A stretch of 64,000 nucleotides of DNA from Pseudanabaena sp. FACHB-1998 (GTDB lineage Bacteria; Cyanobacteriota; Cyanobacteriia; Pseudanabaenales; Pseudanabaenaceae): assembly GCF_014696355.1 (NCBI RefSeq), contig NZ_JACJQA010000014.1, positions 1-64,000 of the forward strand, in the 5' to 3' direction. The notes below the pieces were generated by a model that worked only from the letters and a program-made list of their open reading frames with translations, did no database searches and was not told where the DNA came from. The position numbers were made by a program, and so were the translations under genes. This document shows positions 1-64,000 of this stretch, piece after piece. How positions within the stretch are numbered: position 1 is the stretch's first letter; every line of letters begins with the position of its first letter.

Positions 1-209
1 TGGAAGGCTTCTAGGTCATCGATTTTTGGTTTCGGTCCTCGTCGATACTCTTGGGGAGCTAGGTTTCCTTTCTCTTCTCTAAGTTGTAGCCACTGATCTA
101 ATGTATTTCTGCTGATGTTCAATGTTCGGCAGATGTGACTCTTTTTTTCTCCTCTATCGACGGCTGATACTGCTTTCTCTCGTAAATCTAGGCTGTAGGC
201 TGCTGTCAT
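1..209 (-). CDS. IS630-family transposase, N-terminal part (runs off left edge)
   Basis: Reading the minus strand from an ATG at 209 gives an open frame to the window edge, 69 residues, beginning MTAAYSLDLREKAVSAVDRG. This is the helix-turn-helix start typical of IS630/Tc1-type transposases: YSxDLRxKxV, then a second helix with SHICRTLNISRNT, then a basic stretch RRGPKPKID. The DDE catalytic domain would lie outside the window. The gene sits inside hsdM on the same strand, downstream of its truncated part. Family call is from the motif; the exact IS is unknown. Confidence 0.8.
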   Translation of the reverse strand, partial: MTAAYSLDLREKAVSAVDRGEKKSHICRTLNISRNTLDQWLQLREEKGNLAPQEYRRGPKPKIDDLEAF

Positions 210-274
210 TTTCGGTTCTTTTTTTGGCTCTCCTTCTTTAATATTATGTCCTATCTTTCCCTTCTTTTGCTATA
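1..274 (-). mobile_element. IS630-type insertion sequence, one end
   Basis: The hsdM reading frame is intact up to the codons for KTVY and then runs into unrelated sequence at a TATA step (271-274). From there the transposase leader and gene follow. IS630 elements insert at TA and duplicate it, which fits the TA/TA at the junction. The other end is outside the window, so the inverted repeats cannot be paired here. Confidence 0.65.
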
Positions 275-982
275 GACAGTTTTTAATTTTGTTTTCTCAC
301 TGGTGACTAACTTCGCCAACAAAGTCGAAACAGGTTGCGGCGTATAAAACTCTCCCGCCTTCTTACCCGCACCACTGGCAAACTCACCAATCAAATACTC
401 GTAGGCATCTCCCAAAACATCAGCGTTAGCATCATCAAGCCGAAAGTCAATTTTATGCAGATGAGCCAAAATCTTGACAACTAGCTCATTTTTATCTTGC
501 TCACTTGCCCCTAGCTTCGATGAAGTCAAGTCTAAATCTTCAAATAAGTTACTAAAATCATCAGCGCTCTCAGTCCCCAGCGTACTCTGTTCAATATTTT
601 TGAGAATCTTAGTTAGATCCGCCAAGATAAAGTTATGACTCTCACCCTCATTATTGGTGTCTAGTTGGTTATTGCCCTTGAGTGCGATCGCCTTAAAAAG
701 TTCTGAAGGCTTCAAAAAGTAACCCAAAGCCTCAACCGTTGCTTTGCGGACTTCCTCAATAATTAACGCACCTTCAGCATCCTCTTCCATCAGTGACGCA
801 AACTTAACGCCATCCCCCTCTAGCACCTCATCGGCAAAGCGTTCAATTTTTTCAGACAGATATTTATAGAAAATAAACCCCAGCATATAATCCCGAAATT
901 CATCGGCATTCATCTTGCCGCGCAAATCATCGGCTATCTTCCAAAGTTGCTGCTGTAGCTGACGACGTTGCTCTTCTGACAT
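251..982 (-). pseudogene. hsdM: Type I restriction-modification DNA methylase HsdM, truncated by an IS
   Basis: HsdM methylates adenine at the recognition site of type I restriction systems, as part of M2S or R2M2S complexes. The frame starts at ATG 982 behind a good ribosome site (AGGATC) and carries the HsdM N-terminal helical domain (LWKIADDLRGKMNADEFRDY) and the later GEFYTPQPVSTLLAKLV segment that precedes the SAM-binding motif. Family members are about 500 residues or longer. This frame stops after 243, and its last 8 or so residues are IS-derived. The SAM motif I (DPTCGSGS) and the NPPF/DPPF catalytic motif are missing, so the product cannot methylate. No hsdS or hsdR is visible. Confidence 0.88.
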
Positions 983-1179
983 AGATCCTACTAACTTTTA
1001 GCAAGCATCATGTTACCACCGTCAAGAATCCAAGTGAGATTTTTGTGCAGTCCTATAAGGCGATCGCCACTCCAAAAATAGTTTTATTTGTACCAAGAAA
1101 GCTGTTTTGACTATGAAATGACTATGATGGATTAAATAAAAATATGAGATTCATATATACAGAGATTTTCAGGGGATAA

Positions 1180-1230
1180 CGTCATAGACTCATAATCGTT
1201 GATATGTCGGTTCGATTCCGACACCTTGGA
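1180..1230 (+). other. tRNA 3'-half-like fragment (CAU anticodon loop plus T arm)
   Basis: Positions 1206-1222 form a textbook T arm: GTCGG, loop TTCGATT, CCGAC. It is followed by ACCTTGG plus A, the shape of an acceptor 3' strand and discriminator. Upstream, CTCATAA resembles an anticodon loop with CAU, as in tRNA-Ile(CAU) or tRNA-Met, but the flanking anticodon stem pairs poorly. No matching 5' acceptor strand (CCAAGGT) occurs within tRNA length. It is therefore not a working tRNA. It may be an attachment-site scar or a decayed gene. Confidence 0.4.
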
Positions 1231-1260
1231 TTAATCAACATGATTAGGATTTAAACATCA

Positions 1261-1299
1261 AATGGATGTGGCGCGGGCTTCGCCCGCGCCACATCCATT
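1261..1299. repeat. GC-rich palindrome, 18-bp arms, loop TTC
   Basis: Arms AATGGATGTGGCGCGGGC pair perfectly around a 3-nt loop. It lies in a gene-free region and has no clear T-run, so it is listed as a repeat rather than a terminator. Confidence 0.8.
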
Positions 1300-1309
1300 C
1301 AAAACCCAG

Positions 1310-1414
1310 TAATACCAAATCATGAAAGTGTGCCAACACGTTTGTGATTTAAAAACCAAACTCAGTAAGATTTTTTAAAGGAAGAAATGGCGTAGCCATT
1401 TCTTCCTTTGGTAT
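1310..1414. repeat. Dispersed repeat family C, copy 1
   Basis: Bounded by ATACCAAA and its complement TTTGGTAT. Inside are an imperfect hairpin around TCATGAAAGTGTGCCAACAC and a perfect one, GAAGAAATGGC-GTA-GCCATTTCTTC. A closely similar copy lies at 12757-12859. Confidence 0.7.
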
Positions 1415-1440
1415 AAATTCGTTAGTATGGCGTAATCCTA

Positions 1441-2142
1441 ATGATATTAGATAATATTGTCCCTTTTGGACGCTCAAAAGCCGAATATGAGTTAATGTTT
1501 GCGCTTACGGAAAGCGATCGCCAAAAAACGATAATTGGCATAGGCGATGGACCAGCCAGTTTTAATGCGGAGATGACTGCCGCAGGATATCAAGTTACAT
1601 CCATCGATCCGATTTATCAATTTACGGGCGCAGAAATTAAAAGTCGCTTTGATGCTTGCGTGGATGGCATCATCGAGCAGGTGATTAAATCTCCTAGCAA
1701 CTGGATATGGAAATATCATAAATCGCCAGCAGATTTACAGGCTAATCGAGAAAAAGCGATCGCCTTATTTCTCGAAGACTATGAACAAGGCAAATCTGCT
1801 AGTCGATATCTTAAAGCTGAATTGCCAAGGCTCGATTTTGCAGATCAGCAATTTCAACTGGCTTTATGCTCTCACTTTTTATTTCTCTATTCAGCGCACC
1901 TTAGTCTTGAGTTCCATTTAGACTCAATTCGTGAGCTTTGCCGCATCGCTGAAGAAGTCAGAATTTTTCCGATATTAACTTTAGCTCAGGAGCGATCGCC
2001 CTACTTGGATACCGTCAGAGAGAGTCTCGCCAAAGACGGGATCACCTCAGAAATCATCCAAGTTGCCTATGAACTACAAAGAGGTGGCAATCAAATGATT
2101 ATCTTTAAAAATTATAGGACTTACGGAAAATCAACGAATTGA
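1441..2142 (+). CDS. Putative SAM-dependent methyltransferase-like protein
   Basis: A 233-residue soluble protein. Residues about 30-58 carry a glycine-rich turn followed by an acidic strand (IIGIGDGPASFNAEM, then VTSIDPIY), the order expected for class I methyltransferase motifs I and II. A hydrophobic stretch QLALCSHFLFLYS (about 138-150) fits the motif IV strand, though the usual D/N-PP-Y/W signature is absent. Substrate is unknown. It starts at ATG 1441 just after a family C repeat, so its promoter must lie within or before that repeat. Followed by two hairpins. The methyltransferase call is inferred from motifs only. Confidence 0.5.
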   Translation: MILDNIVPFGRSKAEYELMFALTESDRQKTIIGIGDGPASFNAEMTAAGYQVTSIDPIYQFTGAEIKSRFDACVDGIIEQVIKSPSNWIWKYHKSPADLQANREKAIALFLEDYEQGKSASRYLKAELPRLDFADQQFQLALCSHFLFLYSAHLSLEFHLDSIRELCRIAEEVRIFPILTLAQERSPYLDTVRESLAKDGITSEIIQVAYELQRGGNQMIIFKNYRTYGKSTN

Positions 2143-2152
2143 CTGAGTTTTG

Positions 2153-2191
2153 GGTAGATTGGGCGCAGGCAAAGCCCCCGCCCAATCTACC
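2153..2191 (+). terminator. Hairpin after the methyltransferase-like gene
   Basis: Arms GGTAGATTGGGCG pair with CGCCCAATCTACC around an AAAG-containing loop, 11 nt after the stop. There is no strong T-run. Confidence 0.55.
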
Positions 2192-2217
2192 TAATGCGTA
2201 TGTTCTAAATTAATCAG

Positions 2218-2254
2218 AACTAAGGGATTGCTGCAAAGTAGCAATCCCTTAGTT
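2218..2254. terminator. Hairpin containing the natH stop codon
   Basis: AACTAAGGGATTGCT pairs with its complement around GCAAAGT. The TAA of the minus-strand permease gene lies inside the right arm, so it probably ends both convergent transcripts. Confidence 0.65.
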
Positions 2255-3448
2255 TTGGAGTTTCTTTTCTAGTTTTTGGCTACCTTGAGACATGGAGAAA
2301 CAGAACATCCAATAGATAAAGGCGACAAAAAGATAAACCTCCGCATAGCGACCGATAAATTCAGGCTGTGACAAAACCGTTCGGGCTACACCCATCAGAT
2401 CGACAAGTCCCACGATCGCGACTAGAGATGTATCTTTAAATAGACCGATAAACTGTCCAACAATGGCAGGGATGGAAGCCTTGAGCGCTTGAGGTAAAAC
2501 GATTAGGATAATTGTTAAAGGAGTACTTAGTCCCAAAGCCCTTGCCGCTTCCGACTGTCCTTTCGGAATAGATTGCAAGCCTCCCCGCACATTTTCGGCA
2601 AGATAAGCTGCACTAAAAAAGACAAAGGCAGCGATCGCCCGAAGTACTCGATCAATTTCTAGCCCTGCTGGCAAAAATAAAGGCAGCATCACCTGCGCCA
2701 TAAATAAAATGCCAATCAAGGGTAATCCGCGCACAATTTCAATATAGAGAACGCAAAATATTTTGATTAAAGGTAAGGTGCTTTGTCTACCTAAAGCTAG
2801 TAATACGCCCAAAGGAAAAGATAGAGTAATGCTAGAAATCGCCACAATTAAAGTAAGAACTAATCCATTCCATACATTTACCTCAACAGCCGTTAGTCCA
2901 AAGTTGCCACCCACCAGCCAGAGAGAAATTGGAAAGGAAACCAGCCATGCGATCGCTAAAACTAAAGAGCTTTGGGTAAACCTTTTGCATTGCTGACCAA
3001 TTCCAAAGCCTAAAGCGATCGCGCCAGTAATACCTAAAATTAAAAGTTTCGAGATGCCATCCACAGGCAATAAAATCCCCAGAGCTATGGATAATGCGCC
3101 AATAGCGATCGCCACAGTACGACTAAATCTTCCCCATATCCCCCAAGAAATACCTGATAGAGAACCAGCGATCGCTAAAATACTCCACAATCGCCAAAAT
3201 TCGTTAACAGGATAAAGTCCCACTAAAAAGAGGCGCAAATTGCTGCTGACCACTGACCACTGGGCGATCGCTGTTGCCCAAGTCCAGATATTTGTCACAA
3301 GTTGGTAAATTAACCAAATACAGACAAGGGTTAATAAGCTATTAAACCAACTGCTAAATAGATTTTTCCTTGTCCATTGCCAAGGGCTAACTAATACTTG
3401 GGGGGCTTGGGGGGCTTGGGGTTGGAGGATGCTGGGATTTGGGGTCAT
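2249..3448 (-). CDS. natH: Polar amino acid ABC transporter permease (NatH/AapM type)
   Basis: An inner-membrane permease of 399 residues, close to the length of AapM and of NatH of cyanobacterial N-I neutral amino acid uptake. The N-terminal cytoplasmic segment (WTRKNLFSSWFNSLLTLV) and several membrane helices come first. The BPD permease domain follows (residues about 195-390) with an EAA loop at SEAARALGLSTPLT ending in LPQALK, where the ATPase docks. The first 20 residues are a Pro/Gln repeat (PQAPQAPQ) coded by a G-rich run. No natG, binding protein or ATPase gene is adjacent, so it would have to assemble with subunits encoded elsewhere. The natH name rests on length and N-terminus and is less sure than the permease call. 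Confidence 0.75.
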   Translation of the reverse strand: MTPNPSILQPQAPQAPQVLVSPWQWTRKNLFSSWFNSLLTLVCIWLIYQLVTNIWTWATAIAQWSVVSSNLRLFLVGLYPVNEFWRLWSILAIAGSLSGISWGIWGRFSRTVAIAIGALSIALGILLPVDGISKLLILGITGAIALGFGIGQQCKRFTQSSLVLAIAWLVSFPISLWLVGGNFGLTAVEVNVWNGLVLTLIVAISSITLSFPLGVLLALGRQSTLPLIKIFCVLYIEIVRGLPLIGILFMAQVMLPLFLPAGLEIDRVLRAIAAFVFFSAAYLAENVRGGLQSIPKGQSEAARALGLSTPLTIILIVLPQALKASIPAIVGQFIGLFKDTSLVAIVGLVDLMGVARTVLSQPEFIGRYAEVYLFVAFIYWMFCFSMSQGSQKLEKKLQN

Positions 3449-3524
3449 CGGTCACCGCTAGGTAAGGCGATTAAGTTCAGATAATGCTGCGCCAAGTATA
3501 GCAAGGGACAATAAAAAATCAGCG

Positions 3525-3566
3525 TAAAAAAAGAAGAGAGACGCTTTGCGTCCCTCTTCTTTTTTA
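3525..3566. terminator. Hairpin overlapping the end of the 46-residue gene
   Basis: A-rich arm TAAAAAAAGAAGAG and its complement enclose GACGC-TTT-GCGTC. The T-run makes a good intrinsic terminator on either strand, and the stop codon of the small gene (3564-3566) is its edge. Confidence 0.7.
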
Positions 3567-3704
3567 TTGATTATTGGCAGGATCGCCGTTGTAGGGCTGT
3601 GCGCCTGTGGCGGGGAAATCGTCTTTGCTAGGGGTGAAAATTTTGGCGATCGCATCGCTTAAATATTCCACCATATTCATGAATTTTTGTTTTAAGCCGT
3701 TCAT
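3564..3704 (-). CDS. Small protein of 46 residues, unknown function
   Basis: Starts at ATG 3704 behind AAAGGGTGA. The product begins MNGLKQKFMNMVEYLSDAI, an amphipathic helix with alternating hydrophobic and charged residues, and continues with SKDDFPATGAQPYNGDP, a polar tail. HIP1 lies within the coding sequence and the frame ends exactly at a terminator, both of which argue that it is real. Short cyanobacterial proteins with a similar helix followed by a P-x-x-G-x-Q-P-[FY] tail exist to my recollection, but I cannot name a function. It lies upstream of natH on the same strand, with a terminator between them. Confidence 0.6.
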   Translation of the reverse strand: MNGLKQKFMNMVEYLSDAIAKIFTPSKDDFPATGAQPYNGDPANNQ

Positions 3705-3850
3705 AACTATCACCCTTTAAGGAATATCTAGAGAACTTGAATTTAGGATTTTTTTCCTATCTATGTATATGGTAGTACTTAAATTGTCAGGGATCGCTGA
3801 TTTTAAGATGCCGTAACAATTGTTTGAGTTTCGATACACCCATTCGGCAC

Positions 3851-3915
3851 AATATAAGACCTTACAAGCTGTGGCACAGGCACAGCGTGCGTCACAGCTT
3901 GTAAGGTCTTATATT
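3851..3915. repeat. Long palindrome, about 23-bp arms
   Basis: AATATAAGACCTTACAAGCT is repeated as its complement at the right end, around a loop containing GCACAGGCACAGCGTGCG. It is far from either flanking stop codon, so a terminator role is not obvious. Confidence 0.8.
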
Positions 3916-3925
3916 TAACTGTTTT

Positions 3926-3970
3926 TTCCAGTGAATAACTTCGCCGCGCGCGCCTAATTATTCACTGGAA
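3926..3970. repeat. Palindrome with 13-bp arms and a GC-rich loop
   Basis: TTCCAGTGAATAA and its complement flank a CGCGCGCG-rich loop. It lies 160 bp before tkt. Confidence 0.75.
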
Positions 3971-4129
3971 GGAAAGTATGTAAAGAGCCTTCACGTTGCC
4001 TCTACCCTATGGATGTAAACCTAAATTGAGTAGGACGCTACCAAATATTAAAATTTGTTATTGTTATGGGACAGTTTTGAGGGAAAATGTACCTGATTGA
4101 GTACAAAATTTTTCTAAGCAATTGTAACT

Positions 4130-6133
4130 ATGGTCGCTGCACCCTCGAAACCTCAAACCCTTGAGACACTCTGCATTAACTCCATCCGCTTTTTATCGAT
4201 CGATGCGGTCGAAAAGGCAAAATCTGGTCACCCCGGTCTGCCGATGGGCGCAGCACCAATGGCTTTTGTGCTGTTCGATCAGTTTTTAAAGTTTAATCCC
4301 AAAAATCCTAAGTGGGTTGATCGCGATCGCTTTGTCTTGTCCGCAGGACATGGCTGTATGTTGCAATATTCTTTGCTGCACCTGACTGGCTATGACAGCG
4401 TTAGCATCGAAGACATCAAAAATTTCCGTCAATTGGGCAGCCCCACCCCCGGACACCCTGAAAACTTTGAGACCGCAGGTGTCGAAGTCACCACAGGTCC
4501 TCTTGGTCAAGGTGTCGGTAATGCCGTTGGTTTGGCGATCGCTGAAGCACATTTGGCGGCGCGTTTCAACAAACCCGGCCACAACATCGTTGATCATTAC
4601 ACCTATGTGATCCTCGGTGATGGCTGCAACATGGAAGGCATCGCTTCTGAAGCAGCTTCCTTGGGCGGACACCTCAAGCTCGGCAAGCTGATCATGATGT
4701 ATGACAGCAACAGCATCTCCATCGATGGCAGCACCGACTTAGCTTTCACCGAAGATGTGGCTATGCGTTACGAAGCTTACGGTTGGCACGTTGTTAAGGT
4801 TGCTGATGGTAACGAAGACTTAGATGCGATCGCTAAAGCACTTGCTGAAGCTAAATCTGTCACCGACAAGCCTAGCTTGCTCGTTGTCACCACCACCATT
4901 GGTTACGGCTCACCTAAGAAAGCTGGTACATCTGGCGTTCATGGTGCAGCTCTCGGTGGCGATGAAGTTGCGGCAACTCGCGCCAATCTTGGTTGGACAA
5001 ATGAACCTTTTGATATTCCTGCGGATGCCTATACTCGCTTCCATCAGGCGATCGACAAGGGCGCAACTGCTGAAGCAGAATGGAATGAGCGCTTCGCTGC
5101 TTACGAAAAAGCTTATCCTGCTGAAGCTGCGGAATTCAATCGCATCATGGCTGGCGAACTTCCTGAAGGTTGGGAAAAAGCCCTTGAGCCTGTTGCTCAA
5201 AAGGAAACTTCAACTCGTCTTCTTTCAGAAGCTTGCTTGAACGCACTTTCCCCTGTACTTCCTGAATTCTTGGGCGGTTCTGCTGACTTGGCTCACTCTA
5301 ACATGACCTATGTTAAGGGGCTAGCCGACTTTCAACATGGATCTTACGAAGGTCGTAACTTCCGCTTTGGTGTTCGCGAACACGCGATGGGCGCAATCAT
5401 GAATGGAATGTTCCTACACGGCGGCACAATTCCTTACGGTGCAACCTTCCTTGTCTTCGCTGACTACATGCGCGGCGCAATGCGTCTCTCGGCTTTGTCA
5501 GAGATTGGTGTACTGTACATCCTCACCCACGACTCCGTAATGCTCGGTGAAGATGGTCCTACCCACCAACCAGTAGAAACCATTGCCTCTTTGCGCGTTA
5601 TTCCCAACTCCTTGACCATTCGTCCTGCGGATGCCAACGAAACTGTTGCTGCTTATCAAGTAGCGATCGCCAATCGTAAGCGTCCTAGTTTCCTAGCCTT
5701 CACTCGTCAGAACGTGAAGAACCTCGCTGGTACTTCCATCGAAGGCGCGAAGAAGGGTGCTTATACTGTTGTCGAAGCTGCCAATCCTGAATTAATCATC
5801 ATTGCGACAGGTTCCGAACTTGAGTTAGCAACCAAGGCAGCGGCTATCCTCGCGGGCGAAGGTAAGGCAGTGCGCGTAGTCTCGATGCCTTGTCAAGAAC
5901 TCTTCAATGAGCAATCTGATGAGTACAAAGAATCAGTACTTCCTGCATCCGTCAAGAAGCGCGTCAGTGTTGAAGCTGGTAGCACCTTTGGCTGGCACAA
6001 GTATGTCGGTTTTGAAGGCGCAGCGATCGGTATGGATACCTTCGGTGTTTCGGCTCCTGGCCCTATCGGTTATGCCAAGTTTGGCTTCACCGTTGATAAC
6101 GTTGTAGCAACTGCTCGCAAGGTTCTAGGTTAA
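4130..6133 (+). CDS. tkt: Transketolase
   Basis: Transfers two-carbon ketol units between sugar phosphates in the Calvin-Benson cycle and the pentose phosphate pathway, using thiamine diphosphate. At 667 residues it is full length. The N-terminal TPP domain has SGHPGLPMG (32-40) and the cofactor motif GDGCNMEG (163-170). The middle domain has the conserved GVREHAMG and GEDGPTHQP stretches, and a C-terminal regulatory domain follows. Codon use is of a highly expressed kind (many GGT/GCT/CTC). It stands alone, convergent with aroC, with a double hairpin between them. Confidence 0.97.
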
Positions 6134-6139
6134 TAGCAA

Positions 6140-6174
6140 TTTAAAAGAGATTTGCGATGCAAGTCTCTTTTAAA
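6140..6174 (+). terminator. First hairpin after tkt
   Basis: TTTAAAAGAGA pairs with TCTCTTTTAAA around a 13-nt loop, 7 nt after the tkt stop. Confidence 0.55.
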
Positions 6175-6225
6175 TCCAAAAAAAGGAAGGGAGTCGCAGA
6201 GCAACTCCCTTCCTTTTTTTGGATT
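6174..6225. terminator. Bidirectional terminator between tkt and aroC
   Basis: ATCCAAAAAAAGGAAGGGAG and its complement flank a short loop. Long A/T runs on both sides suit convergent genes, and the aroC stop lies at its right edge. Confidence 0.75.
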
Positions 6226-7306
6226 AAAAAGTAACTGTTTTTTGAGCGAGATAGCGATCGCATAATACTAAAGCCACCATCGCTTCCACCATTGGCACAG
6301 CGCGAGGTAACACACAGGGATCGTGACGACCTCTCCCTGTGAGCGTAGTTTCTTCGCCAGAGACTGATACCGTTTTCTGCTCTAGCAAAATTGTTGCCGT
6401 GGGTTTAAAAGCAACCCGCAAAACAATATTCTCTCCATTAGAAATACCGCCTTGAATGCCGCCCGAATTATTAGTGCGTGTGCGAAGGCGATCTCCTTCC
6501 ATGTAGAACTCATCGTTATGTTCACGCCCAGTTAAATGAACGCCATCAAACCCCGAACCAATCTCAAAACCCTTGCTAGCAGGCAAAGACATCACCGCTT
6601 TGGCAAGATCCGCTTCCAACTTATCAAACACAGGATCGCCCAGACCCACAGGTACATTTCGCGCTACACATTCGACAATGCCGCCAACGGAGTTACCATC
6701 GCGACGAATTTTGTCGATGAAGTCAATCATTTTCTCCGCCATCACAGGATCAGGACAACGTAAAATATTGCTTTCCACCTGTTCCATCGTGACTGTATTT
6801 GGATCGATATCGGGCGCAACTAAATCTTTGACCTGTCTTACATAGGCAATGATTTCCACACCTGCGGCTTGTTTGAGGATTTTTTTGGCGATCGCTCCTG
6901 CGGCAACTCGTCCAATCGTTTCCCTTGCCGAAGATCGACCACCCCCTTGCCAGTTACGAATACCATATTTTGCTTGATAGGTAGCATCGGCATGGGAAGG
7001 TCGAAATTTTTCCGCCATTTCCGAATAGTCTTGGCTACGGGCATCCTTATTTTGTACCAAAATCATGATCGGTGTGCCAAGGGTCTTGCCCTCAAAAACT
7101 CCCGACAAAATTTGGGCGCGATCGTCTTCGCGGCGGGGAGTTACAATTTTGCTTTGCCCCGGTTTGCGCCGATCAAGATCGACCTGAATATCAGCTTCAC
7201 TAAGCTCAAGCTGTGGTGGGCATCCATCGATGATCGCTCCCACGCCGCCGCCGTGAGATTCCCCAAAAGTCGTGACGCGAAATAAATGCCCGAATGTACT
7301 ACCCAT
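6224..7306 (-). CDS. aroC: Chorismate synthase
   Basis: Converts 5-enolpyruvylshikimate 3-phosphate to chorismate, the last common step to aromatic amino acids, folate and quinones, using reduced FMN. The 360-residue length is typical. Seen are the N-terminal signature [18 protein letters not shown] (15-32), the [16 protein letters not shown] block, the central [15 protein letters not shown] and the C-terminal [19 protein letters not shown]. The start is ATG 7306. It appears to be a single-gene unit. Confidence 0.97.
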
Positions 7307-7426
7307 GTTTAAATATTAAATCCTAAAAATAAATCCTAAAGAATAGGCGATCGCCAGAATATAACTATCGCTTAGACCATCACCTATTTTATAGTAATCG
7401 TCTTGTAGCTTCAGGCATAGTCAAGA

Positions 7427-7463
7427 CAAAAGCGAGTCGGTACTGAGTACCCACTCGCTTTTG
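7427..7463 (-). terminator. Terminator of the tRNA-Arg gene
   Basis: CAAAAGCGAGT and its complement enclose a nested GGTAC/GTACC stem, 8 nt beyond the tRNA 3' end on the minus strand. The right order and a short T-run fit termination. Confidence 0.65.
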
Positions 7464-7470
7464 AAAGAAA

Positions 7471-7544
7471 CAGGCTAGGATGGACTCTAACCATCGACCG
7501 ATCGCTTAGAAGGCGATTGCTCTATACAACTGAGCTACTAGCCC
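7471..7544 (-). tRNA. tRNA-Arg (anticodon UCU)
   Basis: 74 nt with all four stems: acceptor GGGCTAG/CTAGCCT (one G-U at 1-72), D stem GCTC/GAGC, anticodon stem ATCGC/GCGAT with loop CTTCTAA, and T stem GATGG/CCATC. It reads AGA/AGG codons. Two odd bases stand out. The T loop is TTAGAGT, so position 56 is A instead of the near-invariant C. The D loop AGTTGTATA has U at position 19 where G is expected. These two positions pair in the tRNA elbow, so the change looks compensated (U19-A56). CCA is not encoded. Confidence 0.9.
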
Positions 7545-7632
7545 AAATAAATTCACGGCTTATTATCTTACACCGAAAGACAAATTTTTAGCAATTGGTT
7601 TCAAAAACTGTCTATGAAACATCCAATGTATT

Positions 7633-7917
7633 TTAGGAAGATCTGTTGATTTTTTTTGACTTGGGGATTTGCGATTGTTGTGCCGAAAGCTTTTGTAATT
7701 TTTGAATTTGCTTGAGGGTAAGCCCCGTAAATTCAGCAATCAAATCTACAGCCATGTTAGAACGCAGCATTTTGAGAGCAATTTGATTTTTTTCTTCAGC
7801 TTTACCCTTGGCTAAACCTTCAGCTTTACCCTTGGCTAAACCTTCAGCTTTACCCTTGGCTAAACCTTCAGCTTTGCCTTCTAGTAATATATCCTGATAA
7901 ATTACTGATTCTTTCAT
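7633..7917 (-). pseudogene. C-terminal piece of an Rpn/PD-(D/E)XK-type transposase-like protein
   Basis: 94 residues starting MKESVIYQDILLEGKAEG, which resembles the tail of the cyanobacterial Rpn-type (recombination-promoting nuclease) family. That tail carries charged GKAEG repeats and a final helical segment (LIAEFTGLTLKQIQKLQKL). The N-terminal nuclease domain is missing. A good ribosome site (AAGGAGTGAA) precedes the ATG at 7917, so the piece could still be expressed as a short protein. It holds three exact copies of a 24-bp repeat. Whether it is a remnant or a deliberate short gene cannot be settled here. Confidence 0.6.
7795..7878 (-). repeat. 24-bp tandem repeat coding for GLAKGKAE
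   Basis: Three exact 24-bp units (7795-7818, 7819-7842, 7843-7866) and a partial fourth, in frame, each adding 8 residues. Exact identity points to recent slippage or unequal exchange. Confidence 0.9.
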
Positions 7918-8050
7918 AATTTCACTCCTTAGTAATCTTTGGATGATTTCTCTGTTCAGAGCTATACCAGATATTATAGGGTTTTGTTAAAAATTACTTT
8001 TTAAAGCGTCTCAAGAAATTGCTAGAGTGCAATGATAGACAAAGTTTGTT

Positions 8051-8152
8051 AAGTAAGTAAGATAAATTAAATATAAAACCATAAAACCTGCGGCGCACGC
8101 GCAGCGTGCGCCGCAGGTTTTGGTTATGATTTTTAATTATTCTTACTCACTT
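8051..8152. repeat. Roughly 100-bp foldback with 49-bp near-perfect arms
   Basis: The core is AACCTGCGGCGCACGC-GCA-GCGTGCGCCGCAGGTT. Beyond it the pairing continues through AT-rich outer arms (AAGTAAGTAAGATAAATT against AATTATTCTTACTCACTT) with few mismatches. It ends 38 bp before ycf37. Confidence 0.8.
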
Positions 8153-8190
8153 AAGTCAATGAAATTTAATTTGATCTGATACATAAAATT

Positions 8191-8709
8191 ATGGATAGTA
8201 CATTAGCGATCGCATACCTTGGGGCGTTAGTCCTGCTCTTAGCGGGGGTTAGCTGGTTAGTTATTCGCCAGATTTTAAAAGCTCGTAGCTTAGAAAATGT
8301 GATTTCTGAATTGCAGCCTAAGCTTCAAAAAGAAAAAGGTAGCCCCGAAGATTATTATCAACTTGGTAGTGTGTATTTACGCAAAAAGCTCTATGCTCAG
8401 GCGATCGCCCTATTTAATAAGGCTCTTAAAGAAGGCGGCGATAATATTCCCGAAGTTTATAATGCGCTTGGCTTTTCCTATTTTTCGCAAGACCAGTACG
8501 ATCTGGCGATCAAAAATTACAAAGAAGCGATCGCCTTACAAGTTGGCTATGTAACTGCGATCAATAATCTTGGTCATGCCTATGAGAAGAAAAAATTGTT
8601 ACCTCAGGCGATCGAGATGTATGAGCAGGTGTTGGTATTAGATGAAAAAAATGAAACGGCTAAGCGTCGCCTAACTTCTCTAAGAAAACAAGTAGTTCCT
8701 ACCACTTAA
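8191..8709 (+). CDS. ycf37: Ycf37-like TPR protein, photosystem I assembly
   Basis: 172 residues: one N-terminal membrane helix (about 5-27), a short linker with ARSLENVISELQPKLQKEK, then three tetratricopeptide repeats (about 54-165: YYQLGSVYLRKKLYAQAIALF, VYNALGFSYFSQDQYDLAI, AINNLGHAYEKKKLLPQAI). Size and domain order match Ycf37 of cyanobacteria and red-algal plastids, a thylakoid-anchored factor for photosystem I assembly. The residue pattern also agrees with what I recall of that family. It stands alone and is followed at once by a strong terminator. Confidence 0.72.
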   Translation: MDSTLAIAYLGALVLLLAGVSWLVIRQILKARSLENVISELQPKLQKEKGSPEDYYQLGSVYLRKKLYAQAIALFNKALKEGGDNIPEVYNALGFSYFSQDQYDLAIKNYKEAIALQVGYVTAINNLGHAYEKKKLLPQAIEMYEQVLVLDEKNETAKRRLTSLRKQVVPTT

Positions 8710-8745
8710 AACAAAAAAACCTTGCTTTGCAAGGTTTTTTTGTTT
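8709..8745. terminator. Bidirectional terminator between ycf37 and mnmA
   Basis: AAACAAAAAAACCTTGC-TTT-GCAAGGTTTTTTTGTTT, a perfect stem with A/T runs at both sides, reaching into the mnmA stop. Confidence 0.85.
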
Positions 8746-9880
8746 AGATTTTGGATTCGATTAATCCGCCGCCGAGGAGCAAGTCATCGCGATAAAATAC
8801 AGCCGCTTGTCCGGGGGTAATGCTAAATTGTGGTTCGTCAAAGATAATTTGGGCGCGATCGCCTTCTAATGGAATTACCGTTGCACCCGCAGGAACTGTA
8901 CGATAACGGACTTGCACTTCCGCATGGAAGGGAACATGGGTAGGAGCCATTGAGACCCAGTTCACTTGATTGATCTGACATTCCTGATCATGGGCTTCGG
9001 AGCGATCGCCAACAACCACTTCATTTTTAACAGGATCGAGAGCAATTACATAAAGAGGATTTGCGGCGGCTACCCCTAAACCTTTGCGTTGACCAATGGT
9101 GTAGTGATATGTGCCATCATGCTCACCCAACACATTGCCATTGGTATCAACGATTTTGCCTTGAACGGGAGTGAGATATTTATCGAGAAAGGCTCGCATT
9201 GAGCCATTTGCTTCCACAAGGCAGAGATCCATACTTTCGGGCTTTTCGGCAGTGGCTAAACCAAATTCGGCGGCGATTTTGCGGGTTTCGACTTTGGTAG
9301 TATCCCCGAGAGGAAAAATACAGCAGCTTAATTCCTCCTGTCCGACTTCATAGAGAAAATAGGATTGATCTTTGGTGTCATCAACGGCTCGGCGCAATTC
9401 ATAGCGTCCCGAATCAGCGTTAAAACTTAGCTTGGCATAATGCCCCGTTGCAATTTTATTGATGCCTAATTTTTCGCGAGCATAGGTCATCATGGGTGTA
9501 AATTTTACAGCTTTGTTGCAGCGTGAACAGGGCAGAGGTGTTGCGCCTGCGGCATAGCCTGTAACGAGATAATTAATAATGCTTTGTTCAAAGACATCAC
9601 GGCTATCGACAATTTCATGATGGATGCCTAATTCTTCGCATAGACGTGCAGCATCGACCATTCCCTCAGAACAGCATTGTCCTTTGCCTTTCATTAACCA
9701 TAGGGTTAAGCCCGTGACATCATATCCTGCACGGTGCAATAGAGCGGCGGCAACGGAACTATCAACTCCGCCAGATAATCCGACGACGACCTTTTGTTTT
9801 ACTTGCTCTGCAATTTGGACATTAGTTTGCTCTGCAATTTGAACATTAATTTGCTCTGGGGTTGAGGTTATATTTGACAT
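8744..9880 (-). CDS. mnmA: tRNA-specific 2-thiouridylase MnmA
   Basis: Makes the 2-thio group of U34 in tRNA Lys, Glu and Gln by ATP-dependent activation and sulfur transfer. The PP-loop SGGVDSS is at 36-42. The catalytic cysteine motifs PCSRCN and MDLCLVE, and the TIGQRKGLG stretch of the central domain, are present. The length of 378 is slightly more than usual because of an N-terminal extension built from a 24-bp tandem repeat (NVQIAEQ twice). A start closer to the PP-loop is possible but no other ATG is near. Single gene. Confidence 0.95.
9805..9858 (-). repeat. 24-bp tandem duplication at the mnmA 5' end
   Basis: GCTCTGCAATTTGGACATTA and the near-identical next unit repeat twice, in frame, coding for [16 protein letters not shown] ahead of the PP-loop domain. 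Two mismatches separate the copies. Confidence 0.8.
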
Positions 9881-9952
9881 CTAATGCGATCGAACCATTC
9901 AAACTCAATTGTAACTGCTCTTCATTAAATTTTGGCGCGATGCTTTATAAAC

Positions 9953-9997
9953 CCTGAAGATGAGTTGCGGCGCTTTGCGCTGCAACTCATCTTCAGG
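9953..9997. repeat. Family A palindrome upstream of mnmA
   Basis: CCTGAAGATGAGTTGCGGCGC-TTT-GCGCTGCAACTCATCTTCAGG, arms of 21 bp with one mismatch. It shares the GAGTTGCGGCGC core with copies at 15310, 27742, 31502, 53811 and 56583. Confidence 0.8.
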
Positions 9998-10033
9998 ATT
10001 GGGGTAACGTGAAGCCGCTATTCTCTCATTGGG

Positions 10034-10816
10034 TTAATAATCGTAAGGATTTTTAGGCTCAGCGATCGCCGTAATATTATTTGCCACAATCACAACTTGG
10101 CGTTTGCCATTGTTATTTTCCACATCCGCTTGACCTTCAATTTGTAGCCAGCGATCGGGGGGATAGTTAGACCGATTTTCAGTAATTTTGACGGGTAAAC
10201 TCACGGGATAAACATCCGCCGCACAGCAAGTAATCACAAAGCGGGTCAGCAAAAACATGTTGTCAGGCTGATCGGGAGCATGAACCACAAAACCTGTAAT
10301 TTTTGCCTTTTGACCTTTATAAGCATCTGGTTCAGGATAGGAACTGATGGTGCGTACCCATTCTACGAGGGTGCGTTCTTCAGGTCGATTGCTCGCCCGA
10401 AAGGATTTTGGGATAGTCCGAGCATCAGCAATATTTTCAATGACCCCACGATGAATAGCTTTTTCGCTAGTGAATGGGCGAGGATTAATGAATAGAGCAA
10501 TAACCGCAACTACTAAAAGTATGCTGCTACTTAAGGAGGGTTTGATCAAACTAACGTGTTGTTGATCGTTGGAGTAATTGTAGCGCCGTCTTTGCACTAC
10601 TCGCCAAGCTTCGATACCACCTACTGCCAATAAGCCTAAACCCGCGATCGCCGTAAGCGGAATGTAGTTAGGATGCACTAAAAGATATAGCTGTCCTGAC
10701 AACCAAAGCTTTGTAAGTACGATTCCCCAAGCAGCGATCGCGCAGGATTCGAGCCAAGGTAGAAACTTTTTCCAGTAGCTATTTATACGTGAAGAATTGG
10801 CGGAGCGAGATGACAT
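10034..10816 (-). CDS. TIGR03943 / DUF1980 family membrane protein
   Basis: 260 residues. Two membrane helices near the N-terminus (about 22-44 and 52-70), a third at about 95-112, then a soluble C-terminal domain with the family's KITGFVVH, FVITCCAADVYPVSLPV and WLQIEGQ segments. Members usually pair with a DUF318-type permease and have been linked to metal handling. No such permease is next to it here. The CC pair inside ITCCAADV is a family hallmark. Function is not established. Confidence 0.75.
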   Translation of the reverse strand: MSSRSANSSRINSYWKKFLPWLESCAIAAWGIVLTKLWLSGQLYLLVHPNYIPLTAIAGLGLLAVGGIEAWRVVQRRRYNYSNDQQHVSLIKPSLSSSILLVVAVIALFINPRPFTSEKAIHRGVIENIADARTIPKSFRASNRPEERTLVEWVRTISSYPEPDAYKGQKAKITGFVVHAPDQPDNMFLLTRFVITCCAADVYPVSLPVKITENRSNYPPDRWLQIEGQADVENNNGKRQVVIVANNITAIAEPKNPYDY

Positions 10817-10861
10817 GTAAAAGTGTTAGAAATTAAGCGACGTTTCAGTAAGTATAGCTAT

Positions 10862-10906
10862 AAATGAGATTGGGCTTCTTGCTAAGCGGGAAGCCCAATC
10901 TCATTT
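10862..10906. repeat. Palindrome between two minus-strand genes
   Basis: AAATGAGATTGGGCTT and its complement around a 13-nt loop. Confidence 0.7.
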
Positions 10907-10914
10907 CCTAAAAA

Positions 10915-10959
10915 AATAATAAGGATGGGCGGCGCTTCGCGCCGCCCATCCTTATTATT
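10915..10959 (-). terminator. Palindrome at the 3' end of the TpsB gene
   Basis: AATAATAAGGATGGGCGGCGC-TTC-GCGCCGCCCATCCTTATT, about 21-bp arms, 6 nt after the stop at 10965. Confidence 0.7.
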
Positions 10960-10964
10960 TGAAC

Positions 10965-12734
10965 TTAAAAGCCAGTAATCTGTAATGAAAAAAATAGGCT
11001 TTGGGGCTGAGAGGCATTGGTGGCAAAGTTTGTTGAAACCAATTGGGCTGCCCATTCTAACTTTGCTCGAAAATTAGGATTAATTTCCCATCTCAATCCC
11101 AGTCCCGTACTCCCTAGAATTCCTGCAAAACTATTAGGTGAATTATTCCACACTGCACCAAAATCAATGAATGGAGCAACTTGGATTAGCCCGATCGCCT
11201 CACTGCGTAATATCGGAAATCTTAATTCCATAGAACTACTAACACCACTATCACCCACATATAAACTTTGGCGATAACCCCGAATTGTATCAACCCCACC
11301 AAGCCCAAACTGCTCAGTAGGTAATAGAGATTGACTAGTTAACTGCGCTCCTAAACGAAAAATGGAAATGGCATCCTTGTCCAAAGCCTGCACCCATTGA
11401 AATTGTCCCTGCCAACTCAAAAAACGACCATCCGTTCCCGTGTTATTTACCGTTGAGTCAAAGATTCCTAGCCCTACATTAAATTGCGATCGCGCCGCCA
11501 GCACTTGGTCGATCGTTCGACCAATCCATTCTTGACTAAAGCGTAAAACATTAACAACGGAACGTCCATTTTCGGAACCAATGGAAAATGAAAAAGGAAT
11601 ATTGCCAAAGAGAAAATCATTGCTTTCTCGCCGTTCCAAGGTCAAACCTAAGGATAGTTCGCTGGTGGGATGGCGGAAGAGAAAATGACGATAACCGATC
11701 GCTACAGTTTGCGATCGGCTATTGATATCAATCAATGAAAATGGCTTTTCGACAATTCGACTATTGTTGGAGTTATATCGCAGTTGTAAATCATCTTGAG
11801 CATTTAAAGGTAAGTCATATTGAATTCCATATTTTCTTGTACCTTCTGTCCCTGACGCATCAATGCGAAGACTATCGCCTAAGCCAGTTAAATTGCGATA
11901 GCCTAGAGAAGCATACACGCCCAAAGAGCCAACACTGGGGGACTCTCGATTATCAACTATGAGAGAACTTGACCAAGGATCATTTTCTTTTAGTTCTATT
12001 TGCAATACACTTCTGCCGACGGTTCTACCTGCTTTGAGGTCGGCTTGAATTGAACTAAATAGAGGATCAAGTTGCAATAATTGTAATCCTTCTTCTAAAT
12101 TACGGATATTAAGAGGTCGAGAACCTGCGGGGATCATCCGCGATCGCACATAGTCTTCTTGCAATCGTGATAAACCATTAATATCTATGCGTTCTAGTTC
12201 CCCTTCAATTACTTGAATAGAAATAATGCCATTTTTAAAATCCTGAGCTTGTAATGGCAAAAAAGCACCAGAGGTAAGATAACCGCTATTGATGTAAAGG
12301 TCAGTAATAATAGAACGAATTGCTAATAAGTCTTGGATTGTGGCATTTTTTCCTAGATAGGGCTTAACGACCTGTTGTAACTCTGCCTCGGAAAAAACGG
12401 TACTCCCTAAAACTTTAATTTCTCTTATCAATACATCAGTTTCAGGGATAATTGAATCGTTTAATTGGGAAGGAGGGGGTGGGATGGAAGGAGGAGATTG
12501 AAAGGGGGGAAATGGTTGAGGCTTGGGTAGGGTATCGGGTAAGGCGGGTAGGTTACTGGGTTCCGTAGGTCGAGGAATTGCTTGGGCGATCGCCTCAAAT
12601 TCCTTGCTTGAGTCATTGATAGAGCTACTTATCAAAATGAGGAGGCTATTTGCAAATATTGATGCTATCAATAAAAGCGAAAGTTGATATTTCACTTTAG
12701 GCAATTTATCAGAACTCTTTGCGCGTAACATCAT
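10965..12734 (-). CDS. TpsB/ShlB/FhaC-family outer membrane secretion porin
   Basis: Two-partner secretion transporter that exports a TpsA protein through the outer membrane. The start is placed at ATG 12734 because GGAAGG lies just before it; upstream starts lack one. The order is: basic N-terminus and a hydrophobic signal region (LLLIASIFANSLLILI), a proline-rich linker, the POTRA-2 type domain (EIKVLGSTVFSEAELQQVV to IEGELERIDINGL), the ShlB domain, and a C-terminal barrel ending in phenylalanine (FFSLQITGF). 589 residues, normal length. No filamentous partner gene is in the window, so its cargo is unknown. Confidence 0.88.
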   Translation of the reverse strand: MMLRAKSSDKLPKVKYQLSLLLIASIFANSLLILISSSINDSSKEFEAIAQAIPRPTEPSNLPALPDTLPKPQPFPPFQSPPSIPPPPSQLNDSIIPETDVLIREIKVLGSTVFSEAELQQVVKPYLGKNATIQDLLAIRSIITDLYINSGYLTSGAFLPLQAQDFKNGIISIQVIEGELERIDINGLSRLQEDYVRSRMIPAGSRPLNIRNLEEGLQLLQLDPLFSSIQADLKAGRTVGRSVLQIELKENDPWSSSLIVDNRESPSVGSLGVYASLGYRNLTGLGDSLRIDASGTEGTRKYGIQYDLPLNAQDDLQLRYNSNNSRIVEKPFSLIDINSRSQTVAIGYRHFLFRHPTSELSLGLTLERRESNDFLFGNIPFSFSIGSENGRSVVNVLRFSQEWIGRTIDQVLAARSQFNVGLGIFDSTVNNTGTDGRFLSWQGQFQWVQALDKDAISIFRLGAQLTSQSLLPTEQFGLGGVDTIRGYRQSLYVGDSGVSSSMELRFPILRSEAIGLIQVAPFIDFGAVWNNSPNSFAGILGSTGLGLRWEINPNFRAKLEWAAQLVSTNFATNASQPQSLFFSLQITGF

Positions 12735-12756
12735 ACTGCCTTCCCAGACAAAAATC

Positions 12757-12859
12757 ATACCCAATCACAAAAGTGTGACAACACTTTTGTGATTAAAAAA
12801 ACAAACCCAGTCAGTTTTTTTAAATGAAGAAATGGCGTAGCCATTTCTTCATTTGGTAT
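12757..12859. repeat. Dispersed repeat family C, copy 2
   Basis: Begins ATACCCAATCACAAAAGTGT and ends TTTGGTAT, with the same GAAGAAATGGC-GTA-GCCATTTCTTC hairpin as 1310-1414. It lies just upstream of the TpsB start. Confidence 0.75.
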
Positions 12860-12991
12860 TACTAGTACTAGCTTACTTACGCAATACCCCCAACATTATG
12901 CTTAGGCTATAAAATAGGAGTATATGTGATGATAAATACACTAAATCCGTAAATATAGCTAGATCTCATTAATTTTTCAAGGAAATTAAGC

Positions 12992-14149
12992 ATGAAAATC
13001 GAACAATCTAGATGGACGGCAAAACAAGGGTGGGAAACTGAGACAACATTATCTAGTTCTGACTTACCTGCACAATTAGTAACCGCACAATTAGTATTGA
13101 TGTTTGGTGATACTGAGGTTCTAAAGACTCAAAAATCTCTGCAACATCTTAAAAGTGTCTACCCGACTGCGCATATTTTAGGTTGTTCGACCGCAGGAGA
13201 AATTTATAATACACAAGTTAGTGACGGCGCAGTAGTAGCAACAGCGATCGAGTTTGAACATAGTCAAATCAAAGGAAATTTTCTGCGGATAGAGGATACT
13301 GCCCACAGCTTTGATGCTGGTGCAAAGTTGGCGCAAACTTTTGAGACCAAAGGATTAGTGCATTTATTTGTGCTATCGGATGGGTTGAGCGTTAATGGTA
13401 GCGACTTAATATTGGGCTTACGATCGCAATTACCTGAGGCGGTCACCATTACTGGAGGGCTTTCTGGCGATGGTTCGCGGTTTCAAGAAACCTTAGTAAT
13501 TTGGGATGAGTTGATTGATCGCGGAGTAATCGCCGCTATTGGCATTTATAGCGATCGCCTCAAAATTGGTTATGGATCTCTGGGAGGATGGACAACCTTT
13601 GGTCCCAAAAGAATGGTTACTAAATCCAAGGGTAACGTGTTATACGAACTAGATGGTCTATCGGCGCTAGAACTATATAAAAAATATCTTGGTGACTATG
13701 CCTCTGGTCTGCCTGCTACAGGCTTATTATTTCCGCTTAGTTTATATAACTCGACAGGCGATCGCTCAGTGGTTCGTACCATCTTGGCAGTGGATGAGGA
13801 CAAGCAAAATCTCACATTTGCGGGGGATGTCCCAGAGGGGAGCATTGTCCAATTGATGCAGGCAAACTTTAACCGCTTGGTGGATGGAGCTATTTCAGCC
13901 GCTCAAACTAGCATTAGTCCTATGGAAAATGGCTCTGCTGATCTGGCAATTTTAATTAGTTGTGTAGGACGAAAACTAGTATTAAAACAACGAATCGAAG
14001 AAGAAGTGGAAGGAGTAAGAGAAATTATGGGAAACAAAACCGTATTAACGGGTTTTTATTCCTATGGCGAAATTGCTCCTGCTGGTTTTGGGAAGTGTTG
14101 CGAACTCCACAATCAAACGATGACAATTACAACATTTTCTGAGCAATAG
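12992..14149 (+). CDS. FIST domain sensor protein
   Basis: 385 residues with the FIST N domain (about 30-225: VLMFGDTEVL, ILGCSTAGEI, FVLSDGLSVNGSDLILGL, ITGGLSGDG) and the FIST C domain (about 226-365: LYKKYLG, FPLSL, DVPEGSIVQLM, ending in GFYSYGEIAP). FIST domains are thought to bind small ligands such as amino acids. The protein has no membrane helix and no output domain. It is followed 16 bp later by a histidine kinase gene on the same strand, so it is probably the sensing half of that kinase. Ribosome site AAGGAAAT lies before ATG 12992. Confidence 0.85.
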   Translation: MKIEQSRWTAKQGWETETTLSSSDLPAQLVTAQLVLMFGDTEVLKTQKSLQHLKSVYPTAHILGCSTAGEIYNTQVSDGAVVATAIEFEHSQIKGNFLRIEDTAHSFDAGAKLAQTFETKGLVHLFVLSDGLSVNGSDLILGLRSQLPEAVTITGGLSGDGSRFQETLVIWDELIDRGVIAAIGIYSDRLKIGYGSLGGWTTFGPKRMVTKSKGNVLYELDGLSALELYKKYLGDYASGLPATGLLFPLSLYNSTGDRSVVRTILAVDEDKQNLTFAGDVPEGSIVQLMQANFNRLVDGAISAAQTSISPMENGSADLAILISCVGRKLVLKQRIEEEVEGVREIMGNKTVLTGFYSYGEIAPAGFGKCCELHNQTMTITTFSEQ

Positions 14150-14165
14150 CTTTTTATTTAAACCA

Positions 14166-15293
14166 ATGCACCGCTTACTCCAGCGTCAAATCAAAAAACA
14201 CTTTGGCAATCTTGATTCTATTCCTTCGGAATGGCAAGGTTTTCTGGATGCCATTGATGAGGCTTATTGTCAGTATGATGATGATCACAAAATGATTGAG
14301 CGTTCATTGGAACTAAGCTCTGAGGAGCTTTTGCAAGCTAATCATCAATTGCGGGTTCTGCTCACCACAGTTGAGGGACAGGTTTCTGAACGGACTTTAG
14401 AATTGACTAAGGCTAACTTAGAACTAGAAAAGGCTTTAATTGATCTTCAAAATACACAGGTACATCTAATTCAAGCTGAGAAAATGTCTTCTCTAGGACA
14501 ACTAATTGCTGGAATTGCCCATGAAATTAATAATCCTGTGAATTTTATTCATGGAAATCTAAATTATTTAGGAGATTACACGAGAGATTTATTGAAATTT
14601 GTCAAGTCAATGGAGCAATGTTGCCCTGTCATGACTAAAGACATGCGAAGTCTCGCTGAAGAGATTGATTTAAATTTTATTCAAGATGATTTGCCTAAAA
14701 TAATTAAATCAATGGAAGTAGGCACAAAGCGCATTCGCGAGATTGTCCTTTCCCTAAGAAATTTTTCGCATATGGACGAGGTGGAGTTTAAAAGGGTAGA
14801 TATCCATCAGGGACTCGATGATACATTGCTAATTCTCGACCATCGCCTCCGATTTAATGCTAATGCTCCCGATATTCAAATTATTAAGCAATATGGGGAT
14901 TTACCCTTAATAAGTTGCTATCCCGGACAGCTAAATCAAGTCTTTGTAAATATTCTGGCTAATGCGATCGATGCGTTGGAGGAATCACAATTACAGGCAA
15001 ATGCTCAAACTGCTAATGACTATGTTTCGCCCTTTATTCGGATTCAAACTAAGTTAATTAGCGATCGCTATGTTGAGATTGCAATTATAGATAATGGAGG
15101 GGGGATTCCTGAAGAAATTCAACAAAAAATATTTAATCCATTTTTTACGACTAAACCCGTTGGCAAGGGAACAGGAATGGGCATGGCGATCAGTTATCAA
15201 ATAGTGACTGAAAAACATCAAGGTAAATTAACCTGCACGTCGGTAGTAGGAAAAGGTACTAACTTTAGTATTCAGATTCCTATAGCAATGTAA
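14166..15293 (+). CDS. Cytoplasmic sensor histidine kinase partnered with FIST protein
   Basis: 375 residues. An N-terminal coiled coil (about 45-105) leads into a HisKA-type H box GIAHEINNPVNFIHGN, with the phospho-accepting His at 119. The ATPase domain follows, with the N box (NQVFVNILANAIDALEE), G1 (DNGGGIPEE), an F box (PFFTTKPVGKGTG) and G2. There is no sensory or membrane domain of its own, which fits signal input from the FIST protein encoded just upstream. No response regulator is adjacent. Confidence 0.9.
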   Translation: MHRLLQRQIKKHFGNLDSIPSEWQGFLDAIDEAYCQYDDDHKMIERSLELSSEELLQANHQLRVLLTTVEGQVSERTLELTKANLELEKALIDLQNTQVHLIQAEKMSSLGQLIAGIAHEINNPVNFIHGNLNYLGDYTRDLLKFVKSMEQCCPVMTKDMRSLAEEIDLNFIQDDLPKIIKSMEVGTKRIREIVLSLRNFSHMDEVEFKRVDIHQGLDDTLLILDHRLRFNANAPDIQIIKQYGDLPLISCYPGQLNQVFVNILANAIDALEESQLQANAQTANDYVSPFIRIQTKLISDRYVEIAIIDNGGGIPEEIQQKIFNPFFTTKPVGKGTGMGMAISYQIVTEKHQGKLTCTSVVGKGTNFSIQIPIAM

Positions 15294-15309
15294 GTCTTGC
15301 TAAGGACAT

Positions 15310-15364
15310 AAAACCCCAAAAGCGAGTTGCGGCCCGAAGCGCTGCAACTCGCTTTTGGGGTTTT
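15310..15364 (+). repeat. Family A palindrome after the kinase gene
   Basis: AAAACCCCAAAAGCGAGTTG to its complement, with a CCGAAGC loop region. Its outer flanks match, in inverted order, those of the copy at 31502. Confidence 0.8.
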
Positions 15365-15393
15365 GGTTTTTTGTACTGGCTAACTTGCTATAT

Positions 15394-15442
15394 AAACAAA
15401 TAAGGAATTGCTTCACGCAGTGAAGCAATTCCTTATTTGTTT
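15394..15442. terminator. Bidirectional terminator between the kinase gene and cpcD
   Basis: AAACAAATAAGGAATTGCTT and its complement around CGCAG, 16 bp beyond the cpcD stop. Confidence 0.75.
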
Positions 15443-15457
15443 TCACTGACTGTAAGA

Positions 15458-15676
15458 CTATTCTTCGTTAGCTTGCAATGGGCGAATATTCACAATTTTG
15501 CCACCGAGACGAGTGATGCTACGCATCTTTTCGTTCATACGGTTGTAGGGAACTTTAATGAAAACATTGTCACACGCATTTAAGGTGTAGTTGCTGTTGT
15601 ATGGTTGCTCGTAGATATTGAGACCAGATACTTCGTAGAGGAAGAAACGGTTGTCTGTAGAAGAGGGAGGAATCAT
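15458..15676 (-). CDS. cpcD: Phycocyanin rod-capping linker CpcD
   Basis: A small linker that ends phycocyanin rods. The 72 residues are almost entirely one CpcD domain: RFFLYEVSGL, then VFIKVPYNRMNEKMRSITRL, then GGKIVNIRPL. It is slightly shorter at the N-terminus than typical 80-residue members, and the start ATG 15676 has no obvious ribosome site, so translation may depend on upstream genes. It is the last gene of the cpc cluster on the minus strand. Confidence 0.93.
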   Translation of the reverse strand: MIPPSSTDNRFFLYEVSGLNIYEQPYNSNYTLNACDNVFIKVPYNRMNEKMRSITRLGGKIVNIRPLQANEE

Positions 15677-15715
15677 ATAAACAAGTTCTAAATAATTTAA
15701 TAGAGTTAATTTTGG

Positions 15716-15754
15716 GTTAGATGTGACACAGACAGTGTTCGTGCCACATCTAAC
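15716..15754 (-). repeat. Hairpin between the second rod linker gene and cpcD
   Basis: GTTAGATGTG and its complement, with a CAC/GTG extension and one mismatch, around an AGACAGTGTTCGT loop. Confidence 0.65.
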
Positions 15755-15803
15755 TTAGAAACACCAAATAGCTAAGACCAAATAGCTAAGAGTGCTTCTA
15801 AAA

Positions 15804-16670
15804 TTATTGAGCAATAGTTACGCTAGCAACTTTGCCACCCATTTTATTGATGCGTTGCAAGGTGTTAGACAATTCTGCGTAGGAAACGATGTATTCGCGG
15901 TTGCTACGACGAACCTTAGGATATTGGGGTAAGGAAACAGCAGCAACTTCAATTCTGTAAAGGCGATCGCCCGATCCTACAGAAGAACGACCAAACGCAC
16001 GGGTGGTCATCGTACCCTTAGCAGGACGATAGGCAAATCCTTCGTTGCTGCCAGAAGCGCCAACAATTGTAGAAACAGTATTTTGAGCAAGCTCAGTAGC
16101 TAGTCTGGAGCTGCTGCCTTCTAGCTGTGAGCGATCGCTATTAGCATAACCACGATAGAGGCGGAACATTCTAGTAAAGCCTACGGTTTGGCTACCAGTA
16201 TTTACTTTGAAATCACGGTAGAAAGGAACCGTGGAATCACCAAAGTTGGCTTCATATTCTGCTGAATCAATATAAGAATCAATGTCAGCATCATAGCCTT
16301 CAGTTTGGTAGCGATCGAGATGCTCGATTACTTCAGCTTCGCTATAAGGAGCGCGTCCCAAAAGATGCTTGAAGTTTAACTCAATTACACGAGTGTGGAA
16401 ATTAGAATAGAGAAACTTAGTCTTGTATAGTTCTGATTTTGCGACTGCACGGACGAAATCACGTACATTAATTTGTCCATTGGTCAGCAAAGATTCAAGC
16501 CCAACAAGGCGCTCAGATTGCATGATGTAATCATTGCCCAATACATGACGATAGACTGCATTAATTACAGCCTTCGCATTTTCTGGAGTCCAATTTGGAC
16601 GTAATTCAGTGACATTGTTTTCACTATAAGCAACAGTTCCCAAACGGGAGGCAGCATTTGTAATTGCCAC
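15804..16670 (-). CDS. cpcC: Phycobilisome rod linker CpcC (second copy)
   Basis: 288 residues. The PBS linker domain (about 20-150) has [28 protein letters not shown] and [17 protein letters not shown]-terminal CpcD domain (about 235-288) has [25 protein letters not shown] and [11 protein letters not shown]. It joins phycocyanin hexamers within rods. The start is GTG 16670, supported by AAAGGAGAATAAATC just before it. It shares most of its sequence pattern with the linker encoded next to it, so they look like a tandem duplication that has diverged. Confidence 0.93.
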
Positions 16671-16875
16671 GATTTATTCTCCTTTTGTATTTAAGCAAAT
16701 TGAAATTGGATCACAGCCAAAGTCTTATTAAAAATATTGGTTTATCTAGAAAAAGTAGTATTTTGTGAAGTAATCAAGCATCAAGCTTAGGAATACTGAG
16801 CCTGTCGCTGGACTACTTCATTTAACTATCCAAATAGACAAATCAATATCTTTAATAAAACCTTAGATGAACACA

Positions 16876-17694
16876 CTATGCAAGAGTGATTTGGGTAATG
16901 CGACTACCGCGCTTGTTTAATCTTTGCAAAGTCGGTGAAAGTTGGTCGTAAGTAACCAAATATTCACGGACGCTGCGACGGATTTGGGTGGTGCGTCCGT
17001 TATTCGACTGCACAGCACTCACGCGATAGAGTTGTCCGCGAGAGTCACAAGTGTTACCTGCTAAACCTTGTCCAAAGGTAGCGGTGCGAATAGGGGCAGC
17101 ATTATTACGTGCTAGATCGTCAGCCAGCCAAGTCGATTTGTTTTTGCCTTGAACGTTATCGCTGTTTGCATATCCACGATAAAGCTGAAACATGCGAGTG
17201 AACCCTACGGTTCTCTGACCGCTTTGGTATGCGAAACCTCGGTAATAAGGAACAATCGACTCGCCAAAATTATCTTGATATTCGGCTGAATCAATGTAAG
17301 AATTGATTTCCGCTTCGTAGCCTTCTTCAACGTAGCGATTTAAATGCTCTGAGATCTCCGCTTCATCATTGGGAGCGCGTCCCAAAAGATGTTTAAAGTT
17401 CAATTCAATAAAACGAGTATTTGGAACAGAGGAAAAAAACTTTGCTCGATACAAGTTTGACTGAGCTAATGCGCGAACAAAATCTCGTACGGTGATATTG
17501 CCACTAGCAAGCAGAGACTCAGCACCAACTAAGCGCTCGGATGCCATTAGATGGGAATTGCCAAAAACTTGGCGATTAGCAGCAGCAATTACGGCTATAA
17601 CATCTGCTCCAGTCCAATTTGCCTTTAACTCTATAGGAGAAGCATTAACAAAAGGCTCAAAACCTAGACGAATAGCAGAAGTAGAACTTGTCAT
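16876..17694 (-). CDS. cpcC: Phycobilisome rod linker CpcC (first copy)
   Basis: 272 residues with the same two-domain layout: linker domain (about 20-150; [43 protein letters not shown]) and CpcD domain (about 220-272; [32 protein letters not shown]). It lies after cpcA, separated by about 260 bp with three hairpins, so its mRNA level is probably lower than that of cpcBA. ATG 17694 has AAGGAG-like sequence upstream (TTAAGGAGC). Confidence 0.93.
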
Positions 17695-17756
17695 ACTAAA
17701 GCTCCTTAAAAAAGTTTTAAAAAATTAAAAAAAATCTGACGCTTAAAGAATTTAGA

Positions 17757-17793
17757 GTGATGATATGCCTTGCTTAGCAAGGCATATCATCAC
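17757..17793 (-). terminator. cpcA-cpcC hairpin 3
   Basis: GTGATGATATGCCTTGC-TTA-GCAAGGCATATCATCAC, a perfect 17-bp stem, the most distal of three hairpins after cpcA. Confidence 0.7.
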
Positions 17794-17810
17794 TTTTATC
17801 TATATAGAAA

Positions 17811-17844
17811 ACGGTAAGCAATCCCCGTAGGGCTTACTTACCGT
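17811..17844 (-). terminator. cpcA-cpcC hairpin 2
   Basis: ACGGTAAG pairs with CTTACCGT, and inner AGCCCTACGGGG can extend it. Confidence 0.55.
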
Positions 17845-17888
17845 CTTCGGGTTTTTCTTGATTCTATATTCTGAACTTATTATTTTGT

Positions 17889-17929
17889 ATTTAGATGTGG
17901 CGTGAGCAAAGCCCACACCACATCTAAAT
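17889..17929 (-). terminator. cpcA-cpcC hairpin 1
   Basis: ATTTAGATGTGG pairs with CCACATCTAAAT around GCGTGAGCAAAGCCCACA-type inner sequence, 24 bp after the cpcA stop. Confidence 0.6.
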
Positions 17930-17952
17930 GATGCCAAAAATCCAGAAAAATC

Positions 17953-18441
17953 TTAGCTCAATGCGTTGATAGCATAGTCGATGTAGGAGTTAGCTTCCAA
18001 AGCTGCATCTCCGCCCAAACCATGATTAGCTTTGATGTACTTCAAAGCTTCAACATACCAGCTAGGAGAAAGATCGAAAGCACGGTTGATTTCGGCTAGA
18101 CCACTTACGAGGTAGTCATCCATAGGACCTGTGCTACCAGCGATTAGACAGTAGGTAACCATACGGATGTAGTAGCCGATGTCACGAACGCACTTTGCTT
18201 TACCACGAGGGGTAGATGCAAAGTTGTTGCCAGACTGTTGAGTGGTGTAGGGATACTTTTGATAAACAGCGTTAGCAGCACCTTCAGCCAAGCTGGAGGC
18301 TTTAGCGCTGATTCCTTTAGCAGCATCAAGGCTTGCAGCCGCTGTGCGTAAACGACCAAAGGCAGCTTGCATTTCTGGAACACCAAGATAGCGCCCTTGG
18401 GAATCTGCGGTAGAAACTGCTTCTGTTAAAGGAGTTTTCAT
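17953..18441 (-). CDS. cpcA: C-phycocyanin alpha subunit
   Basis: Light-harvesting subunit of phycobilisome rods. 162 residues, the normal length. The phycocyanobilin-binding Cys84 sits in [14 protein letters not shown]. The N-terminus [17 protein letters not shown] and the C-terminus [10 protein letters not shown] are typical. A ribosome site (AGAGGTAC) precedes ATG 18441. It lies 122 bp after cpcB on the same strand, and the gap holds an AT-rich 13-bp tandem repeat. Confidence 0.97.
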
Positions 18442-18516
18442 ATTTAATGTACCTCTAAAAATTTATGTTGAGATGTTGTGAAAAGAAAAAATGGAAAGAG
18501 AAAATATTGCAAAAGA

Positions 18517-18563
18517 TTAATTTTAAAAAATTAATTCTAAAAATTAATTCTAAAAATTAATGA
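18517..18563 (-). repeat. 13-bp AT-rich tandem repeat between cpcB and cpcA
   Basis: TTAATTCTAAAAA occurs twice exactly (18531-18543, 18544-18556), preceded by a variant copy and followed by a partial one that reaches the cpcB stop region. Confidence 0.8.
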
Positions 18564-19082
18564 TTAGCCGACTGATGCTGCTGCTTTGTCAAAGTAGCCA
18601 GCTACTTCTGACATCAAAGCGCTACAGTCGCCACGGGTTACGCCATTAGGATCATTAGCGATCGCGATCGCTGCGGCTTTCATCTTTTCGATACCTACTG
18701 CTACGGAACCACCAGGAACGCCTAGAGCGCTGTAGGTTTCACGCAAGCCATTGAGGCAACGATCTTCCAAAACGCTAGCATCGCCAGAAAATACAGCGTA
18801 GGTTACATAGCGGAGGATGATGTCCATGTCGCGCATACAAGCAGCGATACGACGATGGGTGTATGCATTTCCACCAGGAGCGATCAATTGAGGTTGATCT
18901 TCAAACAAATCACGAGCTGCATTGGTAACGATTGCAGAAGAGTTAGCTGTGATGCGGTTAACTACGTCCAAACGCTTGGTTCCATCAGAAACCAATTGCT
19001 TCAATGCATCGATTTGGGAATCAGATACAAAAGCTCCACGAGTATCAGCTTGAGCAACTACTTTAGTAAAAGCATCTAGCAT
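18564..19082 (-). CDS. cpcB: C-phycocyanin beta subunit
   Basis: 172 residues, normal length, first gene of the cpc cluster. Both chromophore cysteines are present: Cys82 in [11 protein letters not shown] and Cys153 in [15 protein letters not shown]. Asn72 in PGGNAYTH is the site usually methylated. The start ATG 19082 follows AAAAAAGGAGATTCTTTAGA, a strong ribosome site as expected for a major protein. The leader upstream is several hundred bases long. Confidence 0.97.
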
Positions 19083-19427
19083 TCTAAAGAATCTCCTTTT
19101 TTAAAAATGTTATAAATTGGGAATTATCCGAGCCTCTTAATTTACTAACTCTAGATATGCACTTGCTACAAGTGTCTTTAAATCTAAAGCTAAGTGAATT
19201 ACTTGTTGTGAATTGATATAAGCAATTTACCAAAGCTATTTCATTTAACTTCAAGAGAACTAAATCCTAAAACTATCTAGGTCTTAGTGCTTAGTGGCTT
19301 GGGGATAAAGCGATTAAAACAACTAATTTGTGCAGATTTTGTGCAAAGAAACAAACATCCTCAATCAAGTTAGCTGTTTGGATCTGATGAATATAGGGAA
19401 ACCTTTATCTATCAATATTTGTAAGCG

Positions 19428-19433
19428 ATTATA
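19428..19433 (-). promoter_or_regulatory. Putative cpc -10 element TATAAT
   Basis: A perfect TATAAT on the minus strand lies within the inverted repeat GCGAT-N9-ATCGC. No good -35 is seen at 16-18 bp. The repeat could be an operator overlapping the promoter. Confidence 0.35.
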
Positions 19434-19538
19434 CCTATATCGCTAATTGTTAAGTCTTCGTTGCATTTAGCTTTATTTCTTCATATAAATATATATAAAG
19501 ATTGGTAACAAATTGTTAGATAAAGTCCTTTGTCTGAG

Positions 19539-19594
19539 TTATTTCAACCTAAAAGATAAATGGCTTATGCTACTTATCTTTTAGGTTGAAATAA
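19539..19594. repeat. Hairpin in the pcyA-cpcB interval
   Basis: TTATTTCAACCTAAAAGATA and its complement around a 14-nt loop with ATGGCTTATGCT. It might end readthrough from pcyA. Confidence 0.7.
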
Positions 19595-19640
19595 GTAATT
19601 ATGCTTACTCTATTCCACTCTAAAAAAATAGACATTAAAG

Positions 19641-19689
19641 CCGAAGGATTAGTGGTACAGACCTTCGCGCGGCATCACTAATCCTTCGG
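19641..19689 (-). terminator. Hairpin after pcyA
   Basis: CCGAAGGATTAGTG pairs with CACTAATCCTTCGG around a GC-rich loop, 22 bp beyond the pcyA stop. Confidence 0.65.
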
Positions 19690-19710
19690 TGGAAGGCAGT
19701 AGCTACCTAT

Positions 19711-20451
19711 TCAGGATGCGTAATCAAAAAGCATCGTCGTCATATAACGTTCTGTCCATTCTGCGCCGAAGGACTTTTCGAGAACACGACGAGTTTTGTC
19801 ATTTTGTTGCTGCTTCTCGCAGTAATAGCGCTGACCTGCCAAAATCTGGGCGATTTCTGAGGGGGAAGTGAGGGGAGTGGTGTTAACTGCTAATTGACAA
19901 TGTAAAGTTAAAAAATCACGAACTCTTTCTAAAAATGCCGCCTCTTCGCGATCGCCAATTGGACGCACAAACAAACAAAAATCAGAGAAAATATCTCCCC
20001 ATTCAGGTAACTCGCGAGTTTGGTCAAAATGAATAGGTGGCAATGCTGACAAAGCTTTGTGATAACTAGGAGGCAAAGCTCGTTCAGGATGCACAGGCGA
20101 TAAATCAATAATCGCTGCACTAATGCTGCCCCGACCACCCACTAAGTCCGCCCCAAAAATGGGAATCGCATACTCAGGATTAGGGAACATGACGCAATGT
20201 AAAATATCCAACCCATTACCTACTCTCGCTAGCTCCAGATGCAGCTTCCGAAATTGTGGAGTGCTATAACAATGATTTTCAATTACGAGGCGCTCTCCTT
20301 CTAAAGCTCCTTCTACATAGCCTAAATCTTCGGGAACTTGATAGGGAGATAAATCTAAATTGTTTTGCCATACTGACTCAATACAATTAGCTAAATCATG
20401 GATGAGAGGATATTGCTGCTCTCGTAGGGAAACTGGATGAGATTTGATCAT
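19711..20451 (-). CDS. pcyA: Phycocyanobilin:ferredoxin oxidoreductase
   Basis: Reduces biliverdin to phycocyanobilin in two ferredoxin-dependent steps and so makes the chromophore for phycocyanin. 246 residues. The catalytic residues of the family are present: Glu73 in LHLELARVGNG, His85 in LDILHCVMFP and Asp102 in IPIFGADLVGG (E76, H88 and D105 in Synechocystis numbering). Its placement directly upstream of cpcB on the same strand puts bilin synthesis next to the main bilin protein. Start ATG 20451. Confidence 0.96.
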   Translation of the reverse strand: MIKSHPVSLREQQYPLIHDLANCIESVWQNNLDLSPYQVPEDLGYVEGALEGERLVIENHCYSTPQFRKLHLELARVGNGLDILHCVMFPNPEYAIPIFGADLVGGRGSISAAIIDLSPVHPERALPPSYHKALSALPPIHFDQTRELPEWGDIFSDFCLFVRPIGDREEAAFLERVRDFLTLHCQLAVNTTPLTSPSEIAQILAGQRYYCEKQQQNDKTRRVLEKSFGAEWTERYMTTMLFDYAS

Positions 20452-20571
20452 AATTGCGATGAAAATTCAGTTAGATTTTTTTAAGGTTTTTTATATCGTT
20501 TTTCATTCTATAGTCTATGGCAATCCTAAAGGGTTGCGCCATTTTGAAATCACAAAAGGGAGTACACATTG

Positions 20572-23500
20572 CTATTCCCAAGTTTCTAACTCGATCGCTA
20601 CATCACGAAATAACGCCATAATGCGATCGCGTCTCACTTCAAAATTAGCAGCAACTAAGATAAAGCCAATCCCCGCAAAGATACCGAGTGCCCACATCAG
20701 GAATGAATATTGAGTGACTAAAATCACGGCTTGGGTGAGGACTAGCAAAATGAATGTTAGGGTTCCCATAAACAGATAAGCCCGAATACGGAAAGAAAGT
20801 CCTGTGACGATAAAGGCAAAACTTAAAATCCAAGTCGTGAAGGCAACACTAGGATCACTAAAGGAATATAGAAAGGCGATTAGCCCCATACCGCCACTCA
20901 ATAAACTGCGAAGGGTATGACGCAAAGCCTTTGTGTGTACAGATTGTAAATTTGGTTCCACTTGAGCAAAGTAAAGTCCAGAGAAACCAAAAACGCAAAT
21001 ATTAATTAAAAATCTGAGACTGCTGGATAGGTCTAGAACTTGCAAATTAGTCAGAATTGCCCAGTCCCAGAGAAATAGGGTGATATAAGTAAAGCGAATT
21101 TGCTCCCGTATCTTGGCATAGATCGTATAGAAGAGTCCCACAATTAGTAAACAGGGGGCGGCAACTTGGGTCTGGGTGACAAATACCAAAACTAGAGGCA
21201 AGACTAGAGCGAAATTATGCCAAGGTTCCTCATCCCAGCCCCACTCCTCCCAAGGTGGCTGATAGAGCAGGAGAGAAATAACACAAGCGATCGCCGCCCC
21301 GTAGGGTTGGATCACATTCCCAATTAGCCAAGGATTGGGGAAGGCAAAGAAGAGGAAATAGGCGATCGCACCGATGGCAGTAGTAAGCCCTGTATAAATC
21401 CAGAGATCGGATTCTCCTAAATCCCCTTTAGACAGAGCGACTTGCCCTGTTCCACCTTTGTAAAGAGGTGATCTGCCCTGTGTAATGGCATAAACCGCTA
21501 AGGCGATCGCTAAACTACCACCAATTGCTCCTCCCGTTGACGAAGGATTACAGAAACTACCTGACAATAGGAAAATTACACTGGCTGTCCAATGTAAATG
21601 AGCAGAAATACTAACTTCGCGAATAGAGAGGCGTAAATACTGCCCAATCCAATCGGTAAAAATCTGGTAAGCATAGGCGATCGCACAACCTAGCACGGCT
21701 AAAATCACTAAGCCATCACCGAGGCTACCACCTTGAGAACTGGTTACCATTTGATAGAACAGTAACTCATAGGCGGAGAAGGTGGCGACCACCATCGATA
21801 GATAGGTTAGAGCCTTGAATAGAGGATTCGATTGGGAAGCTCTACGCCCAATGCCAATGCCGATCAGAGATGTGCTTAGGGAAAATAGTCCTGTTAAACC
21901 ACTGAAGCTACCGATTCTAAATAAAGAACCCATCGCCCCATAAATTAAGGGAACGATATCCCAACTACGCGGATACTCGCCCCTATTTGTACCATCGCCT
22001 GTGCGCTGCATCCACCAGTCACCTAGTAATTGGGTGATGAAACCAAGGGCTAAATTGGCGATCGCTAGTTCAATGGCGGAACCATTAAAGACAGCGATTA
22101 TTCCTGAAGTGAGTAGTTCAATACTCCAAGCAATGCCCCATTCTGTCCAAAAAGGCGGCGATAGAGTTGTGGATTGCCAGACGCGATACCCTAAGCCAAG
22201 GGTTACTAAGACTGTGCTAGGTAAGAGATTGGTAAATAATTGGTCTAATTGATTATTACTGTTAAAGGCAAAGAAACTGATAGCTAGAAATGATTGCAGA
22301 ATCAGCAATGCGGCGGAAAGGAACGCCGCCCAGATATCAAAGGCTTGAGCGTAGGATTGATTTAAGGGTAAATTGAGATCGGCAACATGGCGATCGCGGC
22401 GATATTTTAGCCAATGATTGAGAACATAAAGCAGCAAAACGCTAACTATTAAACCCGTAATCCCAAAGGTGAATTGAGCAATCTGACCATCACCAACTTT
22501 GAACCTCCATAGCATCGCCGCAATAAATAGTAATCCATAGCCAACGGTGTTAAAGGTGGTTAAAAGGGATTCATTACGGCGAGTATTCACCAACATGAGG
22601 GCAAAGGCAACTCCTAAGCCAATCAAGCGGGAACTATCATCCGTCCATGTCAGAAATTGGGCGATCGCTAGTCCAGCAATGCTGAGTTTAATCGCCAAAT
22701 CGCGATCGGCAAATTCACGCCAAGTTCCCAAAAATGTGAGGGATAGCGGCACAGATAACCAAGCTACGCCCCAATAACTACTATTAATTAATAATTCACT
22801 ACTTCCAAAACGTTGCCCCAATCGTTGTCCTTCAATGGCAGCATTCCATAACAAAATGTAACTAAGCGCCGCCAAACTTGCGCCAATATGCCAAGCACTA
22901 TCCCGCCATGCTTGCAAATGGGGATTTTCTTTTCTCTCCTTCTGGGAGAGAGATTGAGAGCGAGGATTTTCTCCCCTCTCCCTCTGGGGGAGAGACTGGG
23001 GGGGAGGGCTAGCCCCATCACCCCTAAGCCCCTCCCCCAGAGAAACAGCTTGAAGTGTAAACTTCCCGATCGCTAAAACCGCAGTCCATTCCAGCAACAT
23101 GATCCCTAGCAAAAATCCACTCCAGACAAAGATTGAACTCACGGCAGTGAACAAATAAATCCCTAAGCTCATGGCGATCAAACTCACAATATGAGCGCAA
23201 TAGACCAGACTGCTCAGATCTTTGCTAGTAGGCGATCGCCTTGCTTGGACAACTAAGAGAGTAATTGCCGACAGAGTTAAATTTGTGGTCAGAGTATATA
23301 AATTCGGGAAACTCAAACAAGTGAGCGTTACGCCAAATCCTAGGGCTAATAATTCACCACGCAGGGCTAAAGTCGGCTTTTGGCGATCGCGATAAGCTGC
23401 CGCAATCCCTAAAAATAAAATCACATAGGGAAACAGCAAGACTCCTAATAAGGTTATTTCCGAATTAGTTTGAAATAGAGCAAGTAACTGCTTAAAAGTC

Positions 23501-24978
23501 TGTCCGCCCCATACTTCGGGAATTAATCTTTTGCCTAGCCAAAGCAGTTGCAAACCCCAGAAGAATAAATAAGTTAAATCCTGAGGAGCTTCATGTTTGA
23601 ATAGGCGATCGCACAAGATCCATAGAACTAATAAACTTACTGTGAAAGCTTGCCAAGGATATTGATCCCAAACCGATACCAGCCAACCCAAACCTAATAA
23701 AATCTGCCCTAAATTTTTCTGAAATGATAATACCGAGGGACTATTGGCTCCAGTCGTCAATTCACTTTTGCTGAGCGAAGCTGAAGCCAATCTCTCAGTT
23801 TTATTCGTAATTTGCACCAATACCCAGCCACAGATCCCAAAGGCTAACCCCAATTTAAAAATAGAAACATTTGCAAATAAAAGCGCTCGGCTGACTAATA
23901 ACACCGTGCTGTAAGCGCCAGTAATCAAGGCTAATGGAAATGTGGAACTATCGGCAGTATTTAAGCCCTGATCGCGATTGAGAAAAGTAGAAATCGCGAT
24001 CGCGCCAATACCCAAATAAACCGCAATAAGTGGATAGTAGGGAGATATCAACCATCCCAAATGCAACCAAGAAAGAATCAGAATTGTGGCGATCGAAATT
24101 TGGCTAAGCTGTCGCCTTGTGCGCTTACGCTTTTGGGAATCTGCGTTAATTTCCTGTGCCTCGCGAAAGAGAAAAGAGGTTTGCAAAAGAAAAATGGCAA
24201 TCCCTGAGAGTAAACCACCAGCGATTAATCCTAGCCCCATTCCCGCAGGATTAGTTAATACCCTTAACCCATCGATCGCCCAAAAGTTGGCAGGCACTAG
24301 AAGCAAAGCCACTAACTGCAAAGCTCGAGTGGTCAGGCGCAAACGCTCATTTTTGCTTGTCCAAAAACTAACACCAAAAAACCCTAAAGTGTAGGCAAAT
24401 AGCAGTAAATACTGTCCCTGTGCATCAAAATTATTCCACTGACTCGCGGCAAGTAATCCCGATGAGACGACTACCAGAAACACACCCAAAAACAGCAACC
24501 ACATCGTGCTGAATTCCGAAATTAGCGATCGCACAGTTTGCGCGACTTTACTCGGTGGTTGAATTGTTTTGGGAGGAATTGGCTTCGGTGGAGCTTGAGG
24601 CGATCGCGTTAAACGAGATCCTGATAAATTCGCGGCAGGTCTATTGGATCTAGAAATTGGTGAATTCTTAGGTGGAGTCGCTGACTCTGGGGATTCTACG
24701 GAAATCTCCGACACAAAGCGCGTTTTGGCGATCAGTCTGACTTGATCATCATTAATTAAACCCATCTCTAGCCATAGGTTCAGCCCATCCAAAATGTCAT
24801 CAGTCTGAATAGCGACAACCTTTAACCGATTTACTGAACGATTAGTATTGCGCCATTGCCAATCTATTTCTGAGATTAGTTCTAAATCAAACCAAGCATC
24901 TAATCCCTCCAAAATAATGTTATGTGAAACATCAATTGGAATATCGAGGCGCAAATATTTCAAGGGGGCTGATGGCAT
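20572..24978 (-). CDS. Very large multi-pass membrane protein, unknown function
   Basis: 1468 residues from ATG 24978; an upstream TTG would add only five. The first 100 or so residues are soluble and look internally duplicated (NIILEGLDAWFDLELIS against DDILDGLNLWLEMGLIN). A Pro-rich linker follows, then a long series of hydrophobic helices to the end, probably more than 30. DUF2157-like cyanobacterial membrane proteins have similar layouts, but I do not recognise a specific family. Two stretches of the frame are coded by intergenic-type repeats (SLGEGLRGDG... and SPLYKGGTGQ...), inserted without breaking the frame. It is probably located in the plasma membrane or thylakoid. No operon partner is evident. 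Confidence 0.6.
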   Translation of the reverse strand: MPSAPLKYLRLDIPIDVSHNIILEGLDAWFDLELISEIDWQWRNTNRSVNRLKVVAIQTDDILDGLNLWLEMGLINDDQVRLIAKTRFVSEISVESPESATPPKNSPISRSNRPAANLSGSRLTRSPQAPPKPIPPKTIQPPSKVAQTVRSLISEFSTMWLLFLGVFLVVVSSGLLAASQWNNFDAQGQYLLLFAYTLGFFGVSFWTSKNERLRLTTRALQLVALLLVPANFWAIDGLRVLTNPAGMGLGLIAGGLLSGIAIFLLQTSFLFREAQEINADSQKRKRTRRQLSQISIATILILSWLHLGWLISPYYPLIAVYLGIGAIAISTFLNRDQGLNTADSSTFPLALITGAYSTVLLVSRALLFANVSIFKLGLAFGICGWVLVQITNKTERLASASLSKSELTTGANSPSVLSFQKNLGQILLGLGWLVSVWDQYPWQAFTVSLLVLWILCDRLFKHEAPQDLTYLFFWGLQLLWLGKRLIPEVWGGQTFKQLLALFQTNSEITLLGVLLFPYVILFLGIAAAYRDRQKPTLALRGELLALGFGVTLTCLSFPNLYTLTTNLTLSAITLLVVQARRSPTSKDLSSLVYCAHIVSLIAMSLGIYLFTAVSSIFVWSGFLLGIMLLEWTAVLAIGKFTLQAVSLGEGLRGDGASPPPQSLPQRERGENPRSQSLSQKERKENPHLQAWRDSAWHIGASLAALSYILLWNAAIEGQRLGQRFGSSELLINSSYWGVAWLSVPLSLTFLGTWREFADRDLAIKLSIAGLAIAQFLTWTDDSSRLIGLGVAFALMLVNTRRNESLLTTFNTVGYGLLFIAAMLWRFKVGDGQIAQFTFGITGLIVSVLLLYVLNHWLKYRRDRHVADLNLPLNQSYAQAFDIWAAFLSAALLILQSFLAISFFAFNSNNQLDQLFTNLLPSTVLVTLGLGYRVWQSTTLSPPFWTEWGIAWSIELLTSGIIAVFNGSAIELAIANLALGFITQLLGDWWMQRTGDGTNRGEYPRSWDIVPLIYGAMGSLFRIGSFSGLTGLFSLSTSLIGIGIGRRASQSNPLFKALTYLSMVVATFSAYELLFYQMVTSSQGGSLGDGLVILAVLGCAIAYAYQIFTDWIGQYLRLSIREVSISAHLHWTASVIFLLSGSFCNPSSTGGAIGGSLAIALAVYAITQGRSPLYKGGTGQVALSKGDLGESDLWIYTGLTTAIGAIAYFLFFAFPNPWLIGNVIQPYGAAIACVISLLLYQPPWEEWGWDEEPWHNFALVLPLVLVFVTQTQVAAPCLLIVGLFYTIYAKIREQIRFTYITLFLWDWAILTNLQVLDLSSSLRFLINICVFGFSGLYFAQVEPNLQSVHTKALRHTLRSLLSGGMGLIAFLYSFSDPSVAFTTWILSFAFIVTGLSFRIRAYLFMGTLTFILLVLTQAVILVTQYSFLMWALGIFAGIGFILVAANFEVRRDRIMALFRDVAIELETWE
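21415..21480. repeat. In-frame SPLYKGG-type repeat inside the large membrane protein gene
   Basis: Codes for GRSPLYKGGTGQVALSKGDL on the minus strand. Such AAATCCCCTTTA / CTTTGTAAAG sequences are common cyanobacterial intergenic repeats. Here it joins two hydrophobic segments as a loop. Confidence 0.6.
22930..23045. repeat. In-frame tandem and inverted repeat (LPQRERGENP type)
   Basis: Two tandem units of about 36-40 bp around CTCTCC[TC]TCTGGG[AG]GAGAGA, followed by an inverted third unit (CCCCTCCCCCAGAG). Translated on the minus strand it gives a Glu/Arg/Ser-rich insert (GLRGDG, PQSLPQRERGENPRS, QSLSQKERKENP). The same words recur in intergenic repeats of many cyanobacteria. Confidence 0.65.
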
Positions 24979-25164
24979 CGGCGATCGCTCCAAATTTAAA
25001 ATCAGAAATTGCTTTTATTATGTCTGATTTTGCATCCATTATTTTCATTTCTTATTCAGAAACACCCTACAGAAAATAAAGAAACTTAGTGATAATCCTT
25101 TCAACCAAAAGTTTAGTTACTATTGTTAATATAAGTACATAAATATATTTTTTTAATTTTAATA

Positions 25165-25491
25165 ATGCAGTTAACAAACGCGGAATGGACAGAAACAGAG
25201 GAAGGTATTGCGAAAAAAGCTTTTGAAATTGCCTATAAACGAGAAATTAGCGAGTTGATCGGCTCCGTAAAACACAAGGCAATTTCTCTTGCAGAAATAG
25301 ACGATATGTGGCATTTACATGATTTTTTGAGCGCCAAGCGTCATGAAGTCGATGGGAAATATGACTATCGATTACCGATGCTAGTGTTTGTGTTTGCGGG
25401 GTTGGTCAAAGATGGCTGGTTGAGTATTAGTGAGTTAGAAGGCTTAAATTCCGACAAAATCGCTAAAATATCAGCACTTGCCCGTATGTAG
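25165..25491 (+). CDS. frp: Fluorescence recovery protein FRP
   Basis: Speeds the return of active (red) orange carotenoid protein to the orange state and helps detach it from the phycobilisome. 108 residues, all-helical. The diagnostic block DDMWHLHDFLSAKRHEVDGK (46-65) contains the family's Trp (49), His (52), Asp (53) and Arg (59), and it ends KISALARM like Synechocystis Slr1964. It is located 420 bp upstream of ocp on the same strand; in many genomes frp lies after ocp instead. Confidence 0.93.
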   Translation: MQLTNAEWTETEEGIAKKAFEIAYKREISELIGSVKHKAISLAEIDDMWHLHDFLSAKRHEVDGKYDYRLPMLVFVFAGLVKDGWLSISELEGLNSDKIAKISALARM

Positions 25492-25913
25492 TTCCTCTAA
25501 TTATCGTCATTAAACCCAAAATAAGACGGATGCGGCGCTTTGCGCCGCATCCGTCTTATTTGATTGTCTCTCTTCTAATCCGTTGTATAGATTGTTAGGG
25601 GATCTCTATCTTTAGAGGTTTTTAAACGGTCATGACCATATGAGTAGATAATAGTGAAAGAAATTAATATGCACTAAATAACAATAGCTTTCTTAATTTA
25701 TTCAGTTAATTATTAGCTTATTGTTGTGACTTTTCTAAATTAATTATTCTAACTATGTAGTGATTGCAAGTTCTGTAATTACTTATATGCGATAGCTAAT
25801 TCGCTTATAACTGCTGGAATTGAGTTTTTAAGAGCTTTGTTCCAGATTTGTTTAGACAATTTATGCTCTTGTACGGACTTAAATCCCTTCAGTCAACCCC
25901 TAAAAAAACTCAT
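25492..25913 (+). promoter_or_regulatory. frp-ocp interval with palindrome and ocp upstream region
   Basis: A GC-rich palindrome (25518-25561) probably ends frp, and 350 bp of AT-rich sequence then leads to ocp. That size suggests ocp has its own promoter. No gene or clear promoter hexamers are picked out with confidence. Confidence 0.5.
25518..25561 (+). terminator. Palindrome after frp
   Basis: AAATAAGACGGATGCGGCGC-TTT-GCGCCGCATCCGTCTTATTT, about 20-bp arms, 27 bp after the frp stop. Confidence 0.75.
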
Positions 25914-26873
25914 ATGACATATACCGTTTCCACTGCAAGAAATATTTTCCCTAATACCTTGGCTGCTGACGTTGTACCCGCAACCACTGCAAGATTCAAT
26001 CAACTTAGTACCGAAGATCAACTCGCTTGGATTTGGTTTACATACCTTGAGATGGGTAAAACTGTAACGATCGCAGCTCCGGGAGCTGCAAGTATGCAGT
26101 TAGCCGAATTGACTCTTGAAGAAATCAAGAAAATGAGTTTTCAGCAACAAACTCAGGTCATGTGTGACCTAGCTAATCGTGCTGATACTCCTATCTGCCG
26201 CACCTATGCTATTTGGTCTCAAAATATCAAGCTAGGTTTTTGGTATCAACTTGGCAAATGGATGGAAGAAGGAATTGTTGCTCCTATTCCTGAAGGATAC
26301 AAGCTTTCAGCTAATGCTTCGGCGGTTCTTGCCACATTAACTAGTCTAGAGCCTGGTCAACAAATCACAATCCTTCGCAACTCAGTTGTGGATATGGGTT
26401 ATGACCCTAATAAGATGGATGGAGTTACACGCATTACTGAGCCAGTATTGCCTCCTAAAGAACTATCAAAGCGCACTCAAGTTAAGATCGAAGGAATTGA
26501 CAATCCCACCGTATTGTCTTACATGGATAACTTGAATGCCAATGATTTCGATGCTTTGCTCGCTCTATTCCTTCCCGACGGTGCTTTGCAACCTCCCTTC
26601 CAAAGACCAATCGTTGGTAAAGAAGCAATTATGCGCTTCTTTACAGAAGAATGTCAAAATCTTGTGCTTGTTCCCGAAAGAGGCATTTCTGAACCCGCAG
26701 ATGGTGGCTACACCCAAATTAAAATCACTGGAAAAGTCCAAACACCTTGGTTCGGCTCTGGTGTAGGTATGAATATCTCTTGGCGCTTTTTGCTTGATCC
26801 TAGCAATAAGATTTTCTTCGTAGCGATCGATTTACTCGCTTCTCCCAAAGAGTTATTGAACTTGATTCGTTAA
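25914..26873 (+). CDS. ocp: Orange carotenoid protein
   Basis: Blue-light photoreceptor and quencher of phycobilisome excitation that binds a ketocarotenoid. 319 residues from ATG 25914 (MTYTVSTARNIFPN, the normal N-terminal extension). An upstream in-frame start would add 22 unrelated residues and is rejected. The N domain has Trp41, Tyr44, Trp110 and Arg155, which contact the carotenoid or the C domain. The linker follows (about 165-195). The NTF2-like C domain keeps the ketone ligands Tyr203 and Trp290 (Y201/W288 in Synechocystis, two residues offset) and Glu246 as the likely Arg155 partner. With frp upstream it is probably of the OCP1 type. Confidence 0.96.
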   Translation: MTYTVSTARNIFPNTLAADVVPATTARFNQLSTEDQLAWIWFTYLEMGKTVTIAAPGAASMQLAELTLEEIKKMSFQQQTQVMCDLANRADTPICRTYAIWSQNIKLGFWYQLGKWMEEGIVAPIPEGYKLSANASAVLATLTSLEPGQQITILRNSVVDMGYDPNKMDGVTRITEPVLPPKELSKRTQVKIEGIDNPTVLSYMDNLNANDFDALLALFLPDGALQPPFQRPIVGKEAIMRFFTEECQNLVLVPERGISEPADGGYTQIKITGKVQTPWFGSGVGMNISWRFLLDPSNKIFFVAIDLLASPKELLNLIR

Positions 26874-26901
26874 AAAATTACCGCGCTTTGCGCTTCAAAC
26901 T

Positions 26902-26950
26902 AAGAAATCCTTAAAAAGTGCTGCTTTGCAACACTTTTTAAGGATTTCTT
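26902..26950 (+). terminator. Family B palindrome between ocp and crtW
   Basis: AAGAAATCCTTAAAAAGTG and its complement around a TGC-TTT-GCA apex, preceded by CGCGCTTTGCGCTTCAAAC, the family B flank. It would reduce readthrough into crtW. Confidence 0.7.
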
Positions 26951-26976
26951 GTAGTTCATTAATTGCTTCTTGAGAA

Positions 26977-27735
26977 ATGCAAATGCTTAGCGTTCAAAAA
27001 AAGGCGCTTACGCTTAAAACTGATCATTGGATGGGCGCGATTATAACCTTGGTTATAGCCAGTTTATGGATTGCAAGTCTAGTTGGCTCTTTTCAGATTT
27101 TTGTACCCAATAGTTCTTGGATATGGCTAATTTGTTCTATTTTAATCCGCACATATCTGCACACTGGGCTATTTATTCTTGCCCATGAATCCATGCATGG
27201 CAACTTAATTCCCCAGAACTTGCGCTTAAACAAGATAGTTGGACGCTTGATGCTAGGTATCTATGGATTTCTGCCCTACGATCGCTGTTTTATAAATCAT
27301 ATTAATCATCATCGCTATCCTTCTCAAAGCGGCGATCCTGATTTTCATGGTGATGTTGCCAATCCCATCCATTGGTATTGCAAATTTATGGGCGAATATT
27401 TTCCCTTGCGATCGCTACTTACTTTTATTACCAGCATGATCGTGATTCTTGCAATCTTGATGCTTGGTTTCAAGGTTTCTCTCATAAATCTAATCCTCTT
27501 CTGGCTTTTACCCCTCGTCCTCAGTTCGCTACAGCTATTTTTCTTTGGGACATATCTTCCCCATCGCCTAGTTGATAACAATTTAAACTTCTCTCCCCGC
27601 TTGCATAGCGATCGCTATATGGTGTTATGGTCATTTTTGAGTTGTTACAACTTCGGTCATTATCACTGGGAGCATCACGAATATCCCCATGTTCCTTGGT
27701 ACAAGTTACCTACAGCATGTCCTATAGCAAAGTAA
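26977..27735 (+). CDS. crtW: Beta-carotene ketolase CrtW
   Basis: Membrane di-iron oxygenase that adds 4-keto groups to beta-carotene, giving echinenone/canthaxanthin, the pigments used by OCP. 252 residues with four hydrophobic segments and the histidine motifs HESMH, HINHHRYP and HYHWEHHEYPHVPW typical of CrtW. It follows ocp by about 100 bp on the same strand, so pigment synthesis and pigment-binding protein are linked. ATG 26977 is used; ATG 26983 is an alternative. Confidence 0.93.
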   Translation: MQMLSVQKKALTLKTDHWMGAIITLVIASLWIASLVGSFQIFVPNSSWIWLICSILIRTYLHTGLFILAHESMHGNLIPQNLRLNKIVGRLMLGIYGFLPYDRCFINHINHHRYPSQSGDPDFHGDVANPIHWYCKFMGEYFPLRSLLTFITSMIVILAILMLGFKVSLINLILFWLLPLVLSSLQLFFFGTYLPHRLVDNNLNFSPRLHSDRYMVLWSFLSCYNFGHYHWEHHEYPHVPWYKLPTACPIAK

Positions 27736-27741
27736 GTTTTA

Positions 27742-27792
27742 AACCTAAGAAGCGAGTTGCGGCACTTCGCGCCGCAACTCGCTTCTTAGGTT
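27742..27792 (+). repeat. Family A palindrome after crtW
   Basis: AACCTAAGAAGCGAGTTGCG to its complement around ACTTCGC, 7 bp after the crtW stop. Confidence 0.8.
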
Positions 27793-27852
27793 GCGTGTCT
27801 CAACCAGAGGGGCTGCTATAAAAACCCTTACTGGGTTTTATTTTTAATTCAC

Positions 27853-27893
27853 AACTAAAAAAGATTGAAGCATTGCTTCAATCTTTTTTAGTT
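27853..27893. terminator. Bidirectional terminator between crtW and chlI
   Basis: AACTAAAAAAGATTGAAGC and its complement, with strong A/T runs on both sides, ending 23 bp before the chlI stop. Confidence 0.8.
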
Positions 27894-27915
27894 CTATGGG
27901 TTCTATTTGATACTT

Positions 27916-28983
27916 CTATTCTTCTTCGATTCCAAATACTTGATTGAAGGTTTTGATAACTTTATAACCTGAATCAATGGATTCTAGAGGATCTTTGCGG
28001 AGACGGTGACGTAAGCAAAGACCAATTACAGCTTTGATGTCATCTACTTCTACATCCTTTCGTCCTTCCGAAGCGGCATACGCCTTGGCTGCCCGAGTAG
28101 TTACAATGTCACCACGCAAACCATCAATGTTGAGGTCAGCACACACAGTCGAAATTTTGAGACGCAAATCGCGATCGATATTTACATCATTGAGAATAGT
28201 CTGCGCTCCCACGATTTGAGCTTGCTTTTCCGCCTGTTGCTCAGACTTTTCAGATAGAAATCCATGGGGATTGTTATCAAAGGTGGTGCGATTTTCGACA
28301 ATTTGTAGACGCAGTTCGGGATCGCGTGCGGTCTTAATTTCGGCATACATTCCAAAGCGATCGAGCAACTGGGGACGCAATTCGCCTTCTTCGGGGTTGC
28401 CTGAGCCAACGAGGACAAAACGCGCAGGGTGGCGGATCGAGATCCCTTCACGCTCAACGGTATTCCATCCCGAGGCTGCGGAGTCTAACAACACATCGAC
28501 GAGGTGATCATCGAGAAGGTTAACTTCATCAATATAGAGAATGCCGCGATTTGCCTTGGCTAGTAGTCCGACTTCAAAGGCTTTTACGCCTTCGGATAAA
28601 GCTTTTTCGATGTCGATTGTGCCGCAAACGCGGTCTTCAGTTGCACCGAGGGGCAAGTCCACCATGATGACTTGCTTGGTGGTCACGGGTAGTTTCTCCC
28701 CATTGGCAATGCGTTGGCGGACTTCTTCGCTTTGCAGATCGCCATCGGTGGGATGGCTGCTAAAGGGATCGTCGGCAACAACTTCAATTTCGGGTAGGAG
28801 GTCGGCTAGGGCGCGAACGGTGGTAGATTTGCCCGTACCGCGATCGCCCATTACCATGACTCCACCGATTTTAGGATCGATGACGTTGAGCAACAGGGCG
28901 AGCTTCATCTCTTCCTGTCCGATCACGGCGGTGAAAGGAAATACAGGTCGTCTTGTCGTTGGTTTAATGGGAGTTGCAATCAA
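27916..28983 (-). CDS. chlI: Magnesium chelatase ATPase subunit I
   Basis: AAA+ motor subunit of the enzyme that inserts magnesium into protoporphyrin IX, the first step specific to chlorophyll. 355 residues. N-terminal PFTAVIGQEEMKLALLLNVI, Walker A GDRGTGKST, the chelatase insert DDPFSSHPTDGD, Walker B GILYIDEVNLLDD and the sensor GSGNPEEGELRPQLLDRF are all present. The frame must start at TTG 28983, because a stop lies three codons upstream and the next Met is inside the conserved domain. Confidence 0.96.
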   Translation of the reverse strand: MIATPIKPTTRRPVFPFTAVIGQEEMKLALLLNVIDPKIGGVMVMGDRGTGKSTTVRALADLLPEIEVVADDPFSSHPTDGDLQSEEVRQRIANGEKLPVTTKQVIMVDLPLGATEDRVCGTIDIEKALSEGVKAFEVGLLAKANRGILYIDEVNLLDDHLVDVLLDSAASGWNTVEREGISIRHPARFVLVGSGNPEEGELRPQLLDRFGMYAEIKTARDPELRLQIVENRTTFDNNPHGFLSEKSEQQAEKQAQIVGAQTILNDVNIDRDLRLKISTVCADLNIDGLRGDIVTTRAAKAYAASEGRKDVEVDDIKAVIGLCLRHRLRKDPLESIDSGYKVIKTFNQVFGIEEE

Positions 28984-29040
28984 GGTTTTTTAAATTTTGG
29001 ATCGATAAAAGGGTCACTGTAGCCAATATACAACTTTTCA

Positions 29041-29101
29041 ACCCCCGTAATACCGAGACTAAAAATGGCTACGCTATTTTTAGTCTCGGTATTATGGGGG
29101 G
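29041..29101. repeat. Long palindrome upstream of chlI
   Basis: ACCCCCGTAATACCGAGACT with TAAAAATGG and its near-perfect complement, loop CTACGC. It lies 60 bp before the chlI start, on the side where a terminator would not be needed. Confidence 0.8.
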
Positions 29102-29147
29102 TGCTTTTTATAGATGTTGACATTTTTCTTGGTACACAAAACCAGAA

Positions 29148-29180
29148 GATGAGTGGTGGTGAAAAGCACCACCACTCATC
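29148..29180. repeat. Palindrome GATGAGTGGTGGTG
   Basis: Perfect 14-bp arms around AAAAG; the flank CACAAAACCAGAA matches a family A element flank at 56583. Confidence 0.7.
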
Positions 29181-29185
29181 CAGAA

Positions 29186-29268
29186 GTGTGGCGACACTTT
29201 CGTGAGTTGATATAAGGTTTTAAAAATGAAGAAATGGCTACGTCATTTCTTTACTTTTAAAACCTTAC
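29186..29268. repeat. Family C-like repeat with hairpin
   Basis: AGTGTGGCGACACTTTCGTG followed by TAAGGTTTTAAAAATGAAG and a GAAATG/CATTTC hairpin whose right arm includes the SGNH hydrolase gene end. Confidence 0.6.
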
Positions 29269-29955
29269 ATATTCCAATTGTTTAAGGGGTTGCCAGTTAT
29301 AGATATCTTGATAGAGCGCACGATAGCCTTCGGTATTTGGATGTAAGCCATCTTCACAGAGGCGATCGCCTATCCAATCTTCTCCCCGTTCTTGCCATAG
29401 CTCGAATACGTCTAGATAGGGAATGTCGCGAACTTGGCAAGCCAGCTTCGTCACATTTTTGTAACGGAACTGATCTTCATGGTTGAAATGTAAGCATTTT
29501 AAAAAGGGCATCTTGGCTTCATTTACAGGAACCATGCCAATAAATAAGACAGGGCAAAGACTTTGGGCTTTATCTAGTAAGTTGGCGATTTCTAAACTGA
29601 AGCGATCGCGATCGGTGATATTTTTGCCAGTCTGTTTACCGACCCTTGGCGAATCATTGACTCCAACCGACAAAATAATTAAGTCGGGTAATTTGTTGCG
29701 GAGTTCGCCCCGCAGCAAAAATTCTTGCTCTAGTCGCTGGTTGACCTGTGCGGCTGTGTCTCCCCTTACGCCTAAGTTATAGAGAATATGTCCTGAGTCT
29801 GCTCCCATCCAATGCCGTCGCAATGACTCGACCCATCCACCATTAAGAGGATCACCGTAGCCATAAATTAAGCTGTCACCAAAGGCAGTAATGCGGAGAG
29901 GTTGATTGGGGCGGGAGGTAAGTGCGGAAGGATTAAGGAATTCTAAAGTCGTCAT
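29257..29955 (-). CDS. SGNH/GDSL-family hydrolase
   Basis: 232 residues. Block I FGDSLIYGYG has the nucleophile Ser, block II has GVRGDTAAQVNQR, block III GVNDS has the oxyanion Asn, and block V DGLHPNTEGY has the Asp and His of the catalytic triad. It resembles TesA-like lipases/esterases that lack a signal peptide, so it probably acts in the cytoplasm. Substrate is unknown. Start ATG 29955. Its last residues overlap a repeat hairpin. Confidence 0.85.
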   Translation of the reverse strand: MTTLEFLNPSALTSRPNQPLRITAFGDSLIYGYGDPLNGGWVESLRRHWMGADSGHILYNLGVRGDTAAQVNQRLEQEFLLRGELRNKLPDLIILSVGVNDSPRVGKQTGKNITDRDRFSLEIANLLDKAQSLCPVLFIGMVPVNEAKMPFLKCLHFNHEDQFRYKNVTKLACQVRDIPYLDVFELWQERGEDWIGDRLCEDGLHPNTEGYRALYQDIYNWQPLKQLEYVRF

Positions 29956-30051
29956 CAGGAAATATGCTAAAAAAATGCGGAATGAGCAAATTCACAAAAC
30001 TACATATAGATTAGCGTACCTCATAAGTAAATTTACTTATTTCTCCAAAAA

Positions 30052-30110
30052 AGCAAAAATTTCAAAAACCCAAAATGGCTCTGCCATTTTGGGTTTTTGA
30101 AATTTTTGCT
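30052..30110. repeat. Perfect palindrome, 28-bp arms, loop TCT
   Basis: AGCAAAAATTTCAAAAACCC then AAAATGGC and exact complement. 59 bp in total with no mismatch. Confidence 0.9.
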
Positions 30111-30116
30111 GGGTTT

Positions 30117-30162
30117 AATACCAATTCACAAAAGTGTTTGCACACTTTCGTGAATTGGTATT
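30117..30162. repeat. Family C short copy
   Basis: AATACCAATTCAC at one end and its near complement GTGAATTGGTATT at the other, around AAAAGTGTTTGCACACTTT. It looks like the family without its second hairpin. Confidence 0.75.
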
Positions 30163-30187
30163 AAACCCTTCCCGCCCAAAGAATAGG

Positions 30188-30256
30188 CAGCATTTTTCTT
30201 GAAAATTAGGCGTGCGCGACTTCGCCGCGCACGCCTAATTTTCAAGAAAAATGCTG
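30188..30256. terminator. 69-bp perfect palindrome containing the thiL stop
   Basis: 30-bp arms (CAGCATTTTTCTTGAAAATT with AGGCGTGCGC) around GACTTCGCC. The last four thiL codons and its stop lie in the right arm. Confidence 0.85.
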
Positions 30257-31276
30257 AAATGCCGATCGCATTTCTAGCCCGTCAATTTGATTACCTGCGA
30301 TTATTTCGCCAATAATTGCTGCATTAGGCAATTGATGCACAAAGGACTCGGCTAAATCCATCGGCATACATAAAACCAATTCAAAATCCTCACCACCATA
30401 CAAAACCCAATCTAAAGCCTGATCGCCTGCCAAAGTTCTTACGGCTCCGTGAATTGGCAGTGATCCCCAAAATATTTTTGCGCCGACCTTGCTGGCTCGA
30501 CAAATTTGGGCGATCGCATCAGCAAGACCATCACTGCTATCCATCCCTGCGATCGGGAAATCTTTTAAATAATTTTGCTGTTTAAGAAGCTTATGTAAAG
30601 TGGAGATCGCATCAAATCGGGGAGTGGGGCGTTGATGATAGCGACAAATTGCTTTGGTTAGCGCATCTCCTGAGAGAATGCTATGTCCAATTTTTAAGGA
30701 AGCTAATAACTTCTTTTGAAGTTGCTCATTTAAGAGAAGTTCTAATCCTGCTTTGGAGAGTCCATGAAATCCCGTCACGGCGATCGCGTCACCAACTTGG
30801 GCTGTATGCCTTTGGATGAGCTTATTGTGAGGAACCTGCCCAAAGGCGGTTACCGATAAAGTGCGAATTGGCGATCGCACCGTATCACCACCGACTAATT
30901 CTGTGCCATAGGTTTTCAAACATTCACTAAATCCCCGATATACGCCTTCAATCCATGCAACTTCTGTATCAGATGACAATCCCACCGCCATCACTAAGCC
31001 CCAAGGCTTGGCTCCCATTGCGGCTAAGTCGGACAAGTTTACCGCCGCCGCCCGCCAACCAACATCTTCGGGGCTGGTGGTGCGATCGCTAAAATGCACG
31101 CCATCAACTAACATATCAGCCGTAACGACCATCTGATGTTCTGGCAATGTTATCCCCATCGGCGCAGCATCATCCCCCACCACTTCACTGCAATATTGCC
31201 GAAATATTTTCAGCAATCCTTGCTCACCTAAGTTTTTAATCGATTTGTTAGTTGAATTTCTAATTATTTCTGTCAT
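30242..31276 (-). CDS. thiL: Thiamine-monophosphate kinase
   Basis: Phosphorylates thiamine phosphate to the active diphosphate. 344 residues from ATG 31276. Conserved segments: GDDAAPM (Mg-ATP site), VDGVHF, DVGWRAAAVNLSDLAAMGA, GGDTVRSP, VTGFHGLSKAGLELLL, MDSSDGLADAIAQIC and the C-terminal LYGGEDFELVL. The final residues QHFS are coded by an arm of a long palindrome, so the natural C-terminus may have been replaced. A member of the PurM/ThiL fold. Confidence 0.94.
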   Translation of the reverse strand: MTEIIRNSTNKSIKNLGEQGLLKIFRQYCSEVVGDDAAPMGITLPEHQMVVTADMLVDGVHFSDRTTSPEDVGWRAAAVNLSDLAAMGAKPWGLVMAVGLSSDTEVAWIEGVYRGFSECLKTYGTELVGGDTVRSPIRTLSVTAFGQVPHNKLIQRHTAQVGDAIAVTGFHGLSKAGLELLLNEQLQKKLLASLKIGHSILSGDALTKAICRYHQRPTPRFDAISTLHKLLKQQNYLKDFPIAGMDSSDGLADAIAQICRASKVGAKIFWGSLPIHGAVRTLAGDQALDWVLYGGEDFELVLCMPMDLAESFVHQLPNAAIIGEIIAGNQIDGLEMRSAFQHFS

Positions 31277-31334
31277 TTGTAGCAATTGATCGCACTACGT
31301 TGCTTCTTAAAGCAATTATCGTTCAAACGAACCA

Positions 31335-31385
31335 CCAGAAAAAATTTAAAGGTGTTGCAAAGCAACACCTTTAAATTTTTTCTGG
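31335..31385. repeat. Family B palindrome, 24-bp perfect arms
   Basis: CCAGAAAAAATTTAAAGGTG then TTGC-AAA-GCAA and the complement. Flanks CAAACGAACCA on the left and GCGCAAAGCG on the right match the other family B copies. Confidence 0.85.
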
Positions 31386-31501
31386 GTTTGAGTTTCAGCG
31401 CAAAGCGTTTTAAAACGATTGATTCAGTTTGTGCTTAATTAAACTCTCAATCCTATGGACGTGACGTTGCATACATAGCAAAGCAAGAGATAGCCAGTAC
31501 A

Positions 31502-31556
31502 AACCAAACCCCAAAAAGCGAGTTGCGGCGCTTCGCGCCGCAACTCGCTTTTTGGG
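31502..31556. repeat. Family A palindrome, 26-bp perfect arms
   Basis: AAACCCCAAAAAGCGAGTTG then CGGCGC-TTC-GCGCCG and the complement. The outer flank TAGCCAGTACAAA recurs inverted beside the copy at 15310. Confidence 0.88.
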
Positions 31557-31703
31557 GTTTATGTCCTAAGCAAAACATGGGCAACGCCGCCGTAAAAGTC
31601 CTTCCCGCCCTCCGTCATATGAATCAACGCCTTCGGAGGCTTGGCTCTAAATAATGTCCTAATGCTATAAGTAGTTTTATCTATCGTCAGGAAGATTGAT
31701 TTT

Positions 31704-32261
31704 ATGACAGGTCAACTGCTTACCCACAAATTCACCACGCAGCAATATCATCTGATGCACGAAGCTGGTGTTTTTGGGCAAGGCGATCGCTTGGAGTTAA
31801 TCAATGGAGAAATTACAGAAATGTCACCAATTGGCAGAAAACACGCAGTTTGCGTAACTCGATTAAATGAACTGTTTTTTAGTCGGTTGTTAGGCAAAGT
31901 TCAAATTTGGTCACAAAATCCGATTCGGCTAGAGGATAAATCAGAACTACAACCCGATTTAGCGATCTTGAAGCGGCGGGATGATTTTTACGCGGAGGCT
32001 TTACCCACACGTGCGGATATTTTATTAATCATTGAGGTTGCAGATAGCACGATCGCCTATGATCGCGAAGTTAAGATGCCCCTGTATGCGGCGGCGGGGA
32101 TTCCTGAAATGTGGTTATTCGATGTCAATGAGCAGGTGATTTTTGGATATTCGCAACCTGCGGCAAAGGGATATAAGAAAATGCAGCGTTATGAACAGGA
32201 TGATAAATTTTTTATGCTTGCCTTTCCTGACATCAGTTTTTCATGGCAAGAAATGTTTTAA
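31704..32261 (+). CDS. Uma2-family (DUF820) putative endonuclease
   Basis: 185 residues of the PD-(D/E)XK superfamily, highly multiplied in cyanobacteria. Seen are YHLMHEAGVFGQGDRLELIN, the active-site strand LEDKSELQPDLAIL (acidic residue), LLIIEVADSTIAYDREVK (E and K of the catalytic set), then LYAAAGIPEMWLFDV. Function in cells is unknown. The stop codon sits within a perfect 63-bp palindrome. Confidence 0.88.
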   Translation: MTGQLLTHKFTTQQYHLMHEAGVFGQGDRLELINGEITEMSPIGRKHAVCVTRLNELFFSRLLGKVQIWSQNPIRLEDKSELQPDLAILKRRDDFYAEALPTRADILLIIEVADSTIAYDREVKMPLYAAAGIPEMWLFDVNEQVIFGYSQPAAKGYKKMQRYEQDDKFFMLAFPDISFSWQEMF

Positions 32262-32318
32262 AACCAATAAGATCAGAGGTGATGCACAGCATCACCTCTG
32301 ATCTTATTGGTTTTAAAA
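32256..32318. repeat. Perfect 63-bp palindrome filling the gap between two genes
   Basis: 30-bp arms (TTTTAAAACCAATAAGATCA with GAGGTGATGC) around ACA, no mismatch. It contains the Uma2 stop codon and ends on the base before the next ATG (32319). Confidence 0.92.
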
Positions 32319-32942
32319 ATGATGATTCGATATTTGCCCCTTGTGGTGGGGATAGTGGGCGGCTTAGCACTATTGGCTAATCGAATGGTGACGGCAAATC
32401 TCACCACGAGTCAGTCACGGGCTGACGCTTTGGGGGTTTTATTAAGTGCTGTGTTAATTTTGATTGGGTTGCTATGGCAGCAAGTGCAACCCAAACCACC
32501 CGAAGCCGTCACTTTGGTGGGATCAGAAGGCTTGGAAATTGATGAAAATCTGCCAGAAGTAGTTAAAACAGAACTCGCTTGGGCAACACATATATTACTC
32601 ACGAATACGGTTACGAAAGTAGTAGCTGTTTATTACGATCGCCAGACTATTCTTCGCAGAGGCATTTTAGGCAAAAGCAAACAAGTTAATATTGGCGCGA
32701 TCGCGGAACGGGTGATGAAAACCCAAAAGCCCATATATTTGGTGAAATTAGAGCTTTACCCGGGGCGTGTCGAGTTTGATTATTTACCTGAAAATACTCA
32801 GGGCGTAATCGTGCAACCTCTGGGCGAAAAAGGAGTCATGGTTTTAGGAGCAAATATTCCCCGCAGCTATACAAAACAGGATGAAAACTGGGTAACAGCG
32901 ATCGCGGATAAATTGGCTTACAATCTCGACAAATATCAATAG
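32319..32942 (+). CDS. CCB2/CCB4-like cofactor assembly protein for cytochrome b6
   Basis: Belongs to the 'cofactor assembly of complex C subunit B' type, which helps attach heme c(i) to cytochrome b6 in thylakoids. Two close N-terminal membrane helices (about 5-20 and 38-55) are followed by a soluble domain with EVVKTELAWATHILLTNT, VVAVYYD and IVQPLGEKGVMVLGANIPRS. 207 residues from ATG 32319. A palindrome ends directly before the ATG, so any ribosome site would lie in its stem; ATG 32322 is equally possible. Confidence 0.78.
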   Translation: MMIRYLPLVVGIVGGLALLANRMVTANLTTSQSRADALGVLLSAVLILIGLLWQQVQPKPPEAVTLVGSEGLEIDENLPEVVKTELAWATHILLTNTVTKVVAVYYDRQTILRRGILGKSKQVNIGAIAERVMKTQKPIYLVKLELYPGRVEFDYLPENTQGVIVQPLGEKGVMVLGANIPRSYTKQDENWVTAIADKLAYNLDKYQ

Positions 32943-32996
32943 TTGAGTTAGTTTGCCACCATCCAACTTTACAAATGCTATCTACTTAATACAACT

Positions 32997-33626
32997 ATGC
33001 TCAATCGTATTTTTGCAACTATTGCTATTTCTTCGTTACTGACAACTGCGGCTCTATTACCGTCCTCAAGCTTAAATCAGGCGATCGCGCAAGTTCCGCA
33101 AGAGAGCAGTGAAACCAAGAAATCCCCAGAATCAGCCTCCCCTGTAATTTCATCAGAAAAGCGTGAATTGATTAAAGAATTGTTGGAAATAACGCAATCA
33201 AGTAAAAATGCTAACCAAATTATGGACGCGATGGTAAGAGCGGAATTACCGAAGCTGGTATCAACAATTTTGAAGGCTGTCCCCGCCCTAGATAGCGATC
33301 GCCCCGAAATCCAAAAGCAATTTAGTAATATTGTGTCGCGGATGGCGATCAAATATCGCGATCGCGTGATTAAAAAGATTGACCTCAATCAATTGGTGGA
33401 GCAGGTTTCCTATCCTATTTATGACAAGTATTTCACCGAGACAGAACTGCGCGATATCATCGGCTTTTACAAATCTTCAACAGGTAAAAAAGCAATTAGT
33501 GTCTTGCCCCAGATTACGGTGGATTCGATGAGCCGCACTAACGATATCCTGTTACCCAAACTATCGAGCATCATGACCGAAATCATTACTGAAGAGCTTT
33601 TAAACGCTTTACCCAAAGCAAAGTGA
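32997..33626 (+). CDS. DUF2059 domain protein, exported
   Basis: 209 residues. A signal peptide (about 1-31: IFATIAISSLLTTAALLPSS to AIAQ) is followed by a low-complexity Ser/Pro/Glu stretch and then a helical DUF2059 domain (about 55-200), with the typical DIIGFYKSSTGKKAISVLPQ. The family is periplasmic or lumenal with no settled function. It lies 54 bp after the CCB-like gene and could share its transcript. Confidence 0.8.
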   Translation: MLNRIFATIAISSLLTTAALLPSSSLNQAIAQVPQESSETKKSPESASPVISSEKRELIKELLEITQSSKNANQIMDAMVRAELPKLVSTILKAVPALDSDRPEIQKQFSNIVSRMAIKYRDRVIKKIDLNQLVEQVSYPIYDKYFTETELRDIIGFYKSSTGKKAISVLPQITVDSMSRTNDILLPKLSSIMTEIITEELLNALPKAK

Positions 33627-33756
33627 ATTTTGTAAAGCCCTTTACATGTCTGAACAAATTCAATTTACGCTTATACTGTAATGCTGACGGCGTTTACTCG
33701 TCTTCTCAAATTTTTCTCTTTAAACCTATTTCCACCGTTACATTCAGCAAATACGC

Positions 33757-34278
33757 ATGGCACTTTTAGATCGGCAAGGTCGTTTATTTGGCAAACTTAG
33801 CATTTTGGACATCGGCGCGATCGCCACAATTTTGATCGTCCTCGTCGGCTTATTTGTTGTCCCCGGTAATAGCGGCAGTTCGATCGCGCAAATGCTATCT
33901 GCCGAAAACAAAACTGTCCAAGTAGACATGAATGTACGCGGTCTTAGTGCCACTAATCCTCAAAACTTAGTCAAAGTTGGCGACAAAGTTAACATCATCA
34001 TTCGTAACCAACCACGCGGCGAAGTCACTATCAAAAAAGTTGATATTTCTACCCCAAAAGTTGTTGCTGCTAAAGCAGATGGTTCTCCAGTTTTATTTGA
34101 TGATCCCCGCGCCGTCTCCACATCTCAGTCTGACCTAGCCCTCACCCTCGAAGCTACCGCCAGAGTCACCAACGACGGTGTGGTATTTGGTAATGAAAAG
34201 GTCAAGGTCGGCACATCTATTGATATTGAAAGCCCCAAATATTTGATTCGTGGCAGTGCGATGGCAGTCAGGTATTAA
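33757..34278 (+). CDS. DUF4330 domain protein
   Basis: 173 residues. An N-terminal segment DRQGRLFGKLSILDIGAI leads into one membrane helix (about 20-40) and then a soluble beta-rich domain with VRGLSATNP and VGDKVNIIIRNQPRGEV. This is the standard layout of the cyanobacterial DUF4330 family. Function is unknown. It is just upstream of a Ser/Thr kinase gene, with a short hairpin between. Confidence 0.8.
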   Translation: MALLDRQGRLFGKLSILDIGAIATILIVLVGLFVVPGNSGSSIAQMLSAENKTVQVDMNVRGLSATNPQNLVKVGDKVNIIIRNQPRGEVTIKKVDISTPKVVAAKADGSPVLFDDPRAVSTSQSDLALTLEATARVTNDGVVFGNEKVKVGTSIDIESPKYLIRGSAMAVRY

Positions 34279-34307
34279 GTTTAAATTTGGCTTTGCCAAA
34301 TTTAAAC
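34279..34307 (+). terminator. Hairpin after the DUF4330 gene
   Basis: GTTTAAATTTGGC-TTT-GCCAAATTTAAAC, perfect 13-bp stem beginning at the stop codon. Confidence 0.6.
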
Positions 34308-34334
34308 CATTTATATTCATTTAGTTAATGTTTT

Positions 34335-36086
34335 ATGCAATCCCCATTCCCCCAAGGTTTTGTTCTTAAAGGTCGCTATGCTATCCGCTCAACGATTGGA
34401 CAGGGTGGTATGGGGCGCACTTATCTAGCGCAAGATCTAGAGCGCTTTAATGAGACTTGTGTACTTAAGGAATTTATTCCTCCCCAAGATTCCCTAGAGG
34501 TATCGGAAAAAGCGAAGGAATTATTTCGGCGTGAAGCCTCGGTACTCTATCAAATTCGCCATCCTCAAGTGCCAGATTTCCGCGCTACCTTTGAGTCAGA
34601 GGGAAGGCTACTCTTAGTTCAAGACTATGTAGAAGGCAAAAATTATCGCAATTTGCTGCTCGATCGCCTCAAGACTGGACAAACCTTTTCGGAGAATGAA
34701 ATTTTTGCCTTGATGCAGCAGCTTTTACCAGTGCTGAGTTATTTGCATGGTCACAATATTATTCACCGCGATATTTCGCCTGAAAACTTGATGTTGCGAT
34801 CGCAGGATAATTTACCTGTGCTGATTGATTTTGGAGTCGTGCAAGAAACCAATGCCAAACTCAATTCACAAATGGGAATTCCTGCCTCAACGGTTGCAGG
34901 TAAAGCAGGCTATGCGCCCCCAGAGCAGTTACAGTCGGGCAATGCCTATGCCAATAGCGATCTCTATGCCCTTGCCGTAACTTCCATCGTGCTGATGACG
35001 GGGCGTGAACCCTCAGAACTATTTGACAGCATCAATCTGGCATGGAATTGGCAACAATTTACCAATGTGAATCCAGCCTTTGCCAGAGTGATCAATCAAA
35101 TGCTGAGCTATAAACCCACTAATCGCTATCGGTCAGCAGATGAAGTGATGCAGGCTTTACAGGTTGCTCAAGCTTCTTTTTCAGGGGCAAAAACCTATGC
35201 GGTAGGTCGCCAAGTGCCTTCCACGGTGGCAGCAAATATCCCGCAGCGTACTGTCGTAGCGGGCGCAAACATGCGTCCACCTGCCAATTATGCCAATAAT
35301 CCACCTCGCAGCACCAGTACTAATAATAGGGGTGGCGTGAACTGGTTTCTGGGAGTTTTGATTATTTTGATCGCTGGTGTTGGTTCGTGGGCGGTTACAT
35401 CTATGTTTTTTGGACGTAATCGCGTAGCCTCAAATCCCACCGAGACAGCGATCGCTTCGCCAAGTAGCACCCCTAGCGCCACGAGCGTTACTAACATCAA
35501 TACCAGCATCGAACTTCGCAATGTTCGAGAAGGATTAGAGCGCGGTACTATTTCCGAAAAAATTGCGCCCGGTCAAGTGGTGAATGTGCGCGTCAATGGC
35601 GACAGAGAGCAATTGCTAACGGTATCCCTCACTGGTGCAGATCTGAAAATGACGATCGAAACCGATGAACAAGTGGGGCTTGACCGTAGGGCGATCGATA
35701 ATGCGACGGGTTACTGGCAAGGTCGATTAAAAAAGGATGGCGTATATTACATCAAGGTCAAAACTACGGGTTCTGGTGAAACGAATTACAAATTAGATGT
35801 GCAATTAGAGACTCCTGCTAGACCTCAGCCCGCAACCACTAGAATCCCAACCCCAACCCCTTCGCTAAAGCTCACACCTTTGCCATCTCCCAGCGAGCAA
35901 CCAACAGTTAGCCCGACTACTGATCCAACTACTAGCCCCATTCCTACGAGTCCTCCGCGATCGCCTGATCCTACTAATAACCCTAACCCTACCGAAAATC
36001 CCACCACTGCACCCACTCCTACGGATGCACCCCGACCAAATCCGACTTCTAGCCCTAATCAACCATCTAATAACCTCAATTTCTAA
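34335..36086 (+). CDS. Serine/threonine protein kinase with one membrane helix
   Basis: 583 residues. The kinase domain (about 10-275) has the Gly loop IGQGGMGRTYLA, the lysine in VLKEF, catalytic loop HRDISPENLML, DFG and an APPEQ P+1 site, so it should be active. A membrane helix follows at about 336-356. The outer part has a beta-sandwich resembling a PPC domain (LRNVREGLERGTISEKI, YYIKVKTTGSGETNY), then a Pro/Thr/Ser-rich tail of about 80 residues. Orientation suggests a cytoplasmic kinase and periplasmic sensor. Target unknown. Confidence 0.9.
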   Translation: MQSPFPQGFVLKGRYAIRSTIGQGGMGRTYLAQDLERFNETCVLKEFIPPQDSLEVSEKAKELFRREASVLYQIRHPQVPDFRATFESEGRLLLVQDYVEGKNYRNLLLDRLKTGQTFSENEIFALMQQLLPVLSYLHGHNIIHRDISPENLMLRSQDNLPVLIDFGVVQETNAKLNSQMGIPASTVAGKAGYAPPEQLQSGNAYANSDLYALAVTSIVLMTGREPSELFDSINLAWNWQQFTNVNPAFARVINQMLSYKPTNRYRSADEVMQALQVAQASFSGAKTYAVGRQVPSTVAANIPQRTVVAGANMRPPANYANNPPRSTSTNNRGGVNWFLGVLIILIAGVGSWAVTSMFFGRNRVASNPTETAIASPSSTPSATSVTNINTSIELRNVREGLERGTISEKIAPGQVVNVRVNGDREQLLTVSLTGADLKMTIETDEQVGLDRRAIDNATGYWQGRLKKDGVYYIKVKTTGSGETNYKLDVQLETPARPQPATTRIPTPTPSLKLTPLPSPSEQPTVSPTTDPTTSPIPTSPPRSPDPTNNPNPTENPTTAPTPTDAPRPNPTSSPNQPSNNLNF

Positions 36087-36102
36087 TCCCAAATCTCCAA
36101 AA

Positions 36103-36133
36103 GAGAGTTGTGGTGCTTTGCACCACAACTCTC
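36103..36133 (+). terminator. Hairpin after the kinase gene
   Basis: GAGAGTTGTGGTGC-TTT-GCACCACAACTCTC, perfect 14-bp stem. Confidence 0.65.
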
Positions 36134-36165
36134 CCGACATCCCACGACAATAACTAAGCTGCAAA

Positions 36166-36603
36166 ATGCAAATCGTAGAAATTAAATTTCAAAAGCTCCA
36201 TCCCGATGCTCAAATTCCTAGCTATGCCCATGTAGGCGATGCAGGAGCCGATGTTTATTCCGTTGCGGAACTAACTCTAGAACCTTTAAACAGAGCCGCC
36301 ATTCCCACGGGCTTAGCCGTCGATATTCCCATTGGCTACGAGTTACAAGTTCGTCCGAAAAGTGGACTTGCCCTCAAGCATGGAATTTCAGTTTTAAATT
36401 CTCCCGGAACTGTGGATGCGGGTTATCGGGGTGAAATTCAAATAATTGTAATTAATCTAGGAACTGAAGCCTATACCTTCAGTAAGGGGCAGAAGATCGC
36501 TCAATTAGTTTTAAAGCCTGTCGTTCAAGCAAATTATATCGAAGGTGAGTTAGGAAGTAGCGATCGCGGAACAGGCGGATTTGGAAGTACTGGGTTGCAC
36601 TAA
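36166..36603 (+). CDS. dut: dUTP diphosphatase
   Basis: Hydrolyses dUTP to dUMP, keeping uracil out of DNA and feeding thymidylate synthesis. 145 residues, trimeric type, with all five motifs: GDAGADVYS, RPKSGLAL, GTVDAGYRGEI, GQKIAQLVL and the C-terminal GSSDRGTGGFGSTG. Start ATG 36166. Confidence 0.96.
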   Translation: MQIVEIKFQKLHPDAQIPSYAHVGDAGADVYSVAELTLEPLNRAAIPTGLAVDIPIGYELQVRPKSGLALKHGISVLNSPGTVDAGYRGEIQIIVINLGTEAYTFSKGQKIAQLVLKPVVQANYIEGELGSSDRGTGGFGSTGLH

Positions 36604-36606
36604 AAC

Positions 36607-36643
36607 TAATAGAAAGGGTTCGCAACGCGAACCCTTTCTATTA
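36607..36643. terminator. Bidirectional terminator between dut and rpaB
   Basis: TAATAGAAAGGGTTCGC-AAC-GCGAACCCTTTCTATTA. The right arm includes the rpaB stop region. Confidence 0.8.
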
Positions 36644-37378
36644 AGATTGTTTTGCTTCTGAGCCATCAATGATGCGCTGAAACAGATAACCCGTCCCCCG
36701 CGCCGTCAAAATTAGCTCAGGATTACTAGGATCTTCTTCGAGCTTGGCACGTAGGCGCGAGATATGCACATCAACAACGCGAGTATCCACATGACGCTCT
36801 GGAGTATAGCCCCATACCTCTTGCAAAATTTCAGCTCTCGAAAAAGCCTCACCCGATCGCCCAACCAAAAGCTCCAACAAGCTAAACTCCATACCCGTTA
36901 AGCGAATACGCTCATCGGATTTATAGACTTGACGCTTATTGGTATCAATTTTGATCGTATTAATATGAATCACACCAGAACTGGGGATACCTGATGTGCC
37001 ATTGCGATCAAAGCGGCGCAAAACTGAACGAATTCGAGCTTCTAATTCCTTGGGAGAAAATGGCTTAACCACGTAATCATCTGCACCCAATTCCAAGCCC
37101 GTAATGCGATCGGCGACATCACCTAAAGCTGTCAACATAATGATCGGAATATCAGATTCCTTGCGTAGCTCCTGACATACCCCGTAGCCGTCGAGCTTTG
37201 GCATCATTACATCAAGAACCACCAAATCAGGATTTTCTTTATGAAAAACTTCGATCGCTTCTTCGCCATCTGCGGCGGTGACCACCTCGTAACCGATCAT
37301 CGAGAGACGTGTTTCCAGAATCCGACGAATACTTGCTTCGTCGTCCACAACTAGGATTTTTTCCTTATGGTTTTCCAA
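36641..37378 (-). CDS. rpaB: Response regulator RpaB
   Basis: OmpR-type regulator, essential in several cyanobacteria, that controls photosystem and high-light genes with the kinase NblS/Hik33. 245 residues. The receiver has the acidic pair in VVDDEAS, phospho-acceptor Asp in VVLDVMMPKLDG, the Thr in MLTALGD and Lys in VVKPFSP. The winged-helix domain has GMEFSLLELLVGR, EVWGY, RHVDTRVVDVHISRLR and GTGYLF. The start is TTG 37378, as a stop lies three codons upstream. It is divergent from a high-light-inducible gene with HLR1-like half-sites between. Confidence 0.93.
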   Translation of the reverse strand: MENHKEKILVVDDEASIRRILETRLSMIGYEVVTAADGEEAIEVFHKENPDLVVLDVMMPKLDGYGVCQELRKESDIPIIMLTALGDVADRITGLELGADDYVVKPFSPKELEARIRSVLRRFDRNGTSGIPSSGVIHINTIKIDTNKRQVYKSDERIRLTGMEFSLLELLVGRSGEAFSRAEILQEVWGYTPERHVDTRVVDVHISRLRAKLEEDPSNPELILTARGTGYLFQRIIDGSEAKQS

Positions 37379-37383
37379 GCCAG

Positions 37384-37478
37384 TTTACACTCCATTATGT
37401 TGCTAGCTGCAATTCAGTAAAATTTTATGATTTTACATATTTATTTAACTAAGTTTACAAGAAATCGGTCGTTACAAT
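37384..37478. promoter_or_regulatory. HLR1-like half-sites between rpaB and hli
   Basis: RpaB binds direct repeats of [GT]TTACA[AT][AT]. Two octamers here fit fully: TTTACATA (37432-37439) and GTTACAAT (37471-37478). Two more have one mismatch: TTTACACT (37384-37391) and TTTACAAG (37454-37461). Spacing is not the standard 2 bp between halves. Binding is an inference. Confidence 0.5.
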
Positions 37479-37510
37479 CCGAAAACAAAACTTAAAAAAT
37501 CAAAATCAAA

Positions 37511-37550
37511 GAGAGGAAGGGTGGTGCGAAGCGCCGCCATTATTCTCTTC
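37511..37550. repeat. Imperfect palindrome in the hli leader
   Basis: GAGAGGAAGGGTGGTGC around GAAGC and GCCGCCATTATTCTCTT, with several mismatches, about 95 bp before the hli start. Confidence 0.5.
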
Positions 37551-37643
37551 GGTTTTATGTACCGTCTACAAAGCTAAAGATCGCTTTTACTCTATGGGGT
37601 AGAATTGTATTAAGTTTTATGCAAAACAAGGACTTTTTTGATC

Positions 37644-37817
37644 ATGACTGAACCAAATCAAGTGCCACAGGCCGCCGACCCCAAAATGGGATTCAATACC
37701 TATGCAGAGCGCTTAAATGGTCGTGCTGCAATGATTGGATTTATTCTTGCGGTAGGGATCGAATTTATTACTGGCAAAGGGCTTTTGGCTTGGCTGGGTC
37801 TCATTGATATTAGCTAG
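37644..37817 (+). CDS. hli: High-light-inducible protein (one-helix Hli/Scp)
   Basis: 57 residues from ATG 37644 (MTEPNQVPQAADPKMGFNTY...). One membrane helix carries the chlorophyll-binding signature ERLNGRAAMIGFILAVGIE (22-40), the ExxNxRxAMIG motif shared with plant light-harvesting proteins. Such proteins bind chlorophyll and carotenoid near photosystem II and are induced by strong light. It is divergent from rpaB, the regulator known to control hli genes. Confidence 0.93.
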   Translation: MTEPNQVPQAADPKMGFNTYAERLNGRAAMIGFILAVGIEFITGKGLLAWLGLIDIS

Positions 37818-37829
37818 ACCCTTAATTAA

Positions 37830-37921
37830 GTAGTTAGGCATAATTAAAAACCAAAACCTGTGGCGCAAACTTTGAGTGCGCCACAGGCTTTGGTTCTGGG
37901 TTTTTAATTATGCCCAGCTAC
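37830..37921 (+). repeat. Long foldback after hli, about 40-bp imperfect arms
   Basis: GTAGTTAGGCATAATTAAAA to GGCGCA, then TGCGCCACAGG to GCCCAGCTAC. The core resembles the foldback at 8051-8152 (AACCTG[CT]GGCGCA). It probably also ends hli transcription. Confidence 0.75.
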
Positions 37922-38021
37922 TTATCAGAGATAAGAAAATTTTCGATGAAGCGGCGAAACCACACCATCGAAAATCGCATTCTTTTAAAGAATATTTTTT
38001 AGTTGTTTTTCAAAACCTTCT

Positions 38022-38501
38022 ATGGCATCTGGCAAAATCGGGAACTCTCTCTTTTGGATTGCGGCAACTTTGGGATTAGTTCTCGATCAAGCCTCCAAGT
38101 ATTTAGCAGTTCAATACCTCAAAGAATGGCGCTCTGTTCCATTGATTGATGGAGTCTTTCACTTGACCTATGCAACTAATACTGGCGCAGCCTTTAGCCT
38201 GTTTAGCGGACAAATTGATTGGCTCAAGTGGGTATCTATGATTGTGAGCTTAGGCTTAGTTGGCTTTGGCATATTTAGCAAAAATCTCAATCGTTGGGAA
38301 CAGTTGGGCTATGGCTGCATTTTAGCGGGAGCCGCAGGTAATGGCATCGATCGCTTTGTGGCGGGATATGTAGTGGACTTTATTGATGTGCGAATCATTC
38401 GCTTTGCAATTTTTAATATCGCTGATGTGGCGATCAATGTCGGTCTAGCTTGTTTAGCGATCGCCGTTTTATTTGTAAGCCAACCAGTACGCAAAAAATG
38501 A
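38022..38501 (+). CDS. lspA: Lipoprotein signal peptidase (signal peptidase II)
   Basis: Cleaves prolipoproteins after diacylglyceryl transfer. 159 residues with four membrane helices. The family blocks are DQASKYLA, TNTGAAFSLFSG, GAAGNGIDRFVAGYVVDFID (catalytic Asp) and FNIADVAINVG (second catalytic Asp). Start ATG 38022. The stop codon abuts a perfect 57-bp palindrome. Confidence 0.96.
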   Translation: MASGKIGNSLFWIAATLGLVLDQASKYLAVQYLKEWRSVPLIDGVFHLTYATNTGAAFSLFSGQIDWLKWVSMIVSLGLVGFGIFSKNLNRWEQLGYGCILAGAAGNGIDRFVAGYVVDFIDVRIIRFAIFNIADVAINVGLACLAIAVLFVSQPVRKK

Positions 38502-38557
38502 TCCATAACCCATATTGGAAGAATGGCTTCGCCATTCTTCCAATATGGGTTATGGAT
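38501..38557 (+). terminator. Perfect 57-bp palindrome after lspA
   Basis: ATCCATAACCCATATTGGAA with GAATGGC-TTC-GCCATTC and the complement; 27-bp arms starting on the last base of the stop codon. Confidence 0.85.
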
Positions 38558-38585
38558 TGCATCTTAATTTAGGAGACAAGACAGC

Positions 38586-39239
38586 ATGGCAAATTCCCCA
38601 AAAAACTCTCCCAAGATCGTAGTTGTAACCAATGGCAAGGGAGGAGTCGGCAAGACTACTACAACGATCGCCTTGGCAGGAATATTAGCTCAAGACGCAA
38701 AAGTATTAGTAGTTGATGCAGACATACAGGGAAGTTTGTCTTGGTGGGTAGGACGGGGCAATCAGAATATGGGTTTTGATATTGCTAAGGAAATTGATCC
38801 TACCCATTTAAAAAAATTGCCGAAACTTAGCACTTACGATCTAGTATTGGTAGATACACCGCCTGCCCTACATTCCCATGCCCTTGCGACAGTTGTGGCG
38901 ATCGCTGACTATTTGGTTTTGCCCAGTCCACCAGCACCAATGGACTTAACTGCCCTGATCGAAACTGTCAAAAGTACTGTGCGTCCCGCCCAAGTACCCC
39001 ATCGAGTTTTGTTGACCCGTGTTGATCCCCGATGTCTTAATGAGGCTTTAGAAGCGCAAAATACTTTGCAAGAGGTGGGAGTACCTGTCTTTCATGCCTT
39101 TGTGAGAGCTTATAAAGCCCATGAACGTGCAGCTTTGGAAGGGAAATTAGTAACGGAATGGAAGGGTAAAAATGCAAGAGAAGCAGAAGCTGATTATCGA
39201 CGAGTCGTTGATGAATTAAGGCGAGATATTCTCAAATGA
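38586..39239 (+). CDS. ParA-family ATPase, candidate McdA (type 2)
   Basis: 217 residues, a complete small ParA/MinD ATPase. The P loop is KGGVGKT (18-24) with the deviant Walker A lysine, then VVDADIQGSLSWW and VLVDTPPALHS. Ribosome site TAGGAGAC precedes ATG 38586. It is followed 70 bp later by a coiled-coil protein ending NIGWMD. In cyanobacteria such a ParA with a disordered, coiled-coil partner bearing a C-terminal tryptophan is the pattern of McdA/McdB, which space carboxysomes along the nucleoid. The ParA family is sure; the McdA role is inferred from the pair. A DNA-partition ATPase is the main alternative. Confidence 0.7.
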   Translation: MANSPKNSPKIVVVTNGKGGVGKTTTTIALAGILAQDAKVLVVDADIQGSLSWWVGRGNQNMGFDIAKEIDPTHLKKLPKLSTYDLVLVDTPPALHSHALATVVAIADYLVLPSPPAPMDLTALIETVKSTVRPAQVPHRVLLTRVDPRCLNEALEAQNTLQEVGVPVFHAFVRAYKAHERAALEGKLVTEWKGKNAREAEADYRRVVDELRRDILK

Positions 39240-39244
39240 TTAAA

Positions 39245-39275
39245 CTTTGAAGCTGGCAAAGCCAGCTTCTTCAAA
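39245..39275 (+). terminator. Short hairpin between the ParA and coiled-coil genes
   Basis: TTTGAAGCTGGC-AAA-GCCAGCTTCTTCAAA. It could lower expression of the second gene relative to the first, or be a repeat. Confidence 0.5.
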
Positions 39276-39309
39276 CCTTTACTAACCCAATTAAAACTCA
39301 ATTAATACT

Positions 39310-39963
39310 ATGTCTACTAAAAAGAAAGTTGGAATTTCCGATTTACTGCGCGATGAAGCCCAAAAAGGATCGGATTCCGCGATCGCTCCCGAAAATACTG
39401 ATAAAACCATTGAAGTAAAAGCAGAAATTGTCACTGATACTGTTAGCAAAGCGCCCAGTCAATCTGTCACTAGTCAAGCTCTTATGAGTGCTGAAGATAG
39501 AAACTCTAAAGCTAAAATTGCTTCCCTAGAATTAGCTTTGACCCAATCTCAACAGAAAGAAACTGAACTTTTGCAGACAATTACCGATTTGCAGAAGGAC
39601 TTGAAATTCAGTCAAACTAATATGGAACTTTTGCAAAAATCTTTAGCGGCGATCGAAAGTCTCAAAAGTGAATTAGATCAGCAACTAGTAGAAGTGAAGC
39701 GTGATAATTTGCGCCTTGCGGAAGCTAATATTCAACTCTCAGAACAACTTAAGTCCCTAGAGACAGTCCAAGCGCCCGAAGTCGTCGCACCAACTTCCTC
39801 ACAGTTGGTATCCCAAAATCCTCAAAACAATCGCGCTACCCCTCGCAAGCAACCCGTAGAACAGCCCTATCCTCAGCGCGATCGCAATCCCTACCATCGC
39901 CCCACAGGTTCTAATGAACAGTTACAAAAGATAAACAATAAAAATATTGGATGGATGGATTAA
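39310..39963 (+). CDS. Coiled-coil protein, candidate McdB (type 2)
   Basis: 217 residues in three parts: a basic, disordered N-terminus (MSTKKKVGISDLLRDEAQK), a Gln/Glu/Lys/Leu-rich coiled coil (about 75-155) and a polar Pro/Gln/Arg-rich tail that ends KNIGWMD with Trp at 215. Disorder, Gln-rich coiled coil and a near-terminal tryptophan are the described features of McdB, the carboxysome adaptor for the ParA-type McdA. No carboxysome genes are in the window, which is usual for many McdAB loci. The call is inference. Confidence 0.55.
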   Translation: MSTKKKVGISDLLRDEAQKGSDSAIAPENTDKTIEVKAEIVTDTVSKAPSQSVTSQALMSAEDRNSKAKIASLELALTQSQQKETELLQTITDLQKDLKFSQTNMELLQKSLAAIESLKSELDQQLVEVKRDNLRLAEANIQLSEQLKSLETVQAPEVVAPTSSQLVSQNPQNNRATPRKQPVEQPYPQRDRNPYHRPTGSNEQLQKINNKNIGWMD

Positions 39964-40001
39964 TCCTGAAGGCGATCGCCTTGAGTTCTATTTTGTACCT
40001 T

Positions 40002-40123
40002 TATACCAATTCACGAAAACATGCCAATACTTTTGTAAATTAAAACCCAAACCCCGTAAGGGTTTTAAAAACCAGCTAAGTTTTGCAAAAGCTTGCGAAG
40101 TAAGCTCTTGCAAAACTTAGCTG
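40002..40123. repeat. Family C copy followed by a palindrome
   Basis: TATACCAATTCACGAAAACA and AAAACCCAAACCCCGTAAGG resemble family C, and CAGCTAAGTTTTGCAA... with its complement (40073-40123) forms a stem next to the mutS end. Confidence 0.65.
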
Positions 40124-40162
40124 TACTACCCAAAGCCGAAATAGTTTGATTCCAATCTATTC

Positions 40163-42868
40163 CTATTCGTTGGGGGAGAGGGGCGGATCGAAAATAGTCA
40201 TTTGAGCTTTTTGAAGTAAATCTTTGGATGATTTAAGAGGAGAATTATCAGAGCGATCGCCTAGGTTACTAGACTTACTGGACTTATTGTGAGAACCGCC
40301 CGATCTCAAGCCTGTGGCAATATGGCTATTTTTGGCAATTTGTTCTAATACTTGCTTGGCGCGACTAATTACACTGGGCGGCAAACCTGCCAAGCGTCCC
40401 ACCTCGATGCCATAGGAACGATCCGCACCACCCTCTTGAACTTGGTGCAAGAAAATTATTTCATCTTCTAATTCCTTAACCGTGACTTGGAAATTAGCCA
40501 CATTAGGAAGCAGACTCGCCAGTTCATTCAGTTCATGATAATGGGTGGCGAATATGCCCCTAGCCTTGATGTTATTGGCTATATATTCCGCAACTGACCA
40601 TGCGATCGCCATGCCATCAAAGGTGGAAGTTCCGCGCCCAATTTCATCAAGAAGTACGAGGGAATTCTCTTTAGCATGGTTGAGAATATTCGCGGTTTCA
40701 TTCATTTCCACCATAAAAGTCGATTGCCCTGTGGCTAAGTCATCGACCGCACCAACGCGGGTAAAAATGCGATCACATATGCCCAAAGTTGCCGACTCCG
40801 CAGGGACAAAGCTACCAACTTGTGCCATTAATTGAATTAGTCCTACTTGGCGCAAATAGATGCTTTTGCCACTCATATTGGGGCCAGTTAGCACGATCAG
40901 ATCGGGGCAAGCAGGAGACTGTTGATCATTACCGAGATAGGTGGAATTGGGAACAAAAAAGCCTGCGGGTAAGGACTGCTCAACAACAGGATGACGACCA
41001 TTATGAATAGAAATGGCGCGATCGCTCTTTACTTCAGGACGGCAATAGTTATAGGTGACGGCAACTTCGGCGAGGCTACATAGCACATCGGCGGCGGCGA
41101 GAGCTGTAGCCAGAGTTCGCATTGGTTCGATATGTTTGGCGGCAAGTAATCTCAATTCCACAAACAGGTCATATTCCAATTGCTTTAATTCACTATCCGC
41201 ATTGAGAATCCTTGTTTCCCGTTCTTTCAATTCAGGCGTAATATAGCGCTCTTCATTAGTCAGAGTTTGCTTGCGGATATAGTCGGCGGGAGCCTGTTCA
41301 CTTTTACCGCGAGAAATGCTGATGTAATAGCCAAAAGCTTTGCTGAAGCCAACTTTGAGCGTATTAATGCCCGTGCGTTCCTTTTCCTGTTTCTCAAAGG
41401 CTGCCAACCATTCCACATCATCACGACTCTGTTGACGCAGATGATCTAATTGTTCATTTACTCCCGACCGAATAATATTTCCTTCTGTGATATAAATTGG
41501 CGGCTCTTCCACTAAAGTTTTTTGCAACTGTGCGCCCAATTGGAGCAGTTCCGATGGCACGGATTGTAGAGCCTTTAAATAGCGGGAGTTGGACTTTGCC
41601 ACAACATCGGCAACATCACGCATTCGATCTAAGGATATCGCTACAGCAATGAGATCTCGTCCATTCGCCGTACCTGCACCAATGCGGCTGCATAGTCTCT
41701 CAATATCATAAATTTGACTTAAACAACTTCTAAGATTCTTGCGGAGAGAATGTTGTTTATATAGTTCGGAAATCGTATCAAGACGTTCGTTAATGGTGGC
41801 AAGATCCTTGAGAGGTTGCAATAGCCAACGCCGCAAAGCACGGCTACCCATGCCCGTTGTCGTTTTATCCAAAGCCCAAAGTAGAGAACTAAAATATGTC
41901 CCATCACGCACGGTTTGAGTAATTTCTAAATTGCGGCGCGTTTGATTATCAAGAATTAAATAATCAGCGATTGCATAGGTGCAAATCCCCTGCAATGGCA
42001 TCTTCACGCTTTTTTGAGTGGATTCTAAATATTCTAAAATCCCCCCTGCGGCTCTAATCGCTAAGGGTAAAGACTGACAGCCAAATCCCTCCAGCGATCG
42101 CACTCGGAATGTATCGATAATCCGCTGTTTGGCTTCAGCTAAGGCAAAGGCAGATTGCGATCGCGGCGTATAGCAAAAGCTTTCAGGCAGAGCGCTAAAG
42201 GGTTCGGGCAAAGATGATTGTTTTTTCTGGGCGATCCCTTCCCAAAAGTCTCCTGCTTTTTCGGCTTTAGAGCCGCGAAATAATTGCGGATTTGGCACAT
42301 CAATGGGAATGAGAACTTCCGCAGGTTGTAAGCGCAATAGTTCTTGAATTAAATGCTCAGTACTATTTAGCTGCGTAACCGCAAATTCGCCTGTGGATAT
42401 ATCAGTATAGGCTAAACCCCAGTTATCACCCCCATTGGCGATCGCTACTAAAAAATTATTTTTCTTCGCCGCCAGCATTCCCTCTTCGATCACGGTTCCG
42501 GGGGTAATTACTCGCGTTACTTCTCGACGCACTAATCCCTGTGCTTCTGAAGCTGCTTCCATTTGATCACAAACAGCGATCGAGTAGCCTTTTTCAACTA
42601 ACTGATTGGCATAGCGATCGAGGGCATGGTGGGGAATCCCTGCCATCGCAATCCGCCCGATCGCCTTACCACCATCGCGCCCCGTGAGGACTAATTCTAA
42701 TTCCCGTGAAATTAGTGCTGCATCCTCAAAAAAAGCCTCGAAGAAATCCCCTAATCGATACAGCATCACCGCATGGGGATACTGCTCCTTCATTTCGATA
42801 TAGTGCTGCATCATCGGTGTAAGGGCAGCGCGATTAATATGAGCCGAGGACAGAACTAATTCAGCCAT
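40163..42868 (-). CDS. mutS: DNA mismatch repair protein MutS
   Basis: Recognises mismatches and starts repair. 901 residues, MutS1 type. N-terminal mismatch-binding domain with [14 protein letters not shown] (the F-x-E wedge replaced by the family's FYE/FFE form), connector, lever and clamp domains. C-terminal ATPase has Walker [10 protein letters not shown], then [11 protein letters not shown]-like [29 protein letters not shown] and FATHYHEL. The C-terminal tail is Ser-rich. Single gene, start ATG 42868. Confidence 0.96.
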
Positions 42869-42904
42869 TAAATTTCAGACAGGAAAGAACATAGGACAAA
42901 GATT

Positions 42905-42950
42905 AGGACTGAAAACTAAAGTAAAAATTTTTACTTTAGTTTTCAGTCCT
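42905..42950. repeat. Perfect 46-bp palindrome without loop
   Basis: AGGACTGAAAACTAAAGTAA with AAA and the exact complement; A/T centre. It lies 37 bp upstream of mutS, where it could block its own leader or regulate it. Confidence 0.85.
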
Positions 42951-43014
42951 GCTGTAAATCTCATTGTAAACGCCTGAGCATTTTTATTTACAGCGCTTTG
43001 TCCTCAAAACTAAA

Positions 43015-43067
43015 CCCAGAAATATTTTGAAAGTATTGCGAAGCAATACTTTCAAAATATTTCTGGG
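43015..43067. repeat. Family B palindrome, 25-bp perfect arms
   Basis: CCCAGAAATATTTTGAAAGT then ATTGC-GAA-GCAAT and the complement. The left flank CAGCGCTTTGTCCTCAAAAC is the family B end. Confidence 0.88.
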
Positions 43068-43240
43068 ACTTACGCGCAGCAAAGTTGCGCTAACAAAAAT
43101 TGCTTCTGTGAAGCCATTAATGCATCAAATGTTTCCGACTTGAGGAAATTTTACATTTATATTTCTCTAAAGACTTGCCTTGTGCTAAGTTGTTAGCCCA
43201 AAAGCAGAAAGCATTTTCATTATTTTGATGGAGTAGATTT

Positions 43241-44299
43241 ATGAGCGCACAGAATCGTATCCCCGTAGGCATTATTGGCGCATCAGGTTACGGCGGTATC
43301 CAATTGGTTAGGTTGCTACTAGAGCATCCCTTGGTAAATATTACCTATATGGGCGGTAGTGGTTCTGTGGGACAAAATTTTGCTGATCTCTATCCCCATA
43401 TCTCCCATGCTGTCAATTTATCCATCGAAAACGCTGAACCTGAAGAGGTAGCCGATCGCTGCAAAGTCGTATTTTTATCATTGCCTAATGGCTTAGCTAG
43501 CAAAATTGCGCCCCGTCTACTGGCGAAGGGCTGTAAAGTTTTGGACTTATCCGCAGATTATCGCTTCACCGATCTGCAAGTCTATGAGTCTTGGTACAAA
43601 GAAGCGCGTACCGATGCTGAAGTTAATGCCAAAGCGGTTTATGGCTTACCTGAAATTTATCGCGATCGCATTGCCACTGCGGATCTCGTTGGTTGTGCAG
43701 GATGCTATCCCACAGCAAGTTTATTAGCTTTACAGCCTTTGCTAAAGCAAGGCTTGGTCGATCCTAGTACGATTATCATTGATGCCAAATCGGGAACTTC
43801 GGGCGGCGGTCGTCAGCCAAAAACGAATTTGTTGCTAGCGGAAGCGGACGGCTCGCTCGGAGCCTACGGTATTGCTAATCATCGCCATACACCCGAAATT
43901 GAGCAGATTTGTAGCGATATGGCTGGTCAAGAGGTATTAGTCCAATTTACGCCCCACTTAATTCCGATGATTCGCGGTATTCTCTCAACGGTCTATGCGA
44001 AATTGCGTGACCCCGGGCTGGTTAAAGATGATGTGCTGACTATTTATAAGTCCTTTTATCGCAATTCTGAATGGGTGCAAGTATTGCCTAAAAATACTTT
44101 CCCCCAAACCAAATGGGCCTTAGGGACAAATCTTTGTTATCTCGGTGTGGAAGTCGATGAGCGCACAGGGCGAGTGATCGTCGTTTCGGCGATCGATAAT
44201 CTGATGAAAGGTCAAGCCGCCCAAGCTTTGCAATGCATGAATATCATGATGGGTTGGGAAGAGTCCCTAGCTTTGCCTAAGCTAACGTTCTATCCATAA
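43241..44299 (+). CDS. argC: N-acetyl-gamma-glutamyl-phosphate reductase
   Basis: NADPH-dependent third step of arginine synthesis. 352 residues. The Rossmann motif [14 protein letters not shown] is at 14-27, and the catalytic cysteine is in [21 protein letters not shown] and the histidine in [11 protein letters not shown] belong to the active site. A conserved C-terminal domain has [22 protein letters not shown] ribosome site (TGGAGTAG) precedes ATG 43241. Single gene. Confidence 0.96.
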
Positions 44300-44361
44300 A
44301 AGAACAAAGCGATCGCCATAGATGCTGCATAATAAAGCGCTTTGCCCTCAAACCCAAATCC

Positions 44362-44408
44362 AGATATTTTTTGAAAGTGTTGCTTTGTAACACTTTCAAA
44401 AAATATCT
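44362..44408. repeat. Family B palindrome after argC
   Basis: AGATATTTTTTGAAAGTGTT then GC-TTT-G and complement with one mismatch. Flanks AAAGCGCTTTGCCCTCAAAC and GGTTCGTTTG mark both family ends. Confidence 0.85.
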
Positions 44409-44461
44409 TATGGTTCGTTTGGTCGTTAATCGCTGTAACTAATCTATAAGCCTTTTCTTTT

Positions 44462-45685
44462 ATGCTGCCTAGCGAACTTCTGATGCATCGACTGAATGGC
44501 GAAACCGTCATTCCCAAAAGATTGAAATTGGATGATCAACATCAGGCGATCGCTAGGGTATTAATTGCCATTTTTGAAAGTTGCAAAGGTAAGCCTCAAA
44601 GTGAACTTGATCGCCAATTGCAAGAACTAGAAGGTGATACGCCTGATTATCGCGTAAAGCGGGGATTAGCGCATATTCTCAAATCTAGCTTTAGCACCTT
44701 TGAAATTATTAGTCCATTAGAACCGCAGGAATTGCGCCGCCGCGTCTTTGAACTGTCGGCTCAAGTTATTCCCAGTCAACAAGCTACTGGCGAAACGTTA
44801 GAGAAACTTGCGGATAAACTTACTCAAGAACTCAATCGCGAAGTACTTCCTTCTCAAATTACTCAAGGGCTGTATGCAGATCTGATGGAGAATCGGATTC
44901 TGACGCAATTTGATACACCAACTACTGAAGACTTAATCCATCGCTATAACCTCTCGCAGGTACAAGGGATTTTTTATCGCGCTAGTCACATGACTCTCAA
45001 TGTGCATCGCAATGACCCGGGGGAATATAAACTTCTCTTTCGCTATCTCAAGCTTTTTCAATTAATGTCCTATATCGAGGGCGATGTTGATTATGGCTTT
45101 ACGATTACCGTGGATGGCGCGACTAGTTTATTTGGCACAAGTACACGCTATGGACTAGCGATCGCCAAACTTCTCCCTGCTTTACTCCATGTTACTAAAT
45201 GGAGCCTAAATGCCACCCTTGTCGAAAAAGATGCGTATTCAAAACAAAAGCGTACAGGTCTATTTACCCTCAATTCAGACTGTGGCTTAGTCAGCCATTA
45301 TCCTGCGGGTAAAATGTATGACAGTGCGCTTGAAGCCTCCTTTGCAGAAAAATGGGCAGATTTAAAAACGGAATGGAAATTAGAAAGAGAAGTAGATTTA
45401 ATTCCTATTCCCGGAAGCGTGATGATTCCTGATTTTCGGTTAGTGCATCCTGACGGGCGGAGTTACTTATTAGAGATCGTTGGGTATTGGCGACCTGAAT
45501 ATTTACGCAAGAAGTTTTCGCAGGTAAGGCTGGCTAATTGTGAAAATTTAATTTTGGCAATTTCCGAGCGTCTAAATCTCGAAAAAGCAGGTGTAAAGGT
45601 GAGCGATACACCTGCTCTCACAGTTTGGTTCAAAGACAAGCTTTTACCAAAGTCAGTTTTGCAAGTAATTCCATCAGAAACCTAG
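44462..45685 (+). CDS. DUF790 family nuclease (Bax1-like)
   Basis: 407 residues. DUF790 proteins include archaeal Bax1, a nuclease that works with the XPB helicase, and bacterial relatives often found next to such helicases. Here the N-terminal region binds the family's LPSELLMHRLNGE start. The C-terminal part carries a PD-(D/E)XK-like core: acidic FAEKWADLKTEWKLERE, then IPDFRLVHPDG and LLEIVGYWRPEYLRKK. No helicase gene is adjacent. The next gene is a possible Rad52-like protein, so a DNA repair role is reasonable. Start ATG 44462. Confidence 0.8.
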   Translation: MLPSELLMHRLNGETVIPKRLKLDDQHQAIARVLIAIFESCKGKPQSELDRQLQELEGDTPDYRVKRGLAHILKSSFSTFEIISPLEPQELRRRVFELSAQVIPSQQATGETLEKLADKLTQELNREVLPSQITQGLYADLMENRILTQFDTPTTEDLIHRYNLSQVQGIFYRASHMTLNVHRNDPGEYKLLFRYLKLFQLMSYIEGDVDYGFTITVDGATSLFGTSTRYGLAIAKLLPALLHVTKWSLNATLVEKDAYSKQKRTGLFTLNSDCGLVSHYPAGKMYDSALEASFAEKWADLKTEWKLEREVDLIPIPGSVMIPDFRLVHPDGRSYLLEIVGYWRPEYLRKKFSQVRLANCENLILAISERLNLEKAGVKVSDTPALTVWFKDKLLPKSVLQVIPSET

Positions 45686-45720
45686 CATAAATCAAAGAAA
45701 ACAATTTTTTGCTAGGTTTT
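45679..45720 (+). terminator. Terminator at the end of the DUF790 gene
   Basis: AACCTAGCA pairs with TGCTAGGTT followed by TT; the stop codon lies inside the left arm. Confidence 0.55.
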
Positions 45721-45750
45721 GCCTATTTATAGCCATAAATGACAGGTGAC

Positions 45751-45788
45751 AAAACTCTTTGAATAATGTACATTTATCAAAGAGTTTT
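45751..45788 (+). terminator. Second hairpin upstream of the Rad52-like gene
   Basis: AAAACTCTTTGA pairs with TCAAAGAGTTTT plus T-run. A TTG start at 45759 would lie inside it, so ATG 45801 was chosen for the next gene. Confidence 0.6.
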
Positions 45789-45800
45789 TTGGTTTTGACT

Positions 45801-46376
45801 ATGACTCATGTTTCTGATGCTTCCGATCCCATTTTGTTGCTGTCAGCATCTAAGGCTCGTTCGTTTGGTATTGCCACCCATAGCGAAGGCGATCGCCAAA
45901 GTTATTCCGAATTTTTTACAGTTTGGTTGATGCTCTGCTCAAGGCTTGATGCTCTGAGCCACGATTGGAATGTTAGTTTTTCTGATCCTGTGGCGGTGTC
46001 GGACTACATCACGATGCGTTGTTCGCTCACAATTGATCGGGTTACCCGTGAGGCAACGGGCAGTGATAAAGGCTGTTTGATTCAAGTGGGTGAGGCAACC
46101 ATAGGAGTCCATGCCCCCGAAAGAGCAATGCTTAACGCATTTTGCAATGCTGCTGCTCAGTTTGGGGTGCTTCTGCCCTTTGCAAGGCTACGCACCAAGA
46201 AACCTCCAGACAACCGCGAAGATTTGATGGAAGTGGTCAAGATCCTGCGTCAGATGCAGCGCAAGCACAAAAGCTTTATGGTGTTTGGTTGGAATTTACA
46301 GCCCTTTGCAAATAATTTGGCAAATACCTCAGCGAATGGCTCTACAAAGACTCAACGCGATCATCGCAAAGTATAA
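45801..46376 (+). CDS. Hypothetical protein with Rad52/22-like pattern
   Basis: 191 residues from ATG 45801. The middle part, DYITMRCSLTIDRVTREATG then GCLIQVGEATIGVHAPERAM, followed by LNAFCNAAAQFGVLLP, follows the order seen in Rad52/Rad22-type annealing proteins: a beta strand with T-I-D-G-V-T-R, then a helix [AK]xAxxxAFxRAAxxFG. The N-terminal and C-terminal parts are not familiar. It follows a DUF790 nuclease gene on the same strand, with two hairpins between. The Rad52 link is a weak pattern match and needs a profile search. Confidence 0.4.
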   Translation: MTHVSDASDPILLLSASKARSFGIATHSEGDRQSYSEFFTVWLMLCSRLDALSHDWNVSFSDPVAVSDYITMRCSLTIDRVTREATGSDKGCLIQVGEATIGVHAPERAMLNAFCNAAAQFGVLLPFARLRTKKPPDNREDLMEVVKILRQMQRKHKSFMVFGWNLQPFANNLANTSANGSTKTQRDHRKV

Positions 46377-46385
46377 AAAGAACCA

Positions 46386-46434
46386 CAAGAAAAATTGAAA
46401 AGCGTTGCGAAGCAACGCTTTTCAATTTTTCTTG
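46386..46434 (+). repeat. Family B palindrome, inverted orientation
   Basis: CAAGAAAAATTGAAAAGCGT then TGC-GAA-GCA and complement. The right flank CACAAAGCGCTGTAAATA is the complement of the left end at 43000. Confidence 0.85.
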
Positions 46435-46526
46435 GTTCGAGGTTGAACACAAAGCGCTGTAAATACCAGCAGCCATACATAGCATTTGTAATTATAGGTA
46501 GCTAAATTTTTATTGAAATCATTGTA

Positions 46527-46587
46527 AATTGCTATACAAAAGTAGAGAGCGGTACAGAGTGTCGCTCTCTACTTTTGCTATACAATT
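46527..46587. repeat. Palindrome upstream of ndhB
   Basis: AAAAGTAGAGAGC pairs with GCTCTCTACTTTT, with ATTGCTATAC/TATACAATT outer parts, ending 28 bp before the ndhB ATG. Confidence 0.7.
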
Positions 46588-46614
46588 GCCTTAGCAACAA
46601 CACATGAATTAAGT

Positions 46615-48162
46615 ATGGATACAGCAAGTCTCAATGCTCTACTCAATAGTGGCGCGATTTTGCCAGAACTAATTGTCATTGGGACATTGGTACTTGTGCT
46701 AGTCGTCGATCTAATTGCATCGGGGCGCAAGTCGGCAAATGTTCTCCCCTATATTGCGATCGCTGGTTTAGTCGCAGTCACCGCTGCCCTTGTGTGGCAA
46801 TGGACAAGCTTAGAAAATCCGATCGCCTTCTTGGGCAGTTTTAATAGCGACAAACTCAGCATTATTTTTCGTGGCATTATTGCCCTATCGGCTCTATTTA
46901 CGATCCTCGTTTCAGTACGTTATCTAGAGCAGTCAGGCGTAGTAGTGGGCGAGTATCTCGTAATTTTGCTCAGTGCTACCCTCGGCGGGATGTTCCTCAC
47001 TGGCTCCGACGAAATGGTGATGGTATTTGTCTCCCTTGAAACCCTGAGTATTTCGTCTTACTTGCTATCGGGTTACACCAAACGCGATCCACGCTCCAAT
47101 GAAGCAGCGCTGAAATATTTGTTAGTCGGTGCGGCAAGCTCAGCAATTTTCCTTTATGGCATGTCCTTGCTCTACGGACTCTCAGGCGGCGAAACTTCTC
47201 TGTCCGCGATCGCCTCAAAGATCACCGTTAGCAACACAGCCCTCATCATCTCGATGGTATTTGTGATTGCAGGGGTTTCCTTTAAGCTCTCCGCAGTACC
47301 TTTTCACCAATGGACACCTGACGTTTACGAAGGTTCGCCTACGCCTGTAGTTGCCTTTTTGTCGATTGGCTCTAAGGTAGCTGGCTTCGGACTAGCGCTC
47401 AGATTTTTGATTACCGCGTTTCCTCTGGCTTCGCTGCAATGGCATTACGTGTTTGTCGTATTGACCATTTTGAGTATGGTCTTGGGTAATGTGGTCGCGA
47501 TCGCTCAAACCAGCATGAAGCGGATGTTGGCTTACTCCTCCATCGGTCAAGCAGGATTTGTAATGCTCGGCATGGCGATCGACTCCGAAGCAGGTTACGC
47601 CAGCATGATCTTTTACTTGATCCTGTATCTATTCATGAACATGGGTGCATTTGCCTGTGTGATCCTGTTTGCATCCCGCACAGGAACCGATCAAATCAGT
47701 GAATACAGTGGCTTGTACCAAAAAGATCCTTTGCTCACCCTCGCCTTGAGTGTATGCCTCCTCTCGCTTGGTGGTATTCCTCCCCTCGCAGGTTTCTTTG
47801 GTAAGCTCTACATTTTCTGGGCAGGTTGGCAAGCTCAAGCTTACGGCTTGGTCTTATTAGCGCTAGTCATGAGCGTAGTTTCTCTCTATTACTACATCCG
47901 CGTCGTCAAGATGATGGTAGTTAAGGAGCCTCAAGAAATGTCTGCTTCGATCAAGAACTATCCAGCGATCGCATGGACTCAAGTAGGTATGAAGCCTCTC
48001 CAAGCAGCGATCGTCTTTACGCTAATCTTCACAGCGATCGCTGGTATTGCATCTAACCCTCTCTTCTCTCTATCCAATCAAGCTGTAAAAGAAACCCAGT
48101 TTCTTCAAGCTAAAGCTCCAAATGCAAAATCAGTAGCAGTGTTAACAACAACTGCACCGTAA
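46615..48162 (+). CDS. ndhB: NAD(P)H-quinone oxidoreductase subunit 2
   Basis: Proton-pumping membrane subunit of the NDH-1 complex used in respiration, cyclic electron flow and CO2 uptake. 515 residues with about 14 helices. Conserved segments: [41 protein letters not shown], the helix with [37 protein letters not shown] and [18 protein letters not shown]. Key lysines are in these helices. Single gene, as usual for cyanobacterial ndhB. Start ATG 46615. Confidence 0.97.
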
Positions 48163-48174
48163 ATGGCACTATAT

Positions 48175-48212
48175 AAAAAGTAAGGGGAGTATTTCGCTCC
48201 CCTTACTTTTTT
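48175..48212. terminator. Bidirectional terminator between ndhB and the HEPN-like gene
   Basis: AAAAAGTAAGGGGAG pairs with CTCCCCTTACTTTTT around TATTTCG; the HEPN-like stop is at its edge. Confidence 0.8.
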
Positions 48213-48870
48213 ACGAAGATTGCAAAATAACTTTGATTTCAAACAAGGTTGAAATAACTGTCGAAACTTTACCAACAAGATCCATATACTCCTCCCTATT
48301 AACTTCGCGCTCTTCACCGTCTAAGGATGCATGAGCAGCTTTGTTTCGTATTTCTCCAAGTTCCTCTACCTGAGAAGACTCCCTCCCAAGTTTTGCCCTA
48401 ATAGTATTCTTGTCCTTAATTTCTAATTTTCCAATTTGTTCATTACAAGCTTTGTAGAGTTGTCGGTTAGGTAAAGGTCTTTCACGAGACTGCTTTTGAG
48501 TGGTATTTTGCTTTGGTATAACTAAAATATCTACTGCATCTGCTAAACCTTTTATGCAGTTCAAAAGCCTCTTGATGCCATTATCCAAATGACCTTGAGC
48601 AATTATTACTTGTGCTACCTTGATCTCGTCTCCTATGTGGTCAAGCTGACTTAATCCAGAAACAGATACAGATATACCGAGCAGTGTAGCAGTGCTATAA
48701 ATACTAGCCTCAACTGCTCGACCAAGACGTAAAGCGGACTCAGTATAAAATCCATGTTCTAAAAGAGCTTGCGATTTCTGTAGCTCACGATAAACTGCTA
48801 TATCTAATTTTTCAGCTTGACTTAGAATACCTTGCAAAGCTTTTATCTCTTCTGGTAAGTTCTCAGGCAT
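48211..48870 (-). CDS. HEPN-like protein, partner of an adjoining nuclease
   Basis: 219 residues from ATG 48870, which overlaps the stop of the upstream nuclease gene by 8 bp; a longer frame from 48990 would only retranslate that gene in another frame. The protein is helical. ALLEHGFYTESALRLGRAVEAS looks like a DUF4145/HEPN first helix. Near the C-terminus EIRNKAAHAS has Arg175, Asn176 and His180, the R-x4-H signature of HEPN ribonucleases. A long variable charged region lies at about 118-170. HEPN proteins are common toxins in anti-phage and toxin-antitoxin modules. No HIP1 site occurs here. Assignment is by motif. Confidence 0.6.
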   Translation of the reverse strand: MPENLPEEIKALQGILSQAEKLDIAVYRELQKSQALLEHGFYTESALRLGRAVEASIYSTATLLGISVSVSGLSQLDHIGDEIKVAQVIIAQGHLDNGIKRLLNCIKGLADAVDILVIPKQNTTQKQSRERPLPNRQLYKACNEQIGKLEIKDKNTIRAKLGRESSQVEELGEIRNKAAHASLDGEEREVNREEYMDLVGKVSTVISTLFEIKVILQSS

Positions 48871-49975
48871 AAACTTTTGCAATTCGCTCGTAGAAAACTT
48901 CTCTTTCTTCCAAAATAAACTCCATAAAGAGAGGTCGTTTTTTGGCAAAATCCCAAGGTAAAACTGTCCAGCCCGCAGATTCCAACACATTTATAAAATA
49001 AGTTGACGACTTATTATCTTCACTTTTTTCTAACAGCATAACCAGATCATCAACTTTATTCTCCGACAAAGCTCTAATCATCCACGCATCTGAAATTAGC
49101 TGTCTAGCCCGATTATTTTTGTATTGGAAATCGAATGCAAAAAGAACTTGAATAGCTACAACTCTGCCATAAGGAGACCTCCAAATAATTGGTTTAGGTA
49201 AAGGCAACTTATATTGTGACCAATGTTCAGAAATTTTATATTCTTCGAGTTCACCACCAAATTTCCTTATTTCATTTTTAATTACCTCTTTAAAACCTTG
49301 TTTAAATTTTGGTAACAATCTGAGAGTTTGAACGTTATTGATTTTGATATCAGGGTTACGCCCCAATTTCCGTTCTCTATCAATAGATAAACAATCTTCT
49401 GATAATTTTCTCAATTGTTCTGCAATATTGTCATTAGGAAAAGGCTCATCTTGCAAAAAGCTAGAAAGATTGAGTGAATTCTCCCACATGGTTTCCACTT
49501 CTTGAGAATCAGTTATGTGAAAATCTATAGACTCACCTCTTTTTAAAATATCTTGAACTAACTCATTAAGCTTGATTGACTCCCTAAACTGATGAAAGCT
49601 AGGCAGATTTTCGCCATCAATAACATCGTCAAAGAACAAAAAATTACGCTCGACATCGAATTGAGGTATTTCTCCAATCGGTTCACCTTCTTGACTTGTG
49701 ACGGCAACGACTGGCATATAGCGCCCATATTGACTAGCAAGATTAATTCGTTGTGCCAATATATCTTTTTGTTTAAATTGCCAAAAGAACTGGCTAAACC
49801 ATTTAACCTCTATGACCATTAAAAAGGGTTCAATTATGAGGAAATCTACAGGTGAGCTTCCAAGTGCAATTGGCTTTTTATCCTCAATAAACTTAACTCC
49901 AGAATCAATGAGCCACTCACGTACTCGGATCTTAAGCTCTTTGCGAATTTCTATTTTCTTTGTTGTGTACTTCAT
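48863..49975 (-). CDS. PD-(D/E)XK nuclease-like protein, unknown system
   Basis: 370 residues. The N-terminal domain has the restriction-nuclease pattern: a leading helix (RKELKIRVREWLIDSG), Asp44 in SSPVDFLII, then Glu56 and Lys58 in MVIEVKWF (D...E-x-K). A helix follows with DILAQRINLASQYGR. The C-terminal half (about 230-370) is not recognised; it has RSPYGRVVAIQVLFAFDFQYKN and ends in a helix EEREVFYERIAKVYA. The gene overlaps the HEPN-like gene and is divergent from a toxin-antitoxin pair. HIP1 is absent and base composition is AT-rich, signs of acquired DNA. Probably a defence gene, but this is inference. Confidence 0.6.
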   Translation of the reverse strand: MKYTTKKIEIRKELKIRVREWLIDSGVKFIEDKKPIALGSSPVDFLIIEPFLMVIEVKWFSQFFWQFKQKDILAQRINLASQYGRYMPVVAVTSQEGEPIGEIPQFDVERNFLFFDDVIDGENLPSFHQFRESIKLNELVQDILKRGESIDFHITDSQEVETMWENSLNLSSFLQDEPFPNDNIAEQLRKLSEDCLSIDRERKLGRNPDIKINNVQTLRLLPKFKQGFKEVIKNEIRKFGGELEEYKISEHWSQYKLPLPKPIIWRSPYGRVVAIQVLFAFDFQYKNNRARQLISDAWMIRALSENKVDDLVMLLEKSEDNKSSTYFINVLESAGWTVLPWDFAKKRPLFMEFILEEREVFYERIAKVYA

Positions 49976-50172
49976 ATACCCATATCCTCATTTTGTAATT
50001 GAGAGTAGGCGAGGAGTCTAAAGAGACGAAAGATTATGAATTTACTTTTTAGATTTTTTCTGTAGATACTATAGCAGTCTGGAATAGGAGTTTCACCAAA
50101 AACTTTAATAATGAATTTTTAAGGCAATCACGACTGAGCTAAGATATTATTCACATAGAAGAGGCAATACCT

Positions 50173-50508
50173 ATGCTTTTAGAAGACTATTTCGATTTTC
50201 TAAGCCCAGATGACATCCGCATCAAAGGTCATCGTATTGGCATCCAAGATGTCATCAAATACTACTTAAGCGGCTATAGTCCCGAAGACATTTTAGAAGA
50301 ATTGCCAAGCTTAAATTTAGAAAAAATCTATGCCGTAATTACCTATTATTGGCGTAATCGCGCTCAAGTTGATGAGTATATGTTCTGCCTAGAGCAGTTA
50401 CAGGAACAACACTATCAAGAATGGCTAAAGAAAGAACCATCAGAAGTAATCGCAAGATTGCGAGCAAATAGAGAGCAGACAAAAAAGAAATGGTTACTCA
50501 TCTCATGA
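50173..50508 (+). CDS. DUF433-domain antitoxin
   Basis: 111 residues. DUF433 is a small winged-helix domain (about 10-65: DIRIKGHRIGIQDVIKYYLSGYSPEDILEE has the family's R-I-x-G-x-R-I core), followed by a helical extension. In cyanobacteria such genes sit just before DUF5615 PIN-like genes as toxin-antitoxin pairs. The next start codon overlaps its stop (ATGA). It probably binds its own promoter. Confidence 0.88.
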   Translation: MLLEDYFDFLSPDDIRIKGHRIGIQDVIKYYLSGYSPEDILEELPSLNLEKIYAVITYYWRNRAQVDEYMFCLEQLQEQHYQEWLKKEPSEVIARLRANREQTKKKWLLIS

Positions 50509-50864
50509 AAATACGCTTTTTACTTGACGAAAATCTTCCGCCAAAGTTGAAATCTGCACTATTAAGGCTTAACCCCAAAATAGATATCATGCGAGTCGGT
50601 GAAGAAAATATGCCAACTTTAGGAACACTCGATCCTGAAATTCTCATCTATTTAGAAATGTCAAAAAGATTATTGATCACTGATAATCGAAAAAGTATGC
50701 CTTCACACTTAGACGATCATTGGTCATCAGGTAGACACACTTGGGGATTATTTTGGTTGCGTCCAAACCTGCCTCTCAGCAAAGCCGCTGAAGAATTAAA
50801 TCTGATTTGGGAAGTTTCTGAAGCTGAGGAATGGATCGATAAAATAGGTTGGATTCCTTTTTAA
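50505..50864 (+). CDS. DUF5615 PIN-like toxin
   Basis: 119 residues from ATG 50505, overlapping the antitoxin stop by 4 bp. A PIN-like fold starts IRFLLDENLPPKL with the catalytic-type Asp-Glu, then VITDNRK-like LLITDNRKSMPSHLDDH. The family is thought to be an RNase toxin. An upstream start (50490) is possible but less natural given the ATGA overlap. Confidence 0.85.
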   Translation: MKIRFLLDENLPPKLKSALLRLNPKIDIMRVGEENMPTLGTLDPEILIYLEMSKRLLITDNRKSMPSHLDDHWSSGRHTWGLFWLRPNLPLSKAAEELNLIWEVSEAEEWIDKIGWIPF

Positions 50865-50898
50865 AAATTTTATAAGCGAAAAAACTTTTGCTCATTTC

Positions 50899-50976
50899 AT
50901 GAAAATACACTGTTTGCTTAGCGATCGCCTCTCGCCAACATTAATAACAAACTTCAATCTATTTATCTCTCAATAA
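50899..50976 (+). pseudogene. Decayed copy of the start of the DUF5615 gene
   Basis: CTCATTTCATGAAAATACAC is very close to CTCATCTCATGAAAATACGC at the real gene start. It reads MKIHCLLSDRLSPTLITNF against MKIRFLLDENLPPKLKSAL, then stops after 25 residues. It looks like a tandem duplicate that has decayed. It contains a HIP1 site. Confidence 0.6.
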
Positions 50977-51222
50977 AGCAATAAATCCTTCCTGTTGAAA
51001 ATGGCGATCGTCTCGTCGTTCAGGACTTGATCAATCCCCTTTTCCTTAACATTAGAAATTCTCAAGTTCAGCTTCAACAACTGTAAATCTTTAATCTATA
51101 AACGGTCTTGGTCAGCTAATCGGGGATAGGTGCGGAAACGTCCATTTCGTAACGACAAATAGCATCGCCACTTGCAGACTTGCGTATTAACCTAGAATAG
51201 GACAGCACTCCACATTTTTCCT

Positions 51223-53733
51223 ATGACGGTCAATCCTACGATATCCTTAGAGACTGAGCCTACAAGTCCTACGATCAAAGCCCCAGAGCTACTTGCCCCT
51301 GCGGGAACTTGGGATTGTGCAAAAGCCGCAGTGGAAAATGGGGCGGATGCCATTTATTTTGGCTTGGAAAAGTTTAATGCGCGGATGCGGGCGCACAACT
51401 TTACGGAAGCGGATTTGCCTGAGTTGATGGCATTTCTGCATCGTCGCGGCGTGAAAGGTTATGTGACCCTTAACACCTTGATTTTTACATCGGAATTAGG
51501 CTCGGTAGAATCCTATTTGCGATCGATTATTGCGGCAGGCGTAGATGCGGCGATCGTGCAGGATGTGGGCTTATGTCGATTAATTCGCCATTTGTCGCCC
51601 GATTTCCCGATTCATGGCTCAACCCAGATGACGGTTACTAGTGGCGCAGGTGTGGAGTTTGCCAAGTCCTTGGGATGTGATTTAGTGGTTTTGGCGCGAG
51701 AATGCTCGATCGCCGAAATTCGCAAAATCCAAAAACATATCGGCGATCGCCAGATTTCGCTACCCCTAGAAGTGTTTGTGCATGGAGCTTTATGTGTCGC
51801 CTACTCGGGACAATGTTTGACCAGTGAATCCTTGGGCGGGCGATCGGCAAATCGTGGGGAATGCGCCCAAGCCTGTCGAATGCCTTACGAAATGATTGTT
51901 GATGGTCAGCCGATGGATTTAGGCGATCGCCGTTATCTGCTTAGTCCGCAAGATCTGGCAGGGTTAGCGGTTTTGCCAGAATTGATCGAGGCGGGAGTAG
52001 TATCCCTGAAGATTGAGGGACGATTGAAGCATCCTGAATATGTGGCGAGTGTGACGCAGGTATATCGTCAAGCCATTGATCGGGTGGTGGCAGGCTTAGA
52101 AAATCAGGTAAGTACAGGCGATCGCTACCAATTAGAAATGGCATTTTCGCGAGGGCTATACACGGGTTGGCTGGATGGTATCGACAATCAAGCCCTTGTC
52201 CATGCCCGATTTGGTAAAAAGCGCGGTGTGTATTTGGGCGAAATCACCCAGATCCTTGATGGTCGTGATAAGCAGGTGATGTTGCGCTTGCAAGCACCCC
52301 TCAAGGCGGGAGATGGTGTGGTTTTTGATGCGGGTAAACCTGCTGATCGCGAAGAAGGAGGACGCATCTATGCAGTGGAATCGCAAGGCAAAGATACCAT
52401 CGTCACCTTTGGGCGGCGCGATGTGGATTTGCGGCGGGTGCGCGTAGGCGATCGCCTTTGGAAAACCAATGATCCTGAACTCGATAAACAATTGCGCCAA
52501 ACCTATACCAGCGAAAAGATTCTCTTTCAGCGTCCCATTGACATCGAAATTCATGGCGAAATTGGACAGGCTCTGACAGCGATCGCCCGCGATGGTCAAG
52601 GGAATGTTGCTCAAGTGGATTCTGCAATGTTATTAGAGGAAGCGACCAATAAGCCCTTAACAACGGAACGTTTAACGGAGCAATTGGGAAGATTGGGAAA
52701 TACGCCCTTCCGTTTGGGAACCCTGCAAAATTATTTGCAAGGCGCAGCGATGCTGCCTGTCAGCGAATTAAATCGCATCCGTCGAGAACTGGTCGAGCAA
52801 TTAGATAGCCTTCGCAGTAGTCCCAAACGTTGGCAACTGCATTCTCATTCCTATACTGATCTATTACCTAAGCCTGAATCGGCTACTGAGCTTGCGCCCC
52901 AAACCATTGTCTTGGTGCGAAATTTAGAACAATTAAAAGCAGTTCTAACTACCGATATTGCGACCATCTATTGTGAATTTGAAGACCCGACATCCTATCG
53001 GGTTGCGGTGGAAATGACCAGACAAGCTGCCCATGCGCCGAGCATTTGGGTTGCACCACCACGCATTACCAAGCCCAATGAGAACTATATTCTTCAGCAA
53101 GTGCGCTCTAGCAATGCTGATGGTTATCTAATTCGCAATTACGACCATTTACAGTTTTTTGCAGAAGAAAGAATTATTGCCGACTTCTCATTTAATATCG
53201 CGAATCCTTTAACCGCTAACTATTTCAAGAAATCTTTCCCCCTAGAACGCCTCACCGCTTCCTACGATCTCAGCATCCATCAATTGGAATCCTTGCTCAA
53301 AAAATGTCCTCCCCAATGGTTTGAAATCACCATCCATCAACATATGCCCATGTTCCACATGGAGCATTGTGTATTCTGTGCTTTTCTCTCTGAGGGAACT
53401 GATTACACTAATTGCGGTCGTCCCTGCGACAAGCATGAGGTGAAATTGCGCGATCGCACAGGAGCAGAACACGTCCTATTAGCGGACGCGGGCTGTCGCA
53501 ATACGGTATTTAATGGCACAGCTCAAACAGGTGCAGAATTCGTACAACGCTTTCTAGAAATAGGTGTGCGACATTTTCGTCTAGAGTTTGTCAATGAGTC
53601 GCCTTTGCAAGTATTGGAAACGATTAGCCGTTATCAACAACTTTTAGCTGGCAAAATTTCTGGCTCTAAGCTTTGGAAGGAGTTAAAGTTACAAAATCAA
53701 CTCGGTGTAACCAGAGGTTCCTTGGAAGAGTAG
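51223..53733 (+). CDS. U32-family peptidase-like protein (DUF3656 type)
   Basis: 836 residues. N-terminal U32 domain (about 20-330) with ELLAPAGTWDCAKAAVENGA, YVTLNTLI, HGSTQMTV, the signature EVFVHGALCVAYSGQCLTS and the cysteine pair in NRGECAQACRMPY. The middle part is DUF3656-like (about 350-520), and the C-terminal half ends with a second cysteine cluster (HCVFCAFLSEGTDYTNCGRPCDKHE). The E. coli relative RlhA hydroxylates 23S rRNA and uses cysteine-bound clusters. Whether this one does so is not shown. Start ATG 51223. Confidence 0.88.
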   Translation: MTVNPTISLETEPTSPTIKAPELLAPAGTWDCAKAAVENGADAIYFGLEKFNARMRAHNFTEADLPELMAFLHRRGVKGYVTLNTLIFTSELGSVESYLRSIIAAGVDAAIVQDVGLCRLIRHLSPDFPIHGSTQMTVTSGAGVEFAKSLGCDLVVLARECSIAEIRKIQKHIGDRQISLPLEVFVHGALCVAYSGQCLTSESLGGRSANRGECAQACRMPYEMIVDGQPMDLGDRRYLLSPQDLAGLAVLPELIEAGVVSLKIEGRLKHPEYVASVTQVYRQAIDRVVAGLENQVSTGDRYQLEMAFSRGLYTGWLDGIDNQALVHARFGKKRGVYLGEITQILDGRDKQVMLRLQAPLKAGDGVVFDAGKPADREEGGRIYAVESQGKDTIVTFGRRDVDLRRVRVGDRLWKTNDPELDKQLRQTYTSEKILFQRPIDIEIHGEIGQALTAIARDGQGNVAQVDSAMLLEEATNKPLTTERLTEQLGRLGNTPFRLGTLQNYLQGAAMLPVSELNRIRRELVEQLDSLRSSPKRWQLHSHSYTDLLPKPESATELAPQTIVLVRNLEQLKAVLTTDIATIYCEFEDPTSYRVAVEMTRQAAHAPSIWVAPPRITKPNENYILQQVRSSNADGYLIRNYDHLQFFAEERIIADFSFNIANPLTANYFKKSFPLERLTASYDLSIHQLESLLKKCPPQWFEITIHQHMPMFHMEHCVFCAFLSEGTDYTNCGRPCDKHEVKLRDRTGAEHVLLADAGCRNTVFNGTAQTGAEFVQRFLEIGVRHFRLEFVNESPLQVLETISRYQQLLAGKISGSKLWKELKLQNQLGVTRGSLEE

Positions 53734-53778
53734 TCACAATTTAGGAATATTGCAGTAGACCTCTTGCAAAGCTGAAAT

Positions 53779-53893
53779 TATAGCTGTGGTCAATTGCATT
53801 AGGACAAATCAAAACCCAAGAAGCGAGTTGCGGCGCGAAGCGCCGCAACTCGCTTCTTGGGTTTTGTGGTCTAACAAGAATGACAACATTACT
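53779..53893. mobile_element. MITE-like element (family A), copy 1
   Basis: Starts TATAGCTGTGGTCAATTGCA TTAGGACAAA, has the perfect family A palindrome in its centre (53811-53865, 26-bp arms), and ends GTCTAACAAGAATGACAACA. The two ends match, in swapped order, those of the copy at 56583-56697. Its right end has diverged. Confidence 0.65.
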
Positions 53894-53999
53894 GAAATTT
53901 TAGCAAGGTGATTAGTTAGACAAACTGTAAAGATATTTAGCTAGAAAATGAGAGTCGCGAATAGATCGACTAATTTCTTGCTAGGAAAGATAGACACAA

Positions 54000-54371
54000 A
54001 TGAGTAATAGCCGAATTTTTGATAGTGCTAAGTTTTTTAAATCAACAAACGGAGAGCCTATTCGCTCAGTTGTTACCGAATCTCCAGATACCGTCGTGGT
54101 TGCTTGGTACATTAACCCCAACCAAGAGATTGCGCCCCATCTTCATCCCCATGGACAGGATACTTGGACTATTTTGCAGGGCAAAGGCAAATATTATTTA
54201 GACCAACAAGGCACAACTGAAGCGATCGCCGCAGGAGATATCGTGATTGCGCCCAAAGGGTTTGTACATGGAGTATTGAACGATGGCGAAGAACCGTTAG
54301 TTTTTATCTCAACTGTTTCACCAGCTACCGCAGGATATCAACCTGTAGTGATCAGTACATCGGTTTCCTAA
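54000..54371 (+). CDS. Cupin-domain protein
   Basis: 123 residues, a single cupin barrel. Motif 1 has HLHPHGQDTWTILQGKG (metal-binding His residues and Gln/Glu position), motif 2 has GDIVIAPKGFVHGVLN. Function not predictable from the fold. Start ATG 54000. Confidence 0.85.
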   Translation: MSNSRIFDSAKFFKSTNGEPIRSVVTESPDTVVVAWYINPNQEIAPHLHPHGQDTWTILQGKGKYYLDQQGTTEAIAAGDIVIAPKGFVHGVLNDGEEPLVFISTVSPATAGYQPVVISTSVS

Positions 54372-54427
54372 AATCCAAAGAGACTGATTTGCTCGCTTCC
54401 CTAGCAAATCAGCCTCTTTGGATTTTA
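54369..54427 (+). terminator. Palindrome after the cupin gene
   Basis: TAAAATCCAAAGAG with CTGATTTGCT and complement, one mismatch, around CGCTTCCCT; begins at the stop codon. Confidence 0.75.
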
Positions 54428-54452
54428 TTGTAATTTTCGGGGCATACAAACT

Positions 54453-54851
54453 ATGAAATGGTTGATGAAATATTTTCAAGAAATCAAACTCAATAAATTG
54501 ATTTTATGGTGCTATTTAATTTGGTATTTAGTAGTCATTACTTTTTATTTTGACCCTACACCTAAATTATGGATCAATGCTATGGGAATTAGTGGTGTAA
54601 TTGGTACTGCATTGGTATTAAGCGTTTCTAATAGTCATAGCAAAATAGATTATTGGCAAATATTTCGACTTTATTTAATGCCCTTTTGTGTGTCTAGCTT
54701 CTCTTCATTGATTAAAGATCAAGGATTTATTGTAATTATTTCCCCTAAGCCACAGGAAACAATATTAGCAATCTTAAGTTGTGTGATTTTCTTGTTGATT
54801 ATTGGAGCGATTAAATTAGCCACTAGAGCGATTAATCAAGAAACCAGCTAA
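54453..54851 (+). CDS. Small membrane protein, unknown
   Basis: 132 residues with four predicted membrane helices (about 15-33, 42-60, 72-95 and 105-125) and few charged residues. No family is recognised. It lies 46 bp before dapB on the same strand. AT-rich with no HIP1 site. Confidence 0.6.
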   Translation: MKWLMKYFQEIKLNKLILWCYLIWYLVVITFYFDPTPKLWINAMGISGVIGTALVLSVSNSHSKIDYWQIFRLYLMPFCVSSFSSLIKDQGFIVIISPKPQETILAILSCVIFLLIIGAIKLATRAINQETS

Positions 54852-54897
54852 CTTGTAAGCTAAGCTCGTAAATCATAATGCTTTCCAGTTTTAATCC

Positions 54898-55719
54898 ATG
54901 ACCAATAATGTACAAATTCCTGTTGTTGTCTCTGGGGCGACAGGCAAAATGGGACGCGAAATTATTAAAGCGATCGCCCAAGCTCCAGATATGTATCTCG
55001 TAGGAGCGATCGGTCGCAAACATATCGGTGAAGATATCGGCGAAGTCATCGGTATTGGCGAATTAGAAATACCTGTGACTGACAATCTCGAAGTTGTCCT
55101 TGCTCAAGCTTCTCAAGAGCCGCAATTACCAGTAATGATCGATGTCACCCATCCCAGCATCATCTATGACAATATTCGCTCAGCGATCGCCTATGGTGTG
55201 CGTCCTGTGGTTGGCACAACAGGCTTAAGCGAACAACAAATTGCCGACCTTGCCATTTTTGCGGACAAGGCAAGCACAGGATGTATTATTGCCCCAAATT
55301 TCTCCGTCGGGGTGATTTTAATGCAACAAGCAGCGATCGCTGCCGCCAAATATTTTCAGCATGTCGAGATCATCGAACTGCACCACAATCAAAAGGCTGA
55401 CGCTCCTAGCGGCACTGCTATTAAAACCGCCCAAATGCTCTCAGAACTGGGTCAATCCTTCAATCCTACTCTTGTCGAGGAAAAAGAACATCTCACAGGC
55501 GCAAGAGGTGCAACCTATGGCGAAAATATTCACATTCACAGTGTACGTGTGCCGGGACTAGTTGCCCGTCAGGAAGTGATTTTTGGCGCGATGGGTGAAA
55601 CTTTAAAAATTGAACATAATGCTAGCGATCGCACCTGCTACATGGCAGGAGTCTTGCTCTGTGTCCGTAAAGTACTTGCCCTCAAGTCGCTAATTTACGG
55701 ACTAGAAAAATTGCTCTAA
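54898..55719 (+). CDS. dapB: 4-hydroxy-tetrahydrodipicolinate reductase
   Basis: NAD(P)H-dependent step of lysine and diaminopimelate synthesis. 273 residues. Rossmann motif [13 protein letters not shown] (9-21), [11 protein letters not shown], then [11 protein letters not shown], the active-site stretch [23 protein letters not shown] and C-terminal [14 protein letters not shown]. Start ATG 54898. Confidence 0.96.
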
Positions 55720-55754
55720 ACAAAAAGCCTTCGCTATGCGAAGGCTTTTTGTTT
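55718..55754. terminator. Terminator shared by dapB and tRNA-Glu
   Basis: AAACAAAAAGCCTTCGC-TAT-GCGAAGGCTTTTTGTTT, perfect 17-bp stem, overlapping the dapB stop and 3 bp from the tRNA 3' end. Confidence 0.85.
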
Positions 55755-55756
55755 AA

Positions 55757-55829
55757 TACCCCCAGGGGAATTCGAATCCCCGTCGCATCCGTGAAAGGGA
55801 TGTGTCCTAGGCCTCTAGACGATGGGGGC
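55757..55829 (-). tRNA. tRNA-Glu (anticodon UUC), copy 2
   Basis: 73 nt: acceptor GCCCCCA/TGGGGGT, D stem GTCT with AGAC, anticodon loop CCTTTCA, T arm GGGGA-TTCGAAT-TCCCC. CCA is not encoded. It is identical over its length to the copy 91 bp upstream (on the minus strand). In cyanobacteria this tRNA also supplies glutamate for tetrapyrrole synthesis. Confidence 0.97.
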
Positions 55830-55877
55830 GTATTGTTTGAGTTTTTTTAGCTTATTTAGCTAAGTTTCTTTTTCGAC

Positions 55878-55908
55878 AAAAAAGCCTTTGCAATGCAAAG
55901 GCTTTTTT
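55878..55908 (-). terminator. Hairpin between the two tRNA-Glu genes
   Basis: AAAAAAGCCTTTGC-AAT-GCAAAGGCTTTTTT, perfect 14-bp stem with T-run. It means the two tRNA genes may end separately. Confidence 0.8.
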
Positions 55909-55920
55909 GCTTGTCAAGAA

Positions 55921-55993
55921 TACCCCCAGGGGAATTCGAATCCCCGTCGCATCCGTGAAAGGGATGTGTCCTAGGCCTCTAGACGATGGGGGC
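55921..55993 (-). tRNA. tRNA-Glu (anticodon UUC), copy 1
   Basis: Same 73-nt sequence and structure as the copy at 55757-55829. The pair is a tandem duplication, including the 3' hairpin plan, although the hairpin sequences differ. Confidence 0.97.
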
Positions 55994-56060
55994 GTGTTCT
56001 TGACCTTTACTAAGATAACTATTTAGTTGTTAGTTTGTCAACACCTAAAGCAAACTTTAT

Positions 56061-56108
56061 CCATCAGGTAAAAAGACAACCCTTAAGTAGTGTCTTTTTA
56101 CCTGATGG
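56061..56108 (-). terminator. Terminator of the NUDIX gene
   Basis: CCATCAGGTAAAAAGACA pairs with its complement around an 11-12 nt loop. The gene's TAA lies in the stem. Confidence 0.7.
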
Positions 56109-56529
56109 GAGGACGAATGCCATAGTTACGGTAACGCCAATAGTCTTGCAAAATTTGAGCATGATCAAAGCACAACTGGCTTGGTATCTCCCACGCCGCG
56201 AAAATACCCACAGACTTTGCATCATCATCGGCTTTAGGTTCACCCACTGCTTCCGCCATATACACGGTACTAATCGTATGTAATCGTTCATCACGACGAG
56301 GATCGGAGTAAATTCCTAATAAATCGATTAATTCAACTTTTAAACCTGTTTCTTCTTGAGCCTCGCGCCTTGCCGCATCTTCTAAACACTCGCCATAGTC
56401 CACAAATCCCCCAGCGATCGCCCATCCATGGGGTGGATTGAGACGTTCTATTAACACAATTGGCTGATGGGGGCGATCTCTGAGGGCAATGATGATATCA
56501 ACGGTAGGAACGGGATTGCGGTAAGCCAT
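56098..56529 (-). CDS. NUDIX hydrolase
   Basis: 143 residues with the NUDIX box [20 protein letters not shown] followed by [15 protein letters not shown]; the invariant REAQEE residues that bind Mg are present. Hydrolyses a nucleoside diphosphate linked to another group; the substrate (ADP-ribose, sugar nucleotide or oxidised nucleotide) cannot be told. Start ATG 56529. Confidence 0.92.
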
Positions 56530-56582
56530 GAGATTTCTAAGATTTACTATGAATTATGACAATGCACAAAATTATTTCCAAC

Positions 56583-56697
56583 TATAGCTGTTGCTATTCT
56601 TGTTAGGACACAAAACCAGAAGATGAGTTGCGGCGCAAAGCGCCGCAACTCGTTTCTTGGGCTTTAATTTGTCCTAATGCAAGTGACCACAGCTATA
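56583..56697. mobile_element. MITE-like element (family A), copy 2, with inverted ends
   Basis: Ends TATAGCTGT and ACAGCTATA form a perfect 9-bp inverted repeat flanked by TA. Inside are TTGCTATTCTTGTTAGGACA at one side and TTTGTCCTAATGCAAGTGAC at the other, and the core palindrome GAGTTGCGGCGC-AAA-GCGCCGCAACTC. There is no coding room. TA at both ends would fit mobilisation by an IS630/Tc1-type transposase. Confidence 0.65.
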
Positions 56698-56769
56698 TAG
56701 GAGGAATGGCATTGCTTTTTGCGCCTTAGAGGGTAATTACAGCTACAAAATACTGCTGACTACTAAGTT

Positions 56770-57615
56770 ATGATGCAGACTCATAATCCGAGAGCTATAA
56801 GCACTACTCGGCAGGAGAGTATTTCTTTGATTCCGATCAGCATAGAAATTGTAGAAGGTAATCCGAATCTTGCCTCTCTCTTGGGTTGGCACTTACAACA
56901 GATTGGCTATTCGGTGTTTCAGGCTGTGAGTTGTCAGCAAGCAAAGCTGGTCTTTCAAAAGCAACAGCCGAGTTTAGTTATTTTAAGTACTGACTTGCCA
57001 GATGGGGATGGCGTTGAGCTATGCCGTTGGTTTCATAAGCAAAGAAGTTCTTTGATTTTCGTAATTTCGGCACGTACCAGTGAGCCTGACATCGTGGAGG
57101 GTTTAAAAGCGGGTGCGGATGATTATTTGACGAAGCCCTTTGGGATGCAAGAATTTCTGGCTAGGGTAGAGGCTTTGACCCGGCGGTTACGCACCTCTGC
57201 ACCACCTGCGTGCTTAGACTATGGGGTTCTGAAAATTGACTTGGTACAGCGTCAAGTAAGACTTAAGGGCAGTGCGATCGACCTCACTCCCCAAGAATTT
57301 AGCTTGCTCTATGTCCTTGCTCAGTCCGAAGGGTTAGCCCTCAGTCGTGCCGAACTTTTGCAACGCGCCTGGCCAGATGAGATTAATAATCCCCGTACCG
57401 TCGATACCCATGTTTTATCGTTGCGAAAAAAATTAGAGGTCGATCCCCAGCAGCCCAATTTAATTCAGACCGTTAGAAATATTGGCTATCGGTTTAACCC
57501 CGAAGCGCTATCTCGCCTACCCTTAAGACCGAACTCAGCAAGCGTTCAAAGTTCTACTAGCGATCGCCCACCCCAATTTACTGCACCACCAAGCCGTTCC
57601 TTTGCCAAGTATTAA
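56770..57615 (+). CDS. Atypical OmpR-family response regulator without phospho-acceptor Asp
   Basis: 281 residues. The receiver (about 24-137) keeps the fold and Lys122 in YLTKPFG, but the acidic pair is Glu29-Gly30 and the expected phospho-acceptor is Ser73 (ILSTDLPDGDG; Asp75 is two places off). The winged-helix domain (about 150-240) is complete: TPQEFSLLYVLAQ, RAELLQRAWPD, RTVDTHVLSLRKKL, RNIGYRF. A Ser/Pro-rich tail follows. It is probably not regulated by ordinary phosphorylation, as known for some cyanobacterial regulators such as NblR. It could be NblR-like, but this is not certain. Confidence 0.8.
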   Translation: MMQTHNPRAISTTRQESISLIPISIEIVEGNPNLASLLGWHLQQIGYSVFQAVSCQQAKLVFQKQQPSLVILSTDLPDGDGVELCRWFHKQRSSLIFVISARTSEPDIVEGLKAGADDYLTKPFGMQEFLARVEALTRRLRTSAPPACLDYGVLKIDLVQRQVRLKGSAIDLTPQEFSLLYVLAQSEGLALSRAELLQRAWPDEINNPRTVDTHVLSLRKKLEVDPQQPNLIQTVRNIGYRFNPEALSRLPLRPNSASVQSSTSDRPPQFTAPPSRSFAKY

Positions 57616-57622
57616 GTCTAGT

Positions 57623-57655
57623 AAAGACAGGTTGTGCTTTGCGCTGCCTGTCTTT
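57623..57655 (+). terminator. Hairpin after the response regulator gene
   Basis: AAAGACAGG with GTGC-TTT-GCGC inner part and CCTGTCTTT; two mismatches in the stem, then T-run. Confidence 0.6.
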
Positions 57656-57771
57656 TGGGGAATAGCAATATTGCAACCGAGCTTCGGCTATTAATCGGCT
57701 ATTAAATAAAATCACAATTTTATCTATATACTTTCCTATCGCCATTAAACTGAGGTTTTAAAAGATTGGAA

Positions 57772-57969
57772 ATGTATAAAACCATGCAAAATGCAGATGA
57801 ATTTGAAAGTCTCACTTGGACAACTGATGCAAAGGTAAAATATAAAAATATCCCCTACTTTGTGCGTTCAAAGGCTCGTCAACGGATCGAGCAGTTAGCA
57901 GTAGCCTCTGGTAGTGATACGATTACGGCTGAAATTGTCGAAAAAGCAAGAGTTGAGTTTGGGCAGTGA
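57772..57969 (+). CDS. PCP_red domain protein (light-independent protochlorophyllide reductase-like tail)
   Basis: 65 residues from ATG 57772. The PCP_red domain occupies most of it: WTTDAKVKYKNIPYFVRSKA, then RQRIEQLA, then TITAEIVEKARVEFG. The same domain forms the C-terminus of ChlB. As a free-standing small protein it is frequent in cyanobacteria, with unknown role. Its stop overlaps the GTG start of murQ, so the two are translated together. Confidence 0.82.
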   Translation: MYKTMQNADEFESLTWTTDAKVKYKNIPYFVRSKARQRIEQLAVASGSDTITAEIVEKARVEFGQ

Positions 57970-58868
57970 GCAATCAAGATCGGGGTTATTTATTAACTGA
58001 ACAAGCAAATCCCCATAGCCACAATTTAGACCAGTTAAGCGCTTTGGAAATTGCGGAACTCTTCAACCAAGAAGATACCAAAGCCGTAGAAGCGGTAGGC
58101 AACGAAAAAGAGGCGATCGCCCAAGCCATTGATCTTATCGCCGCCGCGATCGCTAAGGGTGGCAGATTGTTTTATATTGGCGCAGGCACGAGTGGACGAT
58201 TGGGCGTACTTGATGCTGCGGAATGTCCCCCCACTTTTTGTAGCGATCCTGAATTAATTCAGGGCATCCTTGCAGGAGGCATGAATGCGATGGTGCGTAG
58301 CTCCGAAGCCCTAGAAGATCGCGAAGAAGATGGCGCGGCGATAATTATTGATAAAAATATAAGCGATCGGGATGTTGTATTTGGGATCACCGCAGGAGGT
58401 ACTACGCCCTATGTTCATGGCGCTTTAAAAGCTGCACGGCAAAGAGGGGCAAAAACAATCTTCTTTTGCTGTGTCCCCCCAGAGCAATTTCCCCTTCAAT
58501 ACGACATAGAGATTCGTCCTTTGGTTGGAGCAGAAATTTTAGCTGGTTCCACTAGGCTCAAAGCAGGGACAGCAACTAAACTAGTCTTAAATACTATTTC
58601 TACTGGCGTAATGGTGCAACTAGGCAAAGTTTACGGCAATCGCATGATCGATGTTTCAGTTACTAATAGCAAACTCGAAGATCGCGCCATTCGGATCATT
58701 CGCGATCTAACTTCAATTAGCCGTGAAGAAGCCGCCGAGCTTTTAGAGCAATCAGGTCGAAGAGTCAAACTAGCTCTGCTTATGCACTGGAAAAATTTAG
58801 ATGTCAACACAGCCGAACAAATACTCAAAGATAATGGGGAGAATTTGGCTAGAGTTTCTCTAAATTGA
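57966..58868 (+). CDS. murQ: N-acetylmuramic acid 6-phosphate etherase
   Basis: Splits the lactyl ether of MurNAc-6-phosphate during recycling of cell wall sugars. 300 residues with a SIS domain: LFYIGAGTSGRLGVLDAAECPPTF, the catalytic Glu in SSEALEDREEDGA, GITAGGTTPYV, and GSTRLKAGTATKLVLNTIST. The start is GTG 57966 overlapping the previous stop (GTGA). Confidence 0.95.
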   Translation: MSNQDRGYLLTEQANPHSHNLDQLSALEIAELFNQEDTKAVEAVGNEKEAIAQAIDLIAAAIAKGGRLFYIGAGTSGRLGVLDAAECPPTFCSDPELIQGILAGGMNAMVRSSEALEDREEDGAAIIIDKNISDRDVVFGITAGGTTPYVHGALKAARQRGAKTIFFCCVPPEQFPLQYDIEIRPLVGAEILAGSTRLKAGTATKLVLNTISTGVMVQLGKVYGNRMIDVSVTNSKLEDRAIRIIRDLTSISREEAAELLEQSGRRVKLALLMHWKNLDVNTAEQILKDNGENLARVSLN

Positions 58869-58886
58869 AAATATAGCGGTAGCCCT

Positions 58887-58923
58887 GCAATTCACAAAAT
58901 GGCGTGGTCATTTTGTGAATTGC
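58887..58923 (+). terminator. Palindrome after murQ, family C-like
   Basis: GCAATTCACAAAATG-GCGTGGT-CATTTTGTGAATTGC, perfect 15-bp arms; the TTCACAAAA word is shared with family C. Confidence 0.75.
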
Positions 58924-58970
58924 GATATGTTGTGTGAGAAACTTTACCAAAATTTAGCATTAAATCAAAA

Positions 58971-60269
58971 GTGAAACGCCACGTTCTTATCGTCAGTCCC
59001 CATTTCCCTCCTATCAATGCCGCCGATCATCAACGAATTCGGATGTCTCTGCCCTACTTCGATGATTTTGGATGGAAAGTTACGGTTTTATGTATTGCTC
59101 CAGAATTTGTAGAAGGGATTTTAGATAATCAATTGATGTCTACGATTCCTCCAGAAACTGAAATAATTCAAGCCTCGGCTATTTCTCAAAAACTTTCTCG
59201 CAAATTCTTTTTAGGAAACCTAGCAGTTCGCTCTATTCCTTTTCTAGTTAGCGCTACTTCCAAATATTTTGAAAAGAACAAATTTGATTTAGTCTACTTC
59301 TCCACAACCATGTTTTTAACCATGGTGCTAGGTCGTTATTGGTTAAATAAGTACAAAGTTCCTTATATTCTCGATTTTCAAGATCCTTGGCTGAGTGATT
59401 ATTACGATCGCACTCAAAGCGCACCACCTGGAGGAAGATTAAAATATAAGATAGCTCAGACCTTAGCTCAAACCTTAGAGCCATTCGCTTTAAAGAAAGC
59501 CAGTCACATTATTAGCGTTTCTCCTGAATATCCCAAGATGTTAATGCAAAGATATGCTTGGCTGAAAGAAGAGCAATTTACTGTATTACCCTTTGGCGCT
59601 CCTGAAAAGGACTTTGAAATATTGCCAAGTCTAAAGGTTCAACAAAAAATATTCGACCCTAATGATGGCTGCAAACATTGGGTATATGTGGGTAGAGGCG
59701 GGAATGATATGACCTTTAGTCTTAAATCTCTTTTTTTAGGTATTCAAAAATTACGTCGCGATTGCCCTGAAGACTGGCAAAAGGTCAAGCTACATTTTGT
59801 TGGCACTAAGTATTCGGTTTTTGATAACAACAAAGAAATTGAGGCGATCGCCAAACTTTATGATCTAGACGATCTAGTTATCGAACATCCACAAAGAATT
59901 CCCTATTTTGAAGCGTTACAGGTTCTATCGGATAGTCATGCCATTTTGATAATTGGTTCAGATGATCGGAGCTATTCGGCTTCTAAGGTCTACCCCTATA
60001 TACTGGCTCGAAAACCAATATTAGCGATCTTGCATCAAGAGAGTCTGGTGGTTAATGTGCTTAGAAATTGTCAAGCAGGGGAGGTTGTGACGTTTAGCCA
60101 AGCTGATCCGAATGAGATTATGAATTTAATGATACCTAAACTCAGATCTTTATTAGCTCAATCTGAAAGCTATAGCAACTCAACAAAATGGAATGTATTT
60201 CAGCCTTACACGGCTAAAGAAATGACTCGTCGTCAATGTGCTATTTTTGATAGATATATCTCAGCCTAG
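58971..60269 (+). CDS. Glycosyltransferase, GT-B fold
   Basis: 432 residues. N-terminal Rossmann domain with VLIVSPHFPPINAADHQR and RMSLPYFDDFGWKVTVL, and a conserved FDLVYFSTTMF and LDFQDPW. The C-terminal nucleotide-sugar domain has WVYVGRGGND, RIPYFEALQVLSDSH and SASKVYPYILARKPILAI. It resembles family 4 transferases of surface polysaccharide pathways. The start is GTG 58971. It is the first of three genes with polymerase and second transferase. Confidence 0.85.
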   Translation: MKRHVLIVSPHFPPINAADHQRIRMSLPYFDDFGWKVTVLCIAPEFVEGILDNQLMSTIPPETEIIQASAISQKLSRKFFLGNLAVRSIPFLVSATSKYFEKNKFDLVYFSTTMFLTMVLGRYWLNKYKVPYILDFQDPWLSDYYDRTQSAPPGGRLKYKIAQTLAQTLEPFALKKASHIISVSPEYPKMLMQRYAWLKEEQFTVLPFGAPEKDFEILPSLKVQQKIFDPNDGCKHWVYVGRGGNDMTFSLKSLFLGIQKLRRDCPEDWQKVKLHFVGTKYSVFDNNKEIEAIAKLYDLDDLVIEHPQRIPYFEALQVLSDSHAILIIGSDDRSYSASKVYPYILARKPILAILHQESLVVNVLRNCQAGEVVTFSQADPNEIMNLMIPKLRSLLAQSESYSNSTKWNVFQPYTAKEMTRRQCAIFDRYISA

Positions 60270-60279
60270 TCAATTGTCC

Positions 60280-61746
60280 ATGCTAAAACAATTACCAAGT
60301 CAATCTCAGGATACTAGACAAGCGAAGGTAGCTAATCGTAATGGACAGCGTAATTTACTGCCATTTTTCTGGCTCCTTTTAGGAGTATATGCCGCTTTTA
60401 GTATTTCTCAAGTATATAGTAGCAACGTAATTATTGCTGAAGATGCATTTGGTGCAGTAACTATTTCTTTAGCATCAATTATACCTGTATACCTTTGGTG
60501 CTCTGGCAAAGCTTTTGGGATGCCGATTTTTCCTCTCTTCTCTTTGACCTATCTCTGGACTTGTGCCATCCCTTTACTAAGCGAAAATCCCGCAGTATTT
60601 GTTTATACTGTATCGGAAAGACTATTTGCCAGTATGACTGTTACGGGATTTTTAGCTCTGTCAGGCTTTATTTGGTATCAGTTCGTTAATAGATTTCCTG
60701 AGCCCAATAGTCAGTATAGAGTCTTACCAGTGAAACGGGGAGACTCTATATTTCTTGCAATTTTATTGATAGGAAATTTATTTACTGTAGTCAGTCTAGC
60801 GGGATGGTTCTTACTAGATTCCGGCTCAACTTCTTTAATTCGTGGAGCAATATTAGGATTGACTGCCATTGCAACTTTTTCAATGGCTTATAGATATGGC
60901 TCCAATAAATTGTCTCCTATCAATACTAATATTTATTTAATACTAGTTGTAATTTCTTTAATTATTAATGGTGTAGGACTTTTACTCATTAACTCCTTGA
61001 CTATATTCTTAATTACAATTGTTGGATACTCTCTTGGGAAAGGGAAGTTTCCTTGGGTTACAGCTTGTATAATTCTTAGCATATACGCATTACTTCATGC
61101 TGGCAAAGCCCCAATCCGAGAACTATATTGGCAGAAACCTGTAGATCCTTCACAATATATATCGAGATATGTAGAGTGGATTGATTTTGGAATTAAAGAA
61201 ATATCAACACAATCAGATGAAAAAGTAGAAACTGAGCAATCTATTGTTGATCGTGCTAGTGTTCTGCAACAACTTCTGCTAACCCAATCATTAACGGAAA
61301 AAGGCAAACCTCTATTAGAGGGATATACCTACGGAATTATTCCACAGCTACTTGTGCCCAGATTTTTAAATAGTGAAAAAATTACTAGTCACGAAGGTAC
61401 TTCCATTTTAAATATTTACTATGGCAGACAAACTCGTAGGGACACACAAAATACTACTATTGGTTGGGGGGTACTAGCCGAAGCCTATGCTAATTTTGGA
61501 ATTTGGGGATGTGGTTTACTAGCTTTGATTTTTGGAGCTGGTTATGGATATGTCTCTTTAATAAGTATCAATGCGCCTGTATTTAGCGATCGCTACTTAT
61601 TTTCTATTCTCGTACTTAGTTATGCATTCCAAACTGAATTTACTGCAGGTGTATATGTGGCGGCTTTATTTCAATCTACTGTAACCTTATTTGTTTTTGT
61701 GTTTTTCTTGATGAAAGTACAAAATATAGAAGCTATAGAAAGTTAG
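60280..61746 (+). CDS. O-antigen/exopolysaccharide polymerase-like membrane protein
   Basis: 488 residues from ATG 60280, 10 bp after the previous gene; an upstream GTG would overlap that gene. There are about 11-12 membrane helices with a large outer loop (about 260-380), the layout of Wzy-type polymerases. The segment GWGVLAEAYANFGIWGCGLLA is typical of the oligosaccharide repeat unit polymerase group (EAYANFG). It probably links repeat units at the periplasmic face. AT-rich with few HIP1 sites. Confidence 0.72.
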   Translation: MLKQLPSQSQDTRQAKVANRNGQRNLLPFFWLLLGVYAAFSISQVYSSNVIIAEDAFGAVTISLASIIPVYLWCSGKAFGMPIFPLFSLTYLWTCAIPLLSENPAVFVYTVSERLFASMTVTGFLALSGFIWYQFVNRFPEPNSQYRVLPVKRGDSIFLAILLIGNLFTVVSLAGWFLLDSGSTSLIRGAILGLTAIATFSMAYRYGSNKLSPINTNIYLILVVISLIINGVGLLLINSLTIFLITIVGYSLGKGKFPWVTACIILSIYALLHAGKAPIRELYWQKPVDPSQYISRYVEWIDFGIKEISTQSDEKVETEQSIVDRASVLQQLLLTQSLTEKGKPLLEGYTYGIIPQLLVPRFLNSEKITSHEGTSILNIYYGRQTRRDTQNTTIGWGVLAEAYANFGIWGCGLLALIFGAGYGYVSLISINAPVFSDRYLFSILVLSYAFQTEFTAGVYVAALFQSTVTLFVFVFFLMKVQNIEAIES

Positions 61747-62930
61747 TGATTAATTTAGCTATTATCGCCTCACATCCAATTCAGTACTATGCACCGCTTT
61801 TTCGGTGGATATCTCAAGATGATTTGTTTAATATTAAAGTATTCTATCTCTGGGATTTTGGAGTTACCGATCAAATCGACCAAGGATTTAAGCAACCTGT
61901 AAAATGGGATATTCCTTTACTAGTTGGATATGATTTTGAATTTGTTGATAATATCAGCAAAGATCGAGGTACTCATCACATATTTGGCTTGCAGAATCCT
62001 ACCTTAACTCAACAAGTACTAGCATTTAAACCTGACGCTATATTACTGACTGCTTCCTATAACTATGCCAGTATTTACAGATTTAATTGGGAGATGCGAA
62101 ATAAGAATATTCCGATTATATTTCGGGGAGATTCTCATCGGATATTTACCCAAAATAATTGGAAAAGTAATTTAAAAAAGTTATTTATATCTAAAATATT
62201 TGCTGGCTTTGATGCATTTTTGTATGTAGGTAAGGCTAATTACAACTACTTCAGATACCATGCTGTCCCAGATAAAAAATTATTCTTTACGCCCCACTCG
62301 ATTAATTATCAGTTCTTTACAGAAAATAGTTCAGAGGTATTAACAAAAGCTAAGCAATGGAGGCAGGAATTGGGTATTCCTCTTACTGATGCAATTATTC
62401 TATTTGCAGGTAAATTTGAAGATAAAAAGCGTCCACTAGATCTAATCAAAGCTTTTCAATTAGCCAATTTACATGCCGTATCTTTGTTAATAGTTGGTGC
62501 TGGGGTTTTAGAGGATGAGATGCGTAATCTAGCAAAACAAGATGGAGATCGCCTGCAGAATATTTTCTTTGCGCCTTTTCAAAATCAATCACTGATGCCT
62601 CGTACCTATGCTTTGGCAGATTTATTTGTTTTACCCAGTTATGGCAGTGGCGAAACTTGGGGTTTAGCCATTAATGAGGCGATGTGTAGGGGCTGTCCTG
62701 TGATAGTCAGCAGTCACGTAGGTTGTGCTGAGGATCTGGTTAAACCTTGGCAAAATGGCTTGATTTTTGAGGCGGGTCATGTTGAGGCGTTAGTAAATAG
62801 CTTGAGAGATGCATTTAGCGATCGCGATCGCCTCAAACAATGGGGAGAAGAGAGTAAGAAAATTATTGCTCCTTACTCATACGAAAATATAATTGTGGGT
62901 TTAAAACAAGCTTTATCCGCAGTCCTATAA
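61746..62930 (+). CDS. Glycosyltransferase family 4 protein
   Basis: 394 residues, GT-B fold. The C-terminal domain has ILFAGKFEDKKRPLDLIKAF, LLIVGAG, SYGSGETWGLAINEAMCRG with the EX7E motif, and CPVIVSSHVGCAEDLV. The start is GTG 61746, which overlaps the polymerase stop by one base (TAGTG), a sign of coupled translation. The stop lies inside a perfect palindrome shared with ispG. Confidence 0.9.
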   Translation: MINLAIIASHPIQYYAPLFRWISQDDLFNIKVFYLWDFGVTDQIDQGFKQPVKWDIPLLVGYDFEFVDNISKDRGTHHIFGLQNPTLTQQVLAFKPDAILLTASYNYASIYRFNWEMRNKNIPIIFRGDSHRIFTQNNWKSNLKKLFISKIFAGFDAFLYVGKANYNYFRYHAVPDKKLFFTPHSINYQFFTENSSEVLTKAKQWRQELGIPLTDAIILFAGKFEDKKRPLDLIKAFQLANLHAVSLLIVGAGVLEDEMRNLAKQDGDRLQNIFFAPFQNQSLMPRTYALADLFVLPSYGSGETWGLAINEAMCRGCPVIVSSHVGCAEDLVKPWQNGLIFEAGHVEALVNSLRDAFSDRDRLKQWGEESKKIIAPYSYENIIVGLKQALSAVL

Positions 62931-62973
62931 ATGAGAAAGCCTCGCATTGCGAGGCTTTCTCATTTATAGGACT
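62921..62973. terminator. Perfect 53-bp bidirectional terminator
   Basis: AGTCCTATAAATGAGAAAGC then CTCGC-ATT-GCGAG and complement, 25-bp arms. It contains the stop codons of both convergent genes. Confidence 0.9.
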
Positions 62974-64000
62974 AGGGATCGACCCAGCGATCGTCAGATT
63001 TAATAAGTGCTATTAGTTGTTCTACCCCTTCTTCTTCGGGAACGCGCTTAATTTCTTCCTTACCTCGATATAGCGAAATTGTGCCAGGGGTTTTGCCAAC
63101 ATAGCCATAGTCGGCATCTGCCATTTCTCCCGGTCCATTGACAATACATCCCATAACGGCAATGTCAAGTCCGACTAGATGTTTAGTCGCTTCTCGAACT
63201 TTGTGTAAAACTTCTTCGAGATTAAAAAGGGTACGACCACAGGAAGGACAGGCTACATATTCCACCATGGTTTTACGCAAACCAAGAGATTGCAAAATGC
63301 TATAGCAGACGGGAATCTCTTTTTCGGGTGCTTCGGTCAGAGAGACGCGAATTGTGTCCCCAATGCCTTGGGAAAGTAATGTGGCAATACCTGCGGTGGA
63401 TTTAATCCGTCCATATTCTCCATCGCCTGCTTCGGTTACGCCGAGATGAAGAGGATAGTCCATACCTAGCTGATCCATCCGTTTGGTCATTAACTGATAA
63501 GCGGCAATCATCACAGGAACGCGGGATGCTTTCATGGAAATAACGATATTGCGGAAGTCGAGATCTTCGCAGATCCGAATAAATTCGATCGCTGATTCCA
63601 CCATCCCTTGCGGTGTATCGCCGTAGGTAAAGAGCATTCTTTCGGCGAGAGAGCCATGATTTACACCGATTCGCATGGCTTTGCCCTGCTCTTTTAAGGA
63701 CAGTACCAAGGGCTTTAGGGTATCTCTTACCTTTTCGGCAATCTCGTCAAACTCTGATTGGGTGTACTCAGTGCGATTGGCTTTAGGTTTTTCAAATACA
63801 TATAGTCCGGGGTTAATGCGAACTTTATGTATATGCTTGGCAACTTCAAGGGCAATTTTCATGCCATTGTGGTGTACGTCTGCCACAAGTGGCACATCAA
63901 GGTAGGTTCTTTTTAATTTTTGGCGAATTTCTGAAAGCGCGGAAGCGTGCGCCATGCTAGGGACAGTAACCCGCACTATTTCGCATCCGATTTCATGCAA
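62972..64000 (-). CDS. ispG: 4-hydroxy-3-methylbut-2-enyl diphosphate synthase (partial)
   Basis: Iron-sulfur enzyme of the MEP pathway for isoprenoids, including carotenoids and the phytol chain. The window holds the last 342 residues; the N-terminus lies beyond the right edge. Seen are [67 protein letters not shown], and the cluster cysteines in [11 protein letters not shown] and [12 protein letters not shown]. Confidence 0.96.

Follow-up and report, generated by a model that had tools for sequence, protein, structure and literature searches.

Four KTTACA words between the divergent rpaB and hli genes of Pseudanabaena lie in a conserved block that is most likely the promoter and leader of rpaB

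The 64-kb stretch of Pseudanabaena DNA analysed here as a whole (the window, which is also the reference for all identity figures to a single sequence) contains a divergent pair of genes, rpaB and a gene of the high-light-inducible (hli) type, with four KTTACA words in the gap between them. The observation of these words is sound, and the 117-bp block that holds them is important, most likely as rpaB's own promoter and leader. That the words are simply constituents of such an rpaB-dedicated block, kept under strong purifying selection, is the explanation we favour, with about even confidence. RpaB may feed back on its own gene; control of hli by the words is unlikely. A first-pass annotation had proposed that RpaB controls both genes from one region: the part that survives is that the words are real, are under selection beside rpaB and fit some role in its expression; the part concerning hli does not.

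The pair itself and its 265-bp gap (37379–37643), as claimed in that annotation, are borne out by the coordinates, by the Pfam domains of one product and by the helix motif of the other. The minus-strand gene at 36641–37378 codes for an OmpR-type response regulator of 245 aa with a receiver and a winged-helix domain (Response_reg, 3.7e-34; Trans_reg_C, 8.6e-27), which we take to be RpaB; we place its start at a TTG, as an in-frame TAA lies three codons upstream. Of 291 genomes in the class, 285 have a match to it at E<=1e-90; it is also present in 36 of the 38 genomes of the family (f1) and, at 97–100% identity, in 24 of the 26 genomes of the genus (g1). The plus-strand gene at 37644–37817 codes for a 57-aa product to which Pfam gave no match at E 0.001, and relatives of it were found in other genomes. 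HLI or small CAB-like proteins are short, with a single helix bearing the motif E..NGR.AM.GF; this product carries AERLNGRAAMIGF, on which our assumption of its family membership rests.

The divergent rpaB–hli arrangement is, in the loci sampled, a trait of the family, which we report as new: it is seen in 31 of the 36 rpaB-bearing family genomes (22/24 in g1 and 9/12 in other genera), and no hli-like frame was found upstream of rpaB in any of 104 loci outside the family, covered up to 1.5 kb and all for at least 600 bp. The exceptions within the family are a locus lacking any hli up to 1.5 kb from rpaB (L029; L-numbers denote single loci and G-numbers genomes), a locus whose contig stops about 300 bp upstream of rpaB, before any hli position (L030), and three g4 genomes in which the closest hli match lies elsewhere than rpaB. 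The 104 loci (26 named contigs and 78 others) were picked from the listed matches and not at random, so that a species may be counted more than once and the weakest matches are too thinly covered; L116, L118 and L119 (= L140–L142) and the weaker second matches L275–L277, of which L275 gave no start, were left out. The open literature, as far as it was covered and with subscription journals mostly outside its scope, yielded no statement of an rpaB–hli pair; its match for RpaB together with Pseudanabaena is PMC9025218.

The plus strand carries all four KTTACA hexamers of the gap, with starts at 37384, 37432, 37454 and 37471; two belong to exact RpaB half-sites of the form KTTACAWW, as the first-pass annotation had it: word A, TTTACATA (37432–37439; TATGTAAA on the minus strand), and word C, GTTACAAT (37471–37478). 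The two near matches that it added, word 1, TTTACACT (37384–37391), and word B, TTTACAAG (37454–37461), do keep the hexamer, but as one-mismatch eight-mers they are unexceptional, there being six such in the gap, three on each strand, which is the chance level (P 0.24). In 5000 dinucleotide shuffles of the gap, four hexamers on one strand have a P of 0.0002, four over both strands a P of 0.0022 and two full eight-mers a P of 0.027. When 265-bp stretches were taken every 5 bases along the window, 34 of the 12747 positions, exclusively from 37216 to 37381, held four plus-strand words, and none held four minus-strand words. Full KTTACAWW words are not enriched across the 64 kb (30 found against 24.9 expected).

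The binding site of RpaB, HLR1, is described as two direct repeats, KTTACAWW-N2-KTTACAWW, with a period of 10 bp (PMC9241938, PMC13421787; here and below, citations refer to the accessible parts of the papers). The gap has two such half-sites, at 37432 and 37471, but not their 2-nt separation: the words are spread out, as had been noted earlier, with starts 48, 22 and 17 bp apart. A canonical HLR1 in the window's gap was rejected, for the best 18-mer matches at 13/16, which in shuffles is at chance (P 0.25). Genome-wide too, HLR1 with up to 2 mismatches shows no excess (292 against 340 for the reversed pattern). Over the whole gap, a P of 0.05 or below was reached in four of the 31 linked loci, namely L124 of a sister genus (15/16, P 0.01, 108 bp before hli), L115 (14/16, P 0.04), L121 (13/16, P 0.04) and L027 (13/16, P 0.02, in a gap that contains N), and these scores count against the reading favoured here; L123, also of a sister genus, has 14/16 at the place matching the L124 site (P 0.17). 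As to position, RpaB is reported to activate from −66 to −45 and to repress from −38 to +23 relative to the start site (PMC13421787), with activation also placed about 50–100 upstream (PMC11633204); HLR1 sites that mediate repression usually overlap the core promoter (PMC6331805, PMC13421787). For any hli start near 37612, the words would fall outside both ranges; for rpaB, going by the candidate hexamers discussed below, they possibly fall inside or near them.

The gap is strongly conserved on its rpaB side. Among the 22 genus loci with both genes (including L027, with a run of N in its spacer), identity to the window is 0.90–1.00 per 20-bp bin from 37376 to 37495; past that point it falls to 0.50, 0.28, 0.38, 0.30 and 0.45, and then returns to about 0.8 beside hli. 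Conservation thus collapses at 37496, well short of hli, and delimits a block of 117 bp (37379–37495), the probable promoter and leader of rpaB, from a variable spacer (37496–37595) and from a promoter-like block proximal to hli (37596–37643, plus strand) that has TAGAAT at 37600–37605. Over 276 genus pairs, the 117-bp block has a mean identity of 0.93 (median 0.96), against a mean of 0.58 at the fourfold sites of rpaB, and it is the higher of the two in 276/276 pairs, which reflects selection and not recent descent. The psaD promoter of the genus is likewise conserved over about 100 bp, so long conserved promoters are not peculiar to rpaB. The spacer includes a palindromic GC-rich repeat, the hairpin GGTGGTGCGAAGCGCCGCC at 37520–37538, and other members of the genus have comparable palindromes ahead of psaD.

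The words mostly move with rpaB. In 20 of the 24 genus loci, the four hexamers lie at offsets of 5, 53, 75 and 92 from rpaB (L024 being counted among these, with its last three hexamers one base further), the exceptions being L028, L029, L031 and L032; meanwhile, the length of the rpaB–hli gap ranges from 242 to 545 bp across 22 loci. Offsets fixed to rpaB alongside a variable gap to hli support a block dedicated to rpaB. Word A reads TTAACATA in L028, L031 and L032. L029, which has no nearby hli, retains the sequence from word A through word B, whereas AAAACAAAACTTAA, from the hli-side end of the block, is missing.

Within the block, each word but one would have an explanation in the expression of rpaB itself. 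Between GGAG at 37393–37390 (minus strand), which is Shine-Dalgarno-like, and the TTG start, the interval is taken up by the hexamer of word 1, which may be just that spacer; words A and B would lie in or just upstream of the core promoter, and word C, further upstream, would be the sole word that promoter and leader leave unexplained. Past the unconserved spacer, hli would be served by its own promoter at 37596–37643. Word A sits in the AT-rich stretch where the rpaB −10 is expected. On the minus strand, word B reads TTGTAA (37455–37460), a possible −35 or upstream element, which is kept in 24/24 genus loci and 6/7 sister-genus copies (TTGTAG in L113), making it the best-kept word across the family. 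A possible −10 on the same strand is TAAAAT at 37422–37427, found in 18/24 genus loci and 27 nt from TTGTAA; an alternative TAAAAT at 37430–37435, overlapping word A, lies 19 nt away and is found in only 7/24. As the 27-nt gap is too long for a −35/−10 pair and the 19-nt one is so rarely kept, the assignment of hexamers is weak. In the sister genera, L123 and L124 have TATAAA 17 nt after TTGTAA, and in L113, L114, L122 and L120 no −10 hexamer at 15–19 nt reaches 5 of 6. A promoter scan gave another candidate on the rpaB strand, at 37421–37394, rather than the TTGTAA-based one. We infer that the block is the rpaB promoter, which hexamers are its −35 and −10, where transcription starts, and that any effect of RpaB here would fall on rpaB itself. 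If the −10 at 37422–37427 is right, words B and C would occupy about −39 to −63 relative to the rpaB start site, near the activating window of RpaB, which would favour autoregulation. RNA structure in the window's rpaB leader is not significant (−8.4 against −6.7, sd 2.4, in mononucleotide shuffles).

On the hli side, the words lie 173–260 bp before the start codon, and the last 120 bp before the rpaB-linked hli of g1 have HLR1 scores of 10–13 in 22/22 loci, which is like the null. By contrast, among 16 loci of the genus with the GFTPYAELLNGRLA-type hli, 13 score 15/16 and the other 3 score 14/16, with a site of the form GTTATATTT[AC]TTTACATA or a close copy of it at −43 or −46 in all 16; a score of 15 or more in 120 bp has a frequency of 0.002 in mononucleotide shuffles. 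With such near-perfect sites in 16/16 loci, HLR1 in its normal form is probably in use in the genus. Other hli types compared score 11–14, so the missing of a clear HLR1 is not special to the rpaB-linked hli; the hli loci set against the rpaB-linked ones number 47 in all (46 from the genus and L317 from a sister genus), picked among the matches listed, with L135 (best 12) left out and L297 not represented.

Further sites at other genes of the genus may be recorded here. The near-canonical HLR1 GTTATATTTATTTACATA stands at −43 of another hli (L134; G000:C20:231158–231175, minus strand) and is conserved in the genus. A short hli downstream of psaD (L133; G000:C23, about 356768) has overlapping 10-bp HLR1-like repeats on the minus strand, with a best single score of 13/16; many members of the genus have them at about −72 to −82. 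In stretches of up to 350 bp ahead of 25 psaD and 24 psaL genes, no KTTACA word stands at a common position, and these genes therefore provide no positive control for HLR1 in the genus. Several Nostoc-like loci have a word some 197 bp before rpaB, which was set aside since it seems to fall inside a divergent coding frame, read by eye as presumably radA.

Comparison across the family brings out a second level of conservation within the block. Sister genera keep what appears to be a degenerate, newly recognized element around the near match TTACAAG of word B: in the window it spans 42 bp, 37454–37495, and reads TTACAAGAAAT..(AAT)..AAAACAAAACTTAA. It is found in 7/9 linked sister-genus loci, four by score and three by eye. 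With a 48-bp profile derived from g1, L115 scores 30, L113 20, L122 15 and L120 15, against at most −5.3 in a control of one mononucleotide shuffle per locus. L123 (1.2), L114 (−0.2) and L124 (−2.6) do no better than the unrelated L197 (0.9) and L033 (0.3) and were accepted by eye only, on a shared TTACAAGA and the letters following it; the linked L117 and L121 fall outside the top 25 profile matches. Best kept across genera is TTACAAGA, that is, word B, followed by AAT and AAAACAAAACTTAA; word C is not kept. The element lies about 170–645 bp from rpaB in the sister genera, often nearer to hli, with its start about 138–205 bp before that gene. Where the two genes are apart, in the g4 loci and at the hli of G003, scores run from −11 to 1.8, under the shuffled maximum of 8.2. 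A regulon of the element was sought and rejected: TTAAGTTTACAAGAAAT with up to 3 mismatches has 51 places against 32 for the reversed control, of which the window's own copy has 1 mismatch and a single other place has 2. Likewise, AAAACAAAACTTAA has no further exact copy in the genome, and allowing one mismatch gives 15 copies against 11 in the control.

Several readings compete for these observations. At one extreme, the words could be a chance product of AT-rich sequence, as the chance-level counts of one-mismatch eight-mers and canonical pairs might suggest; yet the hexamer excess (P 0.0002) and a conservation far above that of fourfold sites leave this highly improbable, the comparison of the block with fourfold sites by itself already making it unlikely. 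The joint control of rpaB and hli by RpaB proposed by the first-pass annotation would accord with the linkage conserved in the family and with the 15/16 HLR1 of L124. Against it, the words keep a fixed distance only to rpaB across a gap of variable length, they would lie outside the range of −66 to +23 (PMC13421787) for any hli start near 37612, the hli promoter shows no HLR1 above chance, and words A and B persist in L029 where hli is not nearby; we regard it as improbable. The favoured reading, that the words belong to a block serving rpaB, has its own difficulties, as the distance of the element from rpaB in the sister genera would make for a very long leader there, and a promoter alone does not demand the one-strand excess of words.

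That excess speaks for a second reading, in which A, B and C are half-sites bound by RpaB despite their spacing of 22 and 17 bp, and together form a non-canonical operator, within the core promoter or immediately above it, by which RpaB regulates its own gene. As repressing HLR1 sites normally overlap core promoters, this and the promoter reading are not exclusive. The invariance of the word C hexamer in 22 loci, the fixed words in 20/24 and the placement of B and C close to the activating range speak for such an operator. It stays a tentative proposal nonetheless: the 10-bp spacing is lacking and the best canonical score is at chance, word A decays in three loci, sister genera lack word C, the genus has near-canonical sites at another hli type, and in none of the 104 rpaB loci outside the family do the first 117 bp hold more than one word on the same strand (14/104 have one or more plus-strand words). 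Alternatively, the 42-bp element could serve both genes as an operator or upstream activating site for a factor other than RpaB, which would make the TTACA look of word B incidental. It would explain why the element is seen in linked sister-genus loci, starting about 138–205 bp before hli, is found at neither gene in the unlinked g4 genomes nor at the separated hli of G003, and has lost its hli-side half in L029, from which hli is gone. However, it was not found in the linked L117 and L121, within the genus its distance is fixed to rpaB only, and AAAACAAAACTTAA does not recur beyond the control level; we consider this unlikely. We would also venture, as a still less probable conjecture, that RpaB and HLI are locked as a divergent pair round the 42-bp element, read by RpaB in a non-HLR1 mode or by another factor, so that one switch sets both regulator level and photoprotection.

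Set beside known systems, the gap resembles HLR1 promoters in its half-site word, fully matched by two of the four, and in adjoining a high-light-response gene; it departs from them in a spacing of 22 and 17 bp rather than 10, in a best canonical score of 13/16 that is at chance, and in that its words lie outside the hli core promoter and would be 134 bp or more upstream of a likely hli start. In Synechocystis 6803, scpB–E have HLR1 in the core promoters of these scp/hli genes (PMC6331805). The rpaB-linked hli is of the same gene family, and the genus has such a site about −43 of another hli, but the linked gene lacks it in 22/22 genus loci (scores 10–13). Response-regulator promoters that are autoregulated form a general class, which the gap resembles in having words like the regulator's own sites ahead of its gene, near the likely core promoter, and from which it differs in a spacing that is not that of RpaB, with feedback here only putative. 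RpaB is essential in PCC 7942 (PMC5785211), and no description of the control of the rpaB gene itself was found in the accessible parts of the open RpaB literature (PMC13421787, PMC6331805, PMC5785211, PMC9241938, PMC11633204). A probable promoter of such conservation, tied to a photoprotection gene in one sampled family, offers a small, defined fragment for tests of RpaB feedback. It also cautions against taking TTACA words dispersed around a promoter, on their own, for RpaB sites. Word C is the best single candidate for a putative RpaB half-site.

Beyond hli, between it and a signal peptidase II gene, 37831–37920 forms a long imperfect palindrome with ends like TTAATTATGCCCAGCTA; similar ends occur upstream of psaD in L221, and the palindrome may be a mobile repeat of the genus. 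Rfam, at the gathering threshold, reports three tRNAs only in the whole 64-kb window, and two tRNA-Glu genes, at 55757–55829 and 55921–55993, have the same anticodon and an equal score and lie about 90 bp apart.

Follow-up and report, generated by a model that had tools for sequence, protein, structure and literature searches.

The window analyzed here is a 64-kb stretch of the 4.78-Mb genome of a Pseudanabaena strain (G000). Beside the conserved core gene ndhB, it carries two overlapping genes encoding a putative PD-(D/E)XK nuclease and a putative HEPN ribonuclease, which we refer to as NUC and HEPN (Table 1). The pair converges on ndhB and diverges from a neighboring DUF433/DUF5615 pair. Both open reading frames are present where the original prediction had placed them, and its 8-bp overlap is exact (ATGCCTGA); the start codon of HEPN (ATG, 48868–48870) lies inside it, and this arrangement implies that expression of the two genes would be coupled. 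An alternative in-frame ATG at 48990 would extend HEPN to 259 aa; residue numbers below refer to the ATG at 48870. A second copy of the pair occurs in the MAG JADBWK (Pseudanabaena M085S1SP2A07QC; G027, locus L003), where an equivalent hairpin of different sequence occupies the place of the one between HEPN and ndhB (-18.7 kcal/mol, z -4.7). Both promoter-like hexamers facing NUC are identical in that locus; such matches occur across the region at chance level, so the promoter candidate is tentative.

Table 1. Features of the locus around the NUC-HEPN pair, in window coordinates
Feature	Coordinates	Strand	Evidence or remark
ndhB, conserved core gene anchoring the variable site	46615..48162	+	92-99% identical in 24 further Pseudanabaena genomes
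Terminator-like hairpin, 15 bp, T tails on both strands	48177..48211	-	Between converging HEPN and ndhB; -22.2 kcal/mol, z -7.0
HEPN, putative HEPN ribonuclease, 219 aa	48211..48870	-	R175-N-K-A-A-H180; PF18735 match below cut-off
NUC/HEPN overlap, 8 bp	48863..48870	-	TGA, NUC stop; ATG, HEPN start
NUC, putative PD-(D/E)XK nuclease, 370 aa	48863..49975	-	ORF; motif D44, E56, K58 in N-terminal ~130 aa
Promoter-like GTGAAA-17-TATAGT, TG before -10, facing NUC	50068..50096	-	Tentative
DUF433 antitoxin-like gene, neighbor of the pair	50173..50508	+	DUF433, E=1.7e-12
DUF5615 PIN-like toxin gene, neighbor of the pair	50490..50864	+	DUF5615, E=2.5e-5, just over cut-off

We regard membership of the second protein in the HEPN superfamily, as originally predicted, to be established by its sequence. 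It matches the RiboL-PSP-like profile PF18735 over residues 143–211 (23.3 bits, E=6.6e-5), as does the corresponding fragment in G027 (27.6 bits, E=6.2e-6); because these significant matches sit under Pfam's curated cut-off of 28.4 bits, we do not file the protein in that subfamily. The predicted R175-N-K-A-A-H180 is indeed present and conforms to an R-x4-6-H motif in which the arginine is followed by a polar residue, a described feature of HEPN proteins (Anantharaman et al. 2013, PMC3710099). The same RNKAAH is kept in G027 although the aligned half of HEPN is only 64% identical, and the predicted protein is likely to be catalytically active.

For NUC, the nuclease assignment is probable. The stretch DFLIIEPFLMVIEVK (residues 44–58) contains the predicted D44, E56 and K58 as a D...(D/E)-x-K arrangement between hydrophobic strands. 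A strict form of this pattern, D-hhh-x(1-14)-hhh-E-h-K, arose in 31 of 5000 shuffles of NUC (0.6%). It also occurred in 10 of 483 background ORFs, namely NUC and nine others, eight of them with a REase fold and one a false positive; this background is not a random sample, because loci with AHJR-HEPN fusions were fetched through their HEPN part. We take the eight to comprise seven AHJR-like proteins, an assignment checked against Pfam for one member, and one protein that reads as Uma2-like. NUC had no significant match in Pfam, NCBIfam, PADLOC, PHROGs or the PDB, and its separated domains hit no profile when the threshold was relaxed to E<=10. AlphaFold2 run without an alignment returned pLDDT values of 33 for the whole protein and 36 for residues 1–150, and these models were left out of fold searches. 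The claim of a PD-(D/E)XK nuclease is therefore supported by a motif that is rare by chance and by its context, but stays at probable because profiles are silent and the alignment-free structure prediction scores low. The C-terminal ~170 aa are strongly conserved in G027. A duplicated nuclease domain in this half looked plausible by eye but gained no support from statistics (p 0.29–0.53).

Three further elements of the original prediction concern the surroundings. The divergent toxin-antitoxin genes are present as DUF433/DUF5615, but they lie outside the NUC-HEPN module, because DUF433 and its remnants are found at the ndhB site in genomes without the pair; we regard them as belonging to this site throughout the genus rather than to the pair, and rejected them as a component of the system. 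The DNA is AT-rich as claimed: GC content at the pair is 36.4% against 42.8% for the whole window, a value equally low in 3.7% of equal-sized windows. The absence of HIP1 sites was likewise correct in fact, with no GCGATCGC between 48034 and 50921. As a mark of foreign DNA it failed, however: with 112 sites in 64 kb, 49% of random placements contain a gap this long or longer, so the gap is not significant and gives no evidence of foreign origin. On the other side of ndhB, upstream and adjoining argC, the window encodes a DUF790 protein (44462–45685; E=1.9e-153) near which we noticed no helicase; the DUF790 family comprises REase-fold partners of XPB-like helicases.

The stretch after ndhB varies among 22 further Pseudanabaena genomes (loci L039–L058, L163 and L164). 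Its contents include three AbiJ-type Abi_C HEPN proteins, a DarT-macro (DarTG) fusion, an Abi_2/HEPN protein, PD-T4-5, two HNH proteins, a DUF559-type REase, PemK, BrnT, ParE, PIN toxins, MazF-type proteins and repeated DUF433 remnants. A nuclease, HEPN or toxin effector is the first or second gene after ndhB in about 10 of the 22, and about 7 have core genes only. As a control, the region downstream of argC in 20 genomes held core genes for the most part, thiL-like ones included, besides two BrnT matches, one to YoeB and others that were homing-endonuclease-like; this single site is a limited control, yet the contrast with the ndhB site is large. Four RtcR-like matches in the argC set, which also contains four Mg-chelatase AAA proteins, were taken as cross-matches. 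Judged by these gene contents, Pseudanabaena has a defense hotspot downstream of ndhB throughout the genus. One fusion protein of 391 aa in L043 (5887–7059, minus strand) joins DarT to a DarG-like macro domain.

We searched for NUC in 38, 386 and 390 genomes at the level of order, phylum and class (overlapping sets, ~600 distinct genomes) and for HEPN in 37 and 390 genomes. G027 alone among the ~600 cyanobacterial genomes was another carrier of the pair, and searches of genome contigs, viral contigs, plasmids and phages found no NUC or HEPN homologues beyond it. One weak partial HEPN match came from G107 (E=1e-3), and seven weak NUC matches that we inspected (E 0.01–1), among them aspartyl-tRNA synthetases and a peptidase, were discarded as chance. 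A survey of homologues for co-occurrence, proposed earlier as a check, thus finds the pair in two genomes, at one orthologous site and with one copy broken, which amounts to n=2 at a single site.

The broken copy is that of G027. There, the C-terminal half of HEPN directly follows ndhB and is itself followed by an IS66-like element; ~18 kb away, the N-terminal half of HEPN, NUC and DUF433 lie beside an ISAs1-like element, both labels being our reading of the transposase sequences. NUC carries an internal deletion and a frame break. The simplest reading of this arrangement would be that both copies descend from a single cassette at this site, which was later broken in G027, and the break is possibly an assembly artifact of the MAG. 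Relocation of the whole cassette to a new locus was dropped, because the C-terminal half of HEPN still adjoins ndhB. Past the ISAs1-like element, an unrelated open stretch (ENTFVLDRKSHLEPTLIRML...) starts at L003 7900–8040, possibly the end of another gene cut by that element.

Comparison of the two genomes, in which short alignments make all dN/dS and dS values rough, gave dN/dS of 0.044 for ndhB, 0.084 for the NUC C terminus, 0.23 for DUF433, and 0.16 and 0.24 for the two parts of HEPN, values which indicate that both NUC and HEPN were under purifying selection. Values of dS were 0.71 for ndhB, 0.20 for both NUC and DUF433, and 1.16 and 1.07 for the HEPN parts. Identity drops from 95.1% on the NUC side to 74.4% on the HEPN side. 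The best change-point, with a gain of 22.9 log units, falls at 48863 (2-unit interval 48845–48871), the base with which the NUC stop codon ends. Because synonymous sites differ too, the break points to different histories of the two genes. In this one genome pair, either recent exchange of a DUF433-NUC block or replacement of the HEPN partner would account for it, the join lying where the two genes meet. We consider it rather improbable that the locus represents a modular two-nuclease immune system of swappable-effector design outside the catalogued systems, in which a new nuclease family (370 aa, with an orphan C-terminal recognition domain) would stay near-constant and the HEPN RNase would be exchanged at the 8-bp overlap.

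The original description of the pair as undescribed is confirmed by its absence from every library searched: neither protein matched a PADLOC 2.0 model at E<=1, and neither had a match in PHROGs, plasmids or phages. Its theme is nevertheless known. Associations and fusions of REases with HEPN domains have been published, including DUF4145-REase and PrrC beside PrrI (Anantharaman et al. 2013, PMC3710099). As in those, where the link is an operon or a fusion, a putative HEPN RNase accompanies a putative restriction-type DNase, and a DNase-first, RNase-second logic is expected; unlike them, the pair here is stand-alone, with neither methylase nor helicase, NUC matches no REase family named so far, and the RiboL-PSP-like character of HEPN is weak. 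CoCoNuTs, which are type IV restriction systems, can likewise join PD-(D/E)xK-type and HEPN nucleases at one defense locus (PMC11090510), but they carry a McrB-like GTPase, CnuC, a helicase and coiled coils, none of which adjoin NUC-HEPN.

Within cyanobacteria, several genomes encode fusions of a REase_AHJR-like domain (PF18743) with HEPN, 224–230 aa long and in most cases immediately following a RusA-like gene (L090–L094, L096, L097, L099 and L103). These resemble our pair in combining a PD-(D/E)XK domain, which is putative in NUC, with a C-terminal HEPN that matches PF18735 weakly (e.g., L092); they differ in being one short fused protein with other neighbors, and NUC has no significant similarity to their REase part. 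The AbiJ/Abi_C abortive-infection proteins are also HEPN effectors, and three related genomes carry them at this very site next to ndhB, but AbiJ, which has an N-terminal domain of its own, consists of one protein and lacks a partner nuclease. In two cyanobacteria (L106 and L107), a HEPN gene lies between, and closely packed with or overlapping, genes that we read from their sequences as DUF262-like and DNA cytosine methylase-like. The best reading of these comparisons is that NUC-HEPN falls within the known REase-HEPN theme and that what is new is an uncatalogued gene pair.

Because related species keep swapping antivirus genes at this spot, NUC-HEPN is probably a rare, uncatalogued phage-defense pair. 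The earlier claim of a two-component defense system gains from the location in the ndhB hotspot, but no defense-system model matched. Patchy presence among ~600 cyanobacteria and recent decay in G027 also count for a defense role; that the pair adjoins no methylase or known sensor, which would explain self/non-self discrimination, counts against it. By eye, we recognized no methylase among the ORFs of 30–64 kb (a library scan covered part of them), and hence no cognate DNA methyltransferase of the kind that marks Type II restriction-modification. Both parts are ordinary defense ingredients, since among 21 new defense systems from a functional screen in E. coli, 11 contained components that bind or cleave DNA, often remotely similar to PD(D/E)XK, and six had remote HEPN similarity (PMC9519451).

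We give about an even chance to a more specific proposal, a two-gene, translationally coupled, methylase-free phage-defense module with a DNase as first line and a HEPN RNase as second. HEPN RNases as inhibited back-ups to DNases have been proposed for HEPN proteins linked to restriction enzymes (PMC3710099). Here we infer nuclease activity, complex formation, HEPN release and an antiphage effect as follows. NUC would bind invading DNA that is modified or has a structure read by its C-terminal domain, and would cut it, while keeping the co-translated HEPN inactive within a complex. Once NUC was engaged or overwhelmed, HEPN would be released and would cleave tRNA or mRNA, so that translation would stop and the infection would be aborted. 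With no methylase in sight, NUC would need modified or otherwise distinctive DNA, or activation by infection.

The many toxin-antitoxin pairs at the ndhB site, and the presence of a toxin signature in one of two co-translated genes, would also fit a toxin-antitoxin-like unit serving stress response or addiction rather than restriction, with HEPN as RNase toxin and NUC as chiefly its neutralizer and sensor, whose nuclease core would be regulatory or no more than a DNA-binding remnant. We think this unlikely, as NUC is large (370 aa), retains intact catalytic-looking residues and matches no antitoxin family, and HEPN antitoxins are, to our knowledge, small MNT-type proteins. Differing divergence and a break at the gene boundary show that NUC and HEPN are separately heritable, as would be expected if restriction of a type IV/Mrr-like kind were the work of NUC alone and HEPN were either a coupled passenger or a binding subunit without catalytic activity; the purifying selection on HEPN, its retained catalytic motif and the coupled expression implied by the overlap make this doubtful. 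An absence of any defense role, with the genes serving DNA repair or housekeeping or being decaying selfish DNA without present function, is similarly improbable: the sole other copy is broken and repair proteins also carry REase folds, but patchiness speaks against housekeeping, and the hotspot context and the intact, low-dN/dS ORFs of the window also count against this reading.

If the NUC-HEPN pair is defensive, cyanobacterial immunity would gain an orphan nuclease and a DNase-plus-RNase pair that operates without a methylase. The identity break at the gene boundary suggests that an effector may be exchanged with its partner nuclease kept. The ndhB site offers a defined, genus-wide place in Pseudanabaena in which to seek more uncatalogued systems.
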